A stretch of 64,000 nt of DNA, from NCBI RefSeq assembly GCF_037892425.1, contig NZ_JBBKTT010000001.1:248001-312000 (forward strand). The letters are read 5' to 3'. Of the stretch, positions 1 through 64,000 are shown piece after piece. The position numbers were made by a program, and so were the translations under genes. Numbering within the stretch: position 1 is the first letter of the stretch; the number at the start of each line of letters is the position of its first letter. The notes beneath the pieces were generated by a model. The model was not told the DNA's origin. It ran no database searches and was given only the letters and a program-made list of their open reading frames with translations. Origin of the DNA: Lacibacter sp. H375 (GTDB lineage Bacteria; Bacteroidota; Bacteroidia; Chitinophagales; Chitinophagaceae).

Positions 1-719
1 ATCCGGATTTCCGTTGGTTTGTGGAAGAAATTAAAAAGCTTGGTAAGCATATCATTGTACGTTGTAATCTTACCATCATTCTTGCGAATAAACGTTTTCA
101 TGATCTGCCTAAATTTTTCAAACAGCATCAAATAGAAGTTGCCTCATCGCTTCCCTCCTACTCAAAAGACCGTACAGACCGTCAGCGTGGTGATGGTGTG
201 TTTGAAGATTCGGTGAAAGCATTACAAATGTTAAATGCAGTTGGTTATGGAGTGGAAGGCACGGGGTTAATTCTGAACCTTGTTTACAATCCCGCCGGTG
301 CTTTTTTACCTGCGCCGCAAAACGCTTTAGAAAAAGAATACAAAGCAGCGTTGAAAAAAGATTTCGGCATTGTTTTCAATTCGTTGTTTACGATTACAAA
401 TATGCCCATCAGTCGTTATCTCGATTACCTGTTGCAAACAGAAAACTATGAGAAGTATATGGAAAAACTGATTGCAGCTTTTAATCCGGCTGCTGCTGCA
501 AACGTTATGTGCCGCACTACGCTTTCCATTGGGTGGGATGGCTATATCTACGATTGTGATTTTAATCAGATGCTGGAAATGAAGGTATCGTGTAAAGAAT
601 CGCAGCATTTATCAACCTTCAATGCGGCAGCATTAACTAACAGAGAGATTATTATCAACCAGCATTGCTACGGCTGCACTGCAGGTATGGGTAGCAGTTG
701 TGGTGGTGCAGTAGCATAA
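1..719 (+). CDS. arsS: ArsS, arsenosugar biosynthesis radical SAM protein (C-terminal part)
   Basis: The reading frame is already open at base 3 and ends at 719, so only about 238 C-terminal residues are present; the radical-SAM CxxxCxxC core lies outside the window. The C-terminal domain carries a CRTTLSIGWDGYIYDCDFNQ stretch and the terminal HCYGCTAGMGSSCGGA signature, which I recognise as the C-terminal cysteine-rich domain of ArsS (formerly DUF3641, the rSAM 'selenodomain' family). Some relatives carry selenocysteine; here the positions are cysteine. ArsS is known to act after ArsM, joining a deoxyadenosyl group to dimethylarsenite on the way to arsenosugars. It is followed on the same strand by a TonB receptor, PiT, ArsM and a glycosyltransferase, which supports the call. 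Confidence 0.88.
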   Translation, partial: PDFRWFVEEIKKLGKHIIVRCNLTIILANKRFHDLPKFFKQHQIEVASSLPSYSKDRTDRQRGDGVFEDSVKALQMLNAVGYGVEGTGLILNLVYNPAGAFLPAPQNALEKEYKAALKKDFGIVFNSLFTITNMPISRYLDYLLQTENYEKYMEKLIAAFNPAAAANVMCRTTLSIGWDGYIYDCDFNQMLEMKVSCKESQHLSTFNAAALTNREIIINQHCYGCTAGMGSSCGGAVA

Positions 720-798
720 TTGAAATCGAATGTATAACCATTCTTAAAAAACCGCATGCACAATTCTTTCGTTTATACGAGAGGGTAACAACTGTCGT

Positions 799-3700
799 AT
801 GGCGAAAAATTTTCCGGCAATTCATTTCATCAAGTCTGTACTGCTTTTTATCACAAGGCATCATATTTTAGTAACGCTGGGATTATGTTCTCTCGCATTT
901 CAAATAAATGCACAGATTACAAGTGCGGGCATACGTGGCAATGTAAGAGCGCAAAATGGGGAAGAGCTTGAAAGGATAACCATACAGGCAATTCATGAAC
1001 CTACAAAATCAGTGTATGCAACCGTTTCCCAAAAAGGAGGAACTTACAATTTACCCAATCTTAAAAGTGGCGGACCTTACACGCTCATTTTTTCTTATAT
1101 CGGATTTGCGAGTGATACACTTACTGATGTTCAATTAAGTTTAGGCAGCATAGAAAATATCAACAGTGTTTTACAACCACTTTCAACCTCTTTAGAGGAT
1201 ATTATTATCCGTAGTAATAAAAAAATCATTCGCAGAACCGGTGCCGGTACTTCTATTTCAAAAAGCCAGATTGAAAATTTTCCTACCATTAGCAGAAGTT
1301 TACAGGATTTTACACGTTTAAGCCCACAATCAAATGGCAACAGTTTAAGCGGTACCAATTATCGCTATAATAATTTAAGCATTGATGGAGCCGCTTTGAA
1401 TGATGCATTTGGTTTTACCGAACCTGCAAGTGGTGCAGGCGGATCATTGGCATCGGGCACTCCCGGAGGCTTAGCAAAAACACAACCCATCAGTTTAGAA
1501 GCCATACAGGAAGTACAGGTAGAAGTATCGCCTTACACAGTAACGTTAGGAAATTTTACCGGGGGCAGTATTAATGCTGTCACAAGAAGTGGTACAAATC
1601 AATTTTCAGGTTCTGCTTTTTTCTCAGGGAGAAACCAATGGTTAACCGGACCAACAGCCGATGCAAAGCGCCAACGCATAGAAAATTTTTCTGATTATCA
1701 AACCGGCTTTCGACTGGGAGGCCCAATCATCAAGAATAAACTTTTCTATTTTACAGCTATTGAAATTGCAAGAAGAAACGAACCTGTTGCATTCGCACCC
1801 GGCAGCGATGGCTCAGCTATACCGTTTGCACTTGCAAAAGCATTGTACGATACGGTTCTATCCCGTTACAACTATGATCTTGGCTCTTATGAAGATGTTA
1901 CCTTAAAGATCAACAGCGATAAATTTTTTGCGAAGCTTGACTGGAATGTGAATAGTGTACACAAACTGAGCATCAGGCACAATTATGTACAGGCATTTGC
2001 AGATAACAATGAACGGTCTGCAAACATTCTAAACTTCGGCAGCCAGGGATTCCGGCACAGCAGTAAAACGCATAGTGCGGTGTTTGAAGCAAAATCCAAT
2101 TTCTCAAATCGTCTTTCCAGTAACCTCATTATTGGTTTCACCAACACAAAAGATGAGCGGCAGATCAAAGGAGATCTGTTTCCACATATTGAAATTACTT
2201 ACAACACTGCCAATACTATTTATCTGGGAGCGTACCGTGAAGCGGCGGTATATGGATTGAATTTAAAAACAATTGAACTAACGGATAACCTTACGTTCTA
2301 CCGAAGAAAACAAACGATCACCATTGGCACGCACAATGAATTTTACAATATTGACTATCGTTTCCTTACCGCATTTAACGGACGTTGGGCTTACAGAAGC
2401 GTGGATGATTTTTTTGCTGAGAAACCAAGCCGCATACGTGGTGTTTATAATTTACAGAATAACGATTATGAATTCAACAGAAATAATCCGTCAGCCAGTT
2501 TTCGTGTGTTTTTATTGAGTCAATACATACAGGATGAAATTGCAATCACAAAAAACTTACGTGTAACAGCAGGCATCCGTTTTGATTTTACGGCTTACCC
2601 CGACAGACCTTCCGTAAATCCTGATGTAACAAAAACAAAAGGTTTTGAAAATTTTTCCAACAGTAACAATCCATATCCGCAAATTGCACCACGAGTTGGT
2701 TTCAACTGGAATATAAACGGTAACCAACAACTGGTACTAAGAGGTGGAAGCGGCATCTTCAATGGCCGTATGCCATTTGCATGGCTGGCGTATCCTTATT
2801 ACAACAGTGGTACAACCTATGGCAATGTAGATGTTCGTCCCACAATAAGTGTTCCGTTGATCAACGATGTATCGCAGATTGCTGCCACCTATCAACCCGG
2901 CATACGTGAAATTAATTTACTCGATAACAATTACAAACTACCACAGGTATTCCGTAACAGTTTAGGTATCGATTTTAAAACGGAGAATGGCTGGTCACTT
3001 TCTGTTGAAGCTGTATATACAAAAACATTGAATGATGTGTTGTATAAAACAATCAATCTGAAAGACAGTACTGCCGGTTTAACCGGAGCAGGTGATAACC
3101 GAACTGTATATCTTGGCAATGGAAATGCACAAAAGCTGAATGCTTCTTTCACGAACGTATTTCTGTTAACCAACACGAATGAAGGTTACCGCTATCAACT
3201 TTCTGTTACAGTCGGAAAACGCATCAAAGCGTTTCAATTTCTTACCGCTTACACGTATGGCGTATCAAAAGATATTTCCAATGGTGTACGTGTTTCGCCA
3301 CAGGCGAATTGGGAATTCAATCAAACGATTTTACCGAATGCTCCGCAGTTATCTTATTCTAACTTCGATCTGCGTCATCGCAGCATCAGCAATCTTCAAT
3401 ACAATCATAAGTGGAAACGCAGCAGTGTAAATGTGATCTTTGTTTATACATTACAATCCGGCAGTCCGTATACCTATACCTATATTGGCGACATAAACCG
3501 TGATGGTTCACCTAACAACGATCTGATTTATATTCCACGCAATCAAACTGAAAGTAACCTCGTTGATATAAAAGATGCGGCGGGAAATATAGTAACAACT
3601 GCTGCTGCTCAATGGGAGCAATTGAATAATTACATCGAACGAGATCGCTACCTCAGTAAACGAAGAGGCCAGTATGCAGAACGAAATGGAGCACGCACTC

Positions 3701-4005
3701 CCTGGAATCAGCAACTTGATATGAAGGTTATGTATTCGATACAATTAGGTTCCGAAGAACAAAATCATACACTTGGTTTTTCACTGGATGTATTTAATCT
3801 TTCCAATCTTATTTCGAGAAACTGGGGACGGCAATATTATGTTCCCAATATTTTAAACAGCAGTTACCAACTACTCACTGTTGCAAGAGTGAACAGTTCA
3901 TTACAAACGGAATTAAATTTTTCAAACCCGCAAACAAAAGCCTGGCAATACGATGCACTGCTCTCCAGAGCGCAGGGGTTATTCAGCATTCGTTACAGTT
4001 TTTAA
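799..4005 (+). CDS. TonB-dependent receptor with N-terminal carboxypeptidase-regulatory-like domain (Oar type)
   Basis: A 1068-residue outer-membrane receptor. A long signal peptide ends near LAFQINAQ (about residue 39). A carboxypeptidase-regulatory-like/Ig-like domain covers about 40-125, a plug about 130-270 (SIDGAALNDAF and a GGSINAVTRSGTN segment), and the rest is a beta-barrel ending in the aromatic LFSIRYSF. This plan matches Oar-like TonB receptors rather than SusC, and no SusD gene follows. The PiT gene starts only 9 bp after the stop, so the two are almost surely co-transcribed. Sitting between arsS and arsM, it may take up arsenate, phosphate or an arsenical, but the substrate cannot be read from sequence. 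The start is the only methionine ahead of the signal peptide. Confidence 0.88.
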   Translation: MAKNFPAIHFIKSVLLFITRHHILVTLGLCSLAFQINAQITSAGIRGNVRAQNGEELERITIQAIHEPTKSVYATVSQKGGTYNLPNLKSGGPYTLIFSYIGFASDTLTDVQLSLGSIENINSVLQPLSTSLEDIIIRSNKKIIRRTGAGTSISKSQIENFPTISRSLQDFTRLSPQSNGNSLSGTNYRYNNLSIDGAALNDAFGFTEPASGAGGSLASGTPGGLAKTQPISLEAIQEVQVEVSPYTVTLGNFTGGSINAVTRSGTNQFSGSAFFSGRNQWLTGPTADAKRQRIENFSDYQTGFRLGGPIIKNKLFYFTAIEIARRNEPVAFAPGSDGSAIPFALAKALYDTVLSRYNYDLGSYEDVTLKINSDKFFAKLDWNVNSVHKLSIRHNYVQAFADNNERSANILNFGSQGFRHSSKTHSAVFEAKSNFSNRLSSNLIIGFTNTKDERQIKGDLFPHIEITYNTANTIYLGAYREAAVYGLNLKTIELTDNLTFYRRKQTITIGTHNEFYNIDYRFLTAFNGRWAYRSVDDFFAEKPSRIRGVYNLQNNDYEFNRNNPSASFRVFLLSQYIQDEIAITKNLRVTAGIRFDFTAYPDRPSVNPDVTKTKGFENFSNSNNPYPQIAPRVGFNWNINGNQQLVLRGGSGIFNGRMPFAWLAYPYYNSGTTYGNVDVRPTISVPLINDVSQIAATYQPGIREINLLDNNYKLPQVFRNSLGIDFKTENGWSLSVEAVYTKTLNDVLYKTINLKDSTAGLTGAGDNRTVYLGNGNAQKLNASFTNVFLLTNTNEGYRYQLSVTVGKRIKAFQFLTAYTYGVSKDISNGVRVSPQANWEFNQTILPNAPQLSYSNFDLRHRSISNLQYNHKWKRSSVNVIFVYTLQSGSPYTYTYIGDINRDGSPNNDLIYIPRNQTESNLVDIKDAAGNIVTTAAAQWEQLNNYIERDRYLSKRRGQYAERNGARTPWNQQLDMKVMYSIQLGSEEQNHTLGFSLDVFNLSNLISRNWGRQYYVPNILNSSYQLLTVARVNSSLQTELNFSNPQTKAWQYDALLSRAQGLFSIRYSF

Positions 4006-4014
4006 ATTCTATAC

Positions 4015-4995
4015 ATGACATTTCTCTTATTGCTTGCAGTGCTTTTACTTACATACGCCAATGGTGCGAATGATAATTTTAAAGGAACTGCTACTTTATG
4101 GGGAAGTGGCACGTTGAACTACAAGCAGGCACTGTTGCTTGCAACACTATTTACATTCGCCGGATCGATCTGTTCCTATTTTCTTGCAAATGGATTGGTG
4201 AAAAATTTTTCAGGTAAAGGTTTAGTGCCCGATGAAATATTACAGACAAAAGAATTTGTATTGGCCGTTGCAGGTAGTACCGGTATTACTATTTTACTGG
4301 CAACATTCTTAGGTTTTCCTGTTTCAACTACGCACGGTTTAGTGGGTGCATTAGTTGGTGCGGGCATTGTAACTGCAGGCAGCAAGGTTGATATAAGTGT
4401 ATTAGGTAAAACATTTTTTCTTCCATTACTCATCAGTCCGTTGATCGCCATTCTTATAACAGGTATTCTGTATAAGATCATTTCCACAACAAAGAAAACC
4501 GACTATACTGTTGCTGGATTATCCATAACAGGCAACAGATCGTTTCTTAACCCGCTTCACTATCTCAGTGCAGGCGTTGTAAGTTTTGCAAGAGGGTTGA
4601 ACGATACACCTAAACTCATTTCACTACTATTACTTTCAACTTATTTCAGTATGCCCATCAACTTTTTACTACTTGCAGTTGTAATGGCAATTGGAGGATT
4701 GATCAATGCACGCAAAATTGCTGAGACCATGAGTAAAAAAATTACAAGGCTTTCACCCCAACAGGGATTATTGGCGAATATGGTTACCGGCACAATGGTG
4801 ATCATTGCCAGTAAATTTGGGTTACCCGTTTCTACCACACATGTATCTGTTGGCAGTCTTTATGGCATTGGTCTTTCTGCAAAATCTGCCGATAATAAAG
4901 AAATAGCGAAGATCGCATTATCATGGCTGCTCACGTTGCCAATTGCAGCCATCATCAGTGCAACCATTTATTTTATTATATCGTATATCAACTAA
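4015..4995 (+). CDS. PiT-family inorganic phosphate transporter
   Basis: A 326-residue, highly hydrophobic inner-membrane carrier with the internal duplication of the PiT family. GANDNFKG at residues 17-24 is mirrored by RGLNDTPK near residue 193, and the paired motifs GFPVSTTHGLVGA and GLPVSTTHVSVGS appear in each half. PiT proteins carry metal-phosphate with H+ or Na+, and arsenate is a known competing substrate. The gene is 9 bp behind the TonB receptor and 24 bp ahead of arsM, so it forms part of the ars operon. No phoU-like gene is next to it, which is unusual for bacterial PiT genes and hints at a role tied to arsenic rather than general phosphate supply (inference). Confidence 0.9.
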   Translation: MTFLLLLAVLLLTYANGANDNFKGTATLWGSGTLNYKQALLLATLFTFAGSICSYFLANGLVKNFSGKGLVPDEILQTKEFVLAVAGSTGITILLATFLGFPVSTTHGLVGALVGAGIVTAGSKVDISVLGKTFFLPLLISPLIAILITGILYKIISTTKKTDYTVAGLSITGNRSFLNPLHYLSAGVVSFARGLNDTPKLISLLLLSTYFSMPINFLLLAVVMAIGGLINARKIAETMSKKITRLSPQQGLLANMVTGTMVIIASKFGLPVSTTHVSVGSLYGIGLSAKSADNKEIAKIALSWLLTLPIAAIISATIYFIISYIN

Positions 4996-5019
4996 ACTCA
5001 CCATCAAATAAAAAAGACA

Positions 5020-5994
5020 ATGAGCACTACTTATCTCGAAACAACAAAAAATGTTTACAAAGAAGCCGCTGAAAACCCGCAAGTTGGTTTGTGCTGCACC
5101 ACTACACCCATTTGGCAATTGCCAGGATTAGATATTCCGGTGCGTATGCAACAGATGAATTACGGATGTGGCAGTACCGTTCATCCAAGAGATCTCGTGA
5201 ATAATCCACGAATACTGTATGTTGGCGTTGGCGGAGGAATGGAGTTGTTGCAGTTTGCCTATTTCAGTCGCCAGTTAAATGGTGTGATAGGTGTTGATGT
5301 GGTGGATGAAATGTTGCAGGCAAGCAGAGACAATTTTACAGAAGCTGAACGGAAAAATTCCTGGTTCCGTTCCGAGTTTGTGGATCTGCGTAAAGGTGAT
5401 GCATTGAATTTGCCGGTTGAAGACAACAGTATTGATGTGGCTGCACAAAATTGCCTCTTCAATATTTTTAAACAGGAAGAATTGAAACTGGCATTAGAAG
5501 AAATGTATCGTGTGTTGAAACCAAGAGGTCGTTTGGTGATGAGTGATCCAACCTGTGAGCAGGATATTCCGGAGAACCTGCGTGAAGATGAACGCCTGCG
5601 GGCTTTATGTTTAAGTGGTTCTTTACCGTTGTGGGATTATATTAAAATGATCACCGATGCAGGATTTGGTACAGTAGAAATAAGAGCGAAACGTCCGTAT
5701 CGTATTCTTGATCCAAAGAATTATGATACCAACGAATTACTCTTTATTGAAAGTGTGGAAGTGTGTGCCATTAAAGATCCGATGCCTGCTGATGGACCTT
5801 GTGTGTTTACCGGTAAAACAGCAATTTATTTTGGAAATGAAGAATGCTTTGATGATGAGAAAGGGCATGTATTATTGCCCAATCAACCATTAGCGGTATG
5901 CGATAAAACCGCAGCTGCATTGGCCTCATTAAACCGTGAAGATATTTATATTTCAGGCTCTACCTGGTTTTACGACGGTGGTGGATGCTGCTAA
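5020..5994 (+). CDS. arsM: ArsM, arsenite S-adenosylmethionine methyltransferase (arsenosugar type)
   Basis: A 324-residue class I methyltransferase. The SAM-binding loop is VGVGGGME (about 68-75), followed by the GVDVVDEML acidic strand. Cysteine pairs suited to binding trivalent arsenic are visible: Cys25-Cys26, Cys50 in NYGCGS, and a terminal GGGCC. The C-terminal extension with further cysteines is typical of the ArsM found beside ArsS in arsenosugar clusters. The family methylates arsenite to mono- and dimethyl arsenicals. The gene lies 24 bp after the PiT gene and 13 bp before a glycosyltransferase. The ATG at 5020 is preceded by AAAAAAGACA, giving no strong Shine-Dalgarno, as is usual in Bacteroidota. 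Confidence 0.9.
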   Translation: MSTTYLETTKNVYKEAAENPQVGLCCTTTPIWQLPGLDIPVRMQQMNYGCGSTVHPRDLVNNPRILYVGVGGGMELLQFAYFSRQLNGVIGVDVVDEMLQASRDNFTEAERKNSWFRSEFVDLRKGDALNLPVEDNSIDVAAQNCLFNIFKQEELKLALEEMYRVLKPRGRLVMSDPTCEQDIPENLREDERLRALCLSGSLPLWDYIKMITDAGFGTVEIRAKRPYRILDPKNYDTNELLFIESVEVCAIKDPMPADGPCVFTGKTAIYFGNEECFDDEKGHVLLPNQPLAVCDKTAAALASLNREDIYISGSTWFYDGGGCC

Positions 5995-6007
5995 TGCTAA
6001 AACTTAC

Positions 6008-6634
6008 ATGACCAAGAAAGCAATTATTGTATTTGTAAAAAATCCCGAACCGGGAAAAGTAAAAACAAGATTAGCAAAGGATATCGGCGATGCTGCAGCG
6101 GTTGACGTTTACCGTCAGTTGCTGCGGCATACGCATGATGTGCTGATACCTGTTGCCGCAAATAAATTCGTTTTCTATGCAGATGAAATTAATCGTCTTG
6201 ATCTGTGGGAAACAAATTCGTTTTACAAACAGCTGCAGTATGGAAATGATTTGGGCGAACGGATGCAACATGCGTTTTCTTTTTTGTTTGAACTGGGTTA
6301 TGAACATGTGCTGATCATCGGCAGCGATTGTCCGCAACTCTCTACAGAGCATCTGAACAAGGCATTTGAATTATTGGAAACACATGATGTATGCATTGGA
6401 CCGGTTGATGATGGAGGTTATTATTTACTTGGATTACGTGCTGTTCATCCAGCATTTTTCAGTAACAAAGCATGGAGTACCGACAGTGTTTACAGCAGCA
6501 CTATCAACGATGCAGCTGAGGCCGGGTTAACGGTTGCTGTAACCGAACAGTTAAGAGATGTAGACACGCTTATTGATTGGGAAGAGTTGAAAGAATTACT
6601 CGATTATCAGAAAGCTTCACCAATGGTAAAATAA
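6008..6634 (+). CDS. TIGR04282-type arsenosugar biosynthesis glycosyltransferase
   Basis: A 208-residue protein with a nucleotidyltransferase-like GT-A fold. The N-terminus IVFVKNPEPGKVKTRLAKDI matches the CofC/MobA-like family, followed by DLGERMQHAF, GSDCPQLS and GPVDDGGYYLLGL. This is the 'rSAM/selenodomain-associated' family 1 (TIGR04282), repeatedly found with ArsS. I chose the ATG at 6008 because an upstream in-frame start at 5936 would overlap arsM by 59 bp and add residues that do not fit the family. Its last 28 bp overlap the 3' end of the convergent Omp85-like gene. The product probably supplies the sugar-transfer step of arsenosugar synthesis, though its donor is unknown. Confidence 0.85.
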   Translation: MTKKAIIVFVKNPEPGKVKTRLAKDIGDAAAVDVYRQLLRHTHDVLIPVAANKFVFYADEINRLDLWETNSFYKQLQYGNDLGERMQHAFSFLFELGYEHVLIIGSDCPQLSTEHLNKAFELLETHDVCIGPVDDGGYYLLGLRAVHPAFFSNKAWSTDSVYSSTINDAAEAGLTVAVTEQLRDVDTLIDWEELKELLDYQKASPMVK

Positions 6635-7680
6635 AAAGCGGTTGAATTTTTTCCAAAACCTGCGTCTAAACGCAGGTTTATTTTTTCGGCAGGGTTTAAT
6701 GCAAAACGAAGTCCTGCACCGTACGTTGTACGAATATGCTCCGCAATATTTTTCAGTTGATCATTTACTGCACCTGCATTGGCGAACACCGTTCCACCAA
6801 ATCGTTTGTAGATCTTGAAGCGGTATTCTGTTCCTGCTGCCAGGAGATTTTTATCCCGGTAGCGCCCTTCATAAAACCCACGCATTTTTTTATTACCACC
6901 CAACAATGCCAGTTGACTGAACGGTACATTTCCATCAACCATGTCTGCAAACAGATTAAAAGCCCACACATTTTTTCGTTTGGTTGAAAGATAAGTGGAT
7001 GCATCAAGTGTATAGCGCTTGTATTTATAGTTGCTGCCGGTTACATTACCGTAGAACTGTGCTCCTGCATCAACAAACACACCGGCGCCGGCAAAGAAAA
7101 TATTATCACGGGTATCGTAATTCAATGCGGGACCAATACCTGAAATAAAACTTCGTGTACTTCCTTCGATTGTACCAGATGAAAGTTGCTTGCCCTGTTC
7201 TGTTTCCACCACACGATAATCTTCCAACCAATAACGCAGGCCTGCATAGAGCTTTGGATTGATCTTACGCAACACATTCAATCGCACTCTTGGATAGTTT
7301 ACTTTGTATAATTCTTTGTAATCAGCAGGCTGATCATTTCCGATGCCGAAAAAGTAGTATGAGTATTTGTAATAACCCACTTCGCCATAAGCAGTAAACT
7401 TGCTTCCGGGTGTGTAAATACGAAACGGTGCATACAATAACAGTTGCTTATTAAATGTATAGGCTGCTCCAAACTGCACTTGAGAAGGATAAAGTTGTGC
7501 AGTATCTTTTTTATTCCGGAACGTATACGCTGCAAATCCGCCAACAGCCACGCTTGTTTCAGGCGAATAAAACACAACGGGAAATGCAGATAGACGACGA
7601 GGTTTATTTTTTCTGCTGCTGTCTTGCGAAAAAACATTTGCTGTAAAAAAAAAGATGACTGCAGAAAAAATAAACCTCAT
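6607..7680 (-). CDS. BamA/TamA-like (Omp85) outer membrane barrel protein, no POTRA domains
   Basis: A 357-residue exported protein with a signal peptide (MRFIFSAVIFFFTANVFSQ). It goes almost straight into beta-barrel strands, and no POTRA repeats are visible, so it is much shorter than BamA or TamA. The barrel part contains the Omp85 'surface antigen' pattern: a GGNKKMRGFYEGRYRDKN loop (comparable to the VRGY/F-type barrel motif), then alternating aromatic strands and a C-terminal FYFTIGEAF. It is the last gene of a minus-strand run (VOC protein 16 bp upstream) and overlaps the 3' end of the convergent glycosyltransferase by 28 bp. The function is unknown; short POTRA-less Omp85 proteins are common in Bacteroidota. 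Confidence 0.75.
   Translation of the reverse strand: MRFIFSAVIFFFTANVFSQDSSRKNKPRRLSAFPVVFYSPETSVAVGGFAAYTFRNKKDTAQLYPSQVQFGAAYTFNKQLLLYAPFRIYTPGSKFTAYGEVGYYKYSYYFFGIGNDQPADYKELYKVNYPRVRLNVLRKINPKLYAGLRYWLEDYRVVETEQGKQLSSGTIEGSTRSFISGIGPALNYDTRDNIFFAGAGVFVDAGAQFYGNVTGSNYKYKRYTLDASTYLSTKRKNVWAFNLFADMVDGNVPFSQLALLGGNKKMRGFYEGRYRDKNLLAAGTEYRFKIYKRFGGTVFANAGAVNDQLKNIAEHIRTTYGAGLRFALNPAEKINLRLDAGFGKNSTAFYFTIGEAF
6656..6686 (+). terminator. Rho-independent terminator of the ars operon, inside a convergent gene
   Basis: A 9-bp perfect stem AAACCTGCG / CGCAGGTTT (6656-6664 / 6671-6679) with a TCTAAA loop is followed by ATTTTTT. It lies 21 bp after the glycosyltransferase stop. It is also within the C-terminal codons (NLRLDAGF region) of the minus-strand barrel gene, so it could be partly a coding coincidence. 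Confidence 0.6.
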
Positions 7681-7696
7681 AATTGTGTGGCGCCTG

Positions 7697-8755
7697 CTAC
7701 ACTTTTACCCTCGAGAAACTGAGACTTTTTACCATCCAGTTGGGTAACGGTTTTTCAGGCTTCCTGTTTTTTAAGTTTAAATACCATCCTATTTTTTTCA
7801 GGATGGGTACACGATGTGTTTCTACATATTCGATCCATGTTCCGTCCGGATCTTCGTTGTACGAAAAGTGACCGGCTGCTTCACCCATATCAAAACTATT
7901 GGCACTGTCAACGGTGAACGGAAAACCATTTTCATTGCAGATGCGTTCGTGTTCTTCGTAACCATTAATATCAAAGCACACATGAATGTATCCCTGATCG
8001 CCCCAATAGCGGTTTTCAAAAATCTTCTTGGGCGTACGATCAGTTACTTCAATCAATTCAACATAGGTTGGGCCGAGTAACTTTGAAAATGCCCCTTCCT
8101 GTTTGCGTGTATGTCCCAGCATCACACGTTTGAAATTGTGTTGCCCACCGGGTATGTTGCTGAACTCATCGTAATGACCTTCATCCAAAAACAATTGCTT
8201 ATCGTAACCCAATACTTTTTCATAAAACGGAATTGCTTTCGCTATTGAACTAACGCCGATGGTTACGCCACAAACACCACCGGTATGTCTTCCAGTATCA
8301 CTGAACCAATTTTCATCCGCCATTACTTCAAAAATATTTCCGTACGGATCTTTCATGAAGAACGATTCAATGCCACCCGGATTTTCTTTTGGTGCGCTCA
8401 ACAGGTTTAAACCTGCTTTCTGATATTCAGCATAAGCAGCTTTTACATTTTTACATTTGATCTTGATCATGAAAATACCTGTGTCACCCAACTGCACTTC
8501 AAATGTAGCAGGTTGTGATTTGCGGCTGCGGTATTCCCAAATTTCAAATCCACCACCACCTTGCATGTTCAATGCAAGGATTGCATATCGCTCGTGACCT
8601 TCACCACCGGTATAACGTTTCATCAGCTCTGCCCGTGCAGCATCTTTAAACACAACTACATCGGTTCCAAAATGTTTATTGTACCAGATAAATGCTTCAT
8701 CTGCATTTGTTACACCGATACCTACCTGCTGAATACCACTGATGATCCGTTTCAT
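7697..8755 (-). CDS. VOC-superfamily protein with two glyoxalase-like modules
   Basis: A 352-residue cytosolic protein. Two vicinal-oxygen-chelate modules are seen. The first begins at IQQVGIGVTNADEAFIWYNK and contains FFMKDPYGNIFEVM. The second begins at VCGVTIGVSSIAKAIPFYEKVL and contains YIHVCFDING and HFSYNEDPDGTWIEYVE. The paired beta-alpha-beta layout resembles glyoxalase/dioxygenases, and 4-hydroxyphenylpyruvate dioxygenase is a distant possibility, but I do not see its usual C-terminal region. The substrate is unknown. The gene ends 16 bp upstream of the Omp85-like gene and probably forms an operon with it. Confidence 0.75.
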   Translation of the reverse strand: MKRIISGIQQVGIGVTNADEAFIWYNKHFGTDVVVFKDAARAELMKRYTGGEGHERYAILALNMQGGGGFEIWEYRSRKSQPATFEVQLGDTGIFMIKIKCKNVKAAYAEYQKAGLNLLSAPKENPGGIESFFMKDPYGNIFEVMADENWFSDTGRHTGGVCGVTIGVSSIAKAIPFYEKVLGYDKQLFLDEGHYDEFSNIPGGQHNFKRVMLGHTRKQEGAFSKLLGPTYVELIEVTDRTPKKIFENRYWGDQGYIHVCFDINGYEEHERICNENGFPFTVDSANSFDMGEAAGHFSYNEDPDGTWIEYVETHRVPILKKIGWYLNLKNRKPEKPLPNWMVKSLSFSRVKV

Positions 8756-8803
8756 TGAACTTATTTTTATTTACGAAAGCGTGAAGATATTAGTTTTTCG
8801 AAT

Positions 8804-9490
8804 TTACCAATTGAGTAAGCGTTTGTAAAGTGCTGCCATTTCTTCCTGCGATGCCCCATTTTTATACATAAGCATCATAGTACGGTTTGCCGTCTGCACT
8901 TTCCACCAACTGTTTTTGTCGTATTTCCGGTCGGAGATGAGTGCCCCGGCAGCAAAGATTTTATACTGTGACTGTTGCCTTGCACGTTCAACAAATTCGT
9001 AATCCTCCATTACACGCATATCTCTTCGATAGCCGCCGGTTGTAACAAATAATTCTCTTGTAACAAATAAGGTTTGATCTCCGCCATAGCAGGCAAACCA
9101 ATCGAACCGTGAAAAGAACGACATCATTTGCACATACCATTTCCTGGTGTTGAATGTTGTGCGATAACGGCCCAACCCATATCCATCGGCAACGGCCTTT
9201 TGAATATCGGTTGCAAAACTTGGTGGGGGAAATACATCGGCATGCACAAAATAAAAGACCGATCCACTTGCTTTTGAGGCACCATAGTTTAACTGGGCAC
9301 CTCTGCCTTTTTTCGGTGATACAACAACAGTTGCTCCAGCTTTGGTCGCTACCTCCTTTGTCTCATCAGTGCTTGCTGCATCGCACACAATTATTTCCTG
9401 CAGTAAAGAACCTCCATGCAGCTTCAGGTAGGTAACCAGTGATGCTATGTTTTTTTCTTCGTTGTAAACAGGAATAATAACTGAGATCAT
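8804..9490 (-). CDS. TIGR04283-type arsenosugar biosynthesis glycosyltransferase (GT2)
   Basis: A 228-residue GT-A family 2 glycosyltransferase beginning ISVIIPVYNEEKNIASLV. It has the DAASTDET loop, GRGAQLNYGA, FVHADVFPP (metal-binding DxD equivalent HAD) and the acceptor-site EDYEF. These traits match the 'rSAM/selenodomain-associated' family 2 (TIGR04283), the usual partner of the TIGR04282 enzyme. I set the start at the CAT of 9488-9490, which puts the Ile-Ser-Val-Ile strand at the N-terminus; a longer frame to 9571 would run through the upstream terminator. It lies 49 bp from the VOC gene. With arsS, arsM and the plus-strand glycosyltransferase it completes the known arsenosugar gene set. 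Confidence 0.85.
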   Translation of the reverse strand: MISVIIPVYNEEKNIASLVTYLKLHGGSLLQEIIVCDAASTDETKEVATKAGATVVVSPKKGRGAQLNYGASKASGSVFYFVHADVFPPPSFATDIQKAVADGYGLGRYRTTFNTRKWYVQMMSFFSRFDWFACYGGDQTLFVTRELFVTTGGYRRDMRVMEDYEFVERARQQSQYKIFAAGALISDRKYDKNSWWKVQTANRTMMLMYKNGASQEEMAALYKRLLNW

Positions 9491-9525
9491 GAACACAAAT
9501 TGGCGATGAAGATAAGTAAGACGCA

Positions 9526-9554
9526 GAAAAAAACCGCAGTGTTTTGCTGCGGTT
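9526..9554 (-). terminator. Rho-independent terminator after the MuiA-like gene
   Basis: Reading the minus strand, an 8-bp perfect stem AACCGCAG / CTGCGGTT (9547-9554 with 9532-9539) and a 7-nt loop are followed by a run of T (A's at 9527-9533 on the plus strand). It lies 10 bp past the stop codon of the DUF4139 gene. Confidence 0.8.
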
Positions 9555-9563
9555 GATGAATGG

Positions 9564-11198
9564 TTAGTCAAGTTGTAACTTCTTCTCTTTCGGGTATTTT
9601 ACACTGTACTTCATTTCCATTTTCTTCAACTGTTTTGGATCGATGGTAAAGGTCCAAGTGATGATCTTTGTTTCTTCGTTTAGCTTAGCGCCATCATACT
9701 TTATATCCTCAACTTCAATTTCTTTAAGCGTTGAAATAGGAAACTGATCTTCCACAATAATATTCACCGGAACAGTCTTGTTATTGCGAACGGTTATTTC
9801 ATACTGTTTGGTTTCGGTACGGTTTCCACCAAGGAATTTCTTGCTGCTGAACTCTTTCAGCAATGTTCGTTTAACTGTGATCCCTTTATCGACACCTAAC
9901 GAAAGTGATAAAGTATCATTATCAGTTGACAGATCGAGATAGGATTTACCAAGGAATGTTCCTTCGAAAAACAAATTGGTTTCACCGGGAATTAAATTAA
10001 GATCCTGCCAATTGATAAGCTTGGCTGTGAGGTATGCAGCTTCATCTAATTTGGGAGCAGAGTAATATTCATAATAAGCTTCGATGCTTTTGTCATTGAT
10101 GCTCATCGTATTTACTTTGCCATCGTTATTCACTGTTGCTATTTCCTGTATTTCGTATTGAGTAGTGATGGGTTGAAAAGTTGTGACGACTTGCAAAGGA
10201 ATTGATTTGTCTTCCTTTTTTAAAGAAGATGCCCCTCTTATTTGAATACCTGGAGTACTACCAGCCAAGAATCCTTCTGTAGTTCCATAGCCAGTTACAA
10301 CGACTTCCTGTAGATGATTTACTGCCGGCTTTATTGCATAAGAAATAAACCATGGATTAACGAGTGGTTTTGTATTATTATCATTCGGGTTACCGGTTGA
10401 TAATACCAGTTTAATGTTGTTCCAATTCTCTCCACTTGTTTGGTACACATTCGCATTCATTTCCAATTGCAGTTTACTCACCACATCTTTCACACGTATA
10501 TTATAAGTGGGATACCAACCTGCTTTCTGCACGAGATAAGAAATTTCAAACGGAACTGTTGCCGTTTCTTTTACATCAGCAAGAACCACAATTTCATTGG
10601 TGGAGAGATCGATCTTCCTGCTCATTTCTGCCAGTTGATTCGACAATTTATTCCGTTCCTTATTCATCTCTTCGATCTCTTTTTGCAGAGTCAGTTGTTG
10701 TTTCAACACTTCTGTTAATCTTGCTCTTTGAAAATCGAGTGATTGTCTTAATTCTTCTGGCTTCAATGTAACTGTTGATCCAGCTATCTGCTGGTTTTTG
10801 ATCAGCATTGCTTCTTCCTGCTTAAATACTTCCAGCACTTTGGATGTAAGACTGATCTTATCATTTAGCTGAAAGAATTTTTCCTGGGTTGTTTTGATCT
10901 CTTCTCTTACTTCCTGTTCTTTTAAATAATCACGTTGAACACGTACCGATAAAATAGTGAGTCGGCCATCGGCCTTCACCTGCACACTTTGTTTTTCAAT
11001 ATCGGTGGAGATACCTGTAAAAACAATTTCCTGCTTGCCTGCAGTAATGGATTGTTTTACCGTTCGTTTAACCTGTGCCCCTTTCATGAACACCGTTACC
11101 TGTTCCATTTTTGTTTCAACAGGAACACGTTTTACTGATTGAGCAACTAATGTAATGGGGAGTACATAAAGAAGAAATTGCAGCCATTTCGTTTTCAT
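9564..11198 (-). CDS. MuiA-family (DUF4140/DUF4139) exported protein with a plug-box-like insert
   Basis: A 544-residue protein with a signal peptide (MKTKWLQFLLYVLPITLVAQ), a DUF4140 N-terminal domain (VTVFMKGAQVKRT...), a long coiled coil at about 95-200 (rich in E/K/Q), and a DUF4139 C-terminal domain with VPFEISYLVQKAGWYPTY and a terminal extended beta region. 'Mucoidy inhibitor A' is a name only; the biochemical role is unknown. Odd: residues 296-325 inside DUF4139 read LQEVVVTGYGT and PGIQIRGASS, words typical of SusC plug domains. I use the ATG at 11198 because it starts a clean signal peptide; the frame is open to 11228. Terminators flank it on both sides, so it is likely monocistronic. 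Confidence 0.85.
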   Translation of the reverse strand: MKTKWLQFLLYVLPITLVAQSVKRVPVETKMEQVTVFMKGAQVKRTVKQSITAGKQEIVFTGISTDIEKQSVQVKADGRLTILSVRVQRDYLKEQEVREEIKTTQEKFFQLNDKISLTSKVLEVFKQEEAMLIKNQQIAGSTVTLKPEELRQSLDFQRARLTEVLKQQLTLQKEIEEMNKERNKLSNQLAEMSRKIDLSTNEIVVLADVKETATVPFEISYLVQKAGWYPTYNIRVKDVVSKLQLEMNANVYQTSGENWNNIKLVLSTGNPNDNNTKPLVNPWFISYAIKPAVNHLQEVVVTGYGTTEGFLAGSTPGIQIRGASSLKKEDKSIPLQVVTTFQPITTQYEIQEIATVNNDGKVNTMSINDKSIEAYYEYYSAPKLDEAAYLTAKLINWQDLNLIPGETNLFFEGTFLGKSYLDLSTDNDTLSLSLGVDKGITVKRTLLKEFSSKKFLGGNRTETKQYEITVRNNKTVPVNIIVEDQFPISTLKEIEVEDIKYDGAKLNEETKIITWTFTIDPKQLKKMEMKYSVKYPKEKKLQLD

Positions 11199-11246
11199 AA
11201 ACAATTGTTTTATGAACGATTGATGCAACGGGAAATGTAATTACAT

Positions 11247-11273
11247 AAAAAAGTCCCACGTTAATCGTGGGAC
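11247..11273 (-). terminator. Rho-independent terminator after atpC
   Basis: The minus strand has an 8-bp perfect stem GTCCCACG / CGTGGGAC (11266-11273 with 11253-11260) and a 5-nt loop, then six T's (A's at 11247-11252 on the plus strand). It sits 25 bp past the atpC stop. Confidence 0.85.
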
Positions 11274-11297
11274 CTTTCAAAACTTATCTAAACCTGT

Positions 11298-11549
11298 TTA
11301 CACAGCTTCACTTCCTTCAATGAGTACTGTTACTTTATTGTTCAGCACTTCTACAAAACCACCCTGGATCTTATACAGTTCGTTACGGTTTTTTTCAACC
11401 AGTATTTTTAACTGTCCTGCTTTCAATGCACTCACCAATGGTGCGTGGTTATCCAGCACTTCAAAGCTACCGGCAATACCAGGCAACTGTACACCAATTA
11501 CCTCGCCGCTATATGTTTTTCCGAGTGGAGTTAATATTTCGAGATTCAT
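11298..11549 (-). CDS. atpC: F1 ATP synthase epsilon subunit, short form
   Basis: An 83-residue protein beginning MNLEILTPLGKTYSGEVIGV with the SFEVLDNHAPLVSAL signature of the epsilon N-terminal beta-sandwich. The C-terminal helical hairpin, which inhibits ATP hydrolysis in longer homologues, is absent; this short form is normal in Bacteroidota. It follows atpD by a 94-bp spacer. The remaining atp genes (B, E, F, H, A, G) are not in the window, consistent with the separate atpDC locus common in this phylum. Confidence 0.93.
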   Translation of the reverse strand: MNLEILTPLGKTYSGEVIGVQLPGIAGSFEVLDNHAPLVSALKAGQLKILVEKNRNELYKIQGGFVEVLNNKVTVLIEGSEAV

Positions 11550-11553
11550 ACGC

Positions 11554-11643
11554 TAATTTGAAAATTTGAAGATCTAAAGATTTGAAAATTCGATTCAGCA
11601 TCACGCCAATCTTCAAATTGGCAATTTCAAATCATCAAATCAA
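11554..11643. repeat. Low-complexity, partly self-complementary spacer between atpD and atpC
   Basis: Repeats of the words AATTTGAAAATTTGAAGAT and TTTGAAAATT on the left are answered by the inverted words ATCTTCAAATTGGC and AATTTCAAATCATC on the right, so the spacer can fold back on itself imperfectly. The same words occur inside the rsmE coding frame near 53964-53998. No coding potential is seen. Confidence 0.7.
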
Positions 11644-13338
<1,695 letters not shown>

Positions 13339-13404
13339 TTAAGTTGGGGGCTTTCTGCGTTCTTTTTCCTCATCAACTTTTGTCCCGGCCATCCACTTGT
13401 AGTC

Positions 13405-13425
13405 CTCCCGCTTTCAGCGGGGGAG
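13405..13425. repeat. GC-rich palindrome in the atpD / dienelactone-hydrolase gap
   Basis: CTCCCGCT - TTC - AGCGGGGGAG forms an almost perfect 8-bp hairpin in an otherwise AT-rich 409-bp gap (13144-13552). The gap also holds the atpD promoter; I see no gene in it. There is no T-run next to the hairpin, so it looks more like a REP-type element than a terminator. Confidence 0.4.
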
Positions 13426-13552
13426 CTACCGCTGCTGTCCGGCAGCCCTTGGGCAGAAGAATATCTTTCGGCAAATAACAGCTTGCCCCTTTCCAAACTT
13501 TTTGCTCCCTTTGTGGTTATAAAGGCCGATGTTTAAACCTAAACTGAGAATC

Positions 13553-14389
13553 ATGAAAAAAATCAAGTTTCGTTTACTACTGCCTGTTCTGGCAATTGTC
13601 GCTCTGGCAGCCTGTAACAATGAAGAAGCAAAAACAACCACAGAAAACAAAGAGCCCCTTCTCAAAGAAGAAAGTATAACATTTACCAGCGACACTAACA
13701 GCATGAATGGTTTTGTGGTGTATGATGAAAATATTGATGGCGCCCGTCCGGCCATTTTGATCGTACCTGAATGGTGGGGATTGAACGATTATGCTATGAT
13801 GCGTGCCCGTGAGCTGGCGAAGCTTGGTTATATAGCTATGGCCATGGATATGTATGGGCACGGCAAAATTGCTGACAACCCGGATAGTGCCGGCGCAGCT
13901 GCAGGTCCATTTTATCAAAACCCGCAATTAGCCAAAACACGTATGGAACAGGCCCTTGCAAAACTGAAAAGTTACAAACAGGCAGATGGCAATAATGTTG
14001 CAGCCATTGGATATTGCTTTGGCGGTGCAATGGTATTAAATACCGCACGTATGGGATTAGATGTAAAAGGAGTGGTAAGTTTCCATGGCAACCTGGTGGG
14101 TACTCCATTAAATAAAGATTTGCTGAAGGCAAAGATTTTAGTTTGTCATGGCGCAGCTGATCCGTTTGTTCCTCCAACAGAGGTAGCTACCTTCAAACAG
14201 CAAATGGATTCTGCCGGCATAACTTATACATTTAAAGAATATGCTGACGCTACGCATGCATTCACCAATCCCAACGCAACAGCTATGGGTGAGAAATTCA
14301 ACATACCGATCAAATACAATGCTGCTGCCGATAGTACAAGCTGGAAGGATATGAAAGATTTTTTTACCTCGCTGTTCCAACAACAGTAA
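13553..14389 (+). CDS. Dienelactone-hydrolase-family lipoprotein
   Basis: A 278-residue alpha/beta hydrolase. The N-terminus MKKIKFRLLLPVLAIVALAAC is a lipoprotein signal with the lipidated cysteine at residue 21, so I start at the ATG of 13553 rather than 13529. The catalytic triad of the DLH family is visible: Cys in GYCFGGAM, Asp in HGAADPFVPP, His in ADATHAF. PEWWGLNDYA near the N-terminus is also typical. DLH-type enzymes hydrolyse lactones and esters; the natural substrate here is unknown. The CNNEE start of the mature protein is acidic, loosely like Bacteroidota surface-lipoprotein export signals (inference). A strong terminator follows, so it is probably a single-gene unit. Confidence 0.88.
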   Translation: MKKIKFRLLLPVLAIVALAACNNEEAKTTTENKEPLLKEESITFTSDTNSMNGFVVYDENIDGARPAILIVPEWWGLNDYAMMRARELAKLGYIAMAMDMYGHGKIADNPDSAGAAAGPFYQNPQLAKTRMEQALAKLKSYKQADGNNVAAIGYCFGGAMVLNTARMGLDVKGVVSFHGNLVGTPLNKDLLKAKILVCHGAADPFVPPTEVATFKQQMDSAGITYTFKEYADATHAFTNPNATAMGEKFNIPIKYNAAADSTSWKDMKDFFTSLFQQQ

Positions 14390-14410
14390 TCATCATTCGA
14401 ATGATGGAAG

Positions 14411-14435
14411 GGCTTTCGAAAGAAAGCCTTTTTTT
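14411..14435 (+). terminator. Rho-independent terminator after the DLH gene
   Basis: GGCTTTC - GAAA - GAAAGCC (14411-14417 / 14422-14428) with a GAAA tetraloop, followed by a T-run to 14435, 21 bp past the stop codon. Confidence 0.88.
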
Positions 14436-14576
14436 GTAAACAGTAAATTCACTGAAAACCCTATTTCGGAAACACAGCTATCTGAATATCTACACACTTA
14501 TGAATTGGCGTTTGAAAAATGTGTCTTTTATAAAAGCCAACGATTATTTTCACCGAAACAAAATCAATTGTATCTC

Positions 14577-14996
14577 ATGAAAAATTATTTCTTCGCAGCA
14601 GTTGCTGCCTCTGCTCTCCTGTTTTCCTGCAAAAAGAACGACAAAACATCTTGCGACAACACAGTTGCTGCGATTGCGGGTAATTATAAAATCACAAATA
14701 TTACATTGGCTGGTCAGTCTGTTACTGATCAGTATTTGGATGCCTGTGAAAAAGATGACGTTTATCAACTTAAGGCTGATAAAACAATCATTTTGGTTGA
14801 TGCTGGTACTAAATGTAGTCCTGCCGGAGATGGTGGTGGCAATTGGGATGTTGCCAGTGGTACCATAACAATTAGTCAAACTTCTGGTGGCGGATATGAC
14901 TTTAGTGGAACTGTAGTTAATAAATGTAACAGCATTGAAGTTTCTGAAGATATAGGAGGGACCTATAAGCTCGTTACTACTTTTACCAAGCAGTAA
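14577..14996 (+). CDS. Lipocalin-like lipoprotein
   Basis: A 139-residue protein with lipoprotein signal MKNYFFAAVAASALLFSC (Cys18) followed by KKNDKTSC. The mature part has the small lipocalin-like beta pattern of Bacteroidota: IAGNYKITNITLAG..., VYQLKADKTIILVDAG and GNWDVASGTITIS. The ATG at 14577 is chosen because it begins the signal peptide; the frame extends to 14505. It is flanked by terminators on both sides and is likely monocistronic. The function is unknown. Confidence 0.75.
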   Translation: MKNYFFAAVAASALLFSCKKNDKTSCDNTVAAIAGNYKITNITLAGQSVTDQYLDACEKDDVYQLKADKTIILVDAGTKCSPAGDGGGNWDVASGTITISQTSGGGYDFSGTVVNKCNSIEVSEDIGGTYKLVTTFTKQ

Positions 14997-15020
14997 TTTC
15001 TAATCTCTTTTTTTGAAATA

Positions 15021-15058
15021 AGAGGGAACCGTATCATCGGTTCCCTCTTTTCTTTTTT
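15021..15058 (+). terminator. Rho-independent terminator after the lipocalin-like gene
   Basis: An 11-bp perfect stem AGAGGGAACCG / CGGTTCCCTCT (15021-15031 / 15038-15048) with a TATCAT loop is followed by TTTCTTTTTT. Confidence 0.9.
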
Positions 15059-15253
15059 ACTCCTCTCAATTATTCGCTGCAGTAAGCATTAACCAGTAAG
15101 TCCTGTCAATTCCTGATCCTGCCAACTGCCATCCTTAAACTATGATATGAAACATTTTTTCTGAAGACAAGGATCACTATGCACTCGTTTTCGTAAAAAA
15201 GATTGGTTTATACCTTCATATAAAATAAATTGAGCTATCAAAACTAAAAACTC

Positions 15254-15973
15254 ATGGCGCTTCAACCCTGGCGAACCGGCACAATCATCCGTATAGTTGA
15301 CGAGACTCCCAACACAAAACGTTACTGGATTCAACTTCCCGAACTGGATGTATTTGATTTTAAACCCGGCCAATTTGTGCAACTGGAATTTCCCATTCAT
15401 GAGCAGCAAAGTAAACGGCTTCGTAGTTACAGCATTGCTTCCTGGCCTGACGGCACAAACGTATTTGAACTGCTGATTGTTTTAAACGAACAAGGCGCAG
15501 GCACTACCTGGTTGTTTGCCAATGCTGTTGTGGGAACAGAATTACCTGTTCGTGGAGCCATGGGCGTATTCACTTTACCTGATCCAATTGAAAAAGATCT
15601 CTTCTTTATTTGTACAGGAACGGGCATTGCTCCATTCCGCAGTATGTCGCATTATATTAAACTGCATAATGTTCCGCATAAGAATATTTATTTACTCTTT
15701 GGTACACGCAAGAAAACTGATCTGCTGTACTACGATGAATTAACTCAACTGGTGAAAGATCTTCCGGGTTTTCATTATATACCCACACTTTCAAGAGAAG
15801 AATGGGAAGGTCGCAAAGGATATGTACATCCCATTTACGAAGAACTATGTGCCGGTAAACAAGATGCAAACTTTTTCCTTTGCGGATGGAAAGCCATGAT
15901 CGATGAAACAAAGAAACGTATCATGGAAATGGGCTATGATAAGAAAGCCATTCACCAGGAATTGTATGGATAA
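15254..15973 (+). CDS. Ferredoxin/flavodoxin-NADP reductase-like FAD oxidoreductase
   Basis: A 239-residue two-domain flavoprotein of the FNR superfamily. An FAD-binding beta-barrel holds RLRSYSIAS (the RxYS flavin motif, about residues 56-64). A nucleotide-binding domain holds CTGTGIAPFRSM (about 119-130) and ends with FFLCGWKAMIDETK. There is no [2Fe-2S] domain. Family members move electrons between NAD(P)H and a ferredoxin, flavodoxin or fused domain. It lies 214 bp upstream of nuoA in the same direction, so it may supply or withdraw electrons near the complex I/PFOR system (inference from position). Confidence 0.82.
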   Translation: MALQPWRTGTIIRIVDETPNTKRYWIQLPELDVFDFKPGQFVQLEFPIHEQQSKRLRSYSIASWPDGTNVFELLIVLNEQGAGTTWLFANAVVGTELPVRGAMGVFTLPDPIEKDLFFICTGTGIAPFRSMSHYIKLHNVPHKNIYLLFGTRKKTDLLYYDELTQLVKDLPGFHYIPTLSREEWEGRKGYVHPIYEELCAGKQDANFFLCGWKAMIDETKKRIMEMGYDKKAIHQELYG

Positions 15974-16187
15974 TATTCGTCATTGTAACAGATGAGAGGA
16001 AACAGTTTTCCTGATGACTGTCATCAATTGCTGCAACTCGTTCAACTGCGACCTTTCATCTTTCAAAATGATGATCCCTTGTCGGAAACTGATTCATTAT
16101 AAAGATTCTGAATAAGTTTTTAAATAATTACGACAGGTGGAAGAAAGAAATGATGTAATTTAAAACCGCAAACAAACCATTTCATTT

Positions 16188-16538
16188 ATGGGTGCTGCTT
16201 CGCTTATTATATTAATTCTTGCTGCCATTGCCTTTTCGGCCGGTGCTATTCTTATAGCAAAAGTGGTGACCAAAGCCACAAAAAACAAGCAAAAATCTGA
16301 GCCATACGAATGCGGTATACCAACTGTTGGCCCAAGCTGGATTCAATTTAACGTAGGTTATTATTTATTCGCTCTCATCTTTTTAATTTTTGATGTGGAG
16401 TTGATCTTTTTATATCCATGGGCAGTTGCAGCTAAACAAACAGGTTGGCTGGCGCTCATTGAAATTGTGATCTTCTTCTTCATTTTATTTATGGGCTTTT
16501 TATATGCACATAAAAAAGGTGCACTAAAATGGAAATAA
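16188..16538 (+). CDS. nuoA: NADH-quinone oxidoreductase subunit A
   Basis: A 116-residue subunit with three membrane helices. The family signature KSEPYECGIPTVGPSWIQFNVGYY contains the Cys loop, followed by IFLIFDVELIFLYPWA. It is part of the proton-pumping membrane arm at its junction with the peripheral arm. It is the first gene of an eleven-gene operon and stands 36 bp before nuoB. The 214 bp upstream hold only short hairpins and no clear -7 box. Confidence 0.95.
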   Translation: MGAASLIILILAAIAFSAGAILIAKVVTKATKNKQKSEPYECGIPTVGPSWIQFNVGYYLFALIFLIFDVELIFLYPWAVAAKQTGWLALIEIVIFFFILFMGFLYAHKKGALKWK

Positions 16539-16574
16539 AATAATCGTAAACAACACCCCAACCAAAAGTACCAG

Positions 16575-17117
16575 ATGACAGAACAACAACATACCGCAAC
16601 AGATTTCCCCGGACAGATCCACGAAACACCGGGCGGTGGTATTGTCCTCAGCAAATTGGATGATGTAATTAACTGGGCACGCTCCAACTCATTATGGCCA
16701 CTTACGTTTGCCACAAGCTGTTGTGGTATTGAAATGATGAGTACGGCAGGTGCCAAATATGATTTTTCCCGTTTTGGTTTTGAAGTAGCACGTGCCACAC
16801 CACGCCAGGCCGATGTTATTATTATAGCAGGCACCATCGTAAATAAAATGGCACCGGTGCTGAAACGTTTGTATGATCAAATGGCCGATCCAAAATATGT
16901 GATTGCAATGGGTGCCTGCGCTATCAGCGGAGGTCCTTTCTTTTATAATACATACTCCGTTGTAAAAGGTGCAGACCATGTTATACCGGTTGATGTATAT
17001 GTGGCCGGTTGTCCGCCACGCCCCGAAGCATTATTACATGCGTTGATCTCATTGCAGGAAAAGATCAAGAGTGGTTTAACCAGAGAACAAATAAAGGAAG
17101 GAAAAGAAAGTATATGA
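16575..17117 (+). CDS. nuoB: NADH-quinone oxidoreductase subunit B
   Basis: A 180-residue peripheral subunit that carries cluster N2 next to the quinone site. The four ligands are visible: the tandem Cys49-Cys50 ([10 protein letters not shown]), Cys115 ([10 protein letters not shown]) and Cys146 ([12 protein letters not shown]). Its last four bases overlap the ATG of nuoC (ATGA), suggesting coupled translation. Confidence 0.97.
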
Positions 17118-17572
17118 CGAACGAAGAATTAAAGACAAGTATTCCAACGCTGTTAGCTTCTGCAGTAATTGAAGATGGCAGCGATTTTCTGACGATCAAC
17201 GTTGAAGCAACCGATTGGTTATCCTTCGCACAACAATTGCGCAATGATGCTTCGCTGCAATTCAATTTTCTTTTTTGTTTGACTTGTGTTGATTGGAAAA
17301 CGCACTTAACAATGGTGTATCATCTGCGTTCCACCATTCATCGTCATGAGCTGGTAGTAAAAGCAAAACTCGACAGAACAAATCCTGAAATAGAAACCGT
17401 GAGCCATATCTGGCGCACTGCAGAATTTCACGAACGTGAAGTTTATGAAATGTTTGGTGTAAAATTCCTGAACCATCCCGATCTGCGTTTGCTAATCTTG
17501 CCCGATGGATGGGAAGGAAAGAAACCCATGCTGAAAGATTTTGAAGATCCGATTAACATGATCAGACTCTAA
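17114..17572 (+). CDS. nuoC: NADH-quinone oxidoreductase subunit C
   Basis: A 152-residue 30-kDa-type subunit with [19 protein letters not shown] and the signature [37 protein letters not shown]-like end ([15 protein letters not shown]). I use the ATG at 17114, which overlaps the nuoB stop by 4 bp; the frame is open further back to 17009 but that would bury it in nuoB. It is a separate protein, not fused to nuoD. Confidence 0.94.
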
Positions 17573-17575
17573 TTT

Positions 17576-18691
17576 ATGTTTGAAGAAGTAGGTACAACAA
17601 CAGAAGGCGATTTAATCATTAACGTAGGACCACAACATCCTGCCACACATGGCGTATTGCATTTGGTAATTACGTTAAACGGCGAGACCATCAAGAATGT
17701 AGAACCGCATCTCGGTTATATTCATCGCTCGATTGAAAAGATGTGCGAAAGCCTCACCTACCGTCAATTCATTTATGTTACTAGCCGTATGGATTATTTA
17801 TCGGCTCATATCAATAACCACGCTTGTGCCATGTGTGTGGAGAAAGGAATGCAAATAGAAATTCCGGCACGAGCACAAGTGATCCGTGTGTTGATGGATG
17901 AACTTACCCGTATTGCTTCACATGAATTATGGTGGGGAGCAATGGCGATGGATCTTGGTGCCTTCACTCCTTTCTTTCATGCATTTCGTGAAAGGGAAAG
18001 CATCAATGATATTATGGAAGAAACATGTGGTGCTCGATTGACCATGAACTACATGGTGCCCGGTGGTGTAATGCATGATCTTCATCCCAACTTTCAAAAA
18101 CGGGTAAAAGATTTTATCCAACTATATAAAAGTAAAATTCACGAATACGATGAAATGGTAACCGGCAACATCATTTTCCAAAACAGGATGAAAGGTGTTG
18201 GTATTATTTCTCCGGAAGATGTGCTCTCCTACGGTTGTACTGGACCGGTAGCAAGAGGCAGCGGCGTAAGCAGCGATGTGCGCAAATTATATCCTTATGA
18301 AATTTACGACAAGCTGCAGTTTGATGAAGTGTTGGAAACAGGTTGCGATTCGTTTGCACGTTACATGGTTCGCATTCGTGAAATGCAACAATCGATCCGC
18401 ATCATTGAACAATTAATTGATAATATACCCGAAGGTGATTTCCAGGCAAAAACAAAAGCTGTGTTGAAATTACCCAAAGGCGAATTCTATACAAAAGCAG
18501 AAACAGCACGTGGCGAGTTGGGTGTGTATATTGTAAGTGAAGGCGGAACAACTCCTTACCGTATAAAATTCCGTTCACCTGGATTCTCCAATTTATCAGC
18601 ATTGAATCATTTGGTGAAAGGTGGAAAGATCGGCGATTTGATTGCCGCAATGGGAACATTGGATCTGGTGATACCGGATATTGACAGATAG
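17576..18691 (+). CDS. nuoD: NADH-quinone oxidoreductase subunit D
   Basis: A 371-residue 49-kDa-type subunit that forms the quinone pocket with NuoB. It has INVGPQHPATHGVLHL at the N-terminus, PHLGYIHRSIEKMCE, and GCTGPVARGSGVSSDVRK. The C-terminus LGTLDLVIPDIDR is typical. It starts 3 bp after nuoC. After it one expects nuoE, nuoF and nuoG in a 14-subunit operon, but only a 70-bp spacer separates it from nuoH. Confidence 0.96.
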   Translation: MFEEVGTTTEGDLIINVGPQHPATHGVLHLVITLNGETIKNVEPHLGYIHRSIEKMCESLTYRQFIYVTSRMDYLSAHINNHACAMCVEKGMQIEIPARAQVIRVLMDELTRIASHELWWGAMAMDLGAFTPFFHAFRERESINDIMEETCGARLTMNYMVPGGVMHDLHPNFQKRVKDFIQLYKSKIHEYDEMVTGNIIFQNRMKGVGIISPEDVLSYGCTGPVARGSGVSSDVRKLYPYEIYDKLQFDEVLETGCDSFARYMVRIREMQQSIRIIEQLIDNIPEGDFQAKTKAVLKLPKGEFYTKAETARGELGVYIVSEGGTTPYRIKFRSPGFSNLSALNHLVKGGKIGDLIAAMGTLDLVIPDIDR

Positions 18692-18761
18692 TTTAATGGC
18701 AGATTAGCGGTTGCAGATTTTAGATTAAATCCGCAATCTGTAATCATAAATCGAAAATTGA
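18692..18761. repeat. Self-complementary low-complexity spacer between nuoD and nuoH
   Basis: The words GCAGATTAGCGGTTGCAGATTTTAG are answered by the inverted AATCCGCAATCTGTAATC, so the spacer can fold on itself. It occupies exactly the place where nuoEFG would be expected. No reading frame fragment of those genes is visible in it. Confidence 0.55.
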
Positions 18762-19838
18762 ATGTGGAGCTTAAGTAACATAGCAACAAGCATTGATCAA
18801 TGGCTGAATGAAACATTCAACCCTACACTCGCACTCATAATTGAAATGCTGATAGCAGGTGTGGCAGTGATTGGCTTATTTGCAATGCTGGGATTAATAT
18901 TGGTGATCATGGAACGCAAAGTATCTGCGTGGATACAGATACGTTTAGGACCAAACCGTGTTGGGCCGAAAGGAATGTTTCAATCATTAGCAGATACATT
19001 AAAGTTGTTGGTGAAAGAAGGAATGACCCCCGGTGGTGCTGATAAATTATTGTTTAATGTAGCACCGTTTGTGGCCATGATCGTTGCCATGTTGCTGATG
19101 GCACCTATCGCTTTTGCTAAAGATTTTCAATTATGGGATCTCAACATAGGCGTATTGTATATTACTGCAGTATCATCTATTTCCGTGATCAGTATTTTAA
19201 TGGCAGGTTGGGCGAGCAATAATAAATATTCATTGCTCGGTGCCATGCGCAGTGGTGCACAGATTGTGAGTTATGAATTATCTGCCGGTCTTGCCATACT
19301 TGCCATTGTAGTGTTAACGGGAAGTTTGCGTATAAGCGATATCATCAATGCACAGGCCGATGGCTGGTGGATCTTTAAAGGACATATCCCTGCTATTATC
19401 TCCTTCATCATTTTCATCATTGCTGTAACAGCAGAAACAAACCGTGCTCCATTTGATATGGCGGAAGCAGAAAGTGAATTAACTGCAGGTTTTCATACAG
19501 AATATTCAGGGATGAAATTCGCACTCTTTTTCCTGGCTGAATATGTGAATGTGTTTATTGTTTGTGCGATCGGTGCTACCTTATTCTTAGGTGGATGGAT
19601 GCCGTTTCACATTGGCAACTGGGAAGCATTTAATCATGTGATGGATTACATTCCATCGAGCATCTGGTTCTTTGGAAAAACATTCTTTTTGATATTTCTG
19701 ATCATGTGGTTCCGCTGGACATTCCCACGGCTACGTATTGATCAGTTATTGAATCTTGAGTGGAAATATTTATTACCGATCAGCATGTTTAATTTATTGC
19801 TGGTAACGGTGATCGCCATATTAGGTTGGCATTTTTAA
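18762..19838 (+). CDS. nuoH: NADH-quinone oxidoreductase subunit H
   Basis: A 358-residue, eight-or-more-helix membrane subunit that links the quinone site to the proton-pumping arm. Signatures seen: AWIQIRLGPNRVGPKGMFQSLADTLKLL and ETNRAPFDMAEAESELTAGFHTEYSG, the conserved acidic loop. The RWTFPRLRIDQLL end is typical. ATG at 18762; nuoI begins 9 bp after the stop. Confidence 0.97.
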   Translation: MWSLSNIATSIDQWLNETFNPTLALIIEMLIAGVAVIGLFAMLGLILVIMERKVSAWIQIRLGPNRVGPKGMFQSLADTLKLLVKEGMTPGGADKLLFNVAPFVAMIVAMLLMAPIAFAKDFQLWDLNIGVLYITAVSSISVISILMAGWASNNKYSLLGAMRSGAQIVSYELSAGLAILAIVVLTGSLRISDIINAQADGWWIFKGHIPAIISFIIFIIAVTAETNRAPFDMAEAESELTAGFHTEYSGMKFALFFLAEYVNVFIVCAIGATLFLGGWMPFHIGNWEAFNHVMDYIPSSIWFFGKTFFLIFLIMWFRWTFPRLRIDQLLNLEWKYLLPISMFNLLLVTVIAILGWHF

Positions 19839-19847
19839 TATAGCATT

Positions 19848-20327
19848 ATGTTTTTAAAACAATACATAAAAGACGTCTGGGGTGCAATGAAATCATTAGC
19901 AACAGGTATGAAACGTACCGGCTATTATTTCACCCACCACAAAGAGATCATCACCGAACAATATCCTGACAACAGGGATACATTGGTATTGCCTGAACGT
20001 TTCAAAGGTGAAGTGGTAATGATACATGATGAGAACAACGAACATGCGTGCACGGGTTGTACTGCTTGTGAACTGGCTTGTCCCAACGCCACCATCAAGA
20101 TCATTACCAAGTTTGATGTGGATGCAGAAACAGGCAAGAAGAAAAAAGCGATCGACACATTTGTTTATCATCTTGAATTATGCACCATGTGTAATTTATG
20201 TGTAGAGGCTTGTCCAACAGGTGCAATTAAGATGGCGCAAACTTTTGAACACAGTGTGTTCGACAGAAGTAAACTGACAAAGACATTGAACCAACCCGGA
20301 TCGAAGATCAGGGAAGGTGTTGAATAA
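19848..20327 (+). CDS. nuoI: NADH-quinone oxidoreductase subunit I (2x[4Fe-4S])
   Basis: A 159-residue peripheral subunit with two ferredoxin motifs: CTGCTACELACP (Cys68, 71, 74, 78) and CTMCNLCVEACP (Cys112, 115, 118, 122). They carry clusters N6a and N6b, the chain that feeds N2. In a complex without NuoEFG this subunit is the likely docking point for an external donor (inference). The linker between the two motifs is rich in lysine (AETGKKKKA), a possible contact for an acidic ferredoxin. Confidence 0.96.
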   Translation: MFLKQYIKDVWGAMKSLATGMKRTGYYFTHHKEIITEQYPDNRDTLVLPERFKGEVVMIHDENNEHACTGCTACELACPNATIKIITKFDVDAETGKKKKAIDTFVYHLELCTMCNLCVEACPTGAIKMAQTFEHSVFDRSKLTKTLNQPGSKIREGVE

Positions 20328-20355
20328 TTGAATATTGGTTTTATAACGAACTGAA

Positions 20356-20871
20356 ATGACTGCATCACAAATTATATTTTATCTCATCTCAGCTTTTATT
20401 CTGAGCATGGGTGTGCTATCAGTAACCACGAGAAAAATTTTCCGTTCGGCTATCTGGCTGCTGTTTTCATTAGTTGGAATAGCCGGTCTTTATTTCTGGA
20501 TGGACGTGCAGTTTATTGCTGCAGTACAAATTGTAGTGTATGTAGGCGGTATTGTTGTACTCATTATCTTTTCCATTTTTCTAACGCAGCAATCGGGCAA
20601 GGAAATGCCTAAAGCACCATTGGTAAGAACTATCGCCGGTGCATTGGCCGTATTGTTTGGCTTTGCGTTTACTTATTTGTTAATTGATCAATATGGCTTT
20701 GTCACCATTGACCAGTCCTTTGATAATGATGTTGCACGCATTGGTAAAGCAATGTTGAATACAGAACAAGGTGGCTACTCCTTACCATTTGAAGTAGTGA
20801 GTATGTTATTACTGGCAGCCATGGTTGGTTGCATTGTTATTGCATTAAAAACAAAACCTGAAGAAAAATGA
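20356..20871 (+). CDS. nuoJ: NADH-quinone oxidoreductase subunit J
   Basis: A 171-residue membrane subunit with about five helices. The conserved stretch FWMDVQFIAAVQIVVYVGGIVVL, which contains the pi-bulge helix of this family, is clear. Its stop overlaps the nuoK start by 4 bp (ATGA). Confidence 0.95.
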   Translation: MTASQIIFYLISAFILSMGVLSVTTRKIFRSAIWLLFSLVGIAGLYFWMDVQFIAAVQIVVYVGGIVVLIIFSIFLTQQSGKEMPKAPLVRTIAGALAVLFGFAFTYLLIDQYGFVTIDQSFDNDVARIGKAMLNTEQGGYSLPFEVVSMLLLAAMVGCIVIALKTKPEEK

Positions 20872-21182
20872 GCGAAGTTCCTGTAACACATATTTTATTT
20901 GTCAGCACGGCCCTGTTCTTTATTGGCATGTATGGTTTGTTTACAAGAAGAAACATGATCACCATGCTCATGGCCATTGAATTAATGCTGAACAGCGTCA
21001 ACATCAACTTTGTAGCCTTCAATAAATATTTGTATCCCGATAAATTAGACGGCATCTTCTTTACCATCTTCATAATTACGATTGCAGCTGCAGAAGCAGC
21101 CGTAGCGATTGCCATCATCATCAATCTCTACCGCAGTCATAATTCAATTGATGTGGAAGACGCCACTGAACTGAAATACTAA
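20868..21182 (+). CDS. nuoK: NADH-quinone oxidoreductase subunit K
   Basis: A 104-residue three-helix subunit. The helices carry the conserved glutamates in MLMAIELMLNSVNINFVAF and FIITIAAAEAAVAIAIIINLYR, used in the antiporter-like proton path. It overlaps nuoJ by 4 bp and ends 3 bp before nuoL. Confidence 0.96.
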   Translation: MSEVPVTHILFVSTALFFIGMYGLFTRRNMITMLMAIELMLNSVNINFVAFNKYLYPDKLDGIFFTIFIITIAAAEAAVAIAIIINLYRSHNSIDVEDATELKY

Positions 21183-21185
21183 GAC

Positions 21186-23117
21186 ATGAATTACTCTTCA
21201 TACATCGCATTGATTCCTTCACTACCGCTTGCAGCATTTGTGTTGCTCGGAATGTTTGGCAGGAAATACATGAATCAATCAGCAGGCATTATTGGAACAG
21301 GTTTGCTGTTGATCTCAACTGTGCTTTCCATTTACACAGCTTATCAGTATTTTTTTGTTGATGGTAAAGTGGGTGATACTTATCAAACCATCACTGCATT
21401 TAAATTCACCTGGTTATCGTTTTCTGAAAATGTTTCCATCGACATGGGTGTCATCCTCGATCCTATTTCGGTGATGATGTTGGTAGTGGTAACATTTGTT
21501 TCACTGATGGTGCACATCTTCAGCCTTGGATATATGAAAGGCGAAGAACGTTTTGCAACGTACTATGCATTCCTCGGCTTGTTTACTTTTTCAATGTTAG
21601 GATTGGTGGTGTCATCTAATCTTTTCCAGATATATATGTTCTGGGAATTGGTAGGTGCATCATCTTATTTACTCATTGGTTATTATTTCCAGAAACCATC
21701 AGCCGTGGCTGCATCAAAAAAAGCATTCATTGTTACACGCTTTGCTGATCTTGGTTTTCTCATCGGCATATTAGTATTAGCATTTTATGGTGAAAGTTTA
21801 GACTTCAACACCATTATACAAAATTTAACGGCGCAGCAATCATCACAGTTTGTTGCCATCACATCTGCATCATTCATTGGCATATCTGCATTAACATGGG
21901 GATTAACCCTGGTGTTCATGGGTGGAGCCGGCAAAAGCGCCATGTTCCCACTGCATATCTGGTTACCCGATGCAATGGAAGGCCCTACACCTGTTTCTGC
22001 ATTGATCCATGCTGCAACAATGGTGGTGGCCGGTGTTTATTTAGTTGCAAGATTATTCCCTTTGTTTGCTGTGAATGAAGAAGCATTGTCCATTGTTACA
22101 ATTGTTGGATTAGTGTCTGCATTGTTTGCTGCGGTGATCGCTTGTACGCAAACAGATATTAAACGTGTACTCGCCTACTCCACCATGAGCCAAATCGGCT
22201 ACATGATGTTTGCATTAGGTGTAAGTGGTACCGGTGGTGAAAATGGATTGGGCTACACTGCTTCCATGTTTCATTTGTTTACACATGCATTCTTCAAATC
22301 ATTATTGTTCCTCGGAGCAGGTGCTGTTATACATTTATTGCACAGCAACGACATGAAAGATATGGGCGGCTTGCGCAAATACATGCCCATTACACATATC
22401 AGCTTTTTAATAGCTTGTCTTGCGATAGCAGGTGTTCCTCCATTTGCCGGATTCTTCAGCAAAGAAGAAATTCTGTTGGCTGCATACAATTCAAGTATGA
22501 TTGTTTATGTAATTGCATTGCTCACATCGGGGCTAACTGCTTTCTATATGTTCCGTTTGTACTTTTCTATTTTTTGGAATAAACAAACAGAAGTCCACAA
22601 CAATCATGGCGAAGGAACATTCTCTATGAAACTTCCGCTGATTCTTTTAGCAGTATGTACTCTTGTTGCGGGCTTTATTCCATTTGGCGAATTTGTTTCT
22701 GCAGATGGTAAAGCACTCGAATCACATTTTCATTTAAGTTTCTCTATTGCACCGGTGGCGCTTGGTCTTGCAGGTATTTTAATTTCAATGCTGATGTACA
22801 AAAATGAAAACAACAAACCTCACCAGGTTGCAACTGCACTGGGTGGATTGTACAAAGCAGCTTATAAGAAATTTTATATTGATGAATTGTACCTGTTCAT
22901 TACCAAGAAAGTCATCTTCAATTTTATTGGCCGGCCTGCCGCATGGATCGATCGTAATATTGTTGATGGGTTGATGAATGGTATTGCATCAGGCACGGGA
23001 AAAATATCAAGTCTCATCAAAAATCTGCAATCAGGTAAAATACAGAACTACACCTTGTATTTCTTTGGTGGACTGGCTGCATTCTTAATCATATTTATTT
23101 ACTTCTGGAAACCATAA
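21186..23117 (+). CDS. nuoL: NADH-quinone oxidoreductase subunit L
   Basis: A 643-residue Mrp-antiporter-like subunit at the far end of the membrane arm. Signatures: FWELVGASSYLLIGYYF, GGAGKSAMFPLHIWLPDAMEGPTPVSALIHAATMV, IACTQTDIKRVLAYSTMSQIGYM. The C-terminal 100 residues form the long lateral helix and last membrane helix. Normal length. Confidence 0.97.
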   Translation: MNYSSYIALIPSLPLAAFVLLGMFGRKYMNQSAGIIGTGLLLISTVLSIYTAYQYFFVDGKVGDTYQTITAFKFTWLSFSENVSIDMGVILDPISVMMLVVVTFVSLMVHIFSLGYMKGEERFATYYAFLGLFTFSMLGLVVSSNLFQIYMFWELVGASSYLLIGYYFQKPSAVAASKKAFIVTRFADLGFLIGILVLAFYGESLDFNTIIQNLTAQQSSQFVAITSASFIGISALTWGLTLVFMGGAGKSAMFPLHIWLPDAMEGPTPVSALIHAATMVVAGVYLVARLFPLFAVNEEALSIVTIVGLVSALFAAVIACTQTDIKRVLAYSTMSQIGYMMFALGVSGTGGENGLGYTASMFHLFTHAFFKSLLFLGAGAVIHLLHSNDMKDMGGLRKYMPITHISFLIACLAIAGVPPFAGFFSKEEILLAAYNSSMIVYVIALLTSGLTAFYMFRLYFSIFWNKQTEVHNNHGEGTFSMKLPLILLAVCTLVAGFIPFGEFVSADGKALESHFHLSFSIAPVALGLAGILISMLMYKNENNKPHQVATALGGLYKAAYKKFYIDELYLFITKKVIFNFIGRPAAWIDRNIVDGLMNGIASGTGKISSLIKNLQSGKIQNYTLYFFGGLAAFLIIFIYFWKP

Positions 23118-23118
23118 T

Positions 23119-24609
23119 ATGAACCTCACGTTACTACTCATATTGCCACTTGTATTTTCGCTGCTATTATTAGTAGTGAAGGGACAAAAACAGGTACGCC
23201 TCGTTGCTTTAGTTGCTGCCGTTGTACAATTGGGTGCAGGTTTATTCCTGTTGATGCAATTCCTTGCAGAACGGGCAACGAACAATGCTGCGTTTTTGTT
23301 TGAACAAAATCATATATGGTACAAAGCACTCAACATTGGCTATCATATTGGCGTAGATGGTATTTCAGTAGCGATGATCCTCTTAACCGCTTTCGTGGTA
23401 TTGGCAGGTGTGTTGGTTTCATGGAAACAGGAAACCATGCACAAAGAATTCTTCTTTTTGTTGCTCTTCTTAAGTTTAGGTGCATACGGTTTCTTTATTT
23501 CACTCGACCTCTTTACCATGTTCTTCTTCCTGGAAGTAGCGGTAATACCAAAATTTTTATTGATTGGCATCTGGGGAAGCGGCAAGAAAGAATACAGTGC
23601 ATTGAAACTGGCGTTGATGCTAATGGCCGGTTCTGCATTGGTATTTGTTGGACTATCCGGTTTATATTTTAATACCAGCATCAACGGCGTCCATTCGTTT
23701 GATCTCCTGGAGATTTCAAAACAAAATATTTCGCCTGCCTTGCAAAACGTTTTCTTCCCGTTTGCATTTATTGGCTTCGGCATTTTCACAGCACTGTTTC
23801 CGTTTCATACATGGGTACCCGATGGTCACTCAAGTGCACCAACAGCAGCATCAATGTTTTTGGCAGGTATTTCAATGAAACTAGGTGGTTATGGTTGCTT
23901 ACGTGTAGCAACGTATTTAATGCCCGATGCAGCAGAATATTATTCAACCATCATTATCATCTTATCCTGCATTGCAATTTTATATGGTGCATTTGCGACC
24001 ATGATGCAGACCGATCTTAAATACATCAACGCCTACTCTTCCGTGAGCCATTGTGGTTTTGTATTGCTGGGTATTGGGATGTTAACCAAAACATCCATCA
24101 ATGGCGCTGTGTTGCAGATGGTGAGTCATGGTTTAATGACGGCCCTCTTCTTCGCCGTGATTGGCATGATTTACGATCGGACACATACAAGACAGGTTGC
24201 GCAACTCGGTGGTCTGTTAAAAGTGATGCCATTCATTTCATCTGTATTTGTGATCGCAGGTTTGTGTTCGCTAGGCTTACCCGGCCTAAGTGGATTTGTT
24301 GCAGAGATGACGGTGTTCATGGGTAGCTGGCAACGTGCAGGTGCATTCTATCACACCGCTACCATAGTTGCCTGCGCTTCCATTGTGGTAACTGCAGTTT
24401 ATATTTTGAGAGCAGTTGGTTCGTCTATTATGGGACCAATAAAAAATAATGAGCATACACAATTAGGTGATGCCGGCTGGAATGAAAAAACAGCGGCCGT
24501 TGTTCTATTAGTTGGAATATTAGTGATGGGTATTGTACCGTTCTGGTTAACAGATCTTATCAATCCCGGTACAGAAGTAATTATACAAAAGTTAGGATCG
24601 ATAAAGTAA
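23119..24609 (+). CDS. nuoM: NADH-quinone oxidoreductase subunit M
   Basis: A 496-residue antiporter-like subunit, starting 1 bp after nuoL. It has FFFLEVAVIPKFLLIGIWG, FPFHTWVPDGHSSAPTAASMFLAGISMKLGGYG and MQTDLKYINAYSSVSHCGFVLLGI, the paired proton-channel motifs with conserved Lys and Glu. Confidence 0.97.
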   Translation: MNLTLLLILPLVFSLLLLVVKGQKQVRLVALVAAVVQLGAGLFLLMQFLAERATNNAAFLFEQNHIWYKALNIGYHIGVDGISVAMILLTAFVVLAGVLVSWKQETMHKEFFFLLLFLSLGAYGFFISLDLFTMFFFLEVAVIPKFLLIGIWGSGKKEYSALKLALMLMAGSALVFVGLSGLYFNTSINGVHSFDLLEISKQNISPALQNVFFPFAFIGFGIFTALFPFHTWVPDGHSSAPTAASMFLAGISMKLGGYGCLRVATYLMPDAAEYYSTIIIILSCIAILYGAFATMMQTDLKYINAYSSVSHCGFVLLGIGMLTKTSINGAVLQMVSHGLMTALFFAVIGMIYDRTHTRQVAQLGGLLKVMPFISSVFVIAGLCSLGLPGLSGFVAEMTVFMGSWQRAGAFYHTATIVACASIVVTAVYILRAVGSSIMGPIKNNEHTQLGDAGWNEKTAAVVLLVGILVMGIVPFWLTDLINPGTEVIIQKLGSIK

Positions 24610-24618
24610 AACGAAGCA

Positions 24619-26022
24619 ATGAGTAACTTTTTTCTTTTGATGCAACAGGAATTGCTGTTAACAGCAATCATCTTTATTCTACTATTCATGAAGCTGAGTA
24701 CAGTGGAATGGAAGACTAAGAATGTGTTGCTGGTAGTGAATGTTTTATTAGCGATCAACATGGCTGCCGGATTTTTCTTTCAAGGAAAAGGAAGTTTGTT
24801 TGGCGATATGTTTCAGCAAAATGATCTGCTTCGACTCGAAAAAAATATTCTCAACCTCGGAACGCTTCTTATCTCCTTACAATCGTACAACTGGTTACTG
24901 AAACATAAACATGCAACAGAATTTTATTTGCTGATGCTCTCTACCTTGTTGGGCATGTTCTTTATGCTGAGCAGCAGTAATCTTTTGATGTTTTATGTAG
25001 GATTGGAACTGGCAAGTATTCCACTGGCAGCATTGGCCAATTTCGACCTGGAGAAAAGACGTTCATCTGAAGCAGCCATGAAATACATCATGTCGTCTGC
25101 ATTTGCATCCGGCTTGTTATTATTTGGTATTTCTATGATGTATGGTGTTACCGGGACGGTGAGTTTTGCAGAATTACAAACAGCAGCGTCTGATCAACCT
25201 TTATTCTTATTTTCTTTTATCCTCATCCTGGCTGGCTTTGGATTTAAAATATCAGCAGTTCCCTTTCATTTATGGACAGCCGATGTGTACGAAGGTTCGC
25301 CCATTGCTGTTACATCCTATTTATCAGTGATCTCCAAAGGCAGTATGATCTTTGCGATGACGACTGTATTGTTTTCTGTGTTCGGTCAATTGATATTCCA
25401 TTGGTACAATATCATTGCGGTGCTGGCAGTTTTATCAATGATCGTTGGTAATCTCTTCGCCATCCGTCAACAAAATGTAAAACGATTCCTCGCCTTCTCT
25501 TCGATTTCGCAGGTTGGTTTTATTTTGATTGGTGTAACCGGTGCAAATGCCATCGGGCAGAGTTCGGTTATTTATTTTGTGCTCATTTATATCTTCTCTA
25601 ATCTTGCAGCGTTTGGCGTGTTGAGTTTGGTAAGTTCAGAAAAAGGCAAAGAAACCATTGATGATTTCAAAGGCTTTTATAAAACCAATCCATTGTTGAC
25701 TTGGGTACTGGCGATCGCTTTGTTTTCATTGGCAGGTATTCCACCTACAGCCGGTTTCTTTGGTAAATTCTTTTTGATACTGGCAGGTGCAGGAAAAAAT
25801 AACTATCCGCTTATTACCATTGCAGCGTTGAATATGGTGGTTTCGCTTTATTATTATCTGCGTATCATCAAAGCCATGTTTATGGATGCCAATGAAACGC
25901 CAATTGAAAAAGTAGAGATGACCTGGGCACCAAAACTTTCAATGGCCATTTGTGTTGCAGGTATTGTTATCACAGGTATTGTAAGCGGAGCATATGAATA
26001 TATTTATTCATTAGTGAAATAA
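24619..26022 (+). CDS. nuoN: NADH-quinone oxidoreductase subunit N
   Basis: A 467-residue antiporter-like subunit, 9 bp after nuoM. It shows FYVGLELASIPLAALANF, FKISAVPFHLWTADVYEGSPIAVTSYLSVISKG and QQNVKRFLAFSSISQVGFILIGV. It is the last nuo gene; the run A-B-C-D-H-I-J-K-L-M-N is complete apart from E, F and G. Confidence 0.96.
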   Translation: MSNFFLLMQQELLLTAIIFILLFMKLSTVEWKTKNVLLVVNVLLAINMAAGFFFQGKGSLFGDMFQQNDLLRLEKNILNLGTLLISLQSYNWLLKHKHATEFYLLMLSTLLGMFFMLSSSNLLMFYVGLELASIPLAALANFDLEKRRSSEAAMKYIMSSAFASGLLLFGISMMYGVTGTVSFAELQTAASDQPLFLFSFILILAGFGFKISAVPFHLWTADVYEGSPIAVTSYLSVISKGSMIFAMTTVLFSVFGQLIFHWYNIIAVLAVLSMIVGNLFAIRQQNVKRFLAFSSISQVGFILIGVTGANAIGQSSVIYFVLIYIFSNLAAFGVLSLVSSEKGKETIDDFKGFYKTNPLLTWVLAIALFSLAGIPPTAGFFGKFFLILAGAGKNNYPLITIAALNMVVSLYYYLRIIKAMFMDANETPIEKVEMTWAPKLSMAICVAGIVITGIVSGAYEYIYSLVK

Positions 26023-26067
26023 ATGTTTTTGAAGATCGTACTTCGTACATCATAAATCGTACATGTT

Positions 26068-26475
26068 ATGGCTATCAATAAAAATCATGAATTCGAAGAT
26101 CTTGATGGAGTGAAATGTGCCATCGTGGAAAAGAATGCTTCAAAAGAACGTGTTGCGTTTTTAAAAGACTTACTTGAATTCAATCGCTATAAAGTAATTG
26201 TTGTTCCATCACCTCCTCCAAAAGCAGCGCCAGCTCCTAAACCCGTTGAGGGTGAAGCGCAGGTAGAAGCGCCTCCTCCTCCACCGGCACCTGAAACATT
26301 TACGGTTGGTGTTACAGATGTTACATTCAATGCAACGAATGCCATTTTCGGTCGGTTGTTGAAAACAAAAGATAACCGTGTTGTTACGTTGGCTTACTGG
26401 CAACAGGAGGAAACAACAAGCAGTGACAATATTCCTTATTTTTCGATTGACGAAAACAGTCATCAATGGAAGTAA
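26068..26475 (+). CDS. Unknown protein with proline-rich linker, downstream of nuoN
   Basis: A 135-residue soluble protein that I do not recognise. It has an N-terminal alpha/beta part (about 1-50, GVKCAIVEKNASKERVAFLKDLLEF), a Pro/Ala linker (about 51-80, PSPPPKAAPAPK and APPPPPAP), and a C-terminal beta part (about 80-135) with VGVTDVTFNATNAIFGRLLKT. No cysteine pair or metal motif is visible. It is 45 bp after nuoN and its last 10 bp overlap the DUF1569 gene. Position suggests co-transcription with complex I, but no function can be assigned. Confidence 0.75.
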   Translation: MAINKNHEFEDLDGVKCAIVEKNASKERVAFLKDLLEFNRYKVIVVPSPPPKAAPAPKPVEGEAQVEAPPPPPAPETFTVGVTDVTFNATNAIFGRLLKTKDNRVVTLAYWQQEETTSSDNIPYFSIDENSHQWK

Positions 26476-26918
26476 AGAATTTATTTGATCAAGAGGCGTA
26501 CGATGAGATCATGATTCGCCTTCAAAACTTAACGGCAACCAGTGAACGTCAATGGGGAAAAATGACAGCAGCACAAATGCTGGCCCATTGCAAAGAAGCT
26601 TACAAAGTTCCGCTCACGAGTAAAAAATTAAAGCGACTGCCCATCAGTTATATCGGTTGGATCTTTCGGCCTGTGTTATACAATGCAAGACCTTATCGGA
26701 AAAGCTTACCTACTGCTCCCAACTTTATTATTAAAGACGATCGTGAATTTGAAAAAGAAAAAGCAGAAATGCTTTCCATCGTAAAAGCGTTTCATGAACG
26801 AGGAGCAAGTGGTATCGGCGATAAAATGCATCCCACTTTTGGACGCATGACTGCAGAGCAATGGGGTAAGAGTATGTGGAAACATCTCGATCATCATCTG
26901 CGGCAGTTTGGAGTGTAG
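26466..26918 (+). CDS. DUF1569 (DinB-like) protein
   Basis: A 150-residue protein of the DinB/YfiT-like four-helix bundle, DUF1569 branch. Potential metal-binding histidines are in MLAHCKEAY and in the C-terminal KHLDHHLRQFG, and HPTFGRMTAEQWGKSMWKHLDHH is the family signature. Members often act as metal-dependent thiol transferases, but no substrate is known for DUF1569. It overlaps the preceding gene by 10 bp. Confidence 0.85.
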   Translation: MEVKNLFDQEAYDEIMIRLQNLTATSERQWGKMTAAQMLAHCKEAYKVPLTSKKLKRLPISYIGWIFRPVLYNARPYRKSLPTAPNFIIKDDREFEKEKAEMLSIVKAFHERGASGIGDKMHPTFGRMTAEQWGKSMWKHLDHHLRQFGV

Positions 26919-26973
26919 CCCTTTTGCATTATTTTGCGGCACATTCATATTTCAATCAAACCAACCACATACC

Positions 26974-27219
26974 ATGGCGCAGAAGCAACTTTCGGAAATG
27001 ACCGAAGAGGAATTAAAGAAAAACATACGAATGATGAGTATCGCAGTAACTGTGATTATTGTGTCTATTATTATCATGTTCATCTCAGCCATTTATACTT
27101 ACACAAGAAAAGGCTTCACCGTTACAGCTGTTTTACCGTTTGCATTTATGCCCATTGCAATTATTAATCTGATGAATCTGAAAAAGATGAAAGCAGAGCT
27201 GAATTCAAGAAAGAAATAA
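26974..27219 (+). CDS. Small two-helix membrane protein
   Basis: An 81-residue protein: a charged N-terminus (LSEMTEEELKKNIR), two membrane helices (about 24-44 and 50-66), and a basic C-terminus ending ELNSRKK. The pattern resembles the small Bacteroidota proteins annotated 'redox-active disulfide protein 2', but it has no cysteine pair, so that name is not justified. The ATG at 26974 is chosen over 26908 because the upstream part would run through the previous gene's end and a likely promoter (ATTATTTTGCGGC). A terminator follows. Confidence 0.65.
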   Translation: MAQKQLSEMTEEELKKNIRMMSIAVTVIIVSIIIMFISAIYTYTRKGFTVTAVLPFAFMPIAIINLMNLKKMKAELNSRKK

Positions 27220-27244
27220 ATTAAGTAGCGCATATTCAAACAAC

Positions 27245-27275
27245 AAAGGGAGCTTCTCACGAAACTCCCTTTTCT
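27245..27275 (+). terminator. Hairpin terminator between the small membrane gene and PFOR
   Basis: AAAGGGAG / CTCCCTTT (27245-27252 / 27265-27272) with a 12-nt loop, followed by TTTCTC. It lies between convergent genes and could serve both. Confidence 0.65.
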
Positions 27276-27296
27276 CTATTCATATGGGTCAATATG

Positions 27297-30200
27297 CTAT
27301 AATCCTTTTAATGTTTCCAAACGTTCCCATCTGCTCACTTTTGCATCCTGTGCCTGTTCCATAAAACGTGCAGCGAGTTCAGGATCTTTTGCTTTTATAA
27401 TGTTGAAACGGTTTTCATGATACATAAACTCAGCCAGGTCGAGTGAAGGATCTTTTGAATCCACCACAAAACGTTGACCTTTTGGTTTCATCGGATTGTA
27501 ATGGAACAAAGGCCAGTAACCACTCTTCACTGCAAAGTCTTGCTCTTCTGCACCATGTGCCATATCAATACCATGTGCAATACAATGACTGTAAGCAATG
27601 ATCAACGAAGGACCTGGATATGCTTCTGCTTCAAGAATTGTTCTGATGGTATGCATATCATTTCCACCCATTGCAATTTGTGCAACATAAGCTGTACCGT
27701 GTGCAATAGCCTGCATCGCCAGGTCTTTCTTACCCGTTGTTTTACCATTCACACTGAACTTCGCACTGGAACCTAATGGAGTTGATTTTGATTTTTGTCC
27801 ACCGGTATTGCTGTACACTTCAGTATCCAATACCATGATGTTTACATTTTCTCCAGTGCTCAACACATGATCCAATCCACCATAACCAATATCATACGCC
27901 CAACCATCACCACCAATAATCCAGATCGATTTCTCTTCTAAGAAATCAGCCAGATGAAAAAGATTCAATGCAGCCATTGAACGTTCGCCACTCAATCTGT
28001 GTTTCAATTCTTTTACCAATTCATGTTTCTGATGAATGGCAGCTTCTGTTGTTTCGTTGTTATTCAGAATCATATCAACCAACTCTCCGCCGATCATTGG
28101 CCGTAATTCATCAAGCAATTGCATCGCCATTTCTCTTTTCTTATTGCTGGCCATACTGATACCCAACCCAAACTCTGCATTATCTTCAAACAAACTGTTG
28201 GCCCACGCTGGTCCTACACCTTCTTTATTTTTTGTCCATGGTGTAGTTGGTAAGTTACCGCCGAAGATGGATGAACAACCTGTTGCATTCGCAACAATCA
28301 TCCGTTCACCAAACAACTGTGTTAAGAGTTTTATATAAGGAGTTTCGCCACAACCTGCACATGCACCGCTAAACTCAAACAACGGCTGGAAGAATTGTGA
28401 ACCTTTCACTGTATTCTTATTTACTCTTGTGCGATCAACTTCCGGAAGTGTTAAGAAATAATCCCAGTTTTCTTTTTCCTGTTCCTGGATATTTGTTTTA
28501 TCCAGCATGTTAATGGCTTTGTGACCGGGATCTGTTTTGCTGGTAATAGGACAGAACTCAACACACAACGTACAACCTGTACAATCTTCTGTTGACACTT
28601 GCAATGTGTATGCTTCAGTTTCTTTGTTCCATTCTTTGCCAATAGGATCAACATGTTTGAAACCTGCAGGCGCATCGGCTAACAATGTTTTGTCATATAC
28701 TTTCGGACGGATAGCTGCATGCGGACAAATCATAAAACATTTACCACACTGCGTACACAACGATGTATCCCAAACCGGCACCGCATCTGCAATGTTTCGT
28801 TTTTCCCATTTGGTTGTACCACTTGGGAAGGTTCCATCTATCGGGAAAGCACTCACCGGTAATTCATCACCTTCACCTGCAATAATTTTACCCAATACCT
28901 GTTTTACAAAATCAGGTGCTGCATCGGGCACAGCAGCATCAATGGGCTTATCGCCAATCACAAATTTTGCATAATCCACTTCATACAAATTGGCCAATGT
29001 TTTATCAACCGCTTCGTAATTCTTTTGCACAACAGCTTCACCTTTCTTCCAATACGTATCGTAAATTGCTTCTTTAATTTTTGCAATCGCTTCTTCTCTT
29101 GGTAATACATTACTGATGGCGAAGAAACAGGTTTGCAAAATTGTATTGATACGGTTGCCCATGCCTGCTTCTTTTGCTACTGTGTATGCATTAATGGCAT
29201 AGAACTTTAATTTTTTATGAACGATCTCTTCCTGGATCTTCTTCGGCAACATACTCCACAGCTCCTCTTTTTCATACGGTGCATTTAAAAGGAACACTGC
29301 TCCTTCCTCCGCATCTTTCAGGATATCATACTTGGTGAGATAATTGAAATGATGACAAGCCACAAAGTTTGCCGACTGTACCAAGTAAGTTGAATGAATC
29401 GGGTTTTCACCAAAACGTAAATGCGATACCGTTAACGATCCTGATTTTTTTGAATCATACACAAAGTATCCCTGCACATGATCGTTGGTTTTGTCACCAA
29501 TAATTTTAATGGAGTTTTTATTTGCACTCACCGTTCCATCGGCACCTAAGCCAAAAAACAAACCACGGAACTTATGTTGTGCTTCAATATTAAATGTCTT
29601 GTCGTATTCTAAACTTGTATGAGTAACGTCATCATCAATACCAATGGTAAAGTGATTTTTTGGTTTATCTTTTTTCAATTCACGGAACACCGCTTTCACC
29701 ATCGCCGGTGTAAATTCTTTGCTCGATAAACCATAACGTCCACCTATCACATGCGCATGATGATTTTCCTGTGCTTCGTTCAACGCATTCACCACATTCA
29801 TATAAAGTGCTTCACCAATGCCGTTTGGTTCTTTACTTCTGTCGAGCACAGCAATACTTACCACACTTTTCGGAATCACTTTAATAAATGCCTGCACATC
29901 CAACGGACGGAACAAACGTACCACGATCATACCTACATGCGATCCATGTTCATTTAAATAATCAACGGTTTCTTTTACCGCACCTGCACCAGAGCCCATG
30001 ATCACAATTACACGATCAGGATGTGCATGTCCGTAATATTCATACAAACTGTATTGACGTCCGGTGAGTTTTGCAAACTCATCCATGGTTGATTGTACAA
30101 TAGAAGGAACATTAGCATGATAAGTATTGGCCGCTTCCCTGTTCTGGAAAAACACATCAGGGTTTTGCGCCGTACCACGTATCGAAGGGTTGTTTGGATT

Positions 30201-30854
30201 CAATGCACGGTTGCGATGTGCATGAATGGCTTCCATATCCATCATTTGTTCAATGATCTCATCAGGGATTACTTCAACCTCATTGAGTTCATGTGAAGTA
30301 CGGAAGCCATCAAATATATTCAGAAAGGGAACTCTTGCTTTTAAAGTAGCCGATTGAGCGATCAATGCCATGTCCATTACTTCCTGCGGATTGTTACCAA
30401 ACAACATGGCAAAACCTGTTGAACGCACCGCCATCACATCACTGTGATCACCAAAAATAGAAAGCGCATGCGTAGCAAGGCTACGTGCGGCAATATGAAA
30501 TACAGTAGGCGTTAATTCACCTGCAATTTTATACATGTTGGGAATCATCAGCAACAAACCCTGCGATGCTGTAAATGTAGAAGCCAATGCACCGCCCTGT
30601 AATGCACCGTGTATGGCACCTGCAGCACCTGCTTCACTTTGCATTTCCATGATACGGGGCACGGTACCAAAAATATTTTTCATGCCTTTCGCACTCCATT
30701 CATCGGCCCACTCGCCCATTGTTGATGATGGTGTAATGGGATAAATAGCGCATACTTCATTGCATTTATACGCAATATAAGCAGCGGCCTCGTTGCCATC
30801 CATTACTTCGTAAAGTGCTTTGTCTTGTGCTACGGGGTTGGTTATTGCTTGCAT
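27297..30854 (-). CDS. nifJ: Pyruvate:ferredoxin (flavodoxin) oxidoreductase, single-chain
   Basis: A 1185-residue homodimeric-type PFOR containing all modules. The N-terminal domain has NEVCAIYPITPSSTMGEW (pyruvate/TPP-binding). It is followed by a transketolase-like domain II, the gamma domain (FGLGADGTVSANKNSIKII), and a ferredoxin domain with two [4Fe-4S] motifs: CTQCGKCFMICP near 700 and CTGCTLCVEFCP near 757. A C-terminal TPP domain has GGDGWAYDIGYGG near 985 and DTEVYSNTGGQKSKSTPLG. The proximal cluster cysteine is in CAGCGETPYIKLL. The enzyme oxidises pyruvate to acetyl-CoA and reduces ferredoxin or flavodoxin. I take the methionine at 30854 as start (MQAITNPVAQDK); 30872 is an alternative. 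It is convergent with the NuoEFG-less complex I operon. Confidence 0.96.
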   Translation of the reverse strand: MQAITNPVAQDKALYEVMDGNEAAAYIAYKCNEVCAIYPITPSSTMGEWADEWSAKGMKNIFGTVPRIMEMQSEAGAAGAIHGALQGGALASTFTASQGLLLMIPNMYKIAGELTPTVFHIAARSLATHALSIFGDHSDVMAVRSTGFAMLFGNNPQEVMDMALIAQSATLKARVPFLNIFDGFRTSHELNEVEVIPDEIIEQMMDMEAIHAHRNRALNPNNPSIRGTAQNPDVFFQNREAANTYHANVPSIVQSTMDEFAKLTGRQYSLYEYYGHAHPDRVIVIMGSGAGAVKETVDYLNEHGSHVGMIVVRLFRPLDVQAFIKVIPKSVVSIAVLDRSKEPNGIGEALYMNVVNALNEAQENHHAHVIGGRYGLSSKEFTPAMVKAVFRELKKDKPKNHFTIGIDDDVTHTSLEYDKTFNIEAQHKFRGLFFGLGADGTVSANKNSIKIIGDKTNDHVQGYFVYDSKKSGSLTVSHLRFGENPIHSTYLVQSANFVACHHFNYLTKYDILKDAEEGAVFLLNAPYEKEELWSMLPKKIQEEIVHKKLKFYAINAYTVAKEAGMGNRINTILQTCFFAISNVLPREEAIAKIKEAIYDTYWKKGEAVVQKNYEAVDKTLANLYEVDYAKFVIGDKPIDAAVPDAAPDFVKQVLGKIIAGEGDELPVSAFPIDGTFPSGTTKWEKRNIADAVPVWDTSLCTQCGKCFMICPHAAIRPKVYDKTLLADAPAGFKHVDPIGKEWNKETEAYTLQVSTEDCTGCTLCVEFCPITSKTDPGHKAINMLDKTNIQEQEKENWDYFLTLPEVDRTRVNKNTVKGSQFFQPLFEFSGACAGCGETPYIKLLTQLFGERMIVANATGCSSIFGGNLPTTPWTKNKEGVGPAWANSLFEDNAEFGLGISMASNKKREMAMQLLDELRPMIGGELVDMILNNNETTEAAIHQKHELVKELKHRLSGERSMAALNLFHLADFLEEKSIWIIGGDGWAYDIGYGGLDHVLSTGENVNIMVLDTEVYSNTGGQKSKSTPLGSSAKFSVNGKTTGKKDLAMQAIAHGTAYVAQIAMGGNDMHTIRTILEAEAYPGPSLIIAYSHCIAHGIDMAHGAEEQDFAVKSGYWPLFHYNPMKPKGQRFVVDSKDPSLDLAEFMYHENRFNIIKAKDPELAARFMEQAQDAKVSRWERLETLKGL

Positions 30855-31143
30855 GTAATTGATTTGAAGCAACGAAATTACCCGACCCTTTATGGGTAGT
30901 GAATGACGCTAATCAGTAAAAAAACTAATTGAGGTGAGGAAAAACAGGGAAAGCATGGGTGTTGATCATCTGTAGTATTATATGGCGTCAACTGTTGCCA
31001 CGCTCGTTTCATGGTTCCGGTTTCATGGCAACATATACAACCATTCTTTCTTGGCGAATTACCCCACAGGATCATTTCCAAAAGTCGAACAGAAATTAAT
31101 TTACCAGTTCCTTACAGCGTCGTAATATTGCCCACAATTAACT

Positions 31144-31773
31144 ATGCATAAATCAACACACATGTTTCAGTCTATTCAAGACCGTTGCGCAGCACTTGTA
31201 AAAAACTTTAAAGAAATTCCGGCAGAAAGGAAAGAACTGCTGGAAAAAATTGCAGACTATATCATAAAGAAACGGGGTGCAAACGAAGCCATTAACCTGG
31301 TTTATGTGTGTACGCATAATTCCCGTCGCAGTCATTTGGGCCAGGTGTGGGCAGCAGTGGCAGCAGCATATTATAACATTGATAATGTTTACACATTTTC
31401 CGGCGGCACTGAAGCAACTGCATTCAACCCAAATGCAATCAAAGCAGTTAGTGCAGCAGGTTTTACGGTAAAGAAAACTACGGAAACAAATAACCCTGTG
31501 TATGAGGTGTACTTTGCTGAAGATAAATTCACCACTTGTTTTTCGAAAGTATATAACCACGAAGCGAACCCTGCGCAAAATTTTGCAGCCATCATGACCT
31601 GCTCAGATGCAGAAGATAATTGTCCATTCATTCCCGGATGTGATCTGCGTATCGGCACAACCTACAACGATCCAAAAGCATTTGACAATACTGTTCTGCA
31701 GGATGAAAAATATACTGAACGTAGTAACCAGATAGCAATGGAATGCCTGTATGTTTTTTCGAAAGTGAAATAA
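31144..31773 (+). CDS. arsC: Thioredoxin-coupled arsenate reductase-like / low-molecular-weight phosphatase
   Basis: A 209-residue LMW-phosphatase-fold protein with an N-terminal helical extension of about 50 residues. The P-loop is VCTHNSRRSH with Cys56 in CX5R. Downstream is TCSDAEDNCP, with Cys153 and Cys160 spaced C-x6-C. This is the same spacing as the Cys82/Cys89 pair of the thioredoxin-dependent plasmid pI258-type ArsC, which supports arsenate reductase over simple tyrosine phosphatase. It is commonly annotated protein-tyrosine-phosphatase. It converges on the glycerol/arsenite-channel-type glpF, 37 bp away. The ATG at 31162 is a possible alternative start. Confidence 0.75.
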   Translation: MHKSTHMFQSIQDRCAALVKNFKEIPAERKELLEKIADYIIKKRGANEAINLVYVCTHNSRRSHLGQVWAAVAAAYYNIDNVYTFSGGTEATAFNPNAIKAVSAAGFTVKKTTETNNPVYEVYFAEDKFTTCFSKVYNHEANPAQNFAAIMTCSDAEDNCPFIPGCDLRIGTTYNDPKAFDNTVLQDEKYTERSNQIAMECLYVFSKVK

Positions 31774-31810
31774 GAGATATTGCTACTTCGTTCTTCCTCT
31801 GCAGAAATAA

Positions 31811-32521
31811 CTACGATTGTATCAACTGAAATACAAATGCAGCAATTACAGCACCGGCAATGGGTCCAACCACAGGTATCCAACTATAACTCCAGTTGCT
31901 GTTGCGTTTGTTTTTAATCGGAAGTAAAAAGTGCATGATTCGTGGACCAAGATCACGTGAAGGATTAATGGCATAACCGGTTGGTCCGCCCAAACTCAAA
32001 CCTATACCTAATACGAGTAAAGCAACAGGCAATGCATCCAATGCACCTAAACTGTTTTGCGGAGCTGCAATAAATAAAACGCCAAGCATTAACGCAAACG
32101 TGCCGATGGCTTCAGTCAGTAAATTATAAAACACATTGGGGATGGCAGGTGAATTGCAGAATACAGCAAGTTGCGCATCAGCATCTTCTGTTGCATCGAA
32201 ATGTTGTTTGTAGGCCAGCCACATTAAACCTGATCCTGTCATCGCCCCAAGAAATTGTGCAGCGATATACAAGGGAACATTTGCCCATTCAAACTTTCCA
32301 ATACTTGCCAATGCAATCGTAATTGCAGGATTCAAATGTGCGCCGCTTACTGTTGCACTGCTGTACACTCCAACAAAAACAGCAACAGCCCAACCAAATG
32401 CAATTACAATCAATCCGCTGTTGTTTCCTTTTGTTTTTGCTAACAGCACATTGGCAACAACGCTGTTGCCTAATAACAGTAATAACATGGAACCGATATA
32501 TTCTGCAACAAAAGGAGTCAT
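31811..32521 (-). CDS. glpF: Glycerol facilitator, MIP/aquaporin family
   Basis: A 236-residue six-helix channel. The first pore motif is SGAHLNPAIT and the second YAINPSRDLGPR; the Asp after the second NPx is typical of glycerol-conducting aquaglyceroporins rather than water-only channels. The ATG at 32521 (AAAGGAGTCATG in reading sense has the start after a TGACTCC-type leader on the minus strand) gives the standard N-terminus TPFVAEYIGSMLLLLLG; the frame extends to 32578. It follows glpD by 107 bp. Aquaglyceroporins also pass arsenite, which is of interest because an ArsC-like gene is convergent. Confidence 0.93.
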   Translation of the reverse strand: MTPFVAEYIGSMLLLLLGNSVVANVLLAKTKGNNSGLIVIAFGWAVAVFVGVYSSATVSGAHLNPAITIALASIGKFEWANVPLYIAAQFLGAMTGSGLMWLAYKQHFDATEDADAQLAVFCNSPAIPNVFYNLLTEAIGTFALMLGVLFIAAPQNSLGALDALPVALLVLGIGLSLGGPTGYAINPSRDLGPRIMHFLLPIKNKRNSNWSYSWIPVVGPIAGAVIAAFVFQLIQS

Positions 32522-32628
32522 GGCGGATTTTGATTTTAGATTTATGGTTTTAGATTGGCATTCGTTATTAAAATACAAGAATTTTATATCAACTGTCAGT
32601 CGGGCGTTCTTAAATCATACATCCGATA

Positions 32629-34179
32629 TCAACTGAGCACATATCCTTTCGCTACTTCTTTGAATGCTTCGATCTGCTGTTGCTTCCACACTTCATCTTT
32701 ATTCAATTCCTTCATCATAATATCAGCAACAAGCGGTGCTGCTTCAATGGCTGCTTTTGCATCAAGGATCAACGCTCTTGTCCTTCTGCTCAATACATCT
32801 TCTAACGTCATCGCCATTTCATGACCCACAGCCCAAAAAACTTCTGCAACAGTATATGGAAGATTTGGATGAATCAATTGAGAATAACCCTGGTGTTGTA
32901 AATAACGAATAGCTGCTGCATCACTTCCATAATAATGAAGCGGATCATCAAAATCAACTTTTTTCATCCAGCCATGAAGCTTCATAGTTTCTGTTTGGCA
33001 ACGGGTATAAGCAAGACCACCTTCGTAGTGTGCTTTTAAAATTACTTCCTGTGCCATCTTGCGATACGTGGTCCATTTACCACCGCTGATATTGATCATG
33101 CCGCCTTTTGATACCCAAATGGTATGATCACGGGGAAGCACAGCTGTTTTCTTTTGACCGGGCACTTTCACCAACGGACGTAAGCCGGCAAACACACTTT
33201 TTACATCGCTGCGTTTTAACCCTGTATGTACATAACGGTTAAAATGATTGATCACAAACTCTACTTCATCTTCTAATGGTAATGGTTCAATCACTGCTGT
33301 CTCAACACTGGTATCAGTTGTACCAATAATTACTTTATCATGAAACGGAACGGCGAATAATACACGACCATCATCCGTACGTGGAATAAACAAAGCCTGG
33401 TCACCGGGAAAAAATGTTTTATCGACAACAATATGTATGCCTTGTGAAGGTGATACTGTTCTTGTCAAGCCATCATCATCCATACGCAGCACATCATCTA
33501 CAAACACACCTGTCGCATTGATCACCACTGTTCCCCTTGCTTCGTAATCCTCATTGGTTATACAATCATGAATATGTACACCTGTTACTTTCCCCTGCTC
33601 ATGAATAAGATTTGTAACCTTGCAATAATTCAAAACGGTTGCACTTACGTCAGCCGCTGTTAACGCAAGCGATACACACAAACGTGCATCATCAAACTGT
33701 CCATCGTAATACGCTACACCACCGCTTAATTTTTTTCCGTCAAGACCTTTAATGTATTCCTGTGTTTTCTTGATTGATAAAATTTCACTCGGGCCAAGAC
33801 TCAATTTCGCTGAAAGAAAATTGTATACTTTCAAACCAAGTCCGTAATATAATTTCTCCCACCAACGATAAGCAGGCAATACCAATTTCAAACGATGAGC
33901 AATATGCGGTGCATTCTTCAGCAATAAGCCACGTTCACGAAGTGCATCACGCACCAAACGGAAATTTCCCTGTTGCAGATAACGCACACCGCCATGTATG
34001 AGTTTGGTTGAACGGCTCGATGTTCCTTTCCCAAAATCGTGTTGCTCGAGTAAAAGTGTTTTGTACCCTCGTGCTGCTGCATCAACTGCTGCACCTAATC
34101 CTGTTGCGCCACCACCAATAATGATGATATCCCAGTGGTTGGTGGTTTTTAATTGTTGTATTTGCTGTGAACGATTCAA
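32629..34179 (-). CDS. glpD: Glycerol-3-phosphate dehydrogenase (FAD, quinone-linked)
   Basis: A 516-residue flavoprotein with the N-terminal FAD loop DIIIIGGGATGLGAAVDAAARG (about residues 17-38), LLEQHDFGKGTSSRSTKLIHGGVRYL, and GGKWTTYRKMAQEV near the middle-to-end. It oxidises glycerol 3-phosphate to dihydroxyacetone phosphate at the membrane, feeding quinone. It lies between glpK and glpF on the same strand; 97 bp separate it from glpK. Confidence 0.94.
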   Translation of the reverse strand: MNRSQQIQQLKTTNHWDIIIIGGGATGLGAAVDAAARGYKTLLLEQHDFGKGTSSRSTKLIHGGVRYLQQGNFRLVRDALRERGLLLKNAPHIAHRLKLVLPAYRWWEKLYYGLGLKVYNFLSAKLSLGPSEILSIKKTQEYIKGLDGKKLSGGVAYYDGQFDDARLCVSLALTAADVSATVLNYCKVTNLIHEQGKVTGVHIHDCITNEDYEARGTVVINATGVFVDDVLRMDDDGLTRTVSPSQGIHIVVDKTFFPGDQALFIPRTDDGRVLFAVPFHDKVIIGTTDTSVETAVIEPLPLEDEVEFVINHFNRYVHTGLKRSDVKSVFAGLRPLVKVPGQKKTAVLPRDHTIWVSKGGMINISGGKWTTYRKMAQEVILKAHYEGGLAYTRCQTETMKLHGWMKKVDFDDPLHYYGSDAAAIRYLQHQGYSQLIHPNLPYTVAEVFWAVGHEMAMTLEDVLSRRTRALILDAKAAIEAAPLVADIMMKELNKDEVWKQQQIEAFKEVAKGYVLS

Positions 34180-34276
34180 CTAAAATGAAAAATTAAAAAT
34201 GGGAAATCGAAAATTAAACGCCTAAAGTTAAGGGATAGATATTTGTTGGCTAACAGCTAATATCTTTCGGCTTTCT

Positions 34277-35761
34277 TTAATAGCTCTGCGCCGCTTTCAC
34301 CGCTTTCTTCCATCCATTCATCAGGCTTTCCCGTTTTTCTTCATCCATGTTGCTCTCAAATTTGCGATCGACCTGCCATTGTTCCTGTATTTCATCAATA
34401 CTCTTCCAATAACCAGTTGCCAATCCGGCAAGATAAGCAGCACCCAATGCTGTAGTCTCTGTAATACGGGGACGTACAACCGTTGTATTCAACAAATCAC
34501 TTTGAAACTGCATCAACAGATTATTAACAGTAGCACCGCCATCAACCCGCAATTCTTTGATCTCAATACCAGAATCGGCTTCCATGGCTTTCAACACATC
34601 TACTGTTTGATATGCAATGCTGTCCAATGCTGCTTTTGCAAAATGTGAAGCAGTAGTTCCTCTTGTAATTCCAACAATGGTTCCTCTTGCATGTTGATTC
34701 CAGTAAGGCGCACCCAAACCTGTAAATGCAGGCACAATGTATACACCATCGCTATCGGGAACTTTCGATGCCAGTTTTTCAATATCTGTTGAAGAACGGA
34801 TAATACCGAGTCCATCACGCAGCCATTGCACCACTGCACCGGCAATAAACACACTTCCTTCCAATGCATATTCAGTTTTACCGTTGATCTTCCATGCAAC
34901 AGTAGTTAACAGATTGTTTTTGGAGATAACGGCTTTCTCTCCGGTATTCATCAGCATAAAACAACCTGTGCCATAGGTATTCTTTACCATGCCGGCATGT
35001 GTACACAACTGACCAAACAATGCACTCTGTTGATCGCCTGCAATGCCGGCAATGGGGATATTGGTAGCCGTTAGTATGTTTTGTGTGGTGCCGAATACTT
35101 CACTGCTGCTTCGTATCTGTGGCAACATATTACCCGGCACATTAAATATCTTTTCCAATTCGCCATCCCATTGCAGTGTTTGTAAATTCATGAGCATGGT
35201 GCGGCTTGCATTACTTACATCTGTTGCATGTACCTGTCCTTTTGTAAGATTCCACAACAACCATGTATCAACTGTACCAAAACAGAGTTCACCTTTTTCT
35301 GCTCTTGCTCTTGCACCTTCTACATTATCCAGTATCCATTTCACTTTTGATGCACTGAAATATGCATCTACTACCAACCCTGTTCGTTGCTGAATTAATA
35401 TGTGCAGATTTTTTCGTTTCAGTTCATCGCAGAAATCTGCTGTGCGCCTATCCTGCCAAACAATTGCATTATAGATCGGCTTACCGGTGTTACGATCCCA
35501 CACCACCGTTGTTTCCCGTTGATTAGTGATACCAATGGCATGGATATTTTCTGTGCTTAATCCTGCTTTGGTAATTGCTTCTGCAGCTACACCAAGCTGT
35601 GTACTCCAAATTTCTTCAGGATCATGTTCAACCCAACCCGGCTGTGGAAATATCTGTTTAAATTCTTTTTGTGCAACAGAGATAATGCTACCGTCATGAC
35701 CGAAGACAATGGCACGGCTGCTGGTTGTTCCCTGGTCGAGAGCGAGGATATATTTCTTCAT
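34277..35761 (-). CDS. glpK: Glycerol kinase
   Basis: A 494-residue FGGY-family kinase with the ATPase phosphate loop [19 protein letters not shown] at the N-terminus, GVTNQRE-type [14 protein letters not shown], the substrate loop [13 protein letters not shown], and [15 protein letters not shown]. The C-terminal half has [23 protein letters not shown] and [16 protein letters not shown]. It phosphorylates glycerol imported by GlpF. It heads the glpK-glpD-glpF unit; the 86-bp gap to the divergent GNAT gene must hold its promoter. Confidence 0.96.
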
Positions 35762-35847
35762 GTGGCAGTTTTATTTGAAGTTCTTACAATACGCTAACAA
35801 TCCGTTGTTGCATGAACCCTTACATTTGGACTACCAAAGAAAGGCAC

Positions 35848-37008
35848 ATGCAATTAGTTGAAGTTAAAGATAAACAGTCAGCAAAAGAATTTTTACAGGT
35901 TGCTGTTCTGTTATATAAAGATGATAATAACTGGATCCGTCCGTTGGATAAGGATATTGAACAGGTATTTGATGAAACGAAGAACAAAGCTTTTCGACAT
36001 GGCGAAGCGATCCGCTGGATTTTGAAAAATGATGATGGAAAATTAATTGGGCGTATTGCTGCCTTCGTCAATAAAAAATATAAATCAAAGGGCGATGATG
36101 TTCCTGTTGGTGGTCTTGGCTTTTTTGAATGCATTAACGATCAAACTGCAGCCAACTATTTATTCGATACAGCAAAGAACTGGTTACAAAGCAAAGGCAT
36201 GGAAGCAATGGATGGGCCTATCAACTTTGGTGAGCGTGACCGCTGGTGGGGTTTGCAGGTAGAAGGATTTCAGCAACCCTTGTATTGCATGAATTATAAT
36301 CTTCCTTACTATCAACAGTTGTTTGAAAACTACGGCTTTCAATTATTCTTTAATCAATATTGCTATTCGCTGAAAGTAAAGGATAAGCTGAGCGATAAAT
36401 TTTATGAGCGTCATGATCGTTTAGCGAAAGATCCTCACTACAAAGCTGTTCACATTAAAGTGAGTCAACTTGAAAAATTTGCAAAAGACTTTTGTACGGT
36501 TTATAACAAAGCATGGGCTGGTCATGCAGGACTGAAGCAGATGGAAGAAAAAACAGCAATGGCCATGTTCAATGCCATGAAGCCTGTAATGGATGAACGC
36601 ATTTGTTGGTTTACCTATTATAACGATGAGCCGGTTGCTGTGTGGCTGAACTTACCAGACCTTAATCAATGGTTCATGGAATTGAACGGACGATTTGATA
36701 GCTGGAGCAAACTGAAATTCCTTTGGGTAAAAGCAACCAAGCGGAATAAAAAATTCACCGGCATCATCTTCGGTATTGTGCCCGAGCATCAGCACAAAGG
36801 TGTAGATGCGTTTATGATCATTGAAGCTGCAAAAGTGATACAAGCCCCTATGCTGTACGATGATTACGAAATGCAGTGGATCGGCGATTTTAATCCACGT
36901 ATGATGAATGTGGCTGCCAGCCTGGGCACACATATCAGCCGCCGTTTAATTACCTATCGCTTTTTGTTCGACAGGAAGAAAGAATTTAAACGGCATCCGG
37001 TGTTGTAA
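35848..37008 (+). CDS. GNAT-fold (N-acyltransferase-like) protein
   Basis: A 386-residue cytosolic protein. Two GNAT-like halves are suggested. The N-terminal half (about 1-165) includes GEAIRWILKNDDGKLIGRIAAFV and NFGERDRWWGLQVEGF. The C-terminal half (about 200-386) includes YNKAWAGHAGLKQM, YYNDEPVAVWLNLPDLNQ and GIIFGIVPEHQHKGVDAFMI, where the last stretch looks like the acetyl-CoA loop. The substrate is unknown. I start at the ATG of 35848, preceded by AAAGGCAC; 35812 is an in-frame alternative. A decayed copy of its last 28 codons lies at 39197-39283. Confidence 0.75.
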   Translation: MQLVEVKDKQSAKEFLQVAVLLYKDDNNWIRPLDKDIEQVFDETKNKAFRHGEAIRWILKNDDGKLIGRIAAFVNKKYKSKGDDVPVGGLGFFECINDQTAANYLFDTAKNWLQSKGMEAMDGPINFGERDRWWGLQVEGFQQPLYCMNYNLPYYQQLFENYGFQLFFNQYCYSLKVKDKLSDKFYERHDRLAKDPHYKAVHIKVSQLEKFAKDFCTVYNKAWAGHAGLKQMEEKTAMAMFNAMKPVMDERICWFTYYNDEPVAVWLNLPDLNQWFMELNGRFDSWSKLKFLWVKATKRNKKFTGIIFGIVPEHQHKGVDAFMIIEAAKVIQAPMLYDDYEMQWIGDFNPRMMNVAASLGTHISRRLITYRFLFDRKKEFKRHPVL

Positions 37009-37029
37009 AAAATTCTTAACATTACGGTC

Positions 37030-38010
37030 ATGAATACCCGGCTATTCGAACAACTCCACGCTGACGGACTTGTATCTGACGGTTCATTTGAGAAAATAAA
37101 AAATGCTTCCGGTAAAGAACTTGTTTCCCTTCATTGGGACATCAAGACTCTTTTATACCTGGGCGTATTGCTGTTAAGTGGCGGACTCGGCATTCTTATT
37201 TATAAAAACATTGATACCATTGGTCACCAGGCAATTTTAGTTTTCATTGCATTAATTTGTGCGTCTGCCTTTTTTTATTGTTTTAAAACCAAACATCCTT
37301 TTGCAGCATCTAAAGTAGAATCGCCCAATGTTTATTTTGATTATGTGCTGCTCCTTGCCTGTTTAACTTTCTTGAGTTTTATTGCCTACCTGCAATTTCA
37401 ATACAATGTTTTTGGAACGAGATATGGACTGGCCACTTTTATACCAATGCTCGTCTTGTTCTTCTCTGCCTATTTTTTTGATAACCTTGGCATACTCAGT
37501 TTGGCTATTACCAACTTAGCAGCATGGATCGGAATAACCGTTACACCATCACAATTATTAAAGGCAAATGATTTTAACAGCAGCACCATTATTTACATGG
37601 GTTTGTTCCTCGGAGCTTTTTTGATTGCATTAGCTTTTATCTCAAAAATAAAAGCATTTAAACCGCATTTTGAATTCACCTATGCCAACTTCGGCACCCA
37701 TCTTCTTTTTATTTTCTGCCTTGCAGCAATGTTCCATTTCGATGATCTTTACCTGCTTTGGTTTCTGTTACTAATGGCACTGGCTTATTTTTTCTATACC
37801 AGAGCAATGCAGAATAAATCGTTCTATTTTTTAGTGATCACCACGCTGTACACTTACATAGGCATGGGCTATGTAGTTATTCAACTCCTCGATTCAATGC
37901 GAAATTTTGGAATGACATCTATCTATCTTGGATTAATTTATTTTATTGCTTCCGGAGTGGGTCTTGTTTTCTTCCTCATCAGTTCTAACCGTAAAATAAA
38001 AGCAGCATGA
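37030..38010 (+). CDS. DUF2157-like multi-pass membrane protein
   Basis: A 326-residue protein: a soluble N-terminus of about 35 residues with a LHADGLVSDGSFEKIKN helix pair, then about nine hydrophobic helices starting at LLYLGVLLLSGGLGILIYKN. The layout (soluble helical head plus a GVLLLxGGxxxL first helix) fits DUF2157. The function is unknown. It overlaps the next gene by 4 bp (ATGA at 38007), and the pair look like diverged paralogues. Confidence 0.7.
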   Translation: MNTRLFEQLHADGLVSDGSFEKIKNASGKELVSLHWDIKTLLYLGVLLLSGGLGILIYKNIDTIGHQAILVFIALICASAFFYCFKTKHPFAASKVESPNVYFDYVLLLACLTFLSFIAYLQFQYNVFGTRYGLATFIPMLVLFFSAYFFDNLGILSLAITNLAAWIGITVTPSQLLKANDFNSSTIIYMGLFLGAFLIALAFISKIKAFKPHFEFTYANFGTHLLFIFCLAAMFHFDDLYLLWFLLLMALAYFFYTRAMQNKSFYFLVITTLYTYIGMGYVVIQLLDSMRNFGMTSIYLGLIYFIASGVGLVFFLISSNRKIKAA

Positions 38011-39161
38011 TCGCCTATAACAACACATCACTGTATAATAAAGGCGTGCAGCAGCAATCAACCGCAGCTTTCGAAAACAACCTGATCACTGCAGATGAAT
38101 TGCAACAGATCAAAGAAAAATACCCGGTTCAATTCTACACACCGAATTTTTTTATCCGCATCGGGCTTTTTGTATTAACCGGCATCGTCGTTTCGTTTTC
38201 CTTCAGTCTTTTTTCGCTGATCTTCATGAACTCTATCGAAAGCGCAATGAAAATTCTTATGTTATTCTTTTCCTTGCTTACGTATGCAGCGTTGGAATTT
38301 ATGATTGAGAAAAACAATCATTATAAATCCGGAGTAGACGATGCGTTGATGTGGAATTCTGCCGGTATGCTGTTGGGTAGTCTTATCCTTATCATTGATT
38401 CAGGTGCTTTAACGAATAGTATTCTTACCTTCTTCATTTCTGTTTATTGTTCAGTGCGGTTTTCAGACAGACTCATGAGTGCGGTTGCGTTTCTGAGCTT
38501 TTTGGCCGTGCTCTTTTTTCTCTTTACCGATCATCTCGGAATTTCCAAAGCCATCATACCATTTGTGCTCATGGCTGCTTCTGCTGCTGTGTATTTATTA
38601 ATGGCAAAGCTTGAAAAGAAAGAATCACTGAAAAACTATGAGCATTGCTTTACCGTTGTCATCATCTGCAGTTTACTTAGTTTCTATGCAGCAGGAAATT
38701 ATTATGTGGTAAGAGAGGTGAACAATGCAATGTTTCATTTAACCAGCGATGGTTCATTACCTTTCGGATGGTTGTTCTGGGTATTGACAGTTCTCGTTCC
38801 CATTCTTTATATCATAAGAGGAGTACAAAAGAAAGATGTTATTTTTTTACGGATAGGACTTCTGTTGATTGCCGCTATGATCTTTACGATCCGTTATTAT
38901 TACAGCATCTTTCCAATAGAAATAGTGATGACAATTGCAGGATCAGTCCTTCTTGTTCTCTCCTATGGATTGATCAATTATTTAAAGCAACCAAAGTTTG
39001 GTTTTATTTATGCAGAAAAGAATAGCGAACCCAAGGATGAAAAGTCGCTGATCGAATCATTGGTTGTTGTTGAAACCCTGGGGGAACAGGCAAAGCCCGC
39101 TGACACAACTAAGTTTGGCGGCGGCAGTTTTGGTGGTGGGGGTGCTGGCGGAGAGTATTGA
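38007..39161 (+). CDS. Multi-pass membrane protein with glycine-rich tail
   Basis: A 384-residue protein with a soluble head (about 1-45; LITADELQQIKEKYPVQFYTPN) followed by about ten hydrophobic helices. A charged segment then leads to a terminal KFGGGSFGGGGAGGEY. The head-plus-helices plan is like the preceding DUF2157-type gene, with which it overlaps by 4 bp. Glycine-rich tails of this type are common on Bacteroidota envelope proteins such as TPM-domain proteins. The function is unknown. Confidence 0.7.
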   Translation: MIAYNNTSLYNKGVQQQSTAAFENNLITADELQQIKEKYPVQFYTPNFFIRIGLFVLTGIVVSFSFSLFSLIFMNSIESAMKILMLFFSLLTYAALEFMIEKNNHYKSGVDDALMWNSAGMLLGSLILIIDSGALTNSILTFFISVYCSVRFSDRLMSAVAFLSFLAVLFFLFTDHLGISKAIIPFVLMAASAAVYLLMAKLEKKESLKNYEHCFTVVIICSLLSFYAAGNYYVVREVNNAMFHLTSDGSLPFGWLFWVLTVLVPILYIIRGVQKKDVIFLRIGLLLIAAMIFTIRYYYSIFPIEIVMTIAGSVLLVLSYGLINYLKQPKFGFIYAEKNSEPKDEKSLIESLVVVETLGEQAKPADTTKFGGGSFGGGGAGGEY

Positions 39162-39196
39162 ATATTTACCTAGGCGTCTATGAGCATACGACCTTC

Positions 39197-39283
39197 TTGG
39201 GTAAACATATCAGTTGACTGTTTGTTAAATATCCTTTCCTGTTTGACAGGACGAAAGAGTTTAAGCGGCACCCTGTATTGTAA
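39197..39283 (+). pseudogene. Relic of a second GNAT-like gene (C-terminal 28 codons)
   Basis: Translated in frame, this stretch gives LGKHIS, a TGA stop, then a run ending FLFDRTKEFKRHPVL and TAA. Against the last 28 codons of the GNAT gene (36922-37008; LGTHIS...FLFDRKKEFKRHPVL) 20 of 28 residues agree by hand alignment, without gaps. The internal stop and missing upstream part mark it as a dead fragment. It lies directly after the two DUF2157-like genes that separate it from the intact copy. Confidence 0.75.
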
Positions 39284-39295
39284 TTATACCTGGCA

Positions 39296-41419
39296 TCAAG
39301 CAACAGCTTTCAAATACAGATCATACTGGTATTCGAGTATACTTTTAAAGCTTTTGAATTGTATCAATGCCAATTCTTCCACTACATCATTTACCAGTTT
39401 ATGAATAGTTGTAAGCTCGTAGTCAATAAAACTATCACCTCCAAAATATTGATAGTTTGCATTTACAAAATGAGCGGCCTTTGCTTTTAATTCTGCATTG
39501 GCATCAAAAACGCCATTATCCAACCAGTAGCCTAATAACAATCTCAAATCAGCACTTGCCTGCCTTAGTTCTGATGCCATTTGTTCAGCGGCTTCAATAC
39601 TTACCTGCTGGCCCTGCAACAAAGGAGAAAGTGTGTTGACAACTTGCTGTGCAGTCTCAAAATGCTTATCTGCCCGTTTCCTATTTTCAAAATGCTCGGT
39701 ATACATTTGTTTTAGCCTGCCAGCTGCCTGCTCCCCGTTTTGTTTGGCAGCTTTGAAAAAGAAAGCCATATTTTCTTCTTCATCGAGTTGTAACTGCTTT
39801 TTCTGCTGTTCAATTTCCTGTTTTAGCATTTCAAGAATTGTTTCGGCCTCTTCCCGCTCATGCTTTACTCCGTCGTAATCAAATGTTTTAGTTTCTATAC
39901 CACCATCAACAATTGCCTGTAGCAAAGCAGCATCCGATTCGTTTGCAAGCATCTGTTTACCTAACCCAACTTTTTCATCACTAAACAATGCCTTAAAATT
40001 TTCCTTACTTACTTCTTGTTCGTAAGGTTTGTTGACTAATGCTTCCAGATCCACATCATTAATACGTTTATCATCATAATATCCGTTGAACTCTTCGGGT
40101 AATCGAAACGATTGTATTTCATTAATATATTTTTCTCTGAATGCATTTTCATCGATCATCTTCTGTTTCATTTCTTCAGGCACCGATACATAAATGACCT
40201 GGGATAATTGTTGCTGAAGCTTTTCAGGATGTGCAAATAAAACCCATGCCGAACGCTCATCTGTTACACCATCAATTTTCAATTCATTCAATCTTGCTTC
40301 ACGATCTTCGTTTGCAGGATGCGAAGCCCATTGATTTTTGATATTTAGCTTGCTCAATTGAAAACGCTTTAAAAACTCATCACTCACTAATGGAACTCCG
40401 TTTTGCACAGGCAAATCGTAGTCAACTGCATATTGATGCATTACCACTCGATGATTGCTGTATACATTGGCAAACACTTCTTTATTCTTTAACCACGCAT
40501 CTGCTTTTTGCAGCACTGAAGTATAACATGCATCACTGATCTCCAGTTTCTTTAAGGCAGTTGCCAGGTTATAGCTGCCACTTACACTCGCAGCAACAGC
40601 ATCAGCATGAAACTCCATTTCACGGGACAGGCTCATGTAGTTTTTATTGATGAAACTGTACATCCCCTGCAAAATAGATTGAATACCTTTTATTATTTGA
40701 ACAGTGATCCAGACAAAAATGCCGATTGCCCAATGAAGATTACCCCATGTATGAAGAAACTTTCCAAAGTCGTTGTTCTCATAAAGCATGTTGTAAATAG
40801 CTTTATTAACATTGTAAACAAAACTTCCAAGTTTCATACTGCGTTGGGAAAAGTGCCCGAATTCATGAGCCATTACTGCCTTGAATTCACTGAGGGTAAT
40901 TGTGTTCACCAAACCCAGCCCTATCATTAAATTCTTTTTCACAGGAAAAAACATGCTCCAGAAACTATCATTATAAAATACCGATGCATTGACTTCCGGA
41001 GAAAGAACGATCTTTTTAGGAAACTGTGTTTGTGTGTCTATGGTTAGCTGACGGATGAACGCAAACAATTCCGGCTGTTCTTTTTCTGTCACCTCTACCA
41101 TTCCTGATTCATCTACTTTCTTTACAGAAAAAATAAACTTCACTAAAAAGATCACGACCATTACCCCAATACTCATAATTCCGGCACCGCCAATAATTAC
41201 CAGCAAGTGCCCTGCATTAAGAATAACGGCCCAGCCCAGCAACACACATCCAACAGCGAGTGCAACTGCTGCTACCATCAGAATGATATATACAATAAAG
41301 AACAGGGAGATTGATCCCATTACTTTTTTCACTTCGGACTTAAACGAAGCAGAAGGTTCAGTTACGGACTCATCAACATTAACAGGATTTACAGGGTACA
41401 ATGCGGATAATTGGGACAT
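39296..41419 (-). CDS. M48-family membrane zinc metallopeptidase
   Basis: A 707-residue protein. Two membrane segments lie at about 37-60 and 72-96. The zinc site is MAHEFGHF with HEFGH at 185-189, and the third ligand is in SREMEFHADAVAA about 70 residues later. This is the M48 (HtpX/Ste24-like) plan, with a long C-terminal region of about 400 residues that contains a coiled coil (EAETILEMLKQEIEQQKKQL). The catalytic part probably faces the cytosol or periplasm next to the membrane; the target is unknown. It is on the opposite strand to its neighbours and likely monocistronic. Confidence 0.88.
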   Translation of the reverse strand: MSQLSALYPVNPVNVDESVTEPSASFKSEVKKVMGSISLFFIVYIILMVAAVALAVGCVLLGWAVILNAGHLLVIIGGAGIMSIGVMVVIFLVKFIFSVKKVDESGMVEVTEKEQPELFAFIRQLTIDTQTQFPKKIVLSPEVNASVFYNDSFWSMFFPVKKNLMIGLGLVNTITLSEFKAVMAHEFGHFSQRSMKLGSFVYNVNKAIYNMLYENNDFGKFLHTWGNLHWAIGIFVWITVQIIKGIQSILQGMYSFINKNYMSLSREMEFHADAVAASVSGSYNLATALKKLEISDACYTSVLQKADAWLKNKEVFANVYSNHRVVMHQYAVDYDLPVQNGVPLVSDEFLKRFQLSKLNIKNQWASHPANEDREARLNELKIDGVTDERSAWVLFAHPEKLQQQLSQVIYVSVPEEMKQKMIDENAFREKYINEIQSFRLPEEFNGYYDDKRINDVDLEALVNKPYEQEVSKENFKALFSDEKVGLGKQMLANESDAALLQAIVDGGIETKTFDYDGVKHEREEAETILEMLKQEIEQQKKQLQLDEEENMAFFFKAAKQNGEQAAGRLKQMYTEHFENRKRADKHFETAQQVVNTLSPLLQGQQVSIEAAEQMASELRQASADLRLLLGYWLDNGVFDANAELKAKAAHFVNANYQYFGGDSFIDYELTTIHKLVNDVVEELALIQFKSFKSILEYQYDLYLKAVA

Positions 41420-41622
41420 ATTTTTTCTTTGATAACTGAAAATAATATGAGCATGTTACACCACAAAAAAATAGGGGTAGAAAAAACAACTCATCTAATA
41501 TCTGACGGGAAATAGCTCATAAGTGTGCTACATTAAATTTTGAGGCAAAAAAGTGAGTAGGCTTTCTGTGAGTATTCTTCTAACGGAGATATTGGTCGAA
41601 ATAGTAAATTGCACCCGCAGTT

Positions 41623-43419
41623 ATGGATAAATTCATTGTTTCAGCACGGAAGTACAGACCCCAGACTTTTGATACAGTTGTGGGGCAAACGCATATCACC
41701 ACGACGCTCAAAAACGCCATCAGCCACAACCAACTGGCGCATGCCTTTTTGTTTTGCGGTCCGAGAGGTGTGGGTAAAACCACCTGTGCCCGTATTTTGG
41801 CAAAGACCATCAACTGTGAAAATATTCAACCCAACGGCGAAGCTTGTGATACCTGTGTAAGCTGCAGAACCTTCAACGAAGGCACATCGCTCAACATTCA
41901 TGAGCTCGATGCGGCCAGTAATAACTCGGTGGATGATATCCGTTCATTGATTGAACAGGTTCGCTTTGCACCGCAAATGGGGAAATACAAAGTGTACATC
42001 ATTGATGAGGTACACATGCTCAGCTCCAGTGCCTTCAATGCATTTTTGAAAACATTGGAAGAGCCGCCTTCCTATGCCATTTTTATTTTAGCAACTACTG
42101 AAAAACATAAAATTCTGCCAACTATTTTAAGTCGTTGCCAGATCTTCGATTTCAAACGCATTACTACCAACGATACGGTTGATCATTTGCAGGAGATCGT
42201 TGAAAAAGAAGAGATCAAAGCAGAGAAACCTGCCTTGCAGGTAATTGCTCAAAAGAGTGAAGGTTGTATGCGTGATGCACTCAGCATCATGGATAAGATC
42301 GTGAGTTTTACCAATGGAGAATTGACTTATCAAAATACATTAGAGCATCTGAATATTCTTGATGCTGATTATTTCTTTAAGCTATTGGATGCAATGCAGC
42401 AACAGGATCTTGCAACTTCAATGCTGTTGTTTGATGATATTAACCGTAAAGGATTTGAAGGCGACATGGTATTGAATGCCATGGCCGAATTCTTCCGCAA
42501 CTTATTAGTGTGCAAAGATGAGAAGGTGGCCAACTTACTCGAAGTGGTGGAAAGCTTTAAAGACAAATATATTTCTGCTGCTAAAAAAACATCTGCTTCT
42601 TATATCATCAGTGCATTGAATCTTTTGAACGATGCTGAGATAACTTACAAGCAGGCAAGAAACAAACGTCTGCATGTGGAGTTGGCGCTTATTAAACTCA
42701 CCTACCTGCAACAGGCACTCGATCTCACTGATAAAAAAAAAGTAGTTGAGAAAACGAAGGCGGTTCAGTTTCGTGCATTAAAGCCAATTGAAGTAAAAGA
42801 ACAAGCTGAAGGCACAAGAAACAAGGCACAGGAAACAAGTGGTGCCAAATTGATTGTTGAAGAACCCATTGAAAGGATACAAGGAACAAGGAACAAGATT
42901 CAAGAGCCAAAATCCAATATTCAAATTCCTGCTACACAAACTGCTGCTCCAAAAACTGCTTCAGCAGGTATCAAAGGTGGCTTATCAAAACTTCGTGAAA
43001 AAATTGCTGCAGAAAATAACAATCCCAACAATCAGCAAAAAGAAATTGATCCTGAAGGTTTAAAAATTGCATGGCAGGAATACATTCTCAAACTGAAAGC
43101 TGCCACCAAACATTCGGTGGTATCAACATTTGAGATGATGGAATGTCGCATGAAAACTCCTGTCGACTTTGAAGTACAGGTGTACGGTAATATTCAGCTT
43201 GGCTTTTTGAAACAGGAAAAAACAGCGCTGCTTCAGCATGTACAGAGTTTTTTTAAAAATCCGAACATTAATATACTTGTGCAGTTGATAGAAGAACCAG
43301 AAGATCTTACGCCGGTTGAACGACCGCTTTCCACGAAAGAACAATTCATGCGTATGGCGGAGAAATATCCGCTGGTAAAAGATCTGAAAGACAGGTTGGG
43401 ATTGGAACTGGATTATTAG
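41623..43419 (+). CDS. dnaX: DNA polymerase III gamma/tau subunit
   Basis: A 598-residue clamp-loader ATPase. Walker A is GPRGVGKT at 46-53. The zinc cysteines are C64...C75, C78 and C81 region (EACDTCVSC). Walker B is YIIDEVHMLS, with sensor region TLEEPPSYAIFILATTE. After the AAA+ and collar domains (to about 370) comes a long linker, then a C-terminal domain (about 470-598). The linker holds two stretches reading GTRNKAQE and GTRNKIQEPK, which come from low-complexity DNA words (caaggaacaaggaacaag). No frameshift site for a separate gamma form was identified. Confidence 0.94.
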   Translation: MDKFIVSARKYRPQTFDTVVGQTHITTTLKNAISHNQLAHAFLFCGPRGVGKTTCARILAKTINCENIQPNGEACDTCVSCRTFNEGTSLNIHELDAASNNSVDDIRSLIEQVRFAPQMGKYKVYIIDEVHMLSSSAFNAFLKTLEEPPSYAIFILATTEKHKILPTILSRCQIFDFKRITTNDTVDHLQEIVEKEEIKAEKPALQVIAQKSEGCMRDALSIMDKIVSFTNGELTYQNTLEHLNILDADYFFKLLDAMQQQDLATSMLLFDDINRKGFEGDMVLNAMAEFFRNLLVCKDEKVANLLEVVESFKDKYISAAKKTSASYIISALNLLNDAEITYKQARNKRLHVELALIKLTYLQQALDLTDKKKVVEKTKAVQFRALKPIEVKEQAEGTRNKAQETSGAKLIVEEPIERIQGTRNKIQEPKSNIQIPATQTAAPKTASAGIKGGLSKLREKIAAENNNPNNQQKEIDPEGLKIAWQEYILKLKAATKHSVVSTFEMMECRMKTPVDFEVQVYGNIQLGFLKQEKTALLQHVQSFFKNPNINILVQLIEEPEDLTPVERPLSTKEQFMRMAEKYPLVKDLKDRLGLELDY

Positions 43420-43628
43420 TTGATACAAAGCCGGTAGCCGTAAGTTATTAGCCCTTAAATCCCGGTTTTCGTTACTTCTTTTGAAGCATTTTAATGTGAT
43501 TCTTTTGCGGTAAACACAGACTAACGATTATTGGCAAAAGACTACTGACTATCAACTAAAGACTACCGACTTATATTTCCCCAAATTGCCTTAATTTCAC
43601 GCCCTCATTACGACAAAAAACTGATCTT

Positions 43629-45281
43629 ATGGCTGAAGTGATTCGTATGCCCCTGTTAAGTGATACCATGACCGAGGGAAAAATTCTGAAATGGAACAAA
43701 CAGGTGGGCGATAAAGTTAAAGGCGATGATGTGCTTGCAGATGTTGAAACCGATAAAGCTACGATGGAAGTTGTGGGTTATGCCGATGGCACCTTACTCT
43801 ATATCGGCGTTCCGGAAGGCAAAGCAGCACAGATCAATGAAATTATTGCCATTGTTGGTAAAGAAGGTGAAGATTATAAAAGCCTGTTAGATGGCGGTTC
43901 GGCTGCCCCTGCTGCTGCAACCGAGACTGCTGCTAAAACTGCTGATGCCCCGGCTCCATCGGCTCCTGCGGCTGCAGGCGTTGATGCTGATGCCTTAGCC
44001 CAACAGTTGGGTGCTACGGTAATCCGGATGCCGCTCCTGAGCGATACAATGACAGAGGGAAAGATCATTGCCTGGAATAAGAAAGTGGGCGATGCTGTAA
44101 AGGCTGATGAAAGTCTTGCAGATGTGGAAACCGATAAGGCAACCATGGAAGTGATTCCTTATGTAGACGGTACAATTTTATATACCGGTGTTGAAGCCGG
44201 CAATGCTGCCAAAGTAAATGAAGTAATTGCTGTGATCGGTAAAGCCGGTACAGACATTACCGCTTTGGTAAATGCGTTTAAAAATCCAGGTGCAGCCGCA
44301 GCTCCTTCAAGTGCACCGGCTGCAACAACAGCTGCTGCCACAAGTGCTCCTGCTGCTGTTGCATCAGCATCCGCTTCAAGCACAGAAAACGGTCGTGTAA
44401 AAGCATCTCCGTTGGCTAAGAAAATTGCTGCAGAAAAAGGCATTGATCTCCATGCTGTACAAGGCAGTGGGGATGGTGGTCGCATCATTAAAGCTGATAT
44501 TGACAATTATAAACCGGCTGCCGCTTCTGCAAGTGCTCCTGCAGCAAAAGCAGCAACTCCTTCTGCTCCTGTTATTGCATTTACTCCGGGTGCAGGTGAA
44601 GGGTTTGTTGATACGCCAAACAGTAACATGCGTAAGACCATTGCCCGTCGTTTGGGTGAAAGCATGTTCACTGCCCCTCACTTCTATTTGAAAATGGAGT
44701 TGAACATGGATAATGCCATGGCCGCCCGTGCACAAATGAATGCCATCAGCCCTGTGAAGATCAGCTTCCAGGATATGATGATCAAAGCATGCGCAATGGC
44801 ACTCCGCAAACATCCTGCAGTTAACTCGTCATGGATGGGCGAATTCATCCGCACTTACAATCATATTCATATTGGTAGCGCTGTAGCGGTTGATCAAGGA
44901 TTGATTGTTCCTGTATTCAAATTTGCAGATCAGAAAAGTTTGAGCCAGATTGCGTCAGAAGCAAATGGCTTGTACGATAAAGCAAGAACAGGTAAACTGC
45001 AACCGCAGGAATTTACCGGCAACACGTTTACCATCTCTAACTTAGGTATGATGGATATTGAAGATTTCACTGCCATCATTAATCCTCCCGACAGTTGTAT
45101 TCTTGCTGTTGGCCGTATTAAAGAGATCGTTATTAAAAAAGCTGATGGCAGCTTTGGTACAACCAACGTGATGAAAGTAACCTTGAGTTGCGATCACCGC
45201 AGTGTGGATGGTGCCGTTGGTTCATCGTTCCTGCAAACACTTAAAAAGTATATTGAGAATCCTGTTACCATGTTGGTATAA
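43629..45281 (+). CDS. Pyruvate dehydrogenase E2, dihydrolipoamide acetyltransferase
   Basis: A 550-residue E2 with two N-terminal lipoyl domains. Both show VETDKATMEV with the lipoyl lysine (Lys43 and about Lys170). Ala/Pro/Thr linkers follow, then a peripheral E1/E3-binding domain (RVKASPLAKKIAAEKGIDLHAV, about 256-295), and a catalytic CAT domain ending with SCDHRSVDGAVG (His about 523). The RMPLLSDTMTEG opening is typical for Bacteroidota PDH E2. It transfers acetyl groups to CoA in the 2-oxoacid dehydrogenase complex. E1 and E3 genes are not adjacent. The cell therefore has both PDH and PFOR routes from pyruvate. A strong terminator follows. Confidence 0.94.
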   Translation: MAEVIRMPLLSDTMTEGKILKWNKQVGDKVKGDDVLADVETDKATMEVVGYADGTLLYIGVPEGKAAQINEIIAIVGKEGEDYKSLLDGGSAAPAAATETAAKTADAPAPSAPAAAGVDADALAQQLGATVIRMPLLSDTMTEGKIIAWNKKVGDAVKADESLADVETDKATMEVIPYVDGTILYTGVEAGNAAKVNEVIAVIGKAGTDITALVNAFKNPGAAAAPSSAPAATTAAATSAPAAVASASASSTENGRVKASPLAKKIAAEKGIDLHAVQGSGDGGRIIKADIDNYKPAAASASAPAAKAATPSAPVIAFTPGAGEGFVDTPNSNMRKTIARRLGESMFTAPHFYLKMELNMDNAMAARAQMNAISPVKISFQDMMIKACAMALRKHPAVNSSWMGEFIRTYNHIHIGSAVAVDQGLIVPVFKFADQKSLSQIASEANGLYDKARTGKLQPQEFTGNTFTISNLGMMDIEDFTAIINPPDSCILAVGRIKEIVIKKADGSFGTTNVMKVTLSCDHRSVDGAVGSSFLQTLKKYIENPVTMLV

Positions 45282-45304
45282 GTATCTCCGATCAATTTTA
45301 TACG

Positions 45305-45333
45305 ATCCCGTTGCAAATTGCAACGGGATTTTT
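45305..45333 (+). terminator. Rho-independent terminator after the PDH E2 gene
   Basis: A 10-bp perfect stem ATCCCGTTGC / GCAACGGGAT (45305-45314 / 45320-45329) with loop AAATT, followed by TTTT. Confidence 0.9.
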
Positions 45334-45376
45334 CTTGCTGAATGATTTTTATCTTTATCAACTAATACACAGCATC

Positions 45377-46135
45377 ATGTCCATCACCAACAATGCAGAG
45401 CTTGAAGGCATGCAAAAGATCAGCAACGCTGTTGCTGTAACCCTTAAAGCCATGCGTGACTATGCAAAGCCTGGCGTCAGCACTAAAGAACTGGATGATT
45501 TTGGTGGAAAGCTATTGTCAGACATGGGCGCAAAATCTGCGCCTCTTCTCACTTATAATTTTCCCGGTTTTACTTGTATTAGTGTAAACAAATCATTTGC
45601 ACATGGCATTCCATCTACCAATATTATTCTACAGGAAGGTGATCTGGTAAACATTGATGTATCGGCCGAGTTAGATGGTTATTGGTCGGACAATGGAGGC
45701 TCTTTTGTTGTGGGTGAAGATCTGCACCAACATCAACCATTGGTTGATTTGTCGAAACGTATTTTATACAATGCACTTGACCAGATCAAAGGAGGTGTTC
45801 GTATAGCAGAAATCGGGAAGCTGATCGAAACTCAAGCAAAGAAAGCAAACTGTAAAGTGATCAGGAATTTAACAGGTCATGGTGTTGGCAAAAGCTTACA
45901 TGAAGACCCGCTTGAGATTCCAAACTACTTCGATCGCTTTAATACAAAACGTTTTCGCAAAAATTCAGTTGTAGCTATTGAAACATTTATCGCTACACAT
46001 TCCACACAAGCCGTAGAGTTGGAAGATGGCTGGACCTTTGTTGGCAACAAAGGCGGTTACGTGGTGCAACATGAACACACCATCATGGTTACAGATGGCA
46101 AGCCTGTTATTCTTACTGCAGCTAACGGTGTTTGA
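45377..46135 (+). CDS. map: Type I methionine aminopeptidase
   Basis: A 252-residue pita-bread peptidase that removes the initiator methionine. The metal ligands are seen in LVNIDVSAELDGYWSDNGGSF (two Asp), TGHGVGKSLHEDP (His), VVAIETF (Glu) and HEHTIMVTDG (Glu/His region). I start at ATG 45377 (MSITNNAELEGMQKISNA); the frame runs back to 45311 but that would cross the upstream terminator. It is not adjacent to secY/infA as in many genomes, so it may be an extra copy. Confidence 0.93.
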   Translation: MSITNNAELEGMQKISNAVAVTLKAMRDYAKPGVSTKELDDFGGKLLSDMGAKSAPLLTYNFPGFTCISVNKSFAHGIPSTNIILQEGDLVNIDVSAELDGYWSDNGGSFVVGEDLHQHQPLVDLSKRILYNALDQIKGGVRIAEIGKLIETQAKKANCKVIRNLTGHGVGKSLHEDPLEIPNYFDRFNTKRFRKNSVVAIETFIATHSTQAVELEDGWTFVGNKGGYVVQHEHTIMVTDGKPVILTAANGV

Positions 46136-46263
46136 TGAACACAAATGATCTATATTAAATTTTTTAATGCCAATCAGCATTATGCAGTTGGCATGTTCGT
46201 TTTACTCCGTCTTCCTCAATGTTAAAACATTTTGTTGAAGGGTTTGTTGTACTAACTTAAAAC

Positions 46264-46316
46264 TGTAAATGACAGCCAGGCGATAATTCGCCCAATAAAC
46301 ATAGCTTACATTTACA
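46264..46316. promoter_or_regulatory. Nested inverted repeats upstream of the PKS operon
   Basis: TGTAAATG (46264-46271) and CATTTACA (46309-46316) are perfect inverted repeats 37 bp apart. Between them lies a smaller hairpin GGCGA - TAAT - TCGCC (46279-46292). They end 17 bp before the UbiA start, a suitable place for an operator or a 5'-UTR structure of the operon. Function is inferred. Confidence 0.4.
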
Positions 46317-46333
46317 ATAAGCATCATCAAATC

Positions 46334-47197
46334 ATGATCAGGAAAAGTACAATACAGCTTTTGCGGTTTCATTTTTCGATTTTCTTAATGCCCGTTTACT
46401 GGTTTGCATTAACACAATTGGTGAACATCAACTGGAGCAATGCACTATTGATCTTTATAATACTGCATGTACTTGTCTATCCATCAAGCAATGGTTACAA
46501 CAGCTATATGGACAGGGACAGCTCCCCTATTGGCGGCCTTGCCAATCCTTTGCAACCCACAAAGCAGTTATTTTATGTAACAATCGTAATGGATGTACTG
46601 GCAGTTGCACTTTCATTCTTTATCAGTTACTGGTTGGCGTTAGGTATACTTATTTATATCATTGGTTCAAGGTTATACAGCTATCGTGGCGTTCGGCTAA
46701 AACAATATCCGATCATTGGTTATCTCACAGTCATCACGTTACAAGGCGGTTTGGTTTTCTGGATGGTGTATCATGGAAGTTCTGTGTTGTTGAAAACAGG
46801 CATGCCGATTGCAGCTATGATTGCGGCAAGCTTACTGATCGGTGGATTTTATCCGCTTACACAAATTTATCAGCACAAGCAGGATAAAGAAGATGGAGTT
46901 ACAACCATCAGTTACTTGCTCGGTTATCGCAAAACATTTGTATTCTGTGCAATTGTTTACTCAGTCGCAATGCTTTTTGTTGGATATACTTTCTTTGCAT
47001 CGCTCATGATAAAAGAATTTTTCATCCTCAGCATCTTTTTTCTTCCCATTCTCGTTTATTTCTTATGGTGGGCAGTGAAAGTGTGGAAATCAGAAAGTTT
47101 TGCAGATTTTAAACATACGATGCAGATGAACGTTTTGGCAAGTGTATGCACCAATGCAGCATTTATAACGATCTTAATCATGAATCAATTTGAGTAA
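46334..47197 (+). CDS. UbiA-family prenyltransferase
   Basis: A 287-residue integral membrane protein with about nine helices. The first Asp-rich motif is NGYNSYMDRD at 53-62 (N..D.D form of NDxxDxxxD). The second is YQHKQDKEDG at 179-188. Both bind Mg-diphosphate in UbiA enzymes, which transfer prenyl groups to aromatic or quinone-like acceptors. It is the first gene of a four-gene operon; its stop overlaps the next gene's TTG start by 8 bp. The likely acceptor is the aromatic product of the neighbouring type III PKS (inference). Confidence 0.88.
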   Translation: MIRKSTIQLLRFHFSIFLMPVYWFALTQLVNINWSNALLIFIILHVLVYPSSNGYNSYMDRDSSPIGGLANPLQPTKQLFYVTIVMDVLAVALSFFISYWLALGILIYIIGSRLYSYRGVRLKQYPIIGYLTVITLQGGLVFWMVYHGSSVLLKTGMPIAAMIAASLLIGGFYPLTQIYQHKQDKEDGVTTISYLLGYRKTFVFCAIVYSVAMLFVGYTFFASLMIKEFFILSIFFLPILVYFLWWAVKVWKSESFADFKHTMQMNVLASVCTNAAFITILIMNQFE

Positions 47198-48278
47198 ACT
47201 TGTTTCCATTGGCACGGCCGTTCCGGCGTTTAAACATGCACAAAAAGATATTCTGCAGTTCATGCAGGAAGTGTATGCATTGGATACGGTTGAAAACAGG
47301 AAATTAAAATTCTTGTATAGCCAAAGTGGTATTCATACCCGTTACTCGGTTATTCCCGATTACAGTCATAAGTTACCTGAATGGAAGTTTTATCCGCATA
47401 GCGAAAACCTTGAACCCTTTCCAGATCTTGAACACCGCATGCGTTGGTTCGATCGTTATGCCGCTCCCTTATCAGTTGATGCTATCAGGCAATGTATTGC
47501 TGGAAAGATCAACAGTCAACAAATTACGCATCTCATCACGGTTAGCTGCACAGGCATGAGTGCGCCAGGTCTTGACCTGATGGTGATGGAGTTGATGGAT
47601 CTTCCAAAAAACATCTTTCGTACTTCCATCAACTTCATGGGTTGTTATGCAGCTATTCACGGATTAAAAATGGCGGATATGATTTGCAAGACGGATCGTT
47701 CAGCAAAAGTGATGATCGTTTGTACAGAATTGTGTACACTGCATTTTCAAAAAGATGCGAGTCCAGACAGTATTGCTTCTACACTTTTATTTGGCGATGG
47801 AAGTGCAGCAGCATTGGTAATGCATGATGATGCACCAGCAAAGGGACTGCACCTGAAAAGTTTTTACAGCGAAGTTGTTCCGAAAGGAAAACGGGATATG
47901 GCTTGGGAGCTTTCGTCAACAGGTTTCTTAATGACGCTGAGTGGATATATTCCCGATCTGATCAAAGAAGATTTTGCACCATTGGTAGAACGTGCTTTAC
48001 AATATGCAGGCTTGCAGCAGGAAGATATCAGTAACTGGTGCATTCATCCCGGAGGCAGGCGCATAGTAGATACGATTCATAAATCGCTGCAATTGCCGGA
48101 AGGAAAACTACAAGCTTGTTATGATGTGTTGCGTGACTTTGGCAACATGTCATCTCCCACTATTTTATTCGTGTTGAAAGAATTGATGCAAAACAGCAGC
48201 AATGATGAATCCATTTTTGGTGCCGCCTTTGGCCCCGGTTTAACAATGGAAACTTTTGTAGCTTCAACACATGCCTGA
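47190..48278 (+). CDS. Type III polyketide synthase
   Basis: A 362-residue thiolase-fold enzyme of the chalcone/stilbene/alkylresorcinol synthase family. The catalytic triad fits: Cys152 in FMGCYAAIHGL, His286 in WCIHPGGRRIVD, Asn319 in FGNMSSPTILFV. VSCTGMSAPGLD matches the conserved loop before the active site. Such enzymes extend an acyl-CoA with malonyl-CoA and cyclise the chain. The start is a TTG at 47190 inside the UbiA 3' end; no ATG is suitably placed. The gene overlaps both its neighbours by 8 bp. The closest functional parallel is SrsA/ArsB-type alkylresorcinol or alkylpyrone synthases (inference). Confidence 0.93.
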   Translation: MSKLVSIGTAVPAFKHAQKDILQFMQEVYALDTVENRKLKFLYSQSGIHTRYSVIPDYSHKLPEWKFYPHSENLEPFPDLEHRMRWFDRYAAPLSVDAIRQCIAGKINSQQITHLITVSCTGMSAPGLDLMVMELMDLPKNIFRTSINFMGCYAAIHGLKMADMICKTDRSAKVMIVCTELCTLHFQKDASPDSIASTLLFGDGSAAALVMHDDAPAKGLHLKSFYSEVVPKGKRDMAWELSSTGFLMTLSGYIPDLIKEDFAPLVERALQYAGLQQEDISNWCIHPGGRRIVDTIHKSLQLPEGKLQACYDVLRDFGNMSSPTILFVLKELMQNSSNDESIFGAAFGPGLTMETFVASTHA

Positions 48279-48975
48279 TCTTTCCAAACGATCATATCAA
48301 AAAGAAATACTCGATGGCGATGACAGCCCGTTTGAAGACATCAAACGAAACATGCACGAGCTTGATGTGATCAATACATGGTTGGGCGGACATCAAATTA
48401 CGATTAATGGACTGCAGCAATTGATGAAGGATGAAAGTCACCCGCATGTAATTCACATCTGTGAAATTGGTTGTGGCGGCGGCGATAATCTCAGAGTAAT
48501 ACAACAATACTGTAAAAAGAAAAGCATTTCTGTAAAACTGATTGGTGTTGATATCAACCCACATTGCATTGCTTTCGCTCAGTCAAGAAAAGAAAATGAA
48601 GGCATTGAATTTATTTGTTCAGATTATTCAACTGTATCGTTCCCACAAAAACCAGGTATTATTTTTTCCTCTTTGCTCTGCCATCACTTTACTGAACAGG
48701 AATTGCAACAGCAGTTTGTGTGGATGAAGGATCATTCCTCAATGGGCTTTTTTGTGAATGACTTACACCGACATCCGATCGCTTATCATTCCATCAAACT
48801 CATAACAAGATTTTTTTCAAAATCATACCTTGTGAAAAACGATGCGCCGTTGAGCGTTGCACGAGGATTTAAAAAAGATGAGCTTACTCAACTTTGTGAT
48901 CGTTCGTCCATCAACAAATATCAATTAAAATGGATGTGGGCTTTTCGTTGGTTATTGATTTATAAACATGACTGA
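48271..48975 (+). CDS. Class I SAM-dependent methyltransferase (PKS tailoring)
   Basis: A 234-residue Rossmann methyltransferase with motif I EIGCGGGDNL at 65-74, acidic loop GVDINPHCIAFA, and a motif IV-like IIFSSLLCHHFTEQEL. The family contains ubiquinone/menaquinone-type and BpsB/SrsB-like methyltransferases that modify PKS products. It begins with ATGCCTGA, overlapping the PKS stop by 8 bp, and ends overlapping the FAD gene by 8 bp. It probably O- or C-methylates the phenolic lipid (inference). Confidence 0.86.
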   Translation: MPDLSKRSYQKEILDGDDSPFEDIKRNMHELDVINTWLGGHQITINGLQQLMKDESHPHVIHICEIGCGGGDNLRVIQQYCKKKSISVKLIGVDINPHCIAFAQSRKENEGIEFICSDYSTVSFPQKPGIIFSSLLCHHFTEQELQQQFVWMKDHSSMGFFVNDLHRHPIAYHSIKLITRFFSKSYLVKNDAPLSVARGFKKDELTQLCDRSSINKYQLKWMWAFRWLLIYKHD

Positions 48976-50104
48976 CAGGCATTACGATATTGCAATTATT
49001 GGTGGCGGTTTGGCTGGATTGGCACTAGCTATTCAATCGGCAAAACAAGGTTATTCAGTTGTGTTATTTGAAAAAGAAAAATATCCTTGCCATAAAGTAT
49101 GTGGTGAATACATCAGCATGGAGAGCTGGAACTTTCTTGAATCACTAGGAGTTCCATTATCAACTTTAAACTTGCCTATCATTAAACAACTGGAAGTGTC
49201 GTCGCCTCAAGGAAATATCTTTCAACATGAACTGCCACTTGGCGGTTTTGGAATCAGTCGTTACAAATTGGATGAACTTCTGGCGACTATTGCCCGTCAA
49301 CATAATGTTCTTTTGCTGGAAGAAACAAAAGTGAATGATGTGATCTTTCAGAACGACGCATTTATCATTCATTCATCTGCAGGTGCGTTTACTTCAACAG
49401 TTGCGGCGGGTTGTTTTGGCAAGCGCAGTAATCTTGATGTAAAATGGAATCGAAATTTTGTGCAGCAAAAACCAAATAAACTCAACAACTACATTGCTGT
49501 TAAATATCATATCAACATCAATCGTCCGGCTGGTGTAATTGCATTGTACAATTTCGAAAATGGATATTGTGGTATTTCACAAATCGAAGATGGAAAATAT
49601 TGTTTGTGTTATTTGACTACTGCGGTTAACCTGCAGAAAAGCAATAACAACATTGAGCAGATGGAGAAAAACATTCTCTGTAAAAATCCACAGCTTAAAA
49701 AAATATTCTCTGAAGCTGAGTTTTTATACGATACACCCGTAACCATTTCACAGATCAGCTTTGAACAAAAGCAACAGGTAGAACATCATGTGTTGATGAT
49801 CGGTGATGCAGGTGGAATGATCACGCCTCTTTGTGGCAACGGCATGAGCATGGCTATGCATGGAAGCAAACTTGCTTTTGAACAGGTACATGCGTTTCTG
49901 CAACAGCAAATCACACGGCAGCAGATGGAAGAATTTTATAGCTGTAACTGGCAACAGCAATTTGCCAAACGATTAAAAACCGGCAGGCTTATTCAAGGTT
50001 TATTTGGCAAACCAAGCATCACCAATCTCTTCATCAATTCAGTCAAAACGCTGCCGTTCCTGGCCAAGCCTTTGATACGCCTCACACACGGCCAATCTTA
50101 CTAA
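48968..50104 (+). CDS. FAD-dependent oxidoreductase (geranylgeranyl-reductase-/monooxygenase-like)
   Basis: A 378-residue flavoprotein. The FAD Rossmann motif is IIGGGLAGLALA (about 10-21), followed by FEKEKYPCHKVCGEYIS, a common feature of the geranylgeranyl reductase/aromatic hydroxylase branch. The second FAD motif is IGDAGGMITPLCGNGMSMAMH (about 278-298). In srsABC-like pathways the third gene is a flavin hydroxylase that turns the methylated resorcinol into a quinone; a prenyl-chain reductase is the alternative. It overlaps the methyltransferase by 8 bp and ends the operon. Confidence 0.86.
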   Translation: MTDRHYDIAIIGGGLAGLALAIQSAKQGYSVVLFEKEKYPCHKVCGEYISMESWNFLESLGVPLSTLNLPIIKQLEVSSPQGNIFQHELPLGGFGISRYKLDELLATIARQHNVLLLEETKVNDVIFQNDAFIIHSSAGAFTSTVAAGCFGKRSNLDVKWNRNFVQQKPNKLNNYIAVKYHININRPAGVIALYNFENGYCGISQIEDGKYCLCYLTTAVNLQKSNNNIEQMEKNILCKNPQLKKIFSEAEFLYDTPVTISQISFEQKQQVEHHVLMIGDAGGMITPLCGNGMSMAMHGSKLAFEQVHAFLQQQITRQQMEEFYSCNWQQQFAKRLKTGRLIQGLFGKPSITNLFINSVKTLPFLAKPLIRLTHGQSY

Positions 50105-50110
50105 AAAATT

Positions 50111-50134
50111 AATTTTCAGTAATTACTGAAAATT
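50111..50134. promoter_or_regulatory. Perfect 24-bp palindrome upstream of the GbsR/MarR gene
   Basis: The half-site AATTTTCAGTAA (50111-50122) is followed directly by its exact reverse complement. It lies 25 bp before the regulator's ATG and 6 bp after the PKS operon stop. A TAACTTAG sequence at 50148-50155 resembles a -7 box, so the palindrome would cover the -33 region. It is the likely operator of the regulator that follows, giving autoregulation (inference). Confidence 0.65.
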
Positions 50135-50159
50135 CGGAATTGTTTGCTAACTTAGGGCC

Positions 50160-50666
50160 ATGAAATTATCGGAAGCCAAACAACAGTTCATCAGCACCTG
50201 GGGCGCCATGGGTACACATTGGGGCATTAACCGCACAATGGCACAGGTACATGCTTTACTGATGATCAGTCCTGACCCACTTACGCAGGACGATGTGATG
50301 GCCCAGTTGAATATCAGCCGGGGGAATGTGAACATGAATATACGTGACCTGATCGATTGGGGTTTGGTGGACCGTGTTTTGATCCAGGGTGAACGCAAAG
50401 AATATTTCACAGCAGAAAAGGATATCTGGAAAGTAGCCCGACAGATCATTAAAGAACGGAAGAAGCGTGAACTTGATCCCATGATGAAACTGATGGATCA
50501 GTTGAGCAAAGTAGATGGCGATAAAAAAGATAAAGAAGTAAAAACCTTTCTCGACACCATTAGTGGAATTAAAAAATTTGGTGCCCATGCTGATAGTATG
50601 CTTGATGTGGTGGTGAAGAGTGATGAGAACTGGTTTATCAGTACAGCATTGAAACTCTTTAAATAA
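50160..50666 (+). CDS. GbsR/MarR-family transcriptional regulator
   Basis: A 168-residue winged-helix protein. It has QQFISTWGAMGTHWGINRTMAQVHALLMIS at the start, the recognition region LTQDDVMAQLNISRGNVNMNIRDLIDWGLV (about 42-71), and the wing ERKEYFTAEKD. This is the GbsR branch. The C-terminal helices mediate dimerisation. It sits 55 bp after the PKS operon, in the same direction, with a perfect palindrome before it and a terminator after it. It could control itself, the upstream operon, or both. Confidence 0.86.
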   Translation: MKLSEAKQQFISTWGAMGTHWGINRTMAQVHALLMISPDPLTQDDVMAQLNISRGNVNMNIRDLIDWGLVDRVLIQGERKEYFTAEKDIWKVARQIIKERKKRELDPMMKLMDQLSKVDGDKKDKEVKTFLDTISGIKKFGAHADSMLDVVVKSDENWFISTALKLFK

Positions 50667-50684
50667 TTGATCAAAGATCAATAC

Positions 50685-50707
50685 AAGCCGATTCGTTCGG
50701 CTTTTTT
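50685..50707 (+). terminator. Rho-independent terminator after the GbsR-like gene
   Basis: AAGCCGA - TTCGT - TCGGCTT (50685-50691 / 50697-50703) followed by TTTT. Confidence 0.85.
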
Positions 50708-50755
50708 AAAACATATTATTTTCATTTTTTTCTGAAATTACCAAATACATGAAAC

Positions 50756-51109
50756 ATGAAGCTGTTTAAGCAATTTGAGATCCTCATTAATATCACAATT
50801 ATTAGTATCTTTTTTATCTTATTCATCTCTACACAAGATTATAACTATGCGTTCTTTGGATATTTTATAATAGGCAGCATACAATTATTAAGCATTGTTA
50901 TACATTTTTTTACTGGATGGTTTATTGGCAGAACTACTGCAAGAATTATCTATTGTTGGTTTTTAGTTTTACTTATATTTCTCGTTCCAAGTGGCCTTAC
51001 TATCTTTTTCCTCTTTTTCGCTTCTCCCCTACTCGCACTTATTTATGTTATGATTTGTTTTCATGAATTAAGTATAATAAAATTCAAAGAGTTTATTCAT
51101 CTTAAATAA
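50756..51109 (+). CDS. Small four-helix membrane protein, unknown
   Basis: A 117-residue, very hydrophobic protein with about four membrane helices and short charged ends (KLFKQFE at the start, KFKEFIHLK at the end). No motif is recognised. It lies 6 bp upstream of another small membrane protein, with which it is probably co-transcribed. Confidence 0.6.
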   Translation: MKLFKQFEILINITIISIFFILFISTQDYNYAFFGYFIIGSIQLLSIVIHFFTGWFIGRTTARIIYCWFLVLLIFLVPSGLTIFFLFFASPLLALIYVMICFHELSIIKFKEFIHLK

Positions 51110-51115
51110 ATTGTT

Positions 51116-51550
51116 ATGAACTACACAATCCCCAACTGGCTTATTTATATTGGCGCTGCCGGACAAATTTTTACTGCCTTGGTTTATCCTTATGTTCGTC
51201 ACAAAGTTTTTGACTGGTATAACGATATCAAAAAGCTGAAACCACTTAACCAGGAAATTGCAAAAACATATGGCCGTTACATACAAGGTTTAAATTTTTC
51301 ATTTGGTTTGATCTCTTTCCTACTTGCAGAGGAATTAAAGAATGGCAGTCCACTTGCTATTGCGATAACAGGATTAATTGCTGCTTATTGGACAGGTAAA
51401 GTTATTACTCAATTTGCCTACTACCCTATGTATGAAATCCCCAATAAGCTCATTTTCAAAATTGGAGAGGTGTTGATGAATACGTTGTTCATCACATTTG
51501 CAGTAGTGTTTATCTGGTTATTCATCACAAATCTTCTTCAGTATTTATAG
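51116..51550 (+). CDS. Small membrane protein, unknown
   Basis: A 144-residue protein with an N-terminal membrane helix (WLIYIGAAGQIFTALVYPYV), a basic amphipathic segment (HKVFDWYNDIKKLKPLNQEIAKTYGRYI), then three more helices. I do not recognise the family. It follows the preceding small membrane gene by 6 bp. Confidence 0.65.
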   Translation: MNYTIPNWLIYIGAAGQIFTALVYPYVRHKVFDWYNDIKKLKPLNQEIAKTYGRYIQGLNFSFGLISFLLAEELKNGSPLAIAITGLIAAYWTGKVITQFAYYPMYEIPNKLIFKIGEVLMNTLFITFAVVFIWLFITNLLQYL

Positions 51551-51615
51551 ATTTAATAGCACAAGATTCATCTCTCATTTTTTACTTTAAAGTTGGAAAG
51601 TGATATTTTTGGCCA

Positions 51616-52407
51616 ATGAAAGATATCGCTCTGTTGACTTTTGCACTATTTGTATCAACTTCAACCTTTTCTCAAAATGTAAAGCAGGATCTATTAAATC
51701 GCTACTTTGAAGTAACAACAGAAGAAAAAGAAGCATTCTTTGTAAGGCTGTCGCAAGCTTACAAAGGTTTCTGGGCTTATACCGATTATGATGGGAAAAG
51801 CAGAATTGTAAGAACTGGTTTTTATACTGACAGCACATTTCAAACAGCAGTTGGTCCACATACTTTCCATTGGGAAGGGAAACTTGTTTACAACGGAAGT
51901 TATGTGGCTGGCAGGCCAAGTGGCTACTGGTATTTTTATAACAAGAAAGGGGAAGTTTATGATTCACTTCATTACGTTATAACTACTGCAAAAAAAGACA
52001 GTCTACCGGGTGCAGGAAACGATGAAGAAGAAAAGAAAAAAACAAAACAGCTGCAGGAAGAGCATTTAAAAAAAGATAGCAGCAAAGCGTTTTCAATTGT
52101 TGAAAAAGAAGCTTCCTTTCAAGGTGGAGATAAGGGGTGGTCAAAATATTTGACCAAGCAGCTTAGTTTTCCTGATCTGGTACTCGCTATTAATAAACCA
52201 CAACGAATGACAGTTGAAGTTCAATTTATCGTTTGCAGTGATGGTGAAATTTGTTCTGTTGAAGCAATCAACAGTTCAACTCCATTACTGGATATTATGG
52301 CAGTTAATGCTATTCGCAAAGGTCCTAAATGGACTCCTGCATTCCAAAGCGGGAGAAATGTTAAAGCATGGCGCAGGCAAAAAATCACATTCACTATTCC
52401 TGAATAA
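51616..52407 (+). CDS. Exported protein with MORN-like segment and TonB C-terminal domain
   Basis: A 263-residue protein: a signal peptide (MKDIALLTFALFVSTSTFSQ), a beta-rich central part with a GxYxxGxPxGxWxxY repeat (NGSYVAGRPSGYWYFYNKKGEV, about 95-118) of the toxin/MORN-like type, then a charged linker (DEEEKKKTKQLQEEHLKKDSS). It ends in a TonB-C domain (MTVEVQFIVCSDGEICSVEAI to the end). There is no uncleaved N-terminal membrane anchor as in TonB, so it is a periplasmic TonB-C protein, common in Bacteroidota and of unknown role. A TATTTTTG box lies only 5 bp before the ATG. Confidence 0.8.
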   Translation: MKDIALLTFALFVSTSTFSQNVKQDLLNRYFEVTTEEKEAFFVRLSQAYKGFWAYTDYDGKSRIVRTGFYTDSTFQTAVGPHTFHWEGKLVYNGSYVAGRPSGYWYFYNKKGEVYDSLHYVITTAKKDSLPGAGNDEEEKKKTKQLQEEHLKKDSSKAFSIVEKEASFQGGDKGWSKYLTKQLSFPDLVLAINKPQRMTVEVQFIVCSDGEICSVEAINSSTPLLDIMAVNAIRKGPKWTPAFQSGRNVKAWRRQKITFTIPE

Positions 52408-52411
52408 TAAC

Positions 52412-52774
52412 ATGAAGAAGAAAACACTTGTACTTGGCGCATCCGATAACAGTTCACGTTACAGCTATCTGGCTATACAACGTCTCCGCAATAAAGGACA
52501 TGAAGTAGTTGGAATTGGTAAGCATACAGGTACGGTTGAAGATGTAACTATTGCAACAACACAACTACCAATCGAAGATCTCGATACGGTTACGCTTTAC
52601 CTAAACCGTCTTCATCAAAAAGGGTATTACGATTACATTCTTTCGCTCAAACCGAAACGCATCATCTTTAACCCTGGTGCTGAAAATGAAGAATTGAAAC
52701 AACTTGCACTTCAAAACAACATTCAACCAATGGAAGCATGTACATTGGTGTTGTTAAGCACTGGTCAATATTGA
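52412..52774 (+). CDS. CoA-binding-domain protein (YccU-like)
   Basis: A 120-residue Rossmann-type CoA-binding protein: KKTLVLGASDNSSRYSYLAIQRLRNKGHEVVGIG at the N-terminus, the AAxxP-like middle, and RIIFNPGAENEELKQLA. The fold matches the small CoA_binding_2 family. No enzymatic partner is fused. The ATG at 52412 comes 4 bp after the TonB-C gene stop; the frame reaches back to 52214, but that overlap is non-coding shadow. Confidence 0.85.
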   Translation: MKKKTLVLGASDNSSRYSYLAIQRLRNKGHEVVGIGKHTGTVEDVTIATTQLPIEDLDTVTLYLNRLHQKGYYDYILSLKPKRIIFNPGAENEELKQLALQNNIQPMEACTLVLLSTGQY

Positions 52775-52934
52775 TTCTCTAATTAAAGTTTTGTAGGAGG
52801 TTTACAGGTTACAGATAGTTCCGTGGTCTGTCGTTTATCGTCGTCTTCGGTTATCCCCAGCTGTTAATAAACACATAACTCAACAATCTTGCAGCAGCCG
52901 GAAAGAATTTCGTAAATTAGGAAAACCCTTTTTT

Positions 52935-53408
52935 ATGAAATGGAGAAAATTCAATGGCGAGCATATCCGCATTCCAATCAAGGAAGAGGTTCGTGCCGCC
53001 ATTATAAGAGAAACCGGCAGAGGCTTTCGTCTGAAAGTTTGTGTTGGTACAGACAGCCAGGTAAAAGGAATGGAAACAGAGTTTGCAACGGTCATTGTTT
53101 TTTTGCGTGAAGGTCATGGTGGATTTATGTTCATTCATAATGAAAAAACAAGACAGAAGTATTCCATTAAAGAACGTATGCTTGTTGAAGTTGCCAAGAG
53201 TATTGAAATTGCTTATGAACTTTGCGATCTTTTTACAGAGTATGATGTTGATATGGAAGTACATGCAGACATCAACACCAACCCTCACTTCAAAAGCAAT
53301 GAAGCATTGCGTGAAGCAATGGGTTACATTCTCGGTATGGGATTTGCCTTTAAAGCCAAACCAGAAGCTTTCGCCAGCAGCAGCTGCGCCAATAAAATTG
53401 TGAATTGA
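52935..53408 (+). CDS. YkuK/DUF458 RNase H-like protein
   Basis: A 157-residue protein with RNase H-like acidic residues: VCVGTDSQVKGM (Asp, about 37-40), IHNEKTR region, and VHADINTNPHFKSN. This is the DUF458 (YkuK) family, predicted nucleases of unknown substrate. TAAATTAG at 52912-52919 may be its -7 box. The last residues SSSCANKIVN are typical for the Bacteroidota branch. Confidence 0.83.
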   Translation: MKWRKFNGEHIRIPIKEEVRAAIIRETGRGFRLKVCVGTDSQVKGMETEFATVIVFLREGHGGFMFIHNEKTRQKYSIKERMLVEVAKSIEIAYELCDLFTEYDVDMEVHADINTNPHFKSNEALREAMGYILGMGFAFKAKPEAFASSSCANKIVN

Positions 53409-53536
53409 TCTTTTGCACAGATTCCTATTTCAACTGTGCGAACCACGGTGAGGTTCTTCGTCTCCCCTATCCTCAGCATCAAATTACAGCTCTCAGTTTA
53501 GCATCTTCAAGCCCATAAACAATAGTACTGTCAGGT

Positions 53537-53698
53537 CTACTTACTCAAAGCAGTTGGTGTCGCCAACCATGTATCCCCATAGTCAGGAACGTCATTGAAA
53601 AATTGTTTTGTAAGAGAATTAACAAACAGATAAGCTAAAAATAAAAGTGAAAGAAAAATAAAGACAATAGTGCCAACAGATAAAATATCTCGTCTCAT
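53537..53698 (-). CDS. Predicted 53-residue single-pass membrane peptide
   Basis: The minus strand from CAT at 53696-53698 to the stop at 53537-53539 gives a 53-residue protein. It has a basic start (MRRDILSVG), one hydrophobic helix (TIVFIFLSLLFLAYLFV, about 10-26) and a polar tail with NDVPDYGDTWLATPT. The composition is protein-like and the topology clear (N-in), and it fills most of a 402-bp gap (53409-53810) between convergent genes; I see nothing else in that gap beyond an rsmE terminator. Family unknown. Confidence 0.55.
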   Translation of the reverse strand: MRRDILSVGTIVFIFLSLLFLAYLFVNSLTKQFFNDVPDYGDTWLATPTALSK

Positions 53699-53775
53699 AT
53701 TCTCATGTTTTAGAAATGAAAGATAAATTTTGCGGCAGAGATAATTAATCGATTGTAAGGTCTGGTTATTCTATT

Positions 53776-53799
53776 AAAAAAGCAATACTTGAGTTTTGC
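53776..53799 (-). terminator. Hairpin terminator after rsmE
   Basis: On the minus strand GCAAAAC - TCAA - GTATTGC (53793-53799 with 53782-53788; six of seven pairs) is followed by TTTTTT. It lies 11 bp past the rsmE stop. Confidence 0.6.
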
Positions 53800-53810
53800 A
53801 TTTTCTGCTA

Positions 53811-54521
53811 TCATGCAATACATAATAATGCAGCAGCCACTACTCCTGCAGTTTCGGTTCGTAATCTTGTTTCACCAAGCATTATTGGCTTGTAACCGGC
53901 AGCAATTGCCTGGTTAATTTCTTCATTGGTGAAATCACCTTCAGGGCCGATCAGTATTATTGCATTTGAAAATTTTTCAATTTGAAAATTTGAAAATGAG
54001 TTCTTCTCTGTTTCTTCACAATGAGCGATCAGCTTCAATGAATTTTCAAATTGCATCGTTTTCAACTGTTCGAATTTAACCGGCTGATGCAAAACGGGCA
54101 TCCATGATTGCTGGCTTTGTAACATCGCACTTACAACTATTCCTTTCATACGGTCGTAACGGAAATGTTGTCGCTCTGTGCGTTCACTTAGCAACGGAAT
54201 AATTTCTGTTACACCAATCTCTGTTGCTTTTTCAAGGAACCATTCAAAACGGCTTGCATTCTTAACCAAAGAAACTGCAATGGTGATTTTGCGTGCAGCT
54301 TGCGGTTGATGGCTTACAGACTTTACTTGTACCACACAATGTTTCTTGTGCGCATCAGTAATAGCAGCAGTGAGCAGACTTCCTTTACCATCCGTTAAAT
54401 ACAATTGCTCTCCTACCTGCATACGCAACACCTGCACCACATGTTTGGATGTTTCTTCATTCAACGTAATAAATTGCTCAGATGCATCAAAAGAATCAAT
54501 ATAAAAAAATGGTAGTGCCAT
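53811..54521 (-). CDS. rsmE: 16S rRNA (uracil1498-N3)-methyltransferase
   Basis: A 236-residue SPOUT-class methyltransferase. The N-terminal PUA-like part has HVVQVLRMQVGEQLYLTDGKG. The C-terminal knotted domain has KNASRFEWFLEKATEIGVTEIIPLLSERTE, IGPEGDFTNEEI and LGETRLRTETAGVVAA. Odd: between LIAHCEETEKN and AIILIGPEG the frame carries SFSNFQIEKFSN, encoded by AAATTTTCAAATTGAAAAATTTTC-type words; this is the same low-complexity DNA as the atpD-atpC spacer. The domain limits suggest it lies in a surface loop, so the protein may still work. Start at 54521 fits the family. Confidence 0.92.
   Translation of the reverse strand: MALPFFYIDSFDASEQFITLNEETSKHVVQVLRMQVGEQLYLTDGKGSLLTAAITDAHKKHCVVQVKSVSHQPQAARKITIAVSLVKNASRFEWFLEKATEIGVTEIIPLLSERTERQHFRYDRMKGIVVSAMLQSQQSWMPVLHQPVKFEQLKTMQFENSLKLIAHCEETEKNSFSNFQIEKFSNAIILIGPEGDFTNEEINQAIAAGYKPIMLGETRLRTETAGVVAAALLCIA
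53964..53998. repeat. Low-complexity TTTGAAAAT-type element inside rsmE
   Basis: The plus strand reads TTTGAAAATTTTTCAATTTG followed by AAAATTTGAAAATG. The same words (AATTTGAAAATTTGAA) fill the atpD-atpC spacer. The element keeps the rsmE frame open and adds about 12 residues (SFSNFQIEKFSN). Confidence 0.7.
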
Positions 54522-54525
54522 AAAA

Positions 54526-54554
54526 AAATTTGTCCCGCCTTAAGCAAGCGGGAC
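54526..54554 (-). terminator. Rho-independent terminator after dnaB
   Basis: On the minus strand GTCCCGC ... GCGGGAC (54548-54554 with 54532-54538) with a 9-nt loop is followed by AAATTTTTTTA. It lies between the dnaB stop (54587) and the rsmE start. Confidence 0.75.
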
Positions 54555-54586
54555 AAAACTATATTCATACATCCGAAATCAGAAAT

Positions 54587-56185
54587 CTAAAACGGCGTTT
54601 CCTCATCGAAGTTCATATCATTCATTTTGCTTCCTTTCTGTACAAATACTTTCGGGCCATCATCACTTGGTACTGGTTTCCAGTTTCCACCACCGGGCAT
54701 CATACCGGGTCCGCCGGGTAATGGCCCTTGTGAGCCACCAAATCCGCCACCACCCATATTATCACCGAAATCATCTTCCACAAATTTCTGAATATGTAAC
54801 AATGCTCTTAGTTTGATTGTTTCCAACGAACCATTCCTGTGCTTGGCAATACGTACGTGTGTTTCGCCACGATTGCTTTCACCAAATTCATTCGATGTAA
54901 TATCATAGTACTCGGGGCGATACAGGAACATTACCATGTCAGCATCCTGTTCAATGGCGCCAGATTCACGGAGATCACTCAACTGCGGCATCTTGTTACC
55001 ATCTTTTCGTTTCTCAACTTCACGACTCAACTGCGAAAGAGCGATAATAGGAATATTCAATTCCTTTGCAAGTTGTTTCAAACCCCTTGAAATTGTACTG
55101 ATCTCCTGTTCACGGTTGGTATTTTTATTACCGGCACTTCCACTCATCAATTGCAGGTAATCGATAATGATCAACCCAACTCCGTGCTTGTTTACCAAAC
55201 GACGAGCCTTTGCACGTAATTCGAAAATATTCAAGGCTGCACTGTCATCAATAAAAATGGGGGCTTTGGCCAAAGGCTCAATACCTTTTTTGTACAACTG
55301 CTGTACTTCATGATCTTCCAGTTTACCACGGGAAATTTTCTCCAGCATGATCTCACTTTCGGCTGAAAGAATACGCTGCACCAACTGGGCAGCACCCATC
55401 TCAAGCGAGAAAAACGCAACAGGTGTTGGTTTACTTGGGTTAAGTGCTGCATAGCGCAACAGATTTAACGCAAATGCTGTTTTACCCACGGCAGGTCGTG
55501 CAGCAAGGATCACCAGGTCGGAAGGTTGCCAACCGTAGATCACTTTATCCATGGTTGGAAAACCGGTTGGTACACCTGTAATATCTTCCTGTTTATTCCG
55601 CATGTCTTCAATACGCTGAATGGTTTTGATCAACACATTATCAAACGAATCAAAGTTTTTACGGAGATAGTTATTGGTTATTTCAAACAGTTTGCTTTCC
55701 GCATCATCGAGCAAATCGAATACATCGGTACTTTCTTCATACGCATCACCTATGGTTTCACCACTGATGCGGATCAGTTCACGTTGCAAAAATTTCTGCA
55801 GAATGATACGTGCATGCGCTTCAATGTTGGCGGTAGAGACCACGGTATTGGTCAAGCGTGTTACGTAGTATGCGCCACCTACCATTTCCAGTTCTTCACG
55901 CATTTTTAATTCTTCCACGACCGTCAGCAGATCAATAGGCGAACTTTTAGCCGTGAGCCCTTGCATTGATCGGAAGATGCGCTGGTGAGCATCTACATAA
56001 AAACACTCCGGACGTAATATTTCGCTGATTGCATCGAATGCACTTTTTTCGAGCATTACGGCACCAAGTACGGCTTCCTCAAGTTCCTTTGCCTGGGGCG
56101 GAACTTTGCCATATACCATGGTAGTGAGGTCAAGCGGCGCCTTCCGCTTTGTCTTGCGGTCTTTATTGAGATTAGTAAGATCCAT
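54587..56185 (-). CDS. dnaB: Replicative DNA helicase DnaB
   Basis: A 532-residue hexameric helicase. The N-terminal domain opens with PPQAKELEEAVLGAVMLEK. The RecA-like domain has Walker A ARPAVGKTAFALNLL near residue 232, Walker B VGLIIIDYLQLMSG, and LSQLSREVEKRKDGNKMPQLSDLRESGAIEQDAD. The C-terminal tail is glycine/proline-rich (GGGGFGGSQGPLPGG), a feature of Bacteroidota DnaB. No intein is present. It unwinds DNA at the replication fork. Confidence 0.96.
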   Translation of the reverse strand: MDLTNLNKDRKTKRKAPLDLTTMVYGKVPPQAKELEEAVLGAVMLEKSAFDAISEILRPECFYVDAHQRIFRSMQGLTAKSSPIDLLTVVEELKMREELEMVGGAYYVTRLTNTVVSTANIEAHARIILQKFLQRELIRISGETIGDAYEESTDVFDLLDDAESKLFEITNNYLRKNFDSFDNVLIKTIQRIEDMRNKQEDITGVPTGFPTMDKVIYGWQPSDLVILAARPAVGKTAFALNLLRYAALNPSKPTPVAFFSLEMGAAQLVQRILSAESEIMLEKISRGKLEDHEVQQLYKKGIEPLAKAPIFIDDSAALNIFELRAKARRLVNKHGVGLIIIDYLQLMSGSAGNKNTNREQEISTISRGLKQLAKELNIPIIALSQLSREVEKRKDGNKMPQLSDLRESGAIEQDADMVMFLYRPEYYDITSNEFGESNRGETHVRIAKHRNGSLETIKLRALLHIQKFVEDDFGDNMGGGGFGGSQGPLPGGPGMMPGGGNWKPVPSDDGPKVFVQKGSKMNDMNFDEETPF

Positions 56186-56793
56186 AGTTTAAAACAGGGA
56201 ATACAATGGTTGAATTTGGGTTCCTTTCTTTCACAATCGTTTACACAATTTTCATGTTAAGCAATTGTTACCGGAACAAGGGCGACGAATGTAAATGAGA
56301 AAATGATACAAGCAAAAACAAATCCCACTCTTAATTTCTTCAACCCCTATTCACATTAAATTCACGGTTATCCACCGGTTTTGCTGCTTCATTAACACAA
56401 ATCAGGCCTGTTATCCTCAATTTAAAATATTTTTTCGCCCAAACCTAATGTATTTGCACACCCGCTGTGCAGAAAGATTTTACAGCTTTTTTTTGGCGGA
56501 CTGATGCGGATTACAATATGGATTTTTACGGTTTTTTCTACTCTTTTGCTACCTGAAAACCTTTACCCGCTTGCGTTCGGTACAATTCCGGAACATTAAA
56601 AACCGATGGCAACGCCAATCTGCACTTGCGCCTTACTGTTATCTTTTTTTGTTATTGATTTGAGTGAATCATCATTGCTGAAAGATTGTTGTGATTCTGA
56701 TTTTATAATGCTTGATTTCGGCAAAAACTCGTTTACTCCTCAAGCCGTCAATCAATTATCTTTGCAGCTTTCTGAATAAAAGTTGATTAAAGT
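56186..56793. other. 608-bp gene-free stretch between divergent dnaB and pheT
   Basis: It holds the pheT -7 box (56757-56764), a single TTATCCACC DnaA-box-like nonamer near 56369, and AT-rich sequence. On the minus strand, 56596-56739 is open for 47 codons and ends AQVQIGVAIGF, which looks like the last strand of an outer-membrane barrel. There is no start codon and a stop upstream, so it is at best a gene relic. Confidence 0.5.
56757..56764 (+). promoter_or_regulatory. Bacteroidota -7 box (TATCTTTG) of pheT
   Basis: TATCTTTGC matches the TAnnTTTG consensus and lies 29 bp before the pheT ATG. Confidence 0.6.
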
Positions 56794-59217
56794 ATGACGA
56801 TCAGTTATAAATGGCTCCATGAATATTTACCGGTAGCAGTAGAACCCGAGCGCTTGAGCCGCATTCTTACTTCCATTGGTTTAGAAGTGGAGAGCATGGA
56901 AGCTTATGAAGAAGTAAAAGGTGGCTTGAGAGGCCTGGTTATTGGTGAAGTACTCACTTGCGTAAAACATCCTGATGCAGATAAATTATCACTTACCACA
57001 GTAAATGTTGGTGCTGCTGAACCATTACAAATCGTTTGTGGAGCACCGAATGTAGCGGTAGGTCAAAAAGTAGTGGTAGCAACAGTTGGTACAACCATAT
57101 ATCCCGTTAATGGCGAACCAATGACCATGAAAAAAGCAAAGATCCGTGGTGTTGAAAGCCAGGGAATGATCTGTGCAGAAGATGAAATTGGTTTAGGCAC
57201 AAGTCATGCCGGTATCCTGATCTTAAAAGCAGACTCAAGAGTTGGCATGGATGCAGCTGATTACTTTCAACTATACACTGATTGGATTATTGAGATCGGC
57301 TTAACACCCAACCACATGGATGCAATGAGCCATATGGGTGTGGCGAGAGATGTGATCGCTTATCTCAACTTTCACGATAAGAAACATTACACACTTAAAT
57401 CACCATTCAGCAACGGATTTAAAGTTGACAATAAATCACTTCCAATTACTGTAAAGGTTGAGAATAAAGATGCCTGTCAACGATATGCCGGTGTGAGCAT
57501 CAGCAATGTAACGGTGAAGGAAAGTCCAACCTGGTTGAAACAACGGTTGAAAGCAATTGGTGTTCGCCCTATTAATAACATTGTTGATATCACAAACTAC
57601 ATTTTACATGAAACCGGTCAGCCACTGCATGCTTTTGATGCAGATGCGATTACTGGTAAAGAAGTGATTGTAAAGAATCTTCCGGAGGGAACTTCGTTTC
57701 TTACACTTGATGAAAAAGAGCGTAAGCTGAGTGTTGAAGACTTGATGATCTGCAATACAGAAGAGCCCATGTGTATTGCAGGTGTGTTCGGTGGAACAAA
57801 AAGTGGTGTTAAAGAAAGTACGAAGAATATCTTTTTGGAAAGTGCATGGTTCAACCCGATTACAACACGTAAAACATCGTTCCGTCATAACCTGCGTACC
57901 GATGCTGCCACACGTTTTGAAAAAGGTGTTGACATCAGCAATGCAGTGAATGTATTAAAGCGTGCTGCTTTATTGATCAAAGAATTGGGTGGTGGTGAAA
58001 TTGCAAGTGATGTGGTGGATGTTTATCCAACACCAAAACAAAAAACGCAGATTGCTCTCAAGTTTCATTATTTGAAAAAAATCAGCGGGAAGAATTATCA
58101 CCCCGATACGGTAAAGAAAATATTTGAATCACTCAATTTTGAATTGATCAAAGAATCGATTGATGAAATTTGGGTGGCTGCTCCTTTCAGCAAACCTGAT
58201 ATGGAACTCCCGGCCGATCTCGCTGAAGAGGTAATGCGTATTGATGGTTTGGATAATGTGGAAATACCAACCAGCATCACCATTTCGCCATCAACGGAAG
58301 CTGATCAAACAAGTTTTGCTTACAAAGAAAAGATCAGCAATATTCTTGCAGGCCAGGGTTTCAATGAGATCTTTACGAACTCTATTGCCAACAGTGCATG
58401 GTATAGCGAAGAAGTATTGAGCACAACGGTAAAGATGTTGAACAACCTGAGTGCTGAATTGAATGTGATGCGTCCTTCAATGCTGGAAACAGGATTGCAA
58501 TGTGTTTCATTTAATCTCAATCGCAGGAATAATAATCTACGCCTGTTTGAATTTGGAAAAACTTATACCACTTCAGATGTAGGTAAATATTTCGAGACAG
58601 ATCATTTAGCCATCTATACAACAGGAAGCACGGAAGCATCATGGAAACAAAAAGCTTCAGCAACTGATGTTTATTTTCTGAAATCGGTGGTTAACAGCAT
58701 TTTGCTGCAGGCAGGTTTAACAGCTGAAACAGAAATTGCAGAAGCTGAAAAAGGTTTCAGTGGTTTGATCAATTACAAAGTAAAAAAACAAGTAATTGCA
58801 AAAATTGGCATTGTTGATGCAGCTCAATTAAAACAGTTCGACATTAAACAACCGGTTTACTTTGCTGATATTAACTGGAACATTCTAACCCAGCTTGCTG
58901 GCAAAGCAAAGCTGGAGTATAAAGAAATCCCTCGTTTCCCGGCAGTTGAACGTGATTTGGCGATCGTTATTCCGAAAAGCACCAGTTATGCTGAAGTGGA
59001 AAAAACGATCAACAATGCAAGAGTGGCTCGATTGAAAGGCGTTTCATTGTTTGATGTATTTGAAAGTGAAAAGATAGGTGCTGATAAAAAATCGATGGCA
59101 CTCAATTTCATTTTCCAGGACGATGAGAAGACATTGGTGGATAAAGAAACAGAGAAGATGATGGATACACTTATCCAGGCATTGGAAAAACAATTGTCGG
59201 CCGAGATCAGAAAATAA
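56794..59217 (+). CDS. pheT: Phenylalanyl-tRNA synthetase beta subunit
   Basis: An 807-residue subunit. It opens with MTISYKWLHEYLP. The tRNA-binding (EMAP-like) domain covers about 40-150 (LTCVKHPDADKLSLTTVNVG, QIVCGAPNVAVGQKV). The B3/B4 editing domain includes RPINNIVDITNYILHETGQPLHAFDAD. B5 begins near PKQKTQIALKFHYLKKISG. The catalytic-like core has FNEIFTNSIANSAWY, and the C-terminal FDX-ACB domain has EIPRFPAVERDLAIVIPKSTSYAEVE. pheS is not adjacent. It is followed by a coiled-coil gene and zapA. Confidence 0.96.
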   Translation: MTISYKWLHEYLPVAVEPERLSRILTSIGLEVESMEAYEEVKGGLRGLVIGEVLTCVKHPDADKLSLTTVNVGAAEPLQIVCGAPNVAVGQKVVVATVGTTIYPVNGEPMTMKKAKIRGVESQGMICAEDEIGLGTSHAGILILKADSRVGMDAADYFQLYTDWIIEIGLTPNHMDAMSHMGVARDVIAYLNFHDKKHYTLKSPFSNGFKVDNKSLPITVKVENKDACQRYAGVSISNVTVKESPTWLKQRLKAIGVRPINNIVDITNYILHETGQPLHAFDADAITGKEVIVKNLPEGTSFLTLDEKERKLSVEDLMICNTEEPMCIAGVFGGTKSGVKESTKNIFLESAWFNPITTRKTSFRHNLRTDAATRFEKGVDISNAVNVLKRAALLIKELGGGEIASDVVDVYPTPKQKTQIALKFHYLKKISGKNYHPDTVKKIFESLNFELIKESIDEIWVAAPFSKPDMELPADLAEEVMRIDGLDNVEIPTSITISPSTEADQTSFAYKEKISNILAGQGFNEIFTNSIANSAWYSEEVLSTTVKMLNNLSAELNVMRPSMLETGLQCVSFNLNRRNNNLRLFEFGKTYTTSDVGKYFETDHLAIYTTGSTEASWKQKASATDVYFLKSVVNSILLQAGLTAETEIAEAEKGFSGLINYKVKKQVIAKIGIVDAAQLKQFDIKQPVYFADINWNILTQLAGKAKLEYKEIPRFPAVERDLAIVIPKSTSYAEVEKTINNARVARLKGVSLFDVFESEKIGADKKSMALNFIFQDDEKTLVDKETEKMMDTLIQALEKQLSAEIRK

Positions 59218-59240
59218 TATCTTTCAGCAAACAATTCATT

Positions 59241-59528
59241 GTGACAGCTATTGATCAACATATTCAATCTCTCCAGCAGAAAATGCAGCTGCTCATTAAA
59301 AAGCATCAGCAACTGGAAAAAGAGAATAAAAAGCTGAAAGATGAATTGAATGGGTTAAAAGATAAGCAGTTCGATAAGAAACAGGAAGTAGAGGTGTTGG
59401 AAATGCAGAACGCTATTCTCAAAGCATCACAACAACAGTTGGACGACAAAGAGAAGAAAGAGCTTGAAAAGAAACTCAGTCTTTTTATTAAAGAAATCGA
59501 TCGTTGTATTGCTTTGCTAACCGAATAG
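59241..59528 (+). CDS. Coiled-coil protein next to zapA (ZapB-like in form)
   Basis: A 95-residue protein that is almost all coiled coil: IQSLQQKMQLLIKKHQQLEKENKKLKDELNGL and a second heptad stretch to about 80, ending CIALLTE. It begins with a GTG at 59241, 23 bp after pheT. Its form resembles short division coiled coils such as ZapB, and it lies in the pheT-zapA neighbourhood, but sequence alone cannot prove a division role. Confidence 0.7.
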   Translation: MTAIDQHIQSLQQKMQLLIKKHQQLEKENKKLKDELNGLKDKQFDKKQEVEVLEMQNAILKASQQQLDDKEKKELEKKLSLFIKEIDRCIALLTE

Positions 59529-59530
59529 AA

Positions 59531-59782
59531 TCAAACACGTTTAACAATCTGCATTTTCATTTCATCCTCGCCCTGCTTTATTTCAATGCTGTAAACGCCG
59601 TAAGGTAAATCATGCAATCCACTCCAGGTGAGTGAACGGGGAGCAGATACATCCGATTCTAAACGACGGCATACAAATCCGCTCGCATCTTTCAACACGG
59701 CTCTTACGGCATTCTTATCAGGCGAAGAAAGTTCTAACGTAAGTGTATCAATGAACACTTGTGGTTTCACTTTTGCGAACAT
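59531..59782 (-). CDS. Free-standing small beta-sandwich protein resembling a secretion-tail domain
   Basis: An 83-residue protein with no signal peptide. The strand pattern VRAVLKDASGFVCRRLE ... LHDLPYGVYSIEIKQGEDEMKMQIVKR is like the C-terminal 'LxxGxYxxxI' fold of type IX secretion/Por-sorting domains, but here it stands alone. It may be a scaffold or carrier. It is convergent with the coiled-coil gene (2 bp apart) and divergent from zapA. Function unknown. Confidence 0.65.
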   Translation of the reverse strand: MFAKVKPQVFIDTLTLELSSPDKNAVRAVLKDASGFVCRRLESDVSAPRSLTWSGLHDLPYGVYSIEIKQGEDEMKMQIVKRV

Positions 59783-59901
59783 GTTTAGAGGTTGGTTTAG
59801 AGATAATAAAAACGGGAGGTATTTTCTCAGCCGGCAACGGATGGATAAGGGGACTTTTTTTACGAATGTCTAATATATAACAAGCTTTTTATATTTTTAG
59901 T

Positions 59902-60207
59902 ATGATGGAATCTTTAATTCCGATAAATATCGTTATTGGCGATCGCAGTTACAGAATCAAGGTAAGCCCCGAACATGAGGAGCATGTACGCAAAACTGTA
60001 AAGATCATCAATGAGAAAGTCCTCGAATATCGTACCAGTTTTGCCGGTAAGGATATGCAGGATTATATTTCTATGGTGCTGATCTGGTACGCAACAGATA
60101 TTACCTCAACAAATACAAAAGGCGCAAGTACTACAGATGAATCGGCTGCTGCCGACGCATTAAAGAAGCTGGAACTTCAGATCGATCAACTATTACAACA
60201 AGGGTAA
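59902..60207 (+). CDS. zapA: Cell division protein ZapA
   Basis: A 101-residue ZapA-family protein: IPINIVIGDRSYRIKVSPEHEEHVRKTVKIINEKVLEYR is the globular head and the rest (QDYISMVLIWYATDIT..., ALKKLELQIDQLLQQ) a coiled coil. It helps align FtsZ filaments at mid-cell. The pheT - coiled coil - zapA - rny order is typical for Bacteroidota. Confidence 0.9.
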   Translation: MMESLIPINIVIGDRSYRIKVSPEHEEHVRKTVKIINEKVLEYRTSFAGKDMQDYISMVLIWYATDITSTNTKGASTTDESAAADALKKLELQIDQLLQQG

Positions 60208-60211
60208 CCGT

Positions 60212-60320
60212 CAGTTCAAAAACAACAGGTCACTCTTTTTGAAAAGCTACATGTACATGTTAAAGCCTTGATTCTGTTAGCGCCTTCAAGGTTTCCTACT
60301 TCTTTTTTCTGTATTTTCGC
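60212..60320 (+). ncRNA. ssrS: Candidate 6S RNA (6S-Flavo type) between zapA and rny
   Basis: The 195-bp zapA-rny gap is long for this tight cluster. It contains CCTTGA ... TCAAGG inverted repeats around a 15-nt loop (near 60266-60292) and then TTTCCTACTTCTTTTTT, a plausible stem with a T-rich end. 6S RNA next to zapA is established in Proteobacteria, and I recall it between zapA and rny in Bacteroidota. I could not build the full long-hairpin 6S fold by eye, so limits are approximate and the call is tentative. Confidence 0.35.
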
Positions 60321-60402
60321 CACTATTGTCCCGCTATGAACTTGTACAACGCCATAGAAAGGAACGATTTGCAGAAAACAAACAACAAACCAGTCAACAA
60401 CA

Positions 60403-61968
60403 ATGGAACCAGCAATTTTATATGTCATTATAGGTGTGGTCGCACTAATAATAGGTGTGGTTACAGGCAAGATCATCTTCGCAAAAAACACCCGTAAACA
60501 ATTAGAGGAAGCAGATTTACAGGCTCAATCAATTATTAAAGAAGCAGGACTGAGAGCAGAAACCATCCGCAAGGAAAAGGAACTGGAAGCGAAAGAGAAA
60601 TTCGTTCAACTCAAATCTGAATATGATCGTGAAGTAACGGAACGGAACCGCAAGATCAATGAAAGTGAGAATCGTGCCCGCCAGAAAGAGCAATCGATTA
60701 ATCAGAAAGAAGCCAATCTCGATAAACAGATAAAGGAGAACGAGGCGATTAAGGAAAACCTCAACCGCCAGATCGAAGTGGTAAACCTGAAACGTACTGA
60801 ACTGGAGAAACACCAGGAAGAGCATATCCGCAGATTGGAGAAAATTGCGGGATTAAGCGCTGAAGAAGCCAAGAATCAATTGATCGAAAGCCTGAAACAG
60901 GAAGCACAAACCCGTGCTTTGGTGCTTCAACAGGAAATTATTGAAGATGCGAAATTGAAGGCAAATAAGGAAGCCCGTAAGATCGTGATCCAGTCAATTC
61001 AGCGTACTGCAGCTGAACAAACAATTGAAAATACAGTAACTGTTTTCAACCTTGAAAGCGATGAAATAAAAGGCCAGATCATTGGTCGGGAAGGTCGTAA
61101 TATCCGTGCAATTGAAGCAGCTACCGGAGTTGATCTGATCGTTGATGATACACCCGAAGCTATTCTTCTTTCTTCATTCGATCCGCTTCGTCGTGAAGTT
61201 GCCCGATTGAGTTTGCAGCGTTTGGTTGCCGATGGCCGTATTCACCCAGCCCGTATTGAAGAAGTGGTGGAAAAAACCCGCAAGCAACTAGAAGAACAGG
61301 TAATGGAAATTGGTGAACGTACCGTTATTGAATTAGGTATCCACGGTATGCACAAAGAATTGATCAGGATGGTAGGCCGTATGCGCTTCCGTTCCTCTTA
61401 TGGTCAAAACCTGTTGATGCACAGCCGTGAAACAGCCAATCTTTGTTCTATCATGGCAGCGGAATTAGGTATGAATCCTAAGTTGGCTAAACGTGCCGGT
61501 CTCTTGCACGATATTGGTAAAGTGCCCGATGAAGAAACTGAATTGAGCCATGCATTGCTTGGTGCAAAGCTTGCTGAAAAATATGGTGAGAACCCGGCGG
61601 TAGTTAATGCCATTGGTGCCCACCACGATGAAATGGAAATGCAGTATGTGATCTCTCCTATTGTACAGGCTTGTGATGCCATCAGTGGTGCAAGGCCAGG
61701 TGCCCGTCGTGAGATCATGCAGCAATACCTCCAGCGTATCAAGGATCTTGAGAACCTGGCAATGGGTTATCCTGGTGTTGAGAAAGCATACGCTATCCAG
61801 GCTGGTCGTGAGTTGAGGGTAATTGTGGAAGCAGAAAAAGTGACCGATGCTGAATCAGACAAATTGAGCTTTGAAATGGCACAGAAGATACAAACAGAAA
61901 TGGTGTATCCGGGTCAGATCAAAGTGACTGTTATTCGTGAAAAAAGAGCTGTAAACGTAGCCAGATAG
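60403..61968 (+). CDS. rny: Ribonuclease Y
   Basis: A 521-residue membrane-anchored endonuclease for mRNA decay. An N-terminal helix ([23 protein letters not shown]) is followed by a long coiled coil to about 190. The KH domain has [21 protein letters not shown] (near 226). The HD domain has [14 protein letters not shown] (His-Asp near 367), HHDE and [12 protein letters not shown]. Length and order are standard. Confidence 0.96.
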
Positions 61969-62060
61969 TTAGAGAGTAATTGGGAATTAGGGATTTGGAA
62001 AGAGTGAATCAACTTTTTTTCCAAATTCCTGCCAACAAATTGCCAATTCCTCCAAAAACC
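61969..62060. repeat. Self-complementary low-complexity spacer between rny and rplS
   Basis: GTAATTGGGAATTAGGGATTTGGAA on the left is answered by TTTCCAAATTCCTGCC and AAATTGCCAATTCC on the right in inverted order. The element precedes the rplS promoter and has the same make-up (direct words left, inverted right) as the spacers at 11554 and 18692. Confidence 0.6.
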
Positions 62061-62063
62061 CCC

Positions 62064-62071
62064 TACCTTTG
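62064..62071 (+). promoter_or_regulatory. Bacteroidota -7 box (TACCTTTG) of rplS
   Basis: TACCTTTGC matches TAnnTTTG and lies 21 bp before the rplS ATG. The -33 region is T-poor. Confidence 0.6.
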
Positions 62072-62092
62072 CCGTCCTAAAAATTAAGAGTT

Positions 62093-62446
62093 ATGAACGC
62101 CGCTGTTGCATTTGTACATGAGCAATTGACTGCTAAGAAAGAACAACCAAAGTTCAAAGCAGGTGATAACGTTACTGTGAATTATAAGATCGTTGAGGGT
62201 GGTAAAGAACGTATCCAGGGTTTCCGTGGAGATGTGATTAAACGCCAGGGACAGGGCGCAACTGCAACATTTACAGTGCGTAAGATCTCTGATGGTGTTG
62301 GTGTTGAGCGTACATTCCCGGTTAATTCACCAAACGTTGATTCAATTGAACTCAACAAAGTAGGTAAAGTAAGCCGTGCAAAACTCTTCTATCTCCGTGA
62401 AAGAAGCGGTAAAAGTGCCCGTATTAAGGAAAAGCGCATGAGATAA
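62093..62446 (+). CDS. rplS: 50S ribosomal protein L19
   Basis: A 117-residue protein. The L19 core is clear: [61 protein letters not shown] and [23 protein letters not shown]. It sits at the 30S-50S interface. It stands alone here, without rpsP-rimM-trmD; a terminator follows. Confidence 0.97.
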
Positions 62447-62470
62447 TCGGCGTTTTGAACATATTTTAAC

Positions 62471-62498
62471 AAAGGGGGAAAGAAAACTTTCCCCCTTT
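62471..62498 (+). terminator. Rho-independent terminator after rplS
   Basis: A 12-bp perfect stem AAAGGGGGAAAG / CTTTCCCCCTTT (62471-62482 / 62487-62498) with a tetra-A loop, 24 bp past the stop. The T run is the 3' arm itself. Confidence 0.85.
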
Positions 62499-62619
62499 AT
62501 GCTTTAAATAACCGGATTTCATTCTTATATTTAAACCCCGAATCGTACAGATTCTCTTAATCCCATACCTTTTGAAGTAATCGTTACTCTATTTATTAAC
62601 TAAATAAGTCGTCTCGATC

Positions 62620-62745
62620 ATGAAAAAGGTATTAGTAGCCCTCGCTGTAATTACAATGTTTTTAATGTCTTGTAACCGTGGTATCACTCCATACCAGGCT
62701 GCAAATGGCAAAGCAGGTAAATGCGGCAGGAATTTTATCCGTTAA
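62620..62745 (+). CDS. Small 41-residue lipoprotein
   Basis: ATG at 62620 to TAA at 62743-62745. The sequence is a lipoprotein signal (MKKVLVALAVITMFLMSC, lipid Cys18) followed by only 23 mature residues, NRGITPYQAANGKAGKCGRNFIR, which contain one more cysteine. The clear lipobox and the terminator that follows support a real gene. The family is unknown to me; similar short 'TPYxAAN...KCGR' lipoproteins seem to recur in Chitinophagaceae (recollection, unchecked). Confidence 0.7.
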   Translation: MKKVLVALAVITMFLMSCNRGITPYQAANGKAGKCGRNFIR

Positions 62746-62770
62746 TCCCCGTTGAAATTAAACGCATTGA

Positions 62771-62797
62771 AACCTTCCCTTACTGGAAGGTTTTTTA
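62771..62797 (+). terminator. Rho-independent terminator after the small lipoprotein
   Basis: AACCTTCC - CTTACT - GGAAGGTT (62771-62778 / 62785-62792) followed by TTTTATTTTTC. It lies 25 bp past the lipoprotein stop. Confidence 0.85.
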
Positions 62798-62830
62798 TTT
62801 TTCTTTTCAAGGCGGCGTTACAAATAACTG

Positions 62831-62838
62831 TAACTTTG
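62831..62838 (+). promoter_or_regulatory. Bacteroidota -7 box (TAACTTTG) of tatA
   Basis: TAACTTTGTG fits the TAnnTTTG consensus and lies 21 bp before the tatA ATG. Confidence 0.55.
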
Positions 62839-62859
62839 TGTTCCTTTAAAATTTATATC

Positions 62860-63075
62860 ATGAATTTTCAACCCATACTTCTCGGCGTTCTCGGTACCCA
62901 GGAAATTATCATTATTGCCATTATCATTTTATTGTTGTTCGGTGGTCGTAAGATCCCTGAGCTGATGAAAGGTTTGGGTAAGGGTATCCGTGAATTTAAC
63001 GATGCCAAGAACACTGTTCGTAAAGAAATCGAGGAGAGCTCTACTCCTACTGATGCAAATCAGAACAAACAGTAA
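62860..63075 (+). CDS. tatA: Twin-arginine translocase subunit TatA/E
   Basis: A 71-residue protein: short N-terminus, one membrane helix ([21 protein letters not shown], about 14-33) with the family [21 protein letters not shown] hinge, an amphipathic helix, and an acidic/polar tail. It forms the size-variable Tat channel. The ATG at 62860 is chosen over 62752, which would cross a terminator. tatC is not adjacent; gatA follows. Confidence 0.92.
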
Positions 63076-63128
63076 TTTCTTTAACGCTCATTTTCGTTCT
63101 CACTTCAATTTTCTGAAGAGATTCTTCA

Positions 63129-64000
63129 TTGTATCCTTTTGCAACCATAAAAGCATACCAGCAACGTTTGTTTGATGGAACAACCTCCTGTAAACAGGCG
63201 GTTGAATTCTATTTAACACAAACAAACAAGTATGAACATCTTAATGCGTTGCTGCACATTTTTCCGGAAGAAGCATTGCAAAGGGCAACTGAATTAGATG
63301 AGCAACGTGCTGCAGGTAAAACACCGGGCAAACTTCATGGTGTTGTCATTACTGTTAAAGATGTAATTGCCTGGGAGCAGCATCCTTTATCTGCTTCTTC
63401 AAGCGTTCTTAAGAACTTTCATTCCATTTATCATTCAACAGCCGTTCAAAAGCTGTTGGCAGAAGATGCAATCATCATCGGCATAAATAACTGTGATGAA
63501 TTTGCCATGGGCAGCAGCAATGAAAATTCTGCCTTCGGTCCTGTAAAAAATATGCTGGATGAAACAAGGGTTCCCGGCGGATCATCAGGTGGTTCAGCAG
63601 TTGCTGTGCAGGCCAACCTTTGCATGGTGAGTTTAGGAAGTGATACAGGCGGTTCCGTTCGTCAGCCTGCGGATTTCTGTGGCATTGTTGGTGTGAAGCC
63701 AACGTATGGACGTGTAAGCCGGCATGGATTGATTGCTTACGGTTCCAGCTTCGACCAGATCGGTGTACTTTCTCATTCTGTTGAAGATGCTTCGCTTGTA
63801 CTTTCGGTCATTGCAGGAGGAGATGATTTCGACAGTACTGTTTCTACAATTCCTGTTCCTGATTATACGTCAGCCATTGCTGAAAAAAAATCAACCAAAC
63901 CTGTACTCGGTTATTTCAAACAAACGCTGCAACATGCAGGTTTAGATGAAGAGATCAGAACAACGCATACAAACTTCATTAATCAATTGAAAGCTGATGG
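63129..64000 (+). CDS. gatA: GatA, Asp-tRNA(Asn)/Glu-tRNA(Gln) amidotransferase subunit A (3' end cut)
   Basis: An open frame runs from a TTG at 63129 past the window end, giving about 290 residues. Amidase signature and triad: Lys in VVITVKDVI, GGSSGGSAVAV, and DTGGSVRQPADFCGIVGVKPTYGRVSR. The YPFATIKAYQQ start fits the Bacteroidota GatA N-terminus. There is no ATG near this position; the only upstream in-frame stop is 15 bp before, so TTG is the most likely start. GatA releases ammonia from glutamine for tRNA-dependent amidation; gatB and gatC are outside the window. Confidence 0.92.
   Translation, partial: MYPFATIKAYQQRLFDGTTSCKQAVEFYLTQTNKYEHLNALLHIFPEEALQRATELDEQRAAGKTPGKLHGVVITVKDVIAWEQHPLSASSSVLKNFHSIYHSTAVQKLLAEDAIIIGINNCDEFAMGSSNENSAFGPVKNMLDETRVPGGSSGGSAVAVQANLCMVSLGSDTGGSVRQPADFCGIVGVKPTYGRVSRHGLIAYGSSFDQIGVLSHSVEDASLVLSVIAGGDDFDSTVSTIPVPDYTSAIAEKKSTKPVLGYFKQTLQHAGLDEEIRTTHTNFINQLKAD

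Follow-up and report, generated by a model that had tools for sequence, protein, structure and literature searches.

A four-gene operon with overlapping junctions

The window, a stretch of 64,000 nucleotides from Lacibacter sp. H375, carries four co-directional ORFs on the plus strand between positions 46334 and 50104, encoding a UbiA-type protein, a type III polyketide synthase (PKS), a methyltransferase (MT) and an FAD enzyme (Table 1). Their coordinates and Pfam matches confirmed this operon and its three exact 8-bp overlaps, both described in the first-pass annotation. The MT is related to PRK06202 (113.2 bits, below the cut-off of 243), and a TTG start codon of the PKS gene is found in 45 of 50 loci.

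Table 1. Genes and junctions of the operon, with Pfam scores for genes and recurrence of the start position for junctions.
Feature	Positions	Strand	Evidence
UbiA-superfamily membrane protein, 287 aa	46334..47197	+	Pfam UbiA 58.1 bits (cut-off 34.2)
8-bp overlap TTGAGTAA, UbiA-PKS	47190..47197	+	-8 in 28/50, -4 in 14/50 loci
Type III polyketide synthase, 362 aa, TTG start	47190..48278	+	Chal_sti_synt_N/C 85.1 and 82.8 bits (cut-off 27)
8-bp overlap ATGCCTGA, PKS-MT	48271..48278	+	-8 in 9/50 loci
SAM-dependent methyltransferase, 234 aa	48271..48975	+	Methyltransf_25 43.7 bits (cut-off 27)
8-bp overlap ATGACTGA, MT-FAD	48968..48975	+	-8 in 7/50 loci
FAD-dependent oxidoreductase, 378 aa	48968..50104	+	Pfam DAO 35.7 bits (cut-off 27.9)

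The 50 loci comprise all those with the four genes co-oriented and in order, the window included and duplicates dropped by PKS sequence; the junction counts describe this arrangement only and use the start nearest to the one expected from homology. Conservation is good at the UbiA-PKS junction alone, which lies at -8 or -4 in 42 of the 50 loci, whereas all three junctions lie at -8 in four loci, counting the window. As a background, a crude ORF caller was run on the window and on twenty 20-kb stretches of its genome. Of 248 pairs of neighbouring ORFs in the same direction, 6 have a start at -8; three of these are the operon's own, and elsewhere the figure is 3 of 245. The triple 8-bp coincidence is real but not diagnostic, and a functional meaning of the three identical overlaps was set aside, as they are mostly not conserved across the 50 loci. 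UbiA and the PKS are probably translationally coupled; the PKS-MT and MT-FAD overlaps mostly do not recur. The rarity of the latter two and the existence of rearranged loci, mostly outside Chitinophagaceae, do not support the suggestion that the gene order is fixed.

Linkage and co-occurrence of the four genes

Our search for the same order and overlaps in other Bacteroidota recovered the order, which is kept in most Chitinophagaceae loci, but the full set of -8 junctions only in the four loci mentioned above. Outside this family, and in one locus within it (L123), UbiA is divergent or unlinked and the FAD gene sometimes lies on the other side. UbiA was found in 46 of 98 Chitinophagaceae genomes, showing that the operon is not rare in the family of the window, and all 46 have a PKS match, which is strong in 45 and fragmentary in 1. 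Two genomes with no partner genes at their PKS locus (L086 and L087, the latter on a contig of just 4.4 kb) were searched for UbiA, and both carry it elsewhere. Counting against a shared pathway, two family genomes with a strong PKS match (G447 and G454) showed no UbiA, and G467, the only further member of the window's genus that was sampled, lacks PKS and UbiA alike. Likewise, among 45 PKS-bearing genomes of family f24, no second-tier UbiA was found in 10.

In a phylum sample of 395 genomes, a close UbiA was present in 26, all of which also have a close PKS and the FAD gene; the close PKS itself, at E<=1e-86, was found in 27 genomes. In 6 of the 26 UbiA-bearing genomes, UbiA and the PKS are not linked, yet the PKS and FAD genes are still present. 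The few neighbourhoods of unlinked UbiA genes that were scanned showed no recurrent informative partner. The E-value tiers behind these counts were chosen after the results had been seen, and the counts ignore phylogeny; a Fisher value computed for the co-occurrence is not to be taken as a probability. Only 3 to 6 first-look candidates were scored in most genomes of the phylum searches, which makes their absences weaker than their presences, while nearly all candidates were scored in the family search. ORF calling in our scripts was crude: 4 of 69 wide loci (L085, L095, L108 and L116) gave no PKS ORF and were left out of the locus map and tree. The conservation sets exclude UbiA matches below 250 bits, FAD matches below 280 and MT matches below 180. 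The four genes act together, and the proposal that they serve one pathway is supported by both the conserved linkage and the genome-level co-occurrence.

The genes other than UbiA also occur as a trio, in the order PKS-MT-FAD on a Roseomonas plasmid that has no UbiA, and as FAD-MT-PKS in L111 and L121, two genomes of the same class in which no close UbiA was found. This argues that the PKS, MT and FAD enzymes suffice for the phenolic core. UbiA itself had no match on plasmids among 72,556 records.

Enzyme functions and alternative readings

The PKS appears intact, as judged from its chalcone/stilbene synthase domains and a Cys152-His286-Asn319 triad present in 66 of 66 aligned sequences, window included. 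PKS18, which we take to be an alkylpyrone synthase, is among its closest solved relatives, and the product of the PKS might accordingly be an alkylpyrone that the tailoring enzymes then decorate. We consider this unlikely, because the PKS has Trp239, as in ArsB, at a position where the aligned residue of PKS18 is Leu. Trp239 lies nine residues before Met248 and by this spacing matches the pair Gly284/Met293 of ArsC; a Trp at the Gly284 position favours resorcinol over pyrone, according to an excerpt on ArsB and ArsC (PMC6274091). However, Trp239 discriminates little, since it is present in 64 of 66 aligned PKSs, other cluster types included. For the FAD enzyme, the best NCBIfam model is the geranylgeranyl reductase superfamily TIGR02032, at 100.2 bits with a cut-off of 158.8; QhpG gives 74.8 bits (cut-off 240) and UbiH 42.2 bits. 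FAD_binding_3 scores 31.1 bits, over its cut-off of 22, but spans residues 6 to 66 only. The difference between the TIGR02032 and UbiH scores led us to set aside a UbiH-type identity. SrsC is a UbiH/FAD_binding_3-type hydroxylase, and in this comparison, made by type only, the window enzyme may differ from the srsABC/pkqABC systems, as it scores nearer to TIGR02032 than to UbiH, whereas the FAD_binding_3 match at locus L201 (family f24) is full-length, with 199.6 bits. The TIGR02032 match and the presence of the reductase-like structure 3oz2 among the top fold matches would suit a prenyl-chain reductase that saturates the tail and leaves the ring unoxidized. This is quite improbable, given that the TIGR02032 score is below the model's cut-off and that the gene often occurs without a UbiA partner. 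All 82 genomes found with FAD profile A2 also have a type III PKS match, but a close UbiA is missing in 56 of them (the PKS is a middle match in 23 and a distant one in 33), and no second-tier UbiA was found in any of the 82. Moreover, a 42%-identical homologue adjoins an isonitrile synthase on a Hymenobacter plasmid; neither there nor on a Bernardetia plasmid is a PKS annotated next to the FAD gene. We therefore read the enzyme as a ring oxidase, despite its nearness to the geranylgeranyl-reductase/QhpG group. Its top PDB matches by sequence profile and by fold are the halogenases Mpy16, ChlB4 and PltA, as might be expected of a halogenase making a halogenated product. That function is highly improbable: flavin-dependent halogenases are marked by the motif WxWxIP, and the window enzyme has Y-C-G-I-S where those three show W-x-W-x-I-P.

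The UbiA superfamily is characterized by two Asp-rich motifs, NDxxDxxxD and DxxxD, neither of which has its canonical form in the window protein. Motif 1 reads N53..N56-S57-x-x-D60-x-D62, without an Asp at N+8 (DxD, not DxxxD), and motif 2 reads Q177..Q180-H-x-x-D184, with Gln at the start of DxxxD. Membership of the superfamily is nevertheless indicated by the Pfam model and by fold: the AlphaFold model (pLDDT 95.3) matched ApUbiA (4od4, TM 0.70) and AfUbiA (4tq4, TM 0.69) in Foldseek. A phmmer search against PDB sequences gave no match up to E 10. Because the metal motifs are non-canonical, prenyl transfer is a step that we infer. The protein may instead not be a classical aromatic prenyltransferase, but use another donor or substrate, or move or modify the polyketide lipid, so that the product would be a non-prenylated alkylresorcinol or quinone. 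In line with such a role, the altered NSxxDxD and QxxxD motifs are invariant in 38 of 38 aligned sequences and kept in four aligned second-tier relatives (152 to 156 bits), and on visual inspection the UbiA paralogues of L001 and L003 appear canonical, the heme O synthase-like paralogue of L002 less so. We nonetheless find it rather doubtful, as D60, D62, D184, R121 and K123 are invariant, the fold matches structures with prenyl diphosphate bound (4tq3/4tq4), and chlorophyll synthase, as aligned, likewise lacks the first Asp of motif 2.

Proposed pathway and related systems

We propose, with about equal readiness to believe and to doubt it, that the four enzymes work in a single pathway that makes a phenolic lipid soluble in membranes. 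The PKS would extend a fatty-acyl starter with malonyl-CoA and close the ring by aldol condensation, yielding an alkylresorcinol or resorcylic acid. The MT would methylate the ring at C or O, the FAD enzyme would hydroxylate or oxidize it to a hydroquinone or quinone, and the UbiA-type membrane protein would add an isoprenoid tail to it, with a polyprenyl diphosphate as donor. Which starter is used, how the ring closes, where it is methylated and how it is oxidized are all inferred, as are the prenyl donor, the sequence of the steps and the biological role. As predicted from the gene set, the product is most likely an alkylresorcinol or quinone that carries methyl, hydroxyl and prenyl groups.

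PKS, MT and flavoenzyme form a known cassette for alkylresorcinols and polyketide quinones. The actinobacterial srsABC and pkqABC operons combine these three functions to make alkyl benzoquinones, as described in part of PMC9927152, a paper in whose text the word "prenyl" is absent. The window likewise has PKS, MT and flavin enzyme in one operon, and the tailoring logic of the resemblance noted earlier, srsABC with a prenyltransferase added, is supported. The same three functions share one operon in Planctomycetota and in cyanobacterial hidABC (hierridins), the latter likened by description; the order there is MT-oxidoreductase-PKS, and the excerpts mention no UbiA (PMC10896814, PMC8086630). 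By the excerpted account, the expressed planctomycetal PKS made pentadecyl- and heptadecylresorcinols, and in Corynebacterium it gave alkylresorcinols that were singly methylated when the Gimesia MT and oxidoreductase were added (PMC10896814).

In agreement with the first-pass annotation, we found no product of such a set from Bacteroidota in the open-licence literature. The set is not undescribed, because PMC8779670 lists the same four functions in the actinobacterium Gephyromycinifex aptenodytis, likened here by description. There, ctg1_2034 to 2037 adjoin and encode UbiA, a stilbene-synthase-like PKS, an isoprenylcysteine-type methyltransferase (ICMT) and an FAD oxygenase; the authors liken the PKS to the Streptomyces griseus alkylresorcinol cluster and propose alkylresorcinol formation and prenylation (PMC8779670). 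The window's MT is of the Methyltransf_25 type instead, and its FAD enzyme differs from the Gephyromycinifex protein, predicted in the same excerpt to be bifunctional with a reductase domain (PMC8779670).

Other bacteria are known to follow the same general scheme; what appears unusual here is the key residues of the putative prenyl-transfer enzyme. The operon is common to many Bacteroidota and probably builds a phenolic ring, methylates and oxidizes it and attaches an isoprenoid tail. If so, a phylum that abounds in soils and waters would gain a widespread class of lipids or quinones, and the UbiA branch, which is closely bound to a single PKS clade, would offer a test of UbiA function with altered aspartate motifs. 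A bolder version, which we think unlikely to be right, is that Bacteroidota make an isoprenoid quinone not described before, its ring coming from a type III PKS instead of chorismate and its UbiA metal site rewired (NSxxDxD/QxxxD), and use it alongside menaquinone as a second redox carrier of the membrane. Plant cannabinoid and daurichromenic acid pathways also combine a type III PKS, a UbiA-type aromatic prenyltransferase and an FAD enzyme; these are plant genes, and the FAD oxidocyclase is from a different family. The proposed pathway would be a single-operon bacterial counterpart of this type III PKS and UbiA logic. One cyanobacterial hierridin-like cluster, that of Raphidiopsis mediterranea, carries a prenyltransferase according to an excerpted description.

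Conservation of the four-gene operon

The four ORFs lie where the first-pass annotation had placed them, all on the + strand, and their three junctions overlap by exactly 8 bp, as it had claimed.

Features of the operon and its downstream flank
Feature	Position	Strand	Match or remark
UbiA	46334-47197	+	Pfam UbiA
Type III polyketide synthase (PKS)	47190-48278	+	Pfam chalcone/stilbene synthase N and C
Methyltransferase (MT)	48271-48975	+	Pfam class I methyltransferase
FAD enzyme	48968-50104	+	Pfam FAD oxidoreductase
Palindrome	50113-50132		
MarR/GbsR-like regulator	50160-50666		Next gene after FAD gene

A single type III PKS match exceeds the cut-off in the genome (5.08 Mb), where UbiA has four matches. 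The UbiA-type gene at locus L002, which adjoins a cytochrome oxidase gene, is by our reading of neighbours and motifs a heme O synthase.

The UbiA profile (E ≤ 1e-10) separated the matches in 395 Bacteroidota genomes into three tiers, whose cut-offs were chosen once the lists had been seen; the co-occurrence counts that follow are uncorrected for common descent. All 26 genomes of the first tier (>330 bits) also contain a close PKS (E ≤ 1e-86) and the FAD gene, with UbiA unlinked in six of them. A close PKS is present in 27 genomes, and the sole one outside this tier, G321, has a second-tier UbiA. The second tier comprises 35 genomes of family f24 (34 at 122-156 bits and one 47-bit fragment), all with a PKS; among the 45 PKS-bearing genomes of f24, the same profile found no such UbiA in 10. 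At the annotated f24 locus, L201, the flavoenzyme is an FAD_binding_3 protein. We read the third tier (54 genomes, 41-51 bits) as other UbiA enzymes. The FAD profile (E ≤ 1e-40) matched 82 genomes, every one with a PKS match. In the sample of 98 genomes from the window's family, UbiA was found in 46, each with a PKS match (45 strong, fragments in G420); it was not found in two genomes with a strong PKS (G447 and G454), nor in six with distant PKS only, and a search of G467, from the window's genus, found neither gene. Of the 54 family-sample genomes that hold a PKS, seven belong to the phylum sample as well. At two loci (L086 and L087) no partner gene was seen beside the PKS, and genome searches then found UbiA in both. 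The four genes represent one real, conserved and widespread pathway.

Gene order and junctions

The order UbiA-PKS-MT-FAD is kept in most Chitinophagaceae loci (Niastella, Longitalea, Flavisolibacter, Paraflavisolibacter and others). That it is fixed, as had been suggested, is refuted by other arrangements outside Chitinophagaceae: at L098, L099, L128 and L129 the UbiA gene diverges from PKS-MT and has FAD beyond it, FAD lies upstream of PKS at L096 and L127, and UbiA is sometimes elsewhere in the genome. UbiA is divergent as well at L123, from the window's own family.

In 400 kb of the same genome plus the window, starts at -8 occur in six of 248 codirectional adjacent pairs, three of the six being the operon junctions; three in succession would be improbable by chance. 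The UbiA-PKS-MT-FAD order, with all genes codirectional, is shared by 50 distinct loci, of which the window is one. In these, the UbiA/PKS junction is at -8 in 28 and at -4 in 14, the PKS/MT junction at -8 in nine and the MT/FAD junction in seven, with all three at -8 in four loci. The PKS start codon is TTG in 45/50. The conserved part of the overlaps is the predicted UbiA-PKS coupling.

Predicted enzyme functions

The UbiA model (pLDDT 95.3) resembles UbiA structures with a TM of 0.69-0.70, and residues N53, N56, S57, D60, D62, R121, K123, Q177, Q180, H181 and D184 are invariant in 38/38 UbiA proteins. Compared with ApUbiA and chlorophyll synthase, motif 1 retains the Asp at N+4 and N+6 and has lost that at N+8, and motif 2 retains its last Asp, with Gln four residues earlier, where chlorophyll synthase has Ser. 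NSxxDxDEGxIGGLK and QxYQ are retained in all four second-tier relatives aligned. Prenyl transfer is the probable, predicted activity of this UbiA.

The PKS triad (Cys152, His286, Asn319) is present in 66/66 proteins aligned. A chalcone synthase-like protein is among the nearest solved structures, as is PKS18. According to a review, ArsB Trp281 and ArsC Gly284 direct resorcinol versus pyrone formation, and Trp at ArsC 284 shifts Met293 (PMC6274091). Trp239 (64/66) and Met248 (58/66) of the window PKS have the nine-residue spacing of ArsC 284/293, a correspondence mapped by spacing and not by alignment with ArsC; the PKS18 residue aligned to Trp239 is Leu. Evidence that the enzyme would make a resorcinol is moderate because this Trp is common to other PKS groups. 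In a midpoint-rooted tree of 67 PKS proteins, for which the program flagged long branches, the window falls inside a 45-row clade (98/98) that holds all rows with a linked close UbiA and some without.

For the FAD enzyme, the top NCBIfam model, geranylgeranyl reductase superfamily, scores 100.2 bits, below its cut-off of 158.8, followed by QhpG (74.8 bits) and UbiH (42.2); the Pfam FAD_binding_3 match exceeds its cut-off, covering residues 6-66 only. In fold the enzyme comes closest to halogenases, a geranylgeranyl-reductase-like protein and monooxygenases. Because the family pairs with PKS in genomes lacking a close UbiA (56 of the 82), we read the enzyme as a probable ring monooxygenase and not a prenyl reductase. 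A halogenase was rejected, the WxWxIP stretch of halogenases being YCGIS here. On Hymenobacter swuensis plasmid pHsw1 (L151, 7893-9077), an FAD gene that shares 42% identity with that of the operon adjoins isonitrile synthase and TauD/TfdA oxygenase genes.

Known systems and related loci

The operon is a variation on the PKS-MT-flavoenzyme phenolic-lipid cassette, to which it adds a peculiar UbiA branch; a phenolic lipid is our reasoned prediction for the product class. A study of type III PKS genes from planctomycetes placed 58 out of 96 in an operon that also encodes an oxidoreductase and a methyltransferase. When expressed, the PKS yielded pentadecyl- and heptadecylresorcinols, and adding the Gimesia MT and oxidoreductase gave one methylation, probably on carbon, the role of the oxidoreductase staying open (PMC10896814). 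The hidABC genes are similar to this planctomycetal operon (PMC8086630). A prenyltransferase is present in one hierridin-like cluster. Polyketide quinones from Streptomyces and mycobacterial operons serve as electron carriers (PMC9927152). The four-function recipe is already in print: in the actinobacterium Gephyromycinifex aptenodytis, genes for a UbiA, a stilbene-synthase-like PKS, an isoprenylcysteine-type methyltransferase and an FAD oxygenase are consecutive, with a putative prenylation proposed by the authors (PMC8779670). The protein families and product of the Bacteroidota version are not characterised in the literature found, where antiSMASH type III PKS clusters of this phylum appear with no product given in the excerpts (PMC10752948, PMC12565237).

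At L111 (6579-9447) and L121, from two f5 genomes of the window's class, FAD and MT genes of the window's families stand in the order FAD-MT-PKS. Their type III PKS is very different from the window's and lies far from its clade in the tree, and a profile search found no close UbiA in either genome. The FAD-MT tailoring pair seems to have swapped its PKS partner at these loci.

A perfect 20-bp palindrome, TTTTCAGTAATTACTGAAAA, sits between the FAD gene and the MarR/GbsR-like gene and is likely an operator of this regulator. Palindromes or near-palindromes with TTTTC..GAAAA arms occupy the same gap at four of the six loci inspected (L063, L064, L065 and L068). In near relatives the MarR-like gene comes after the operon, and in Niastella-type loci it does so at least one gene away; it was not found in the Flavisolibacter-type loci examined. 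At L201 (2509-10866), the PKS-MT-FAD_binding_3 genes come after those for a MatE transporter and for a histidine kinase of 1303 aa. Another Bacteroidota type III PKS group (L110, L112, L113, L120 and L130) is followed by a protein of 162-174 aa, which we take to be possibly a BpsB-like methyltransferase.
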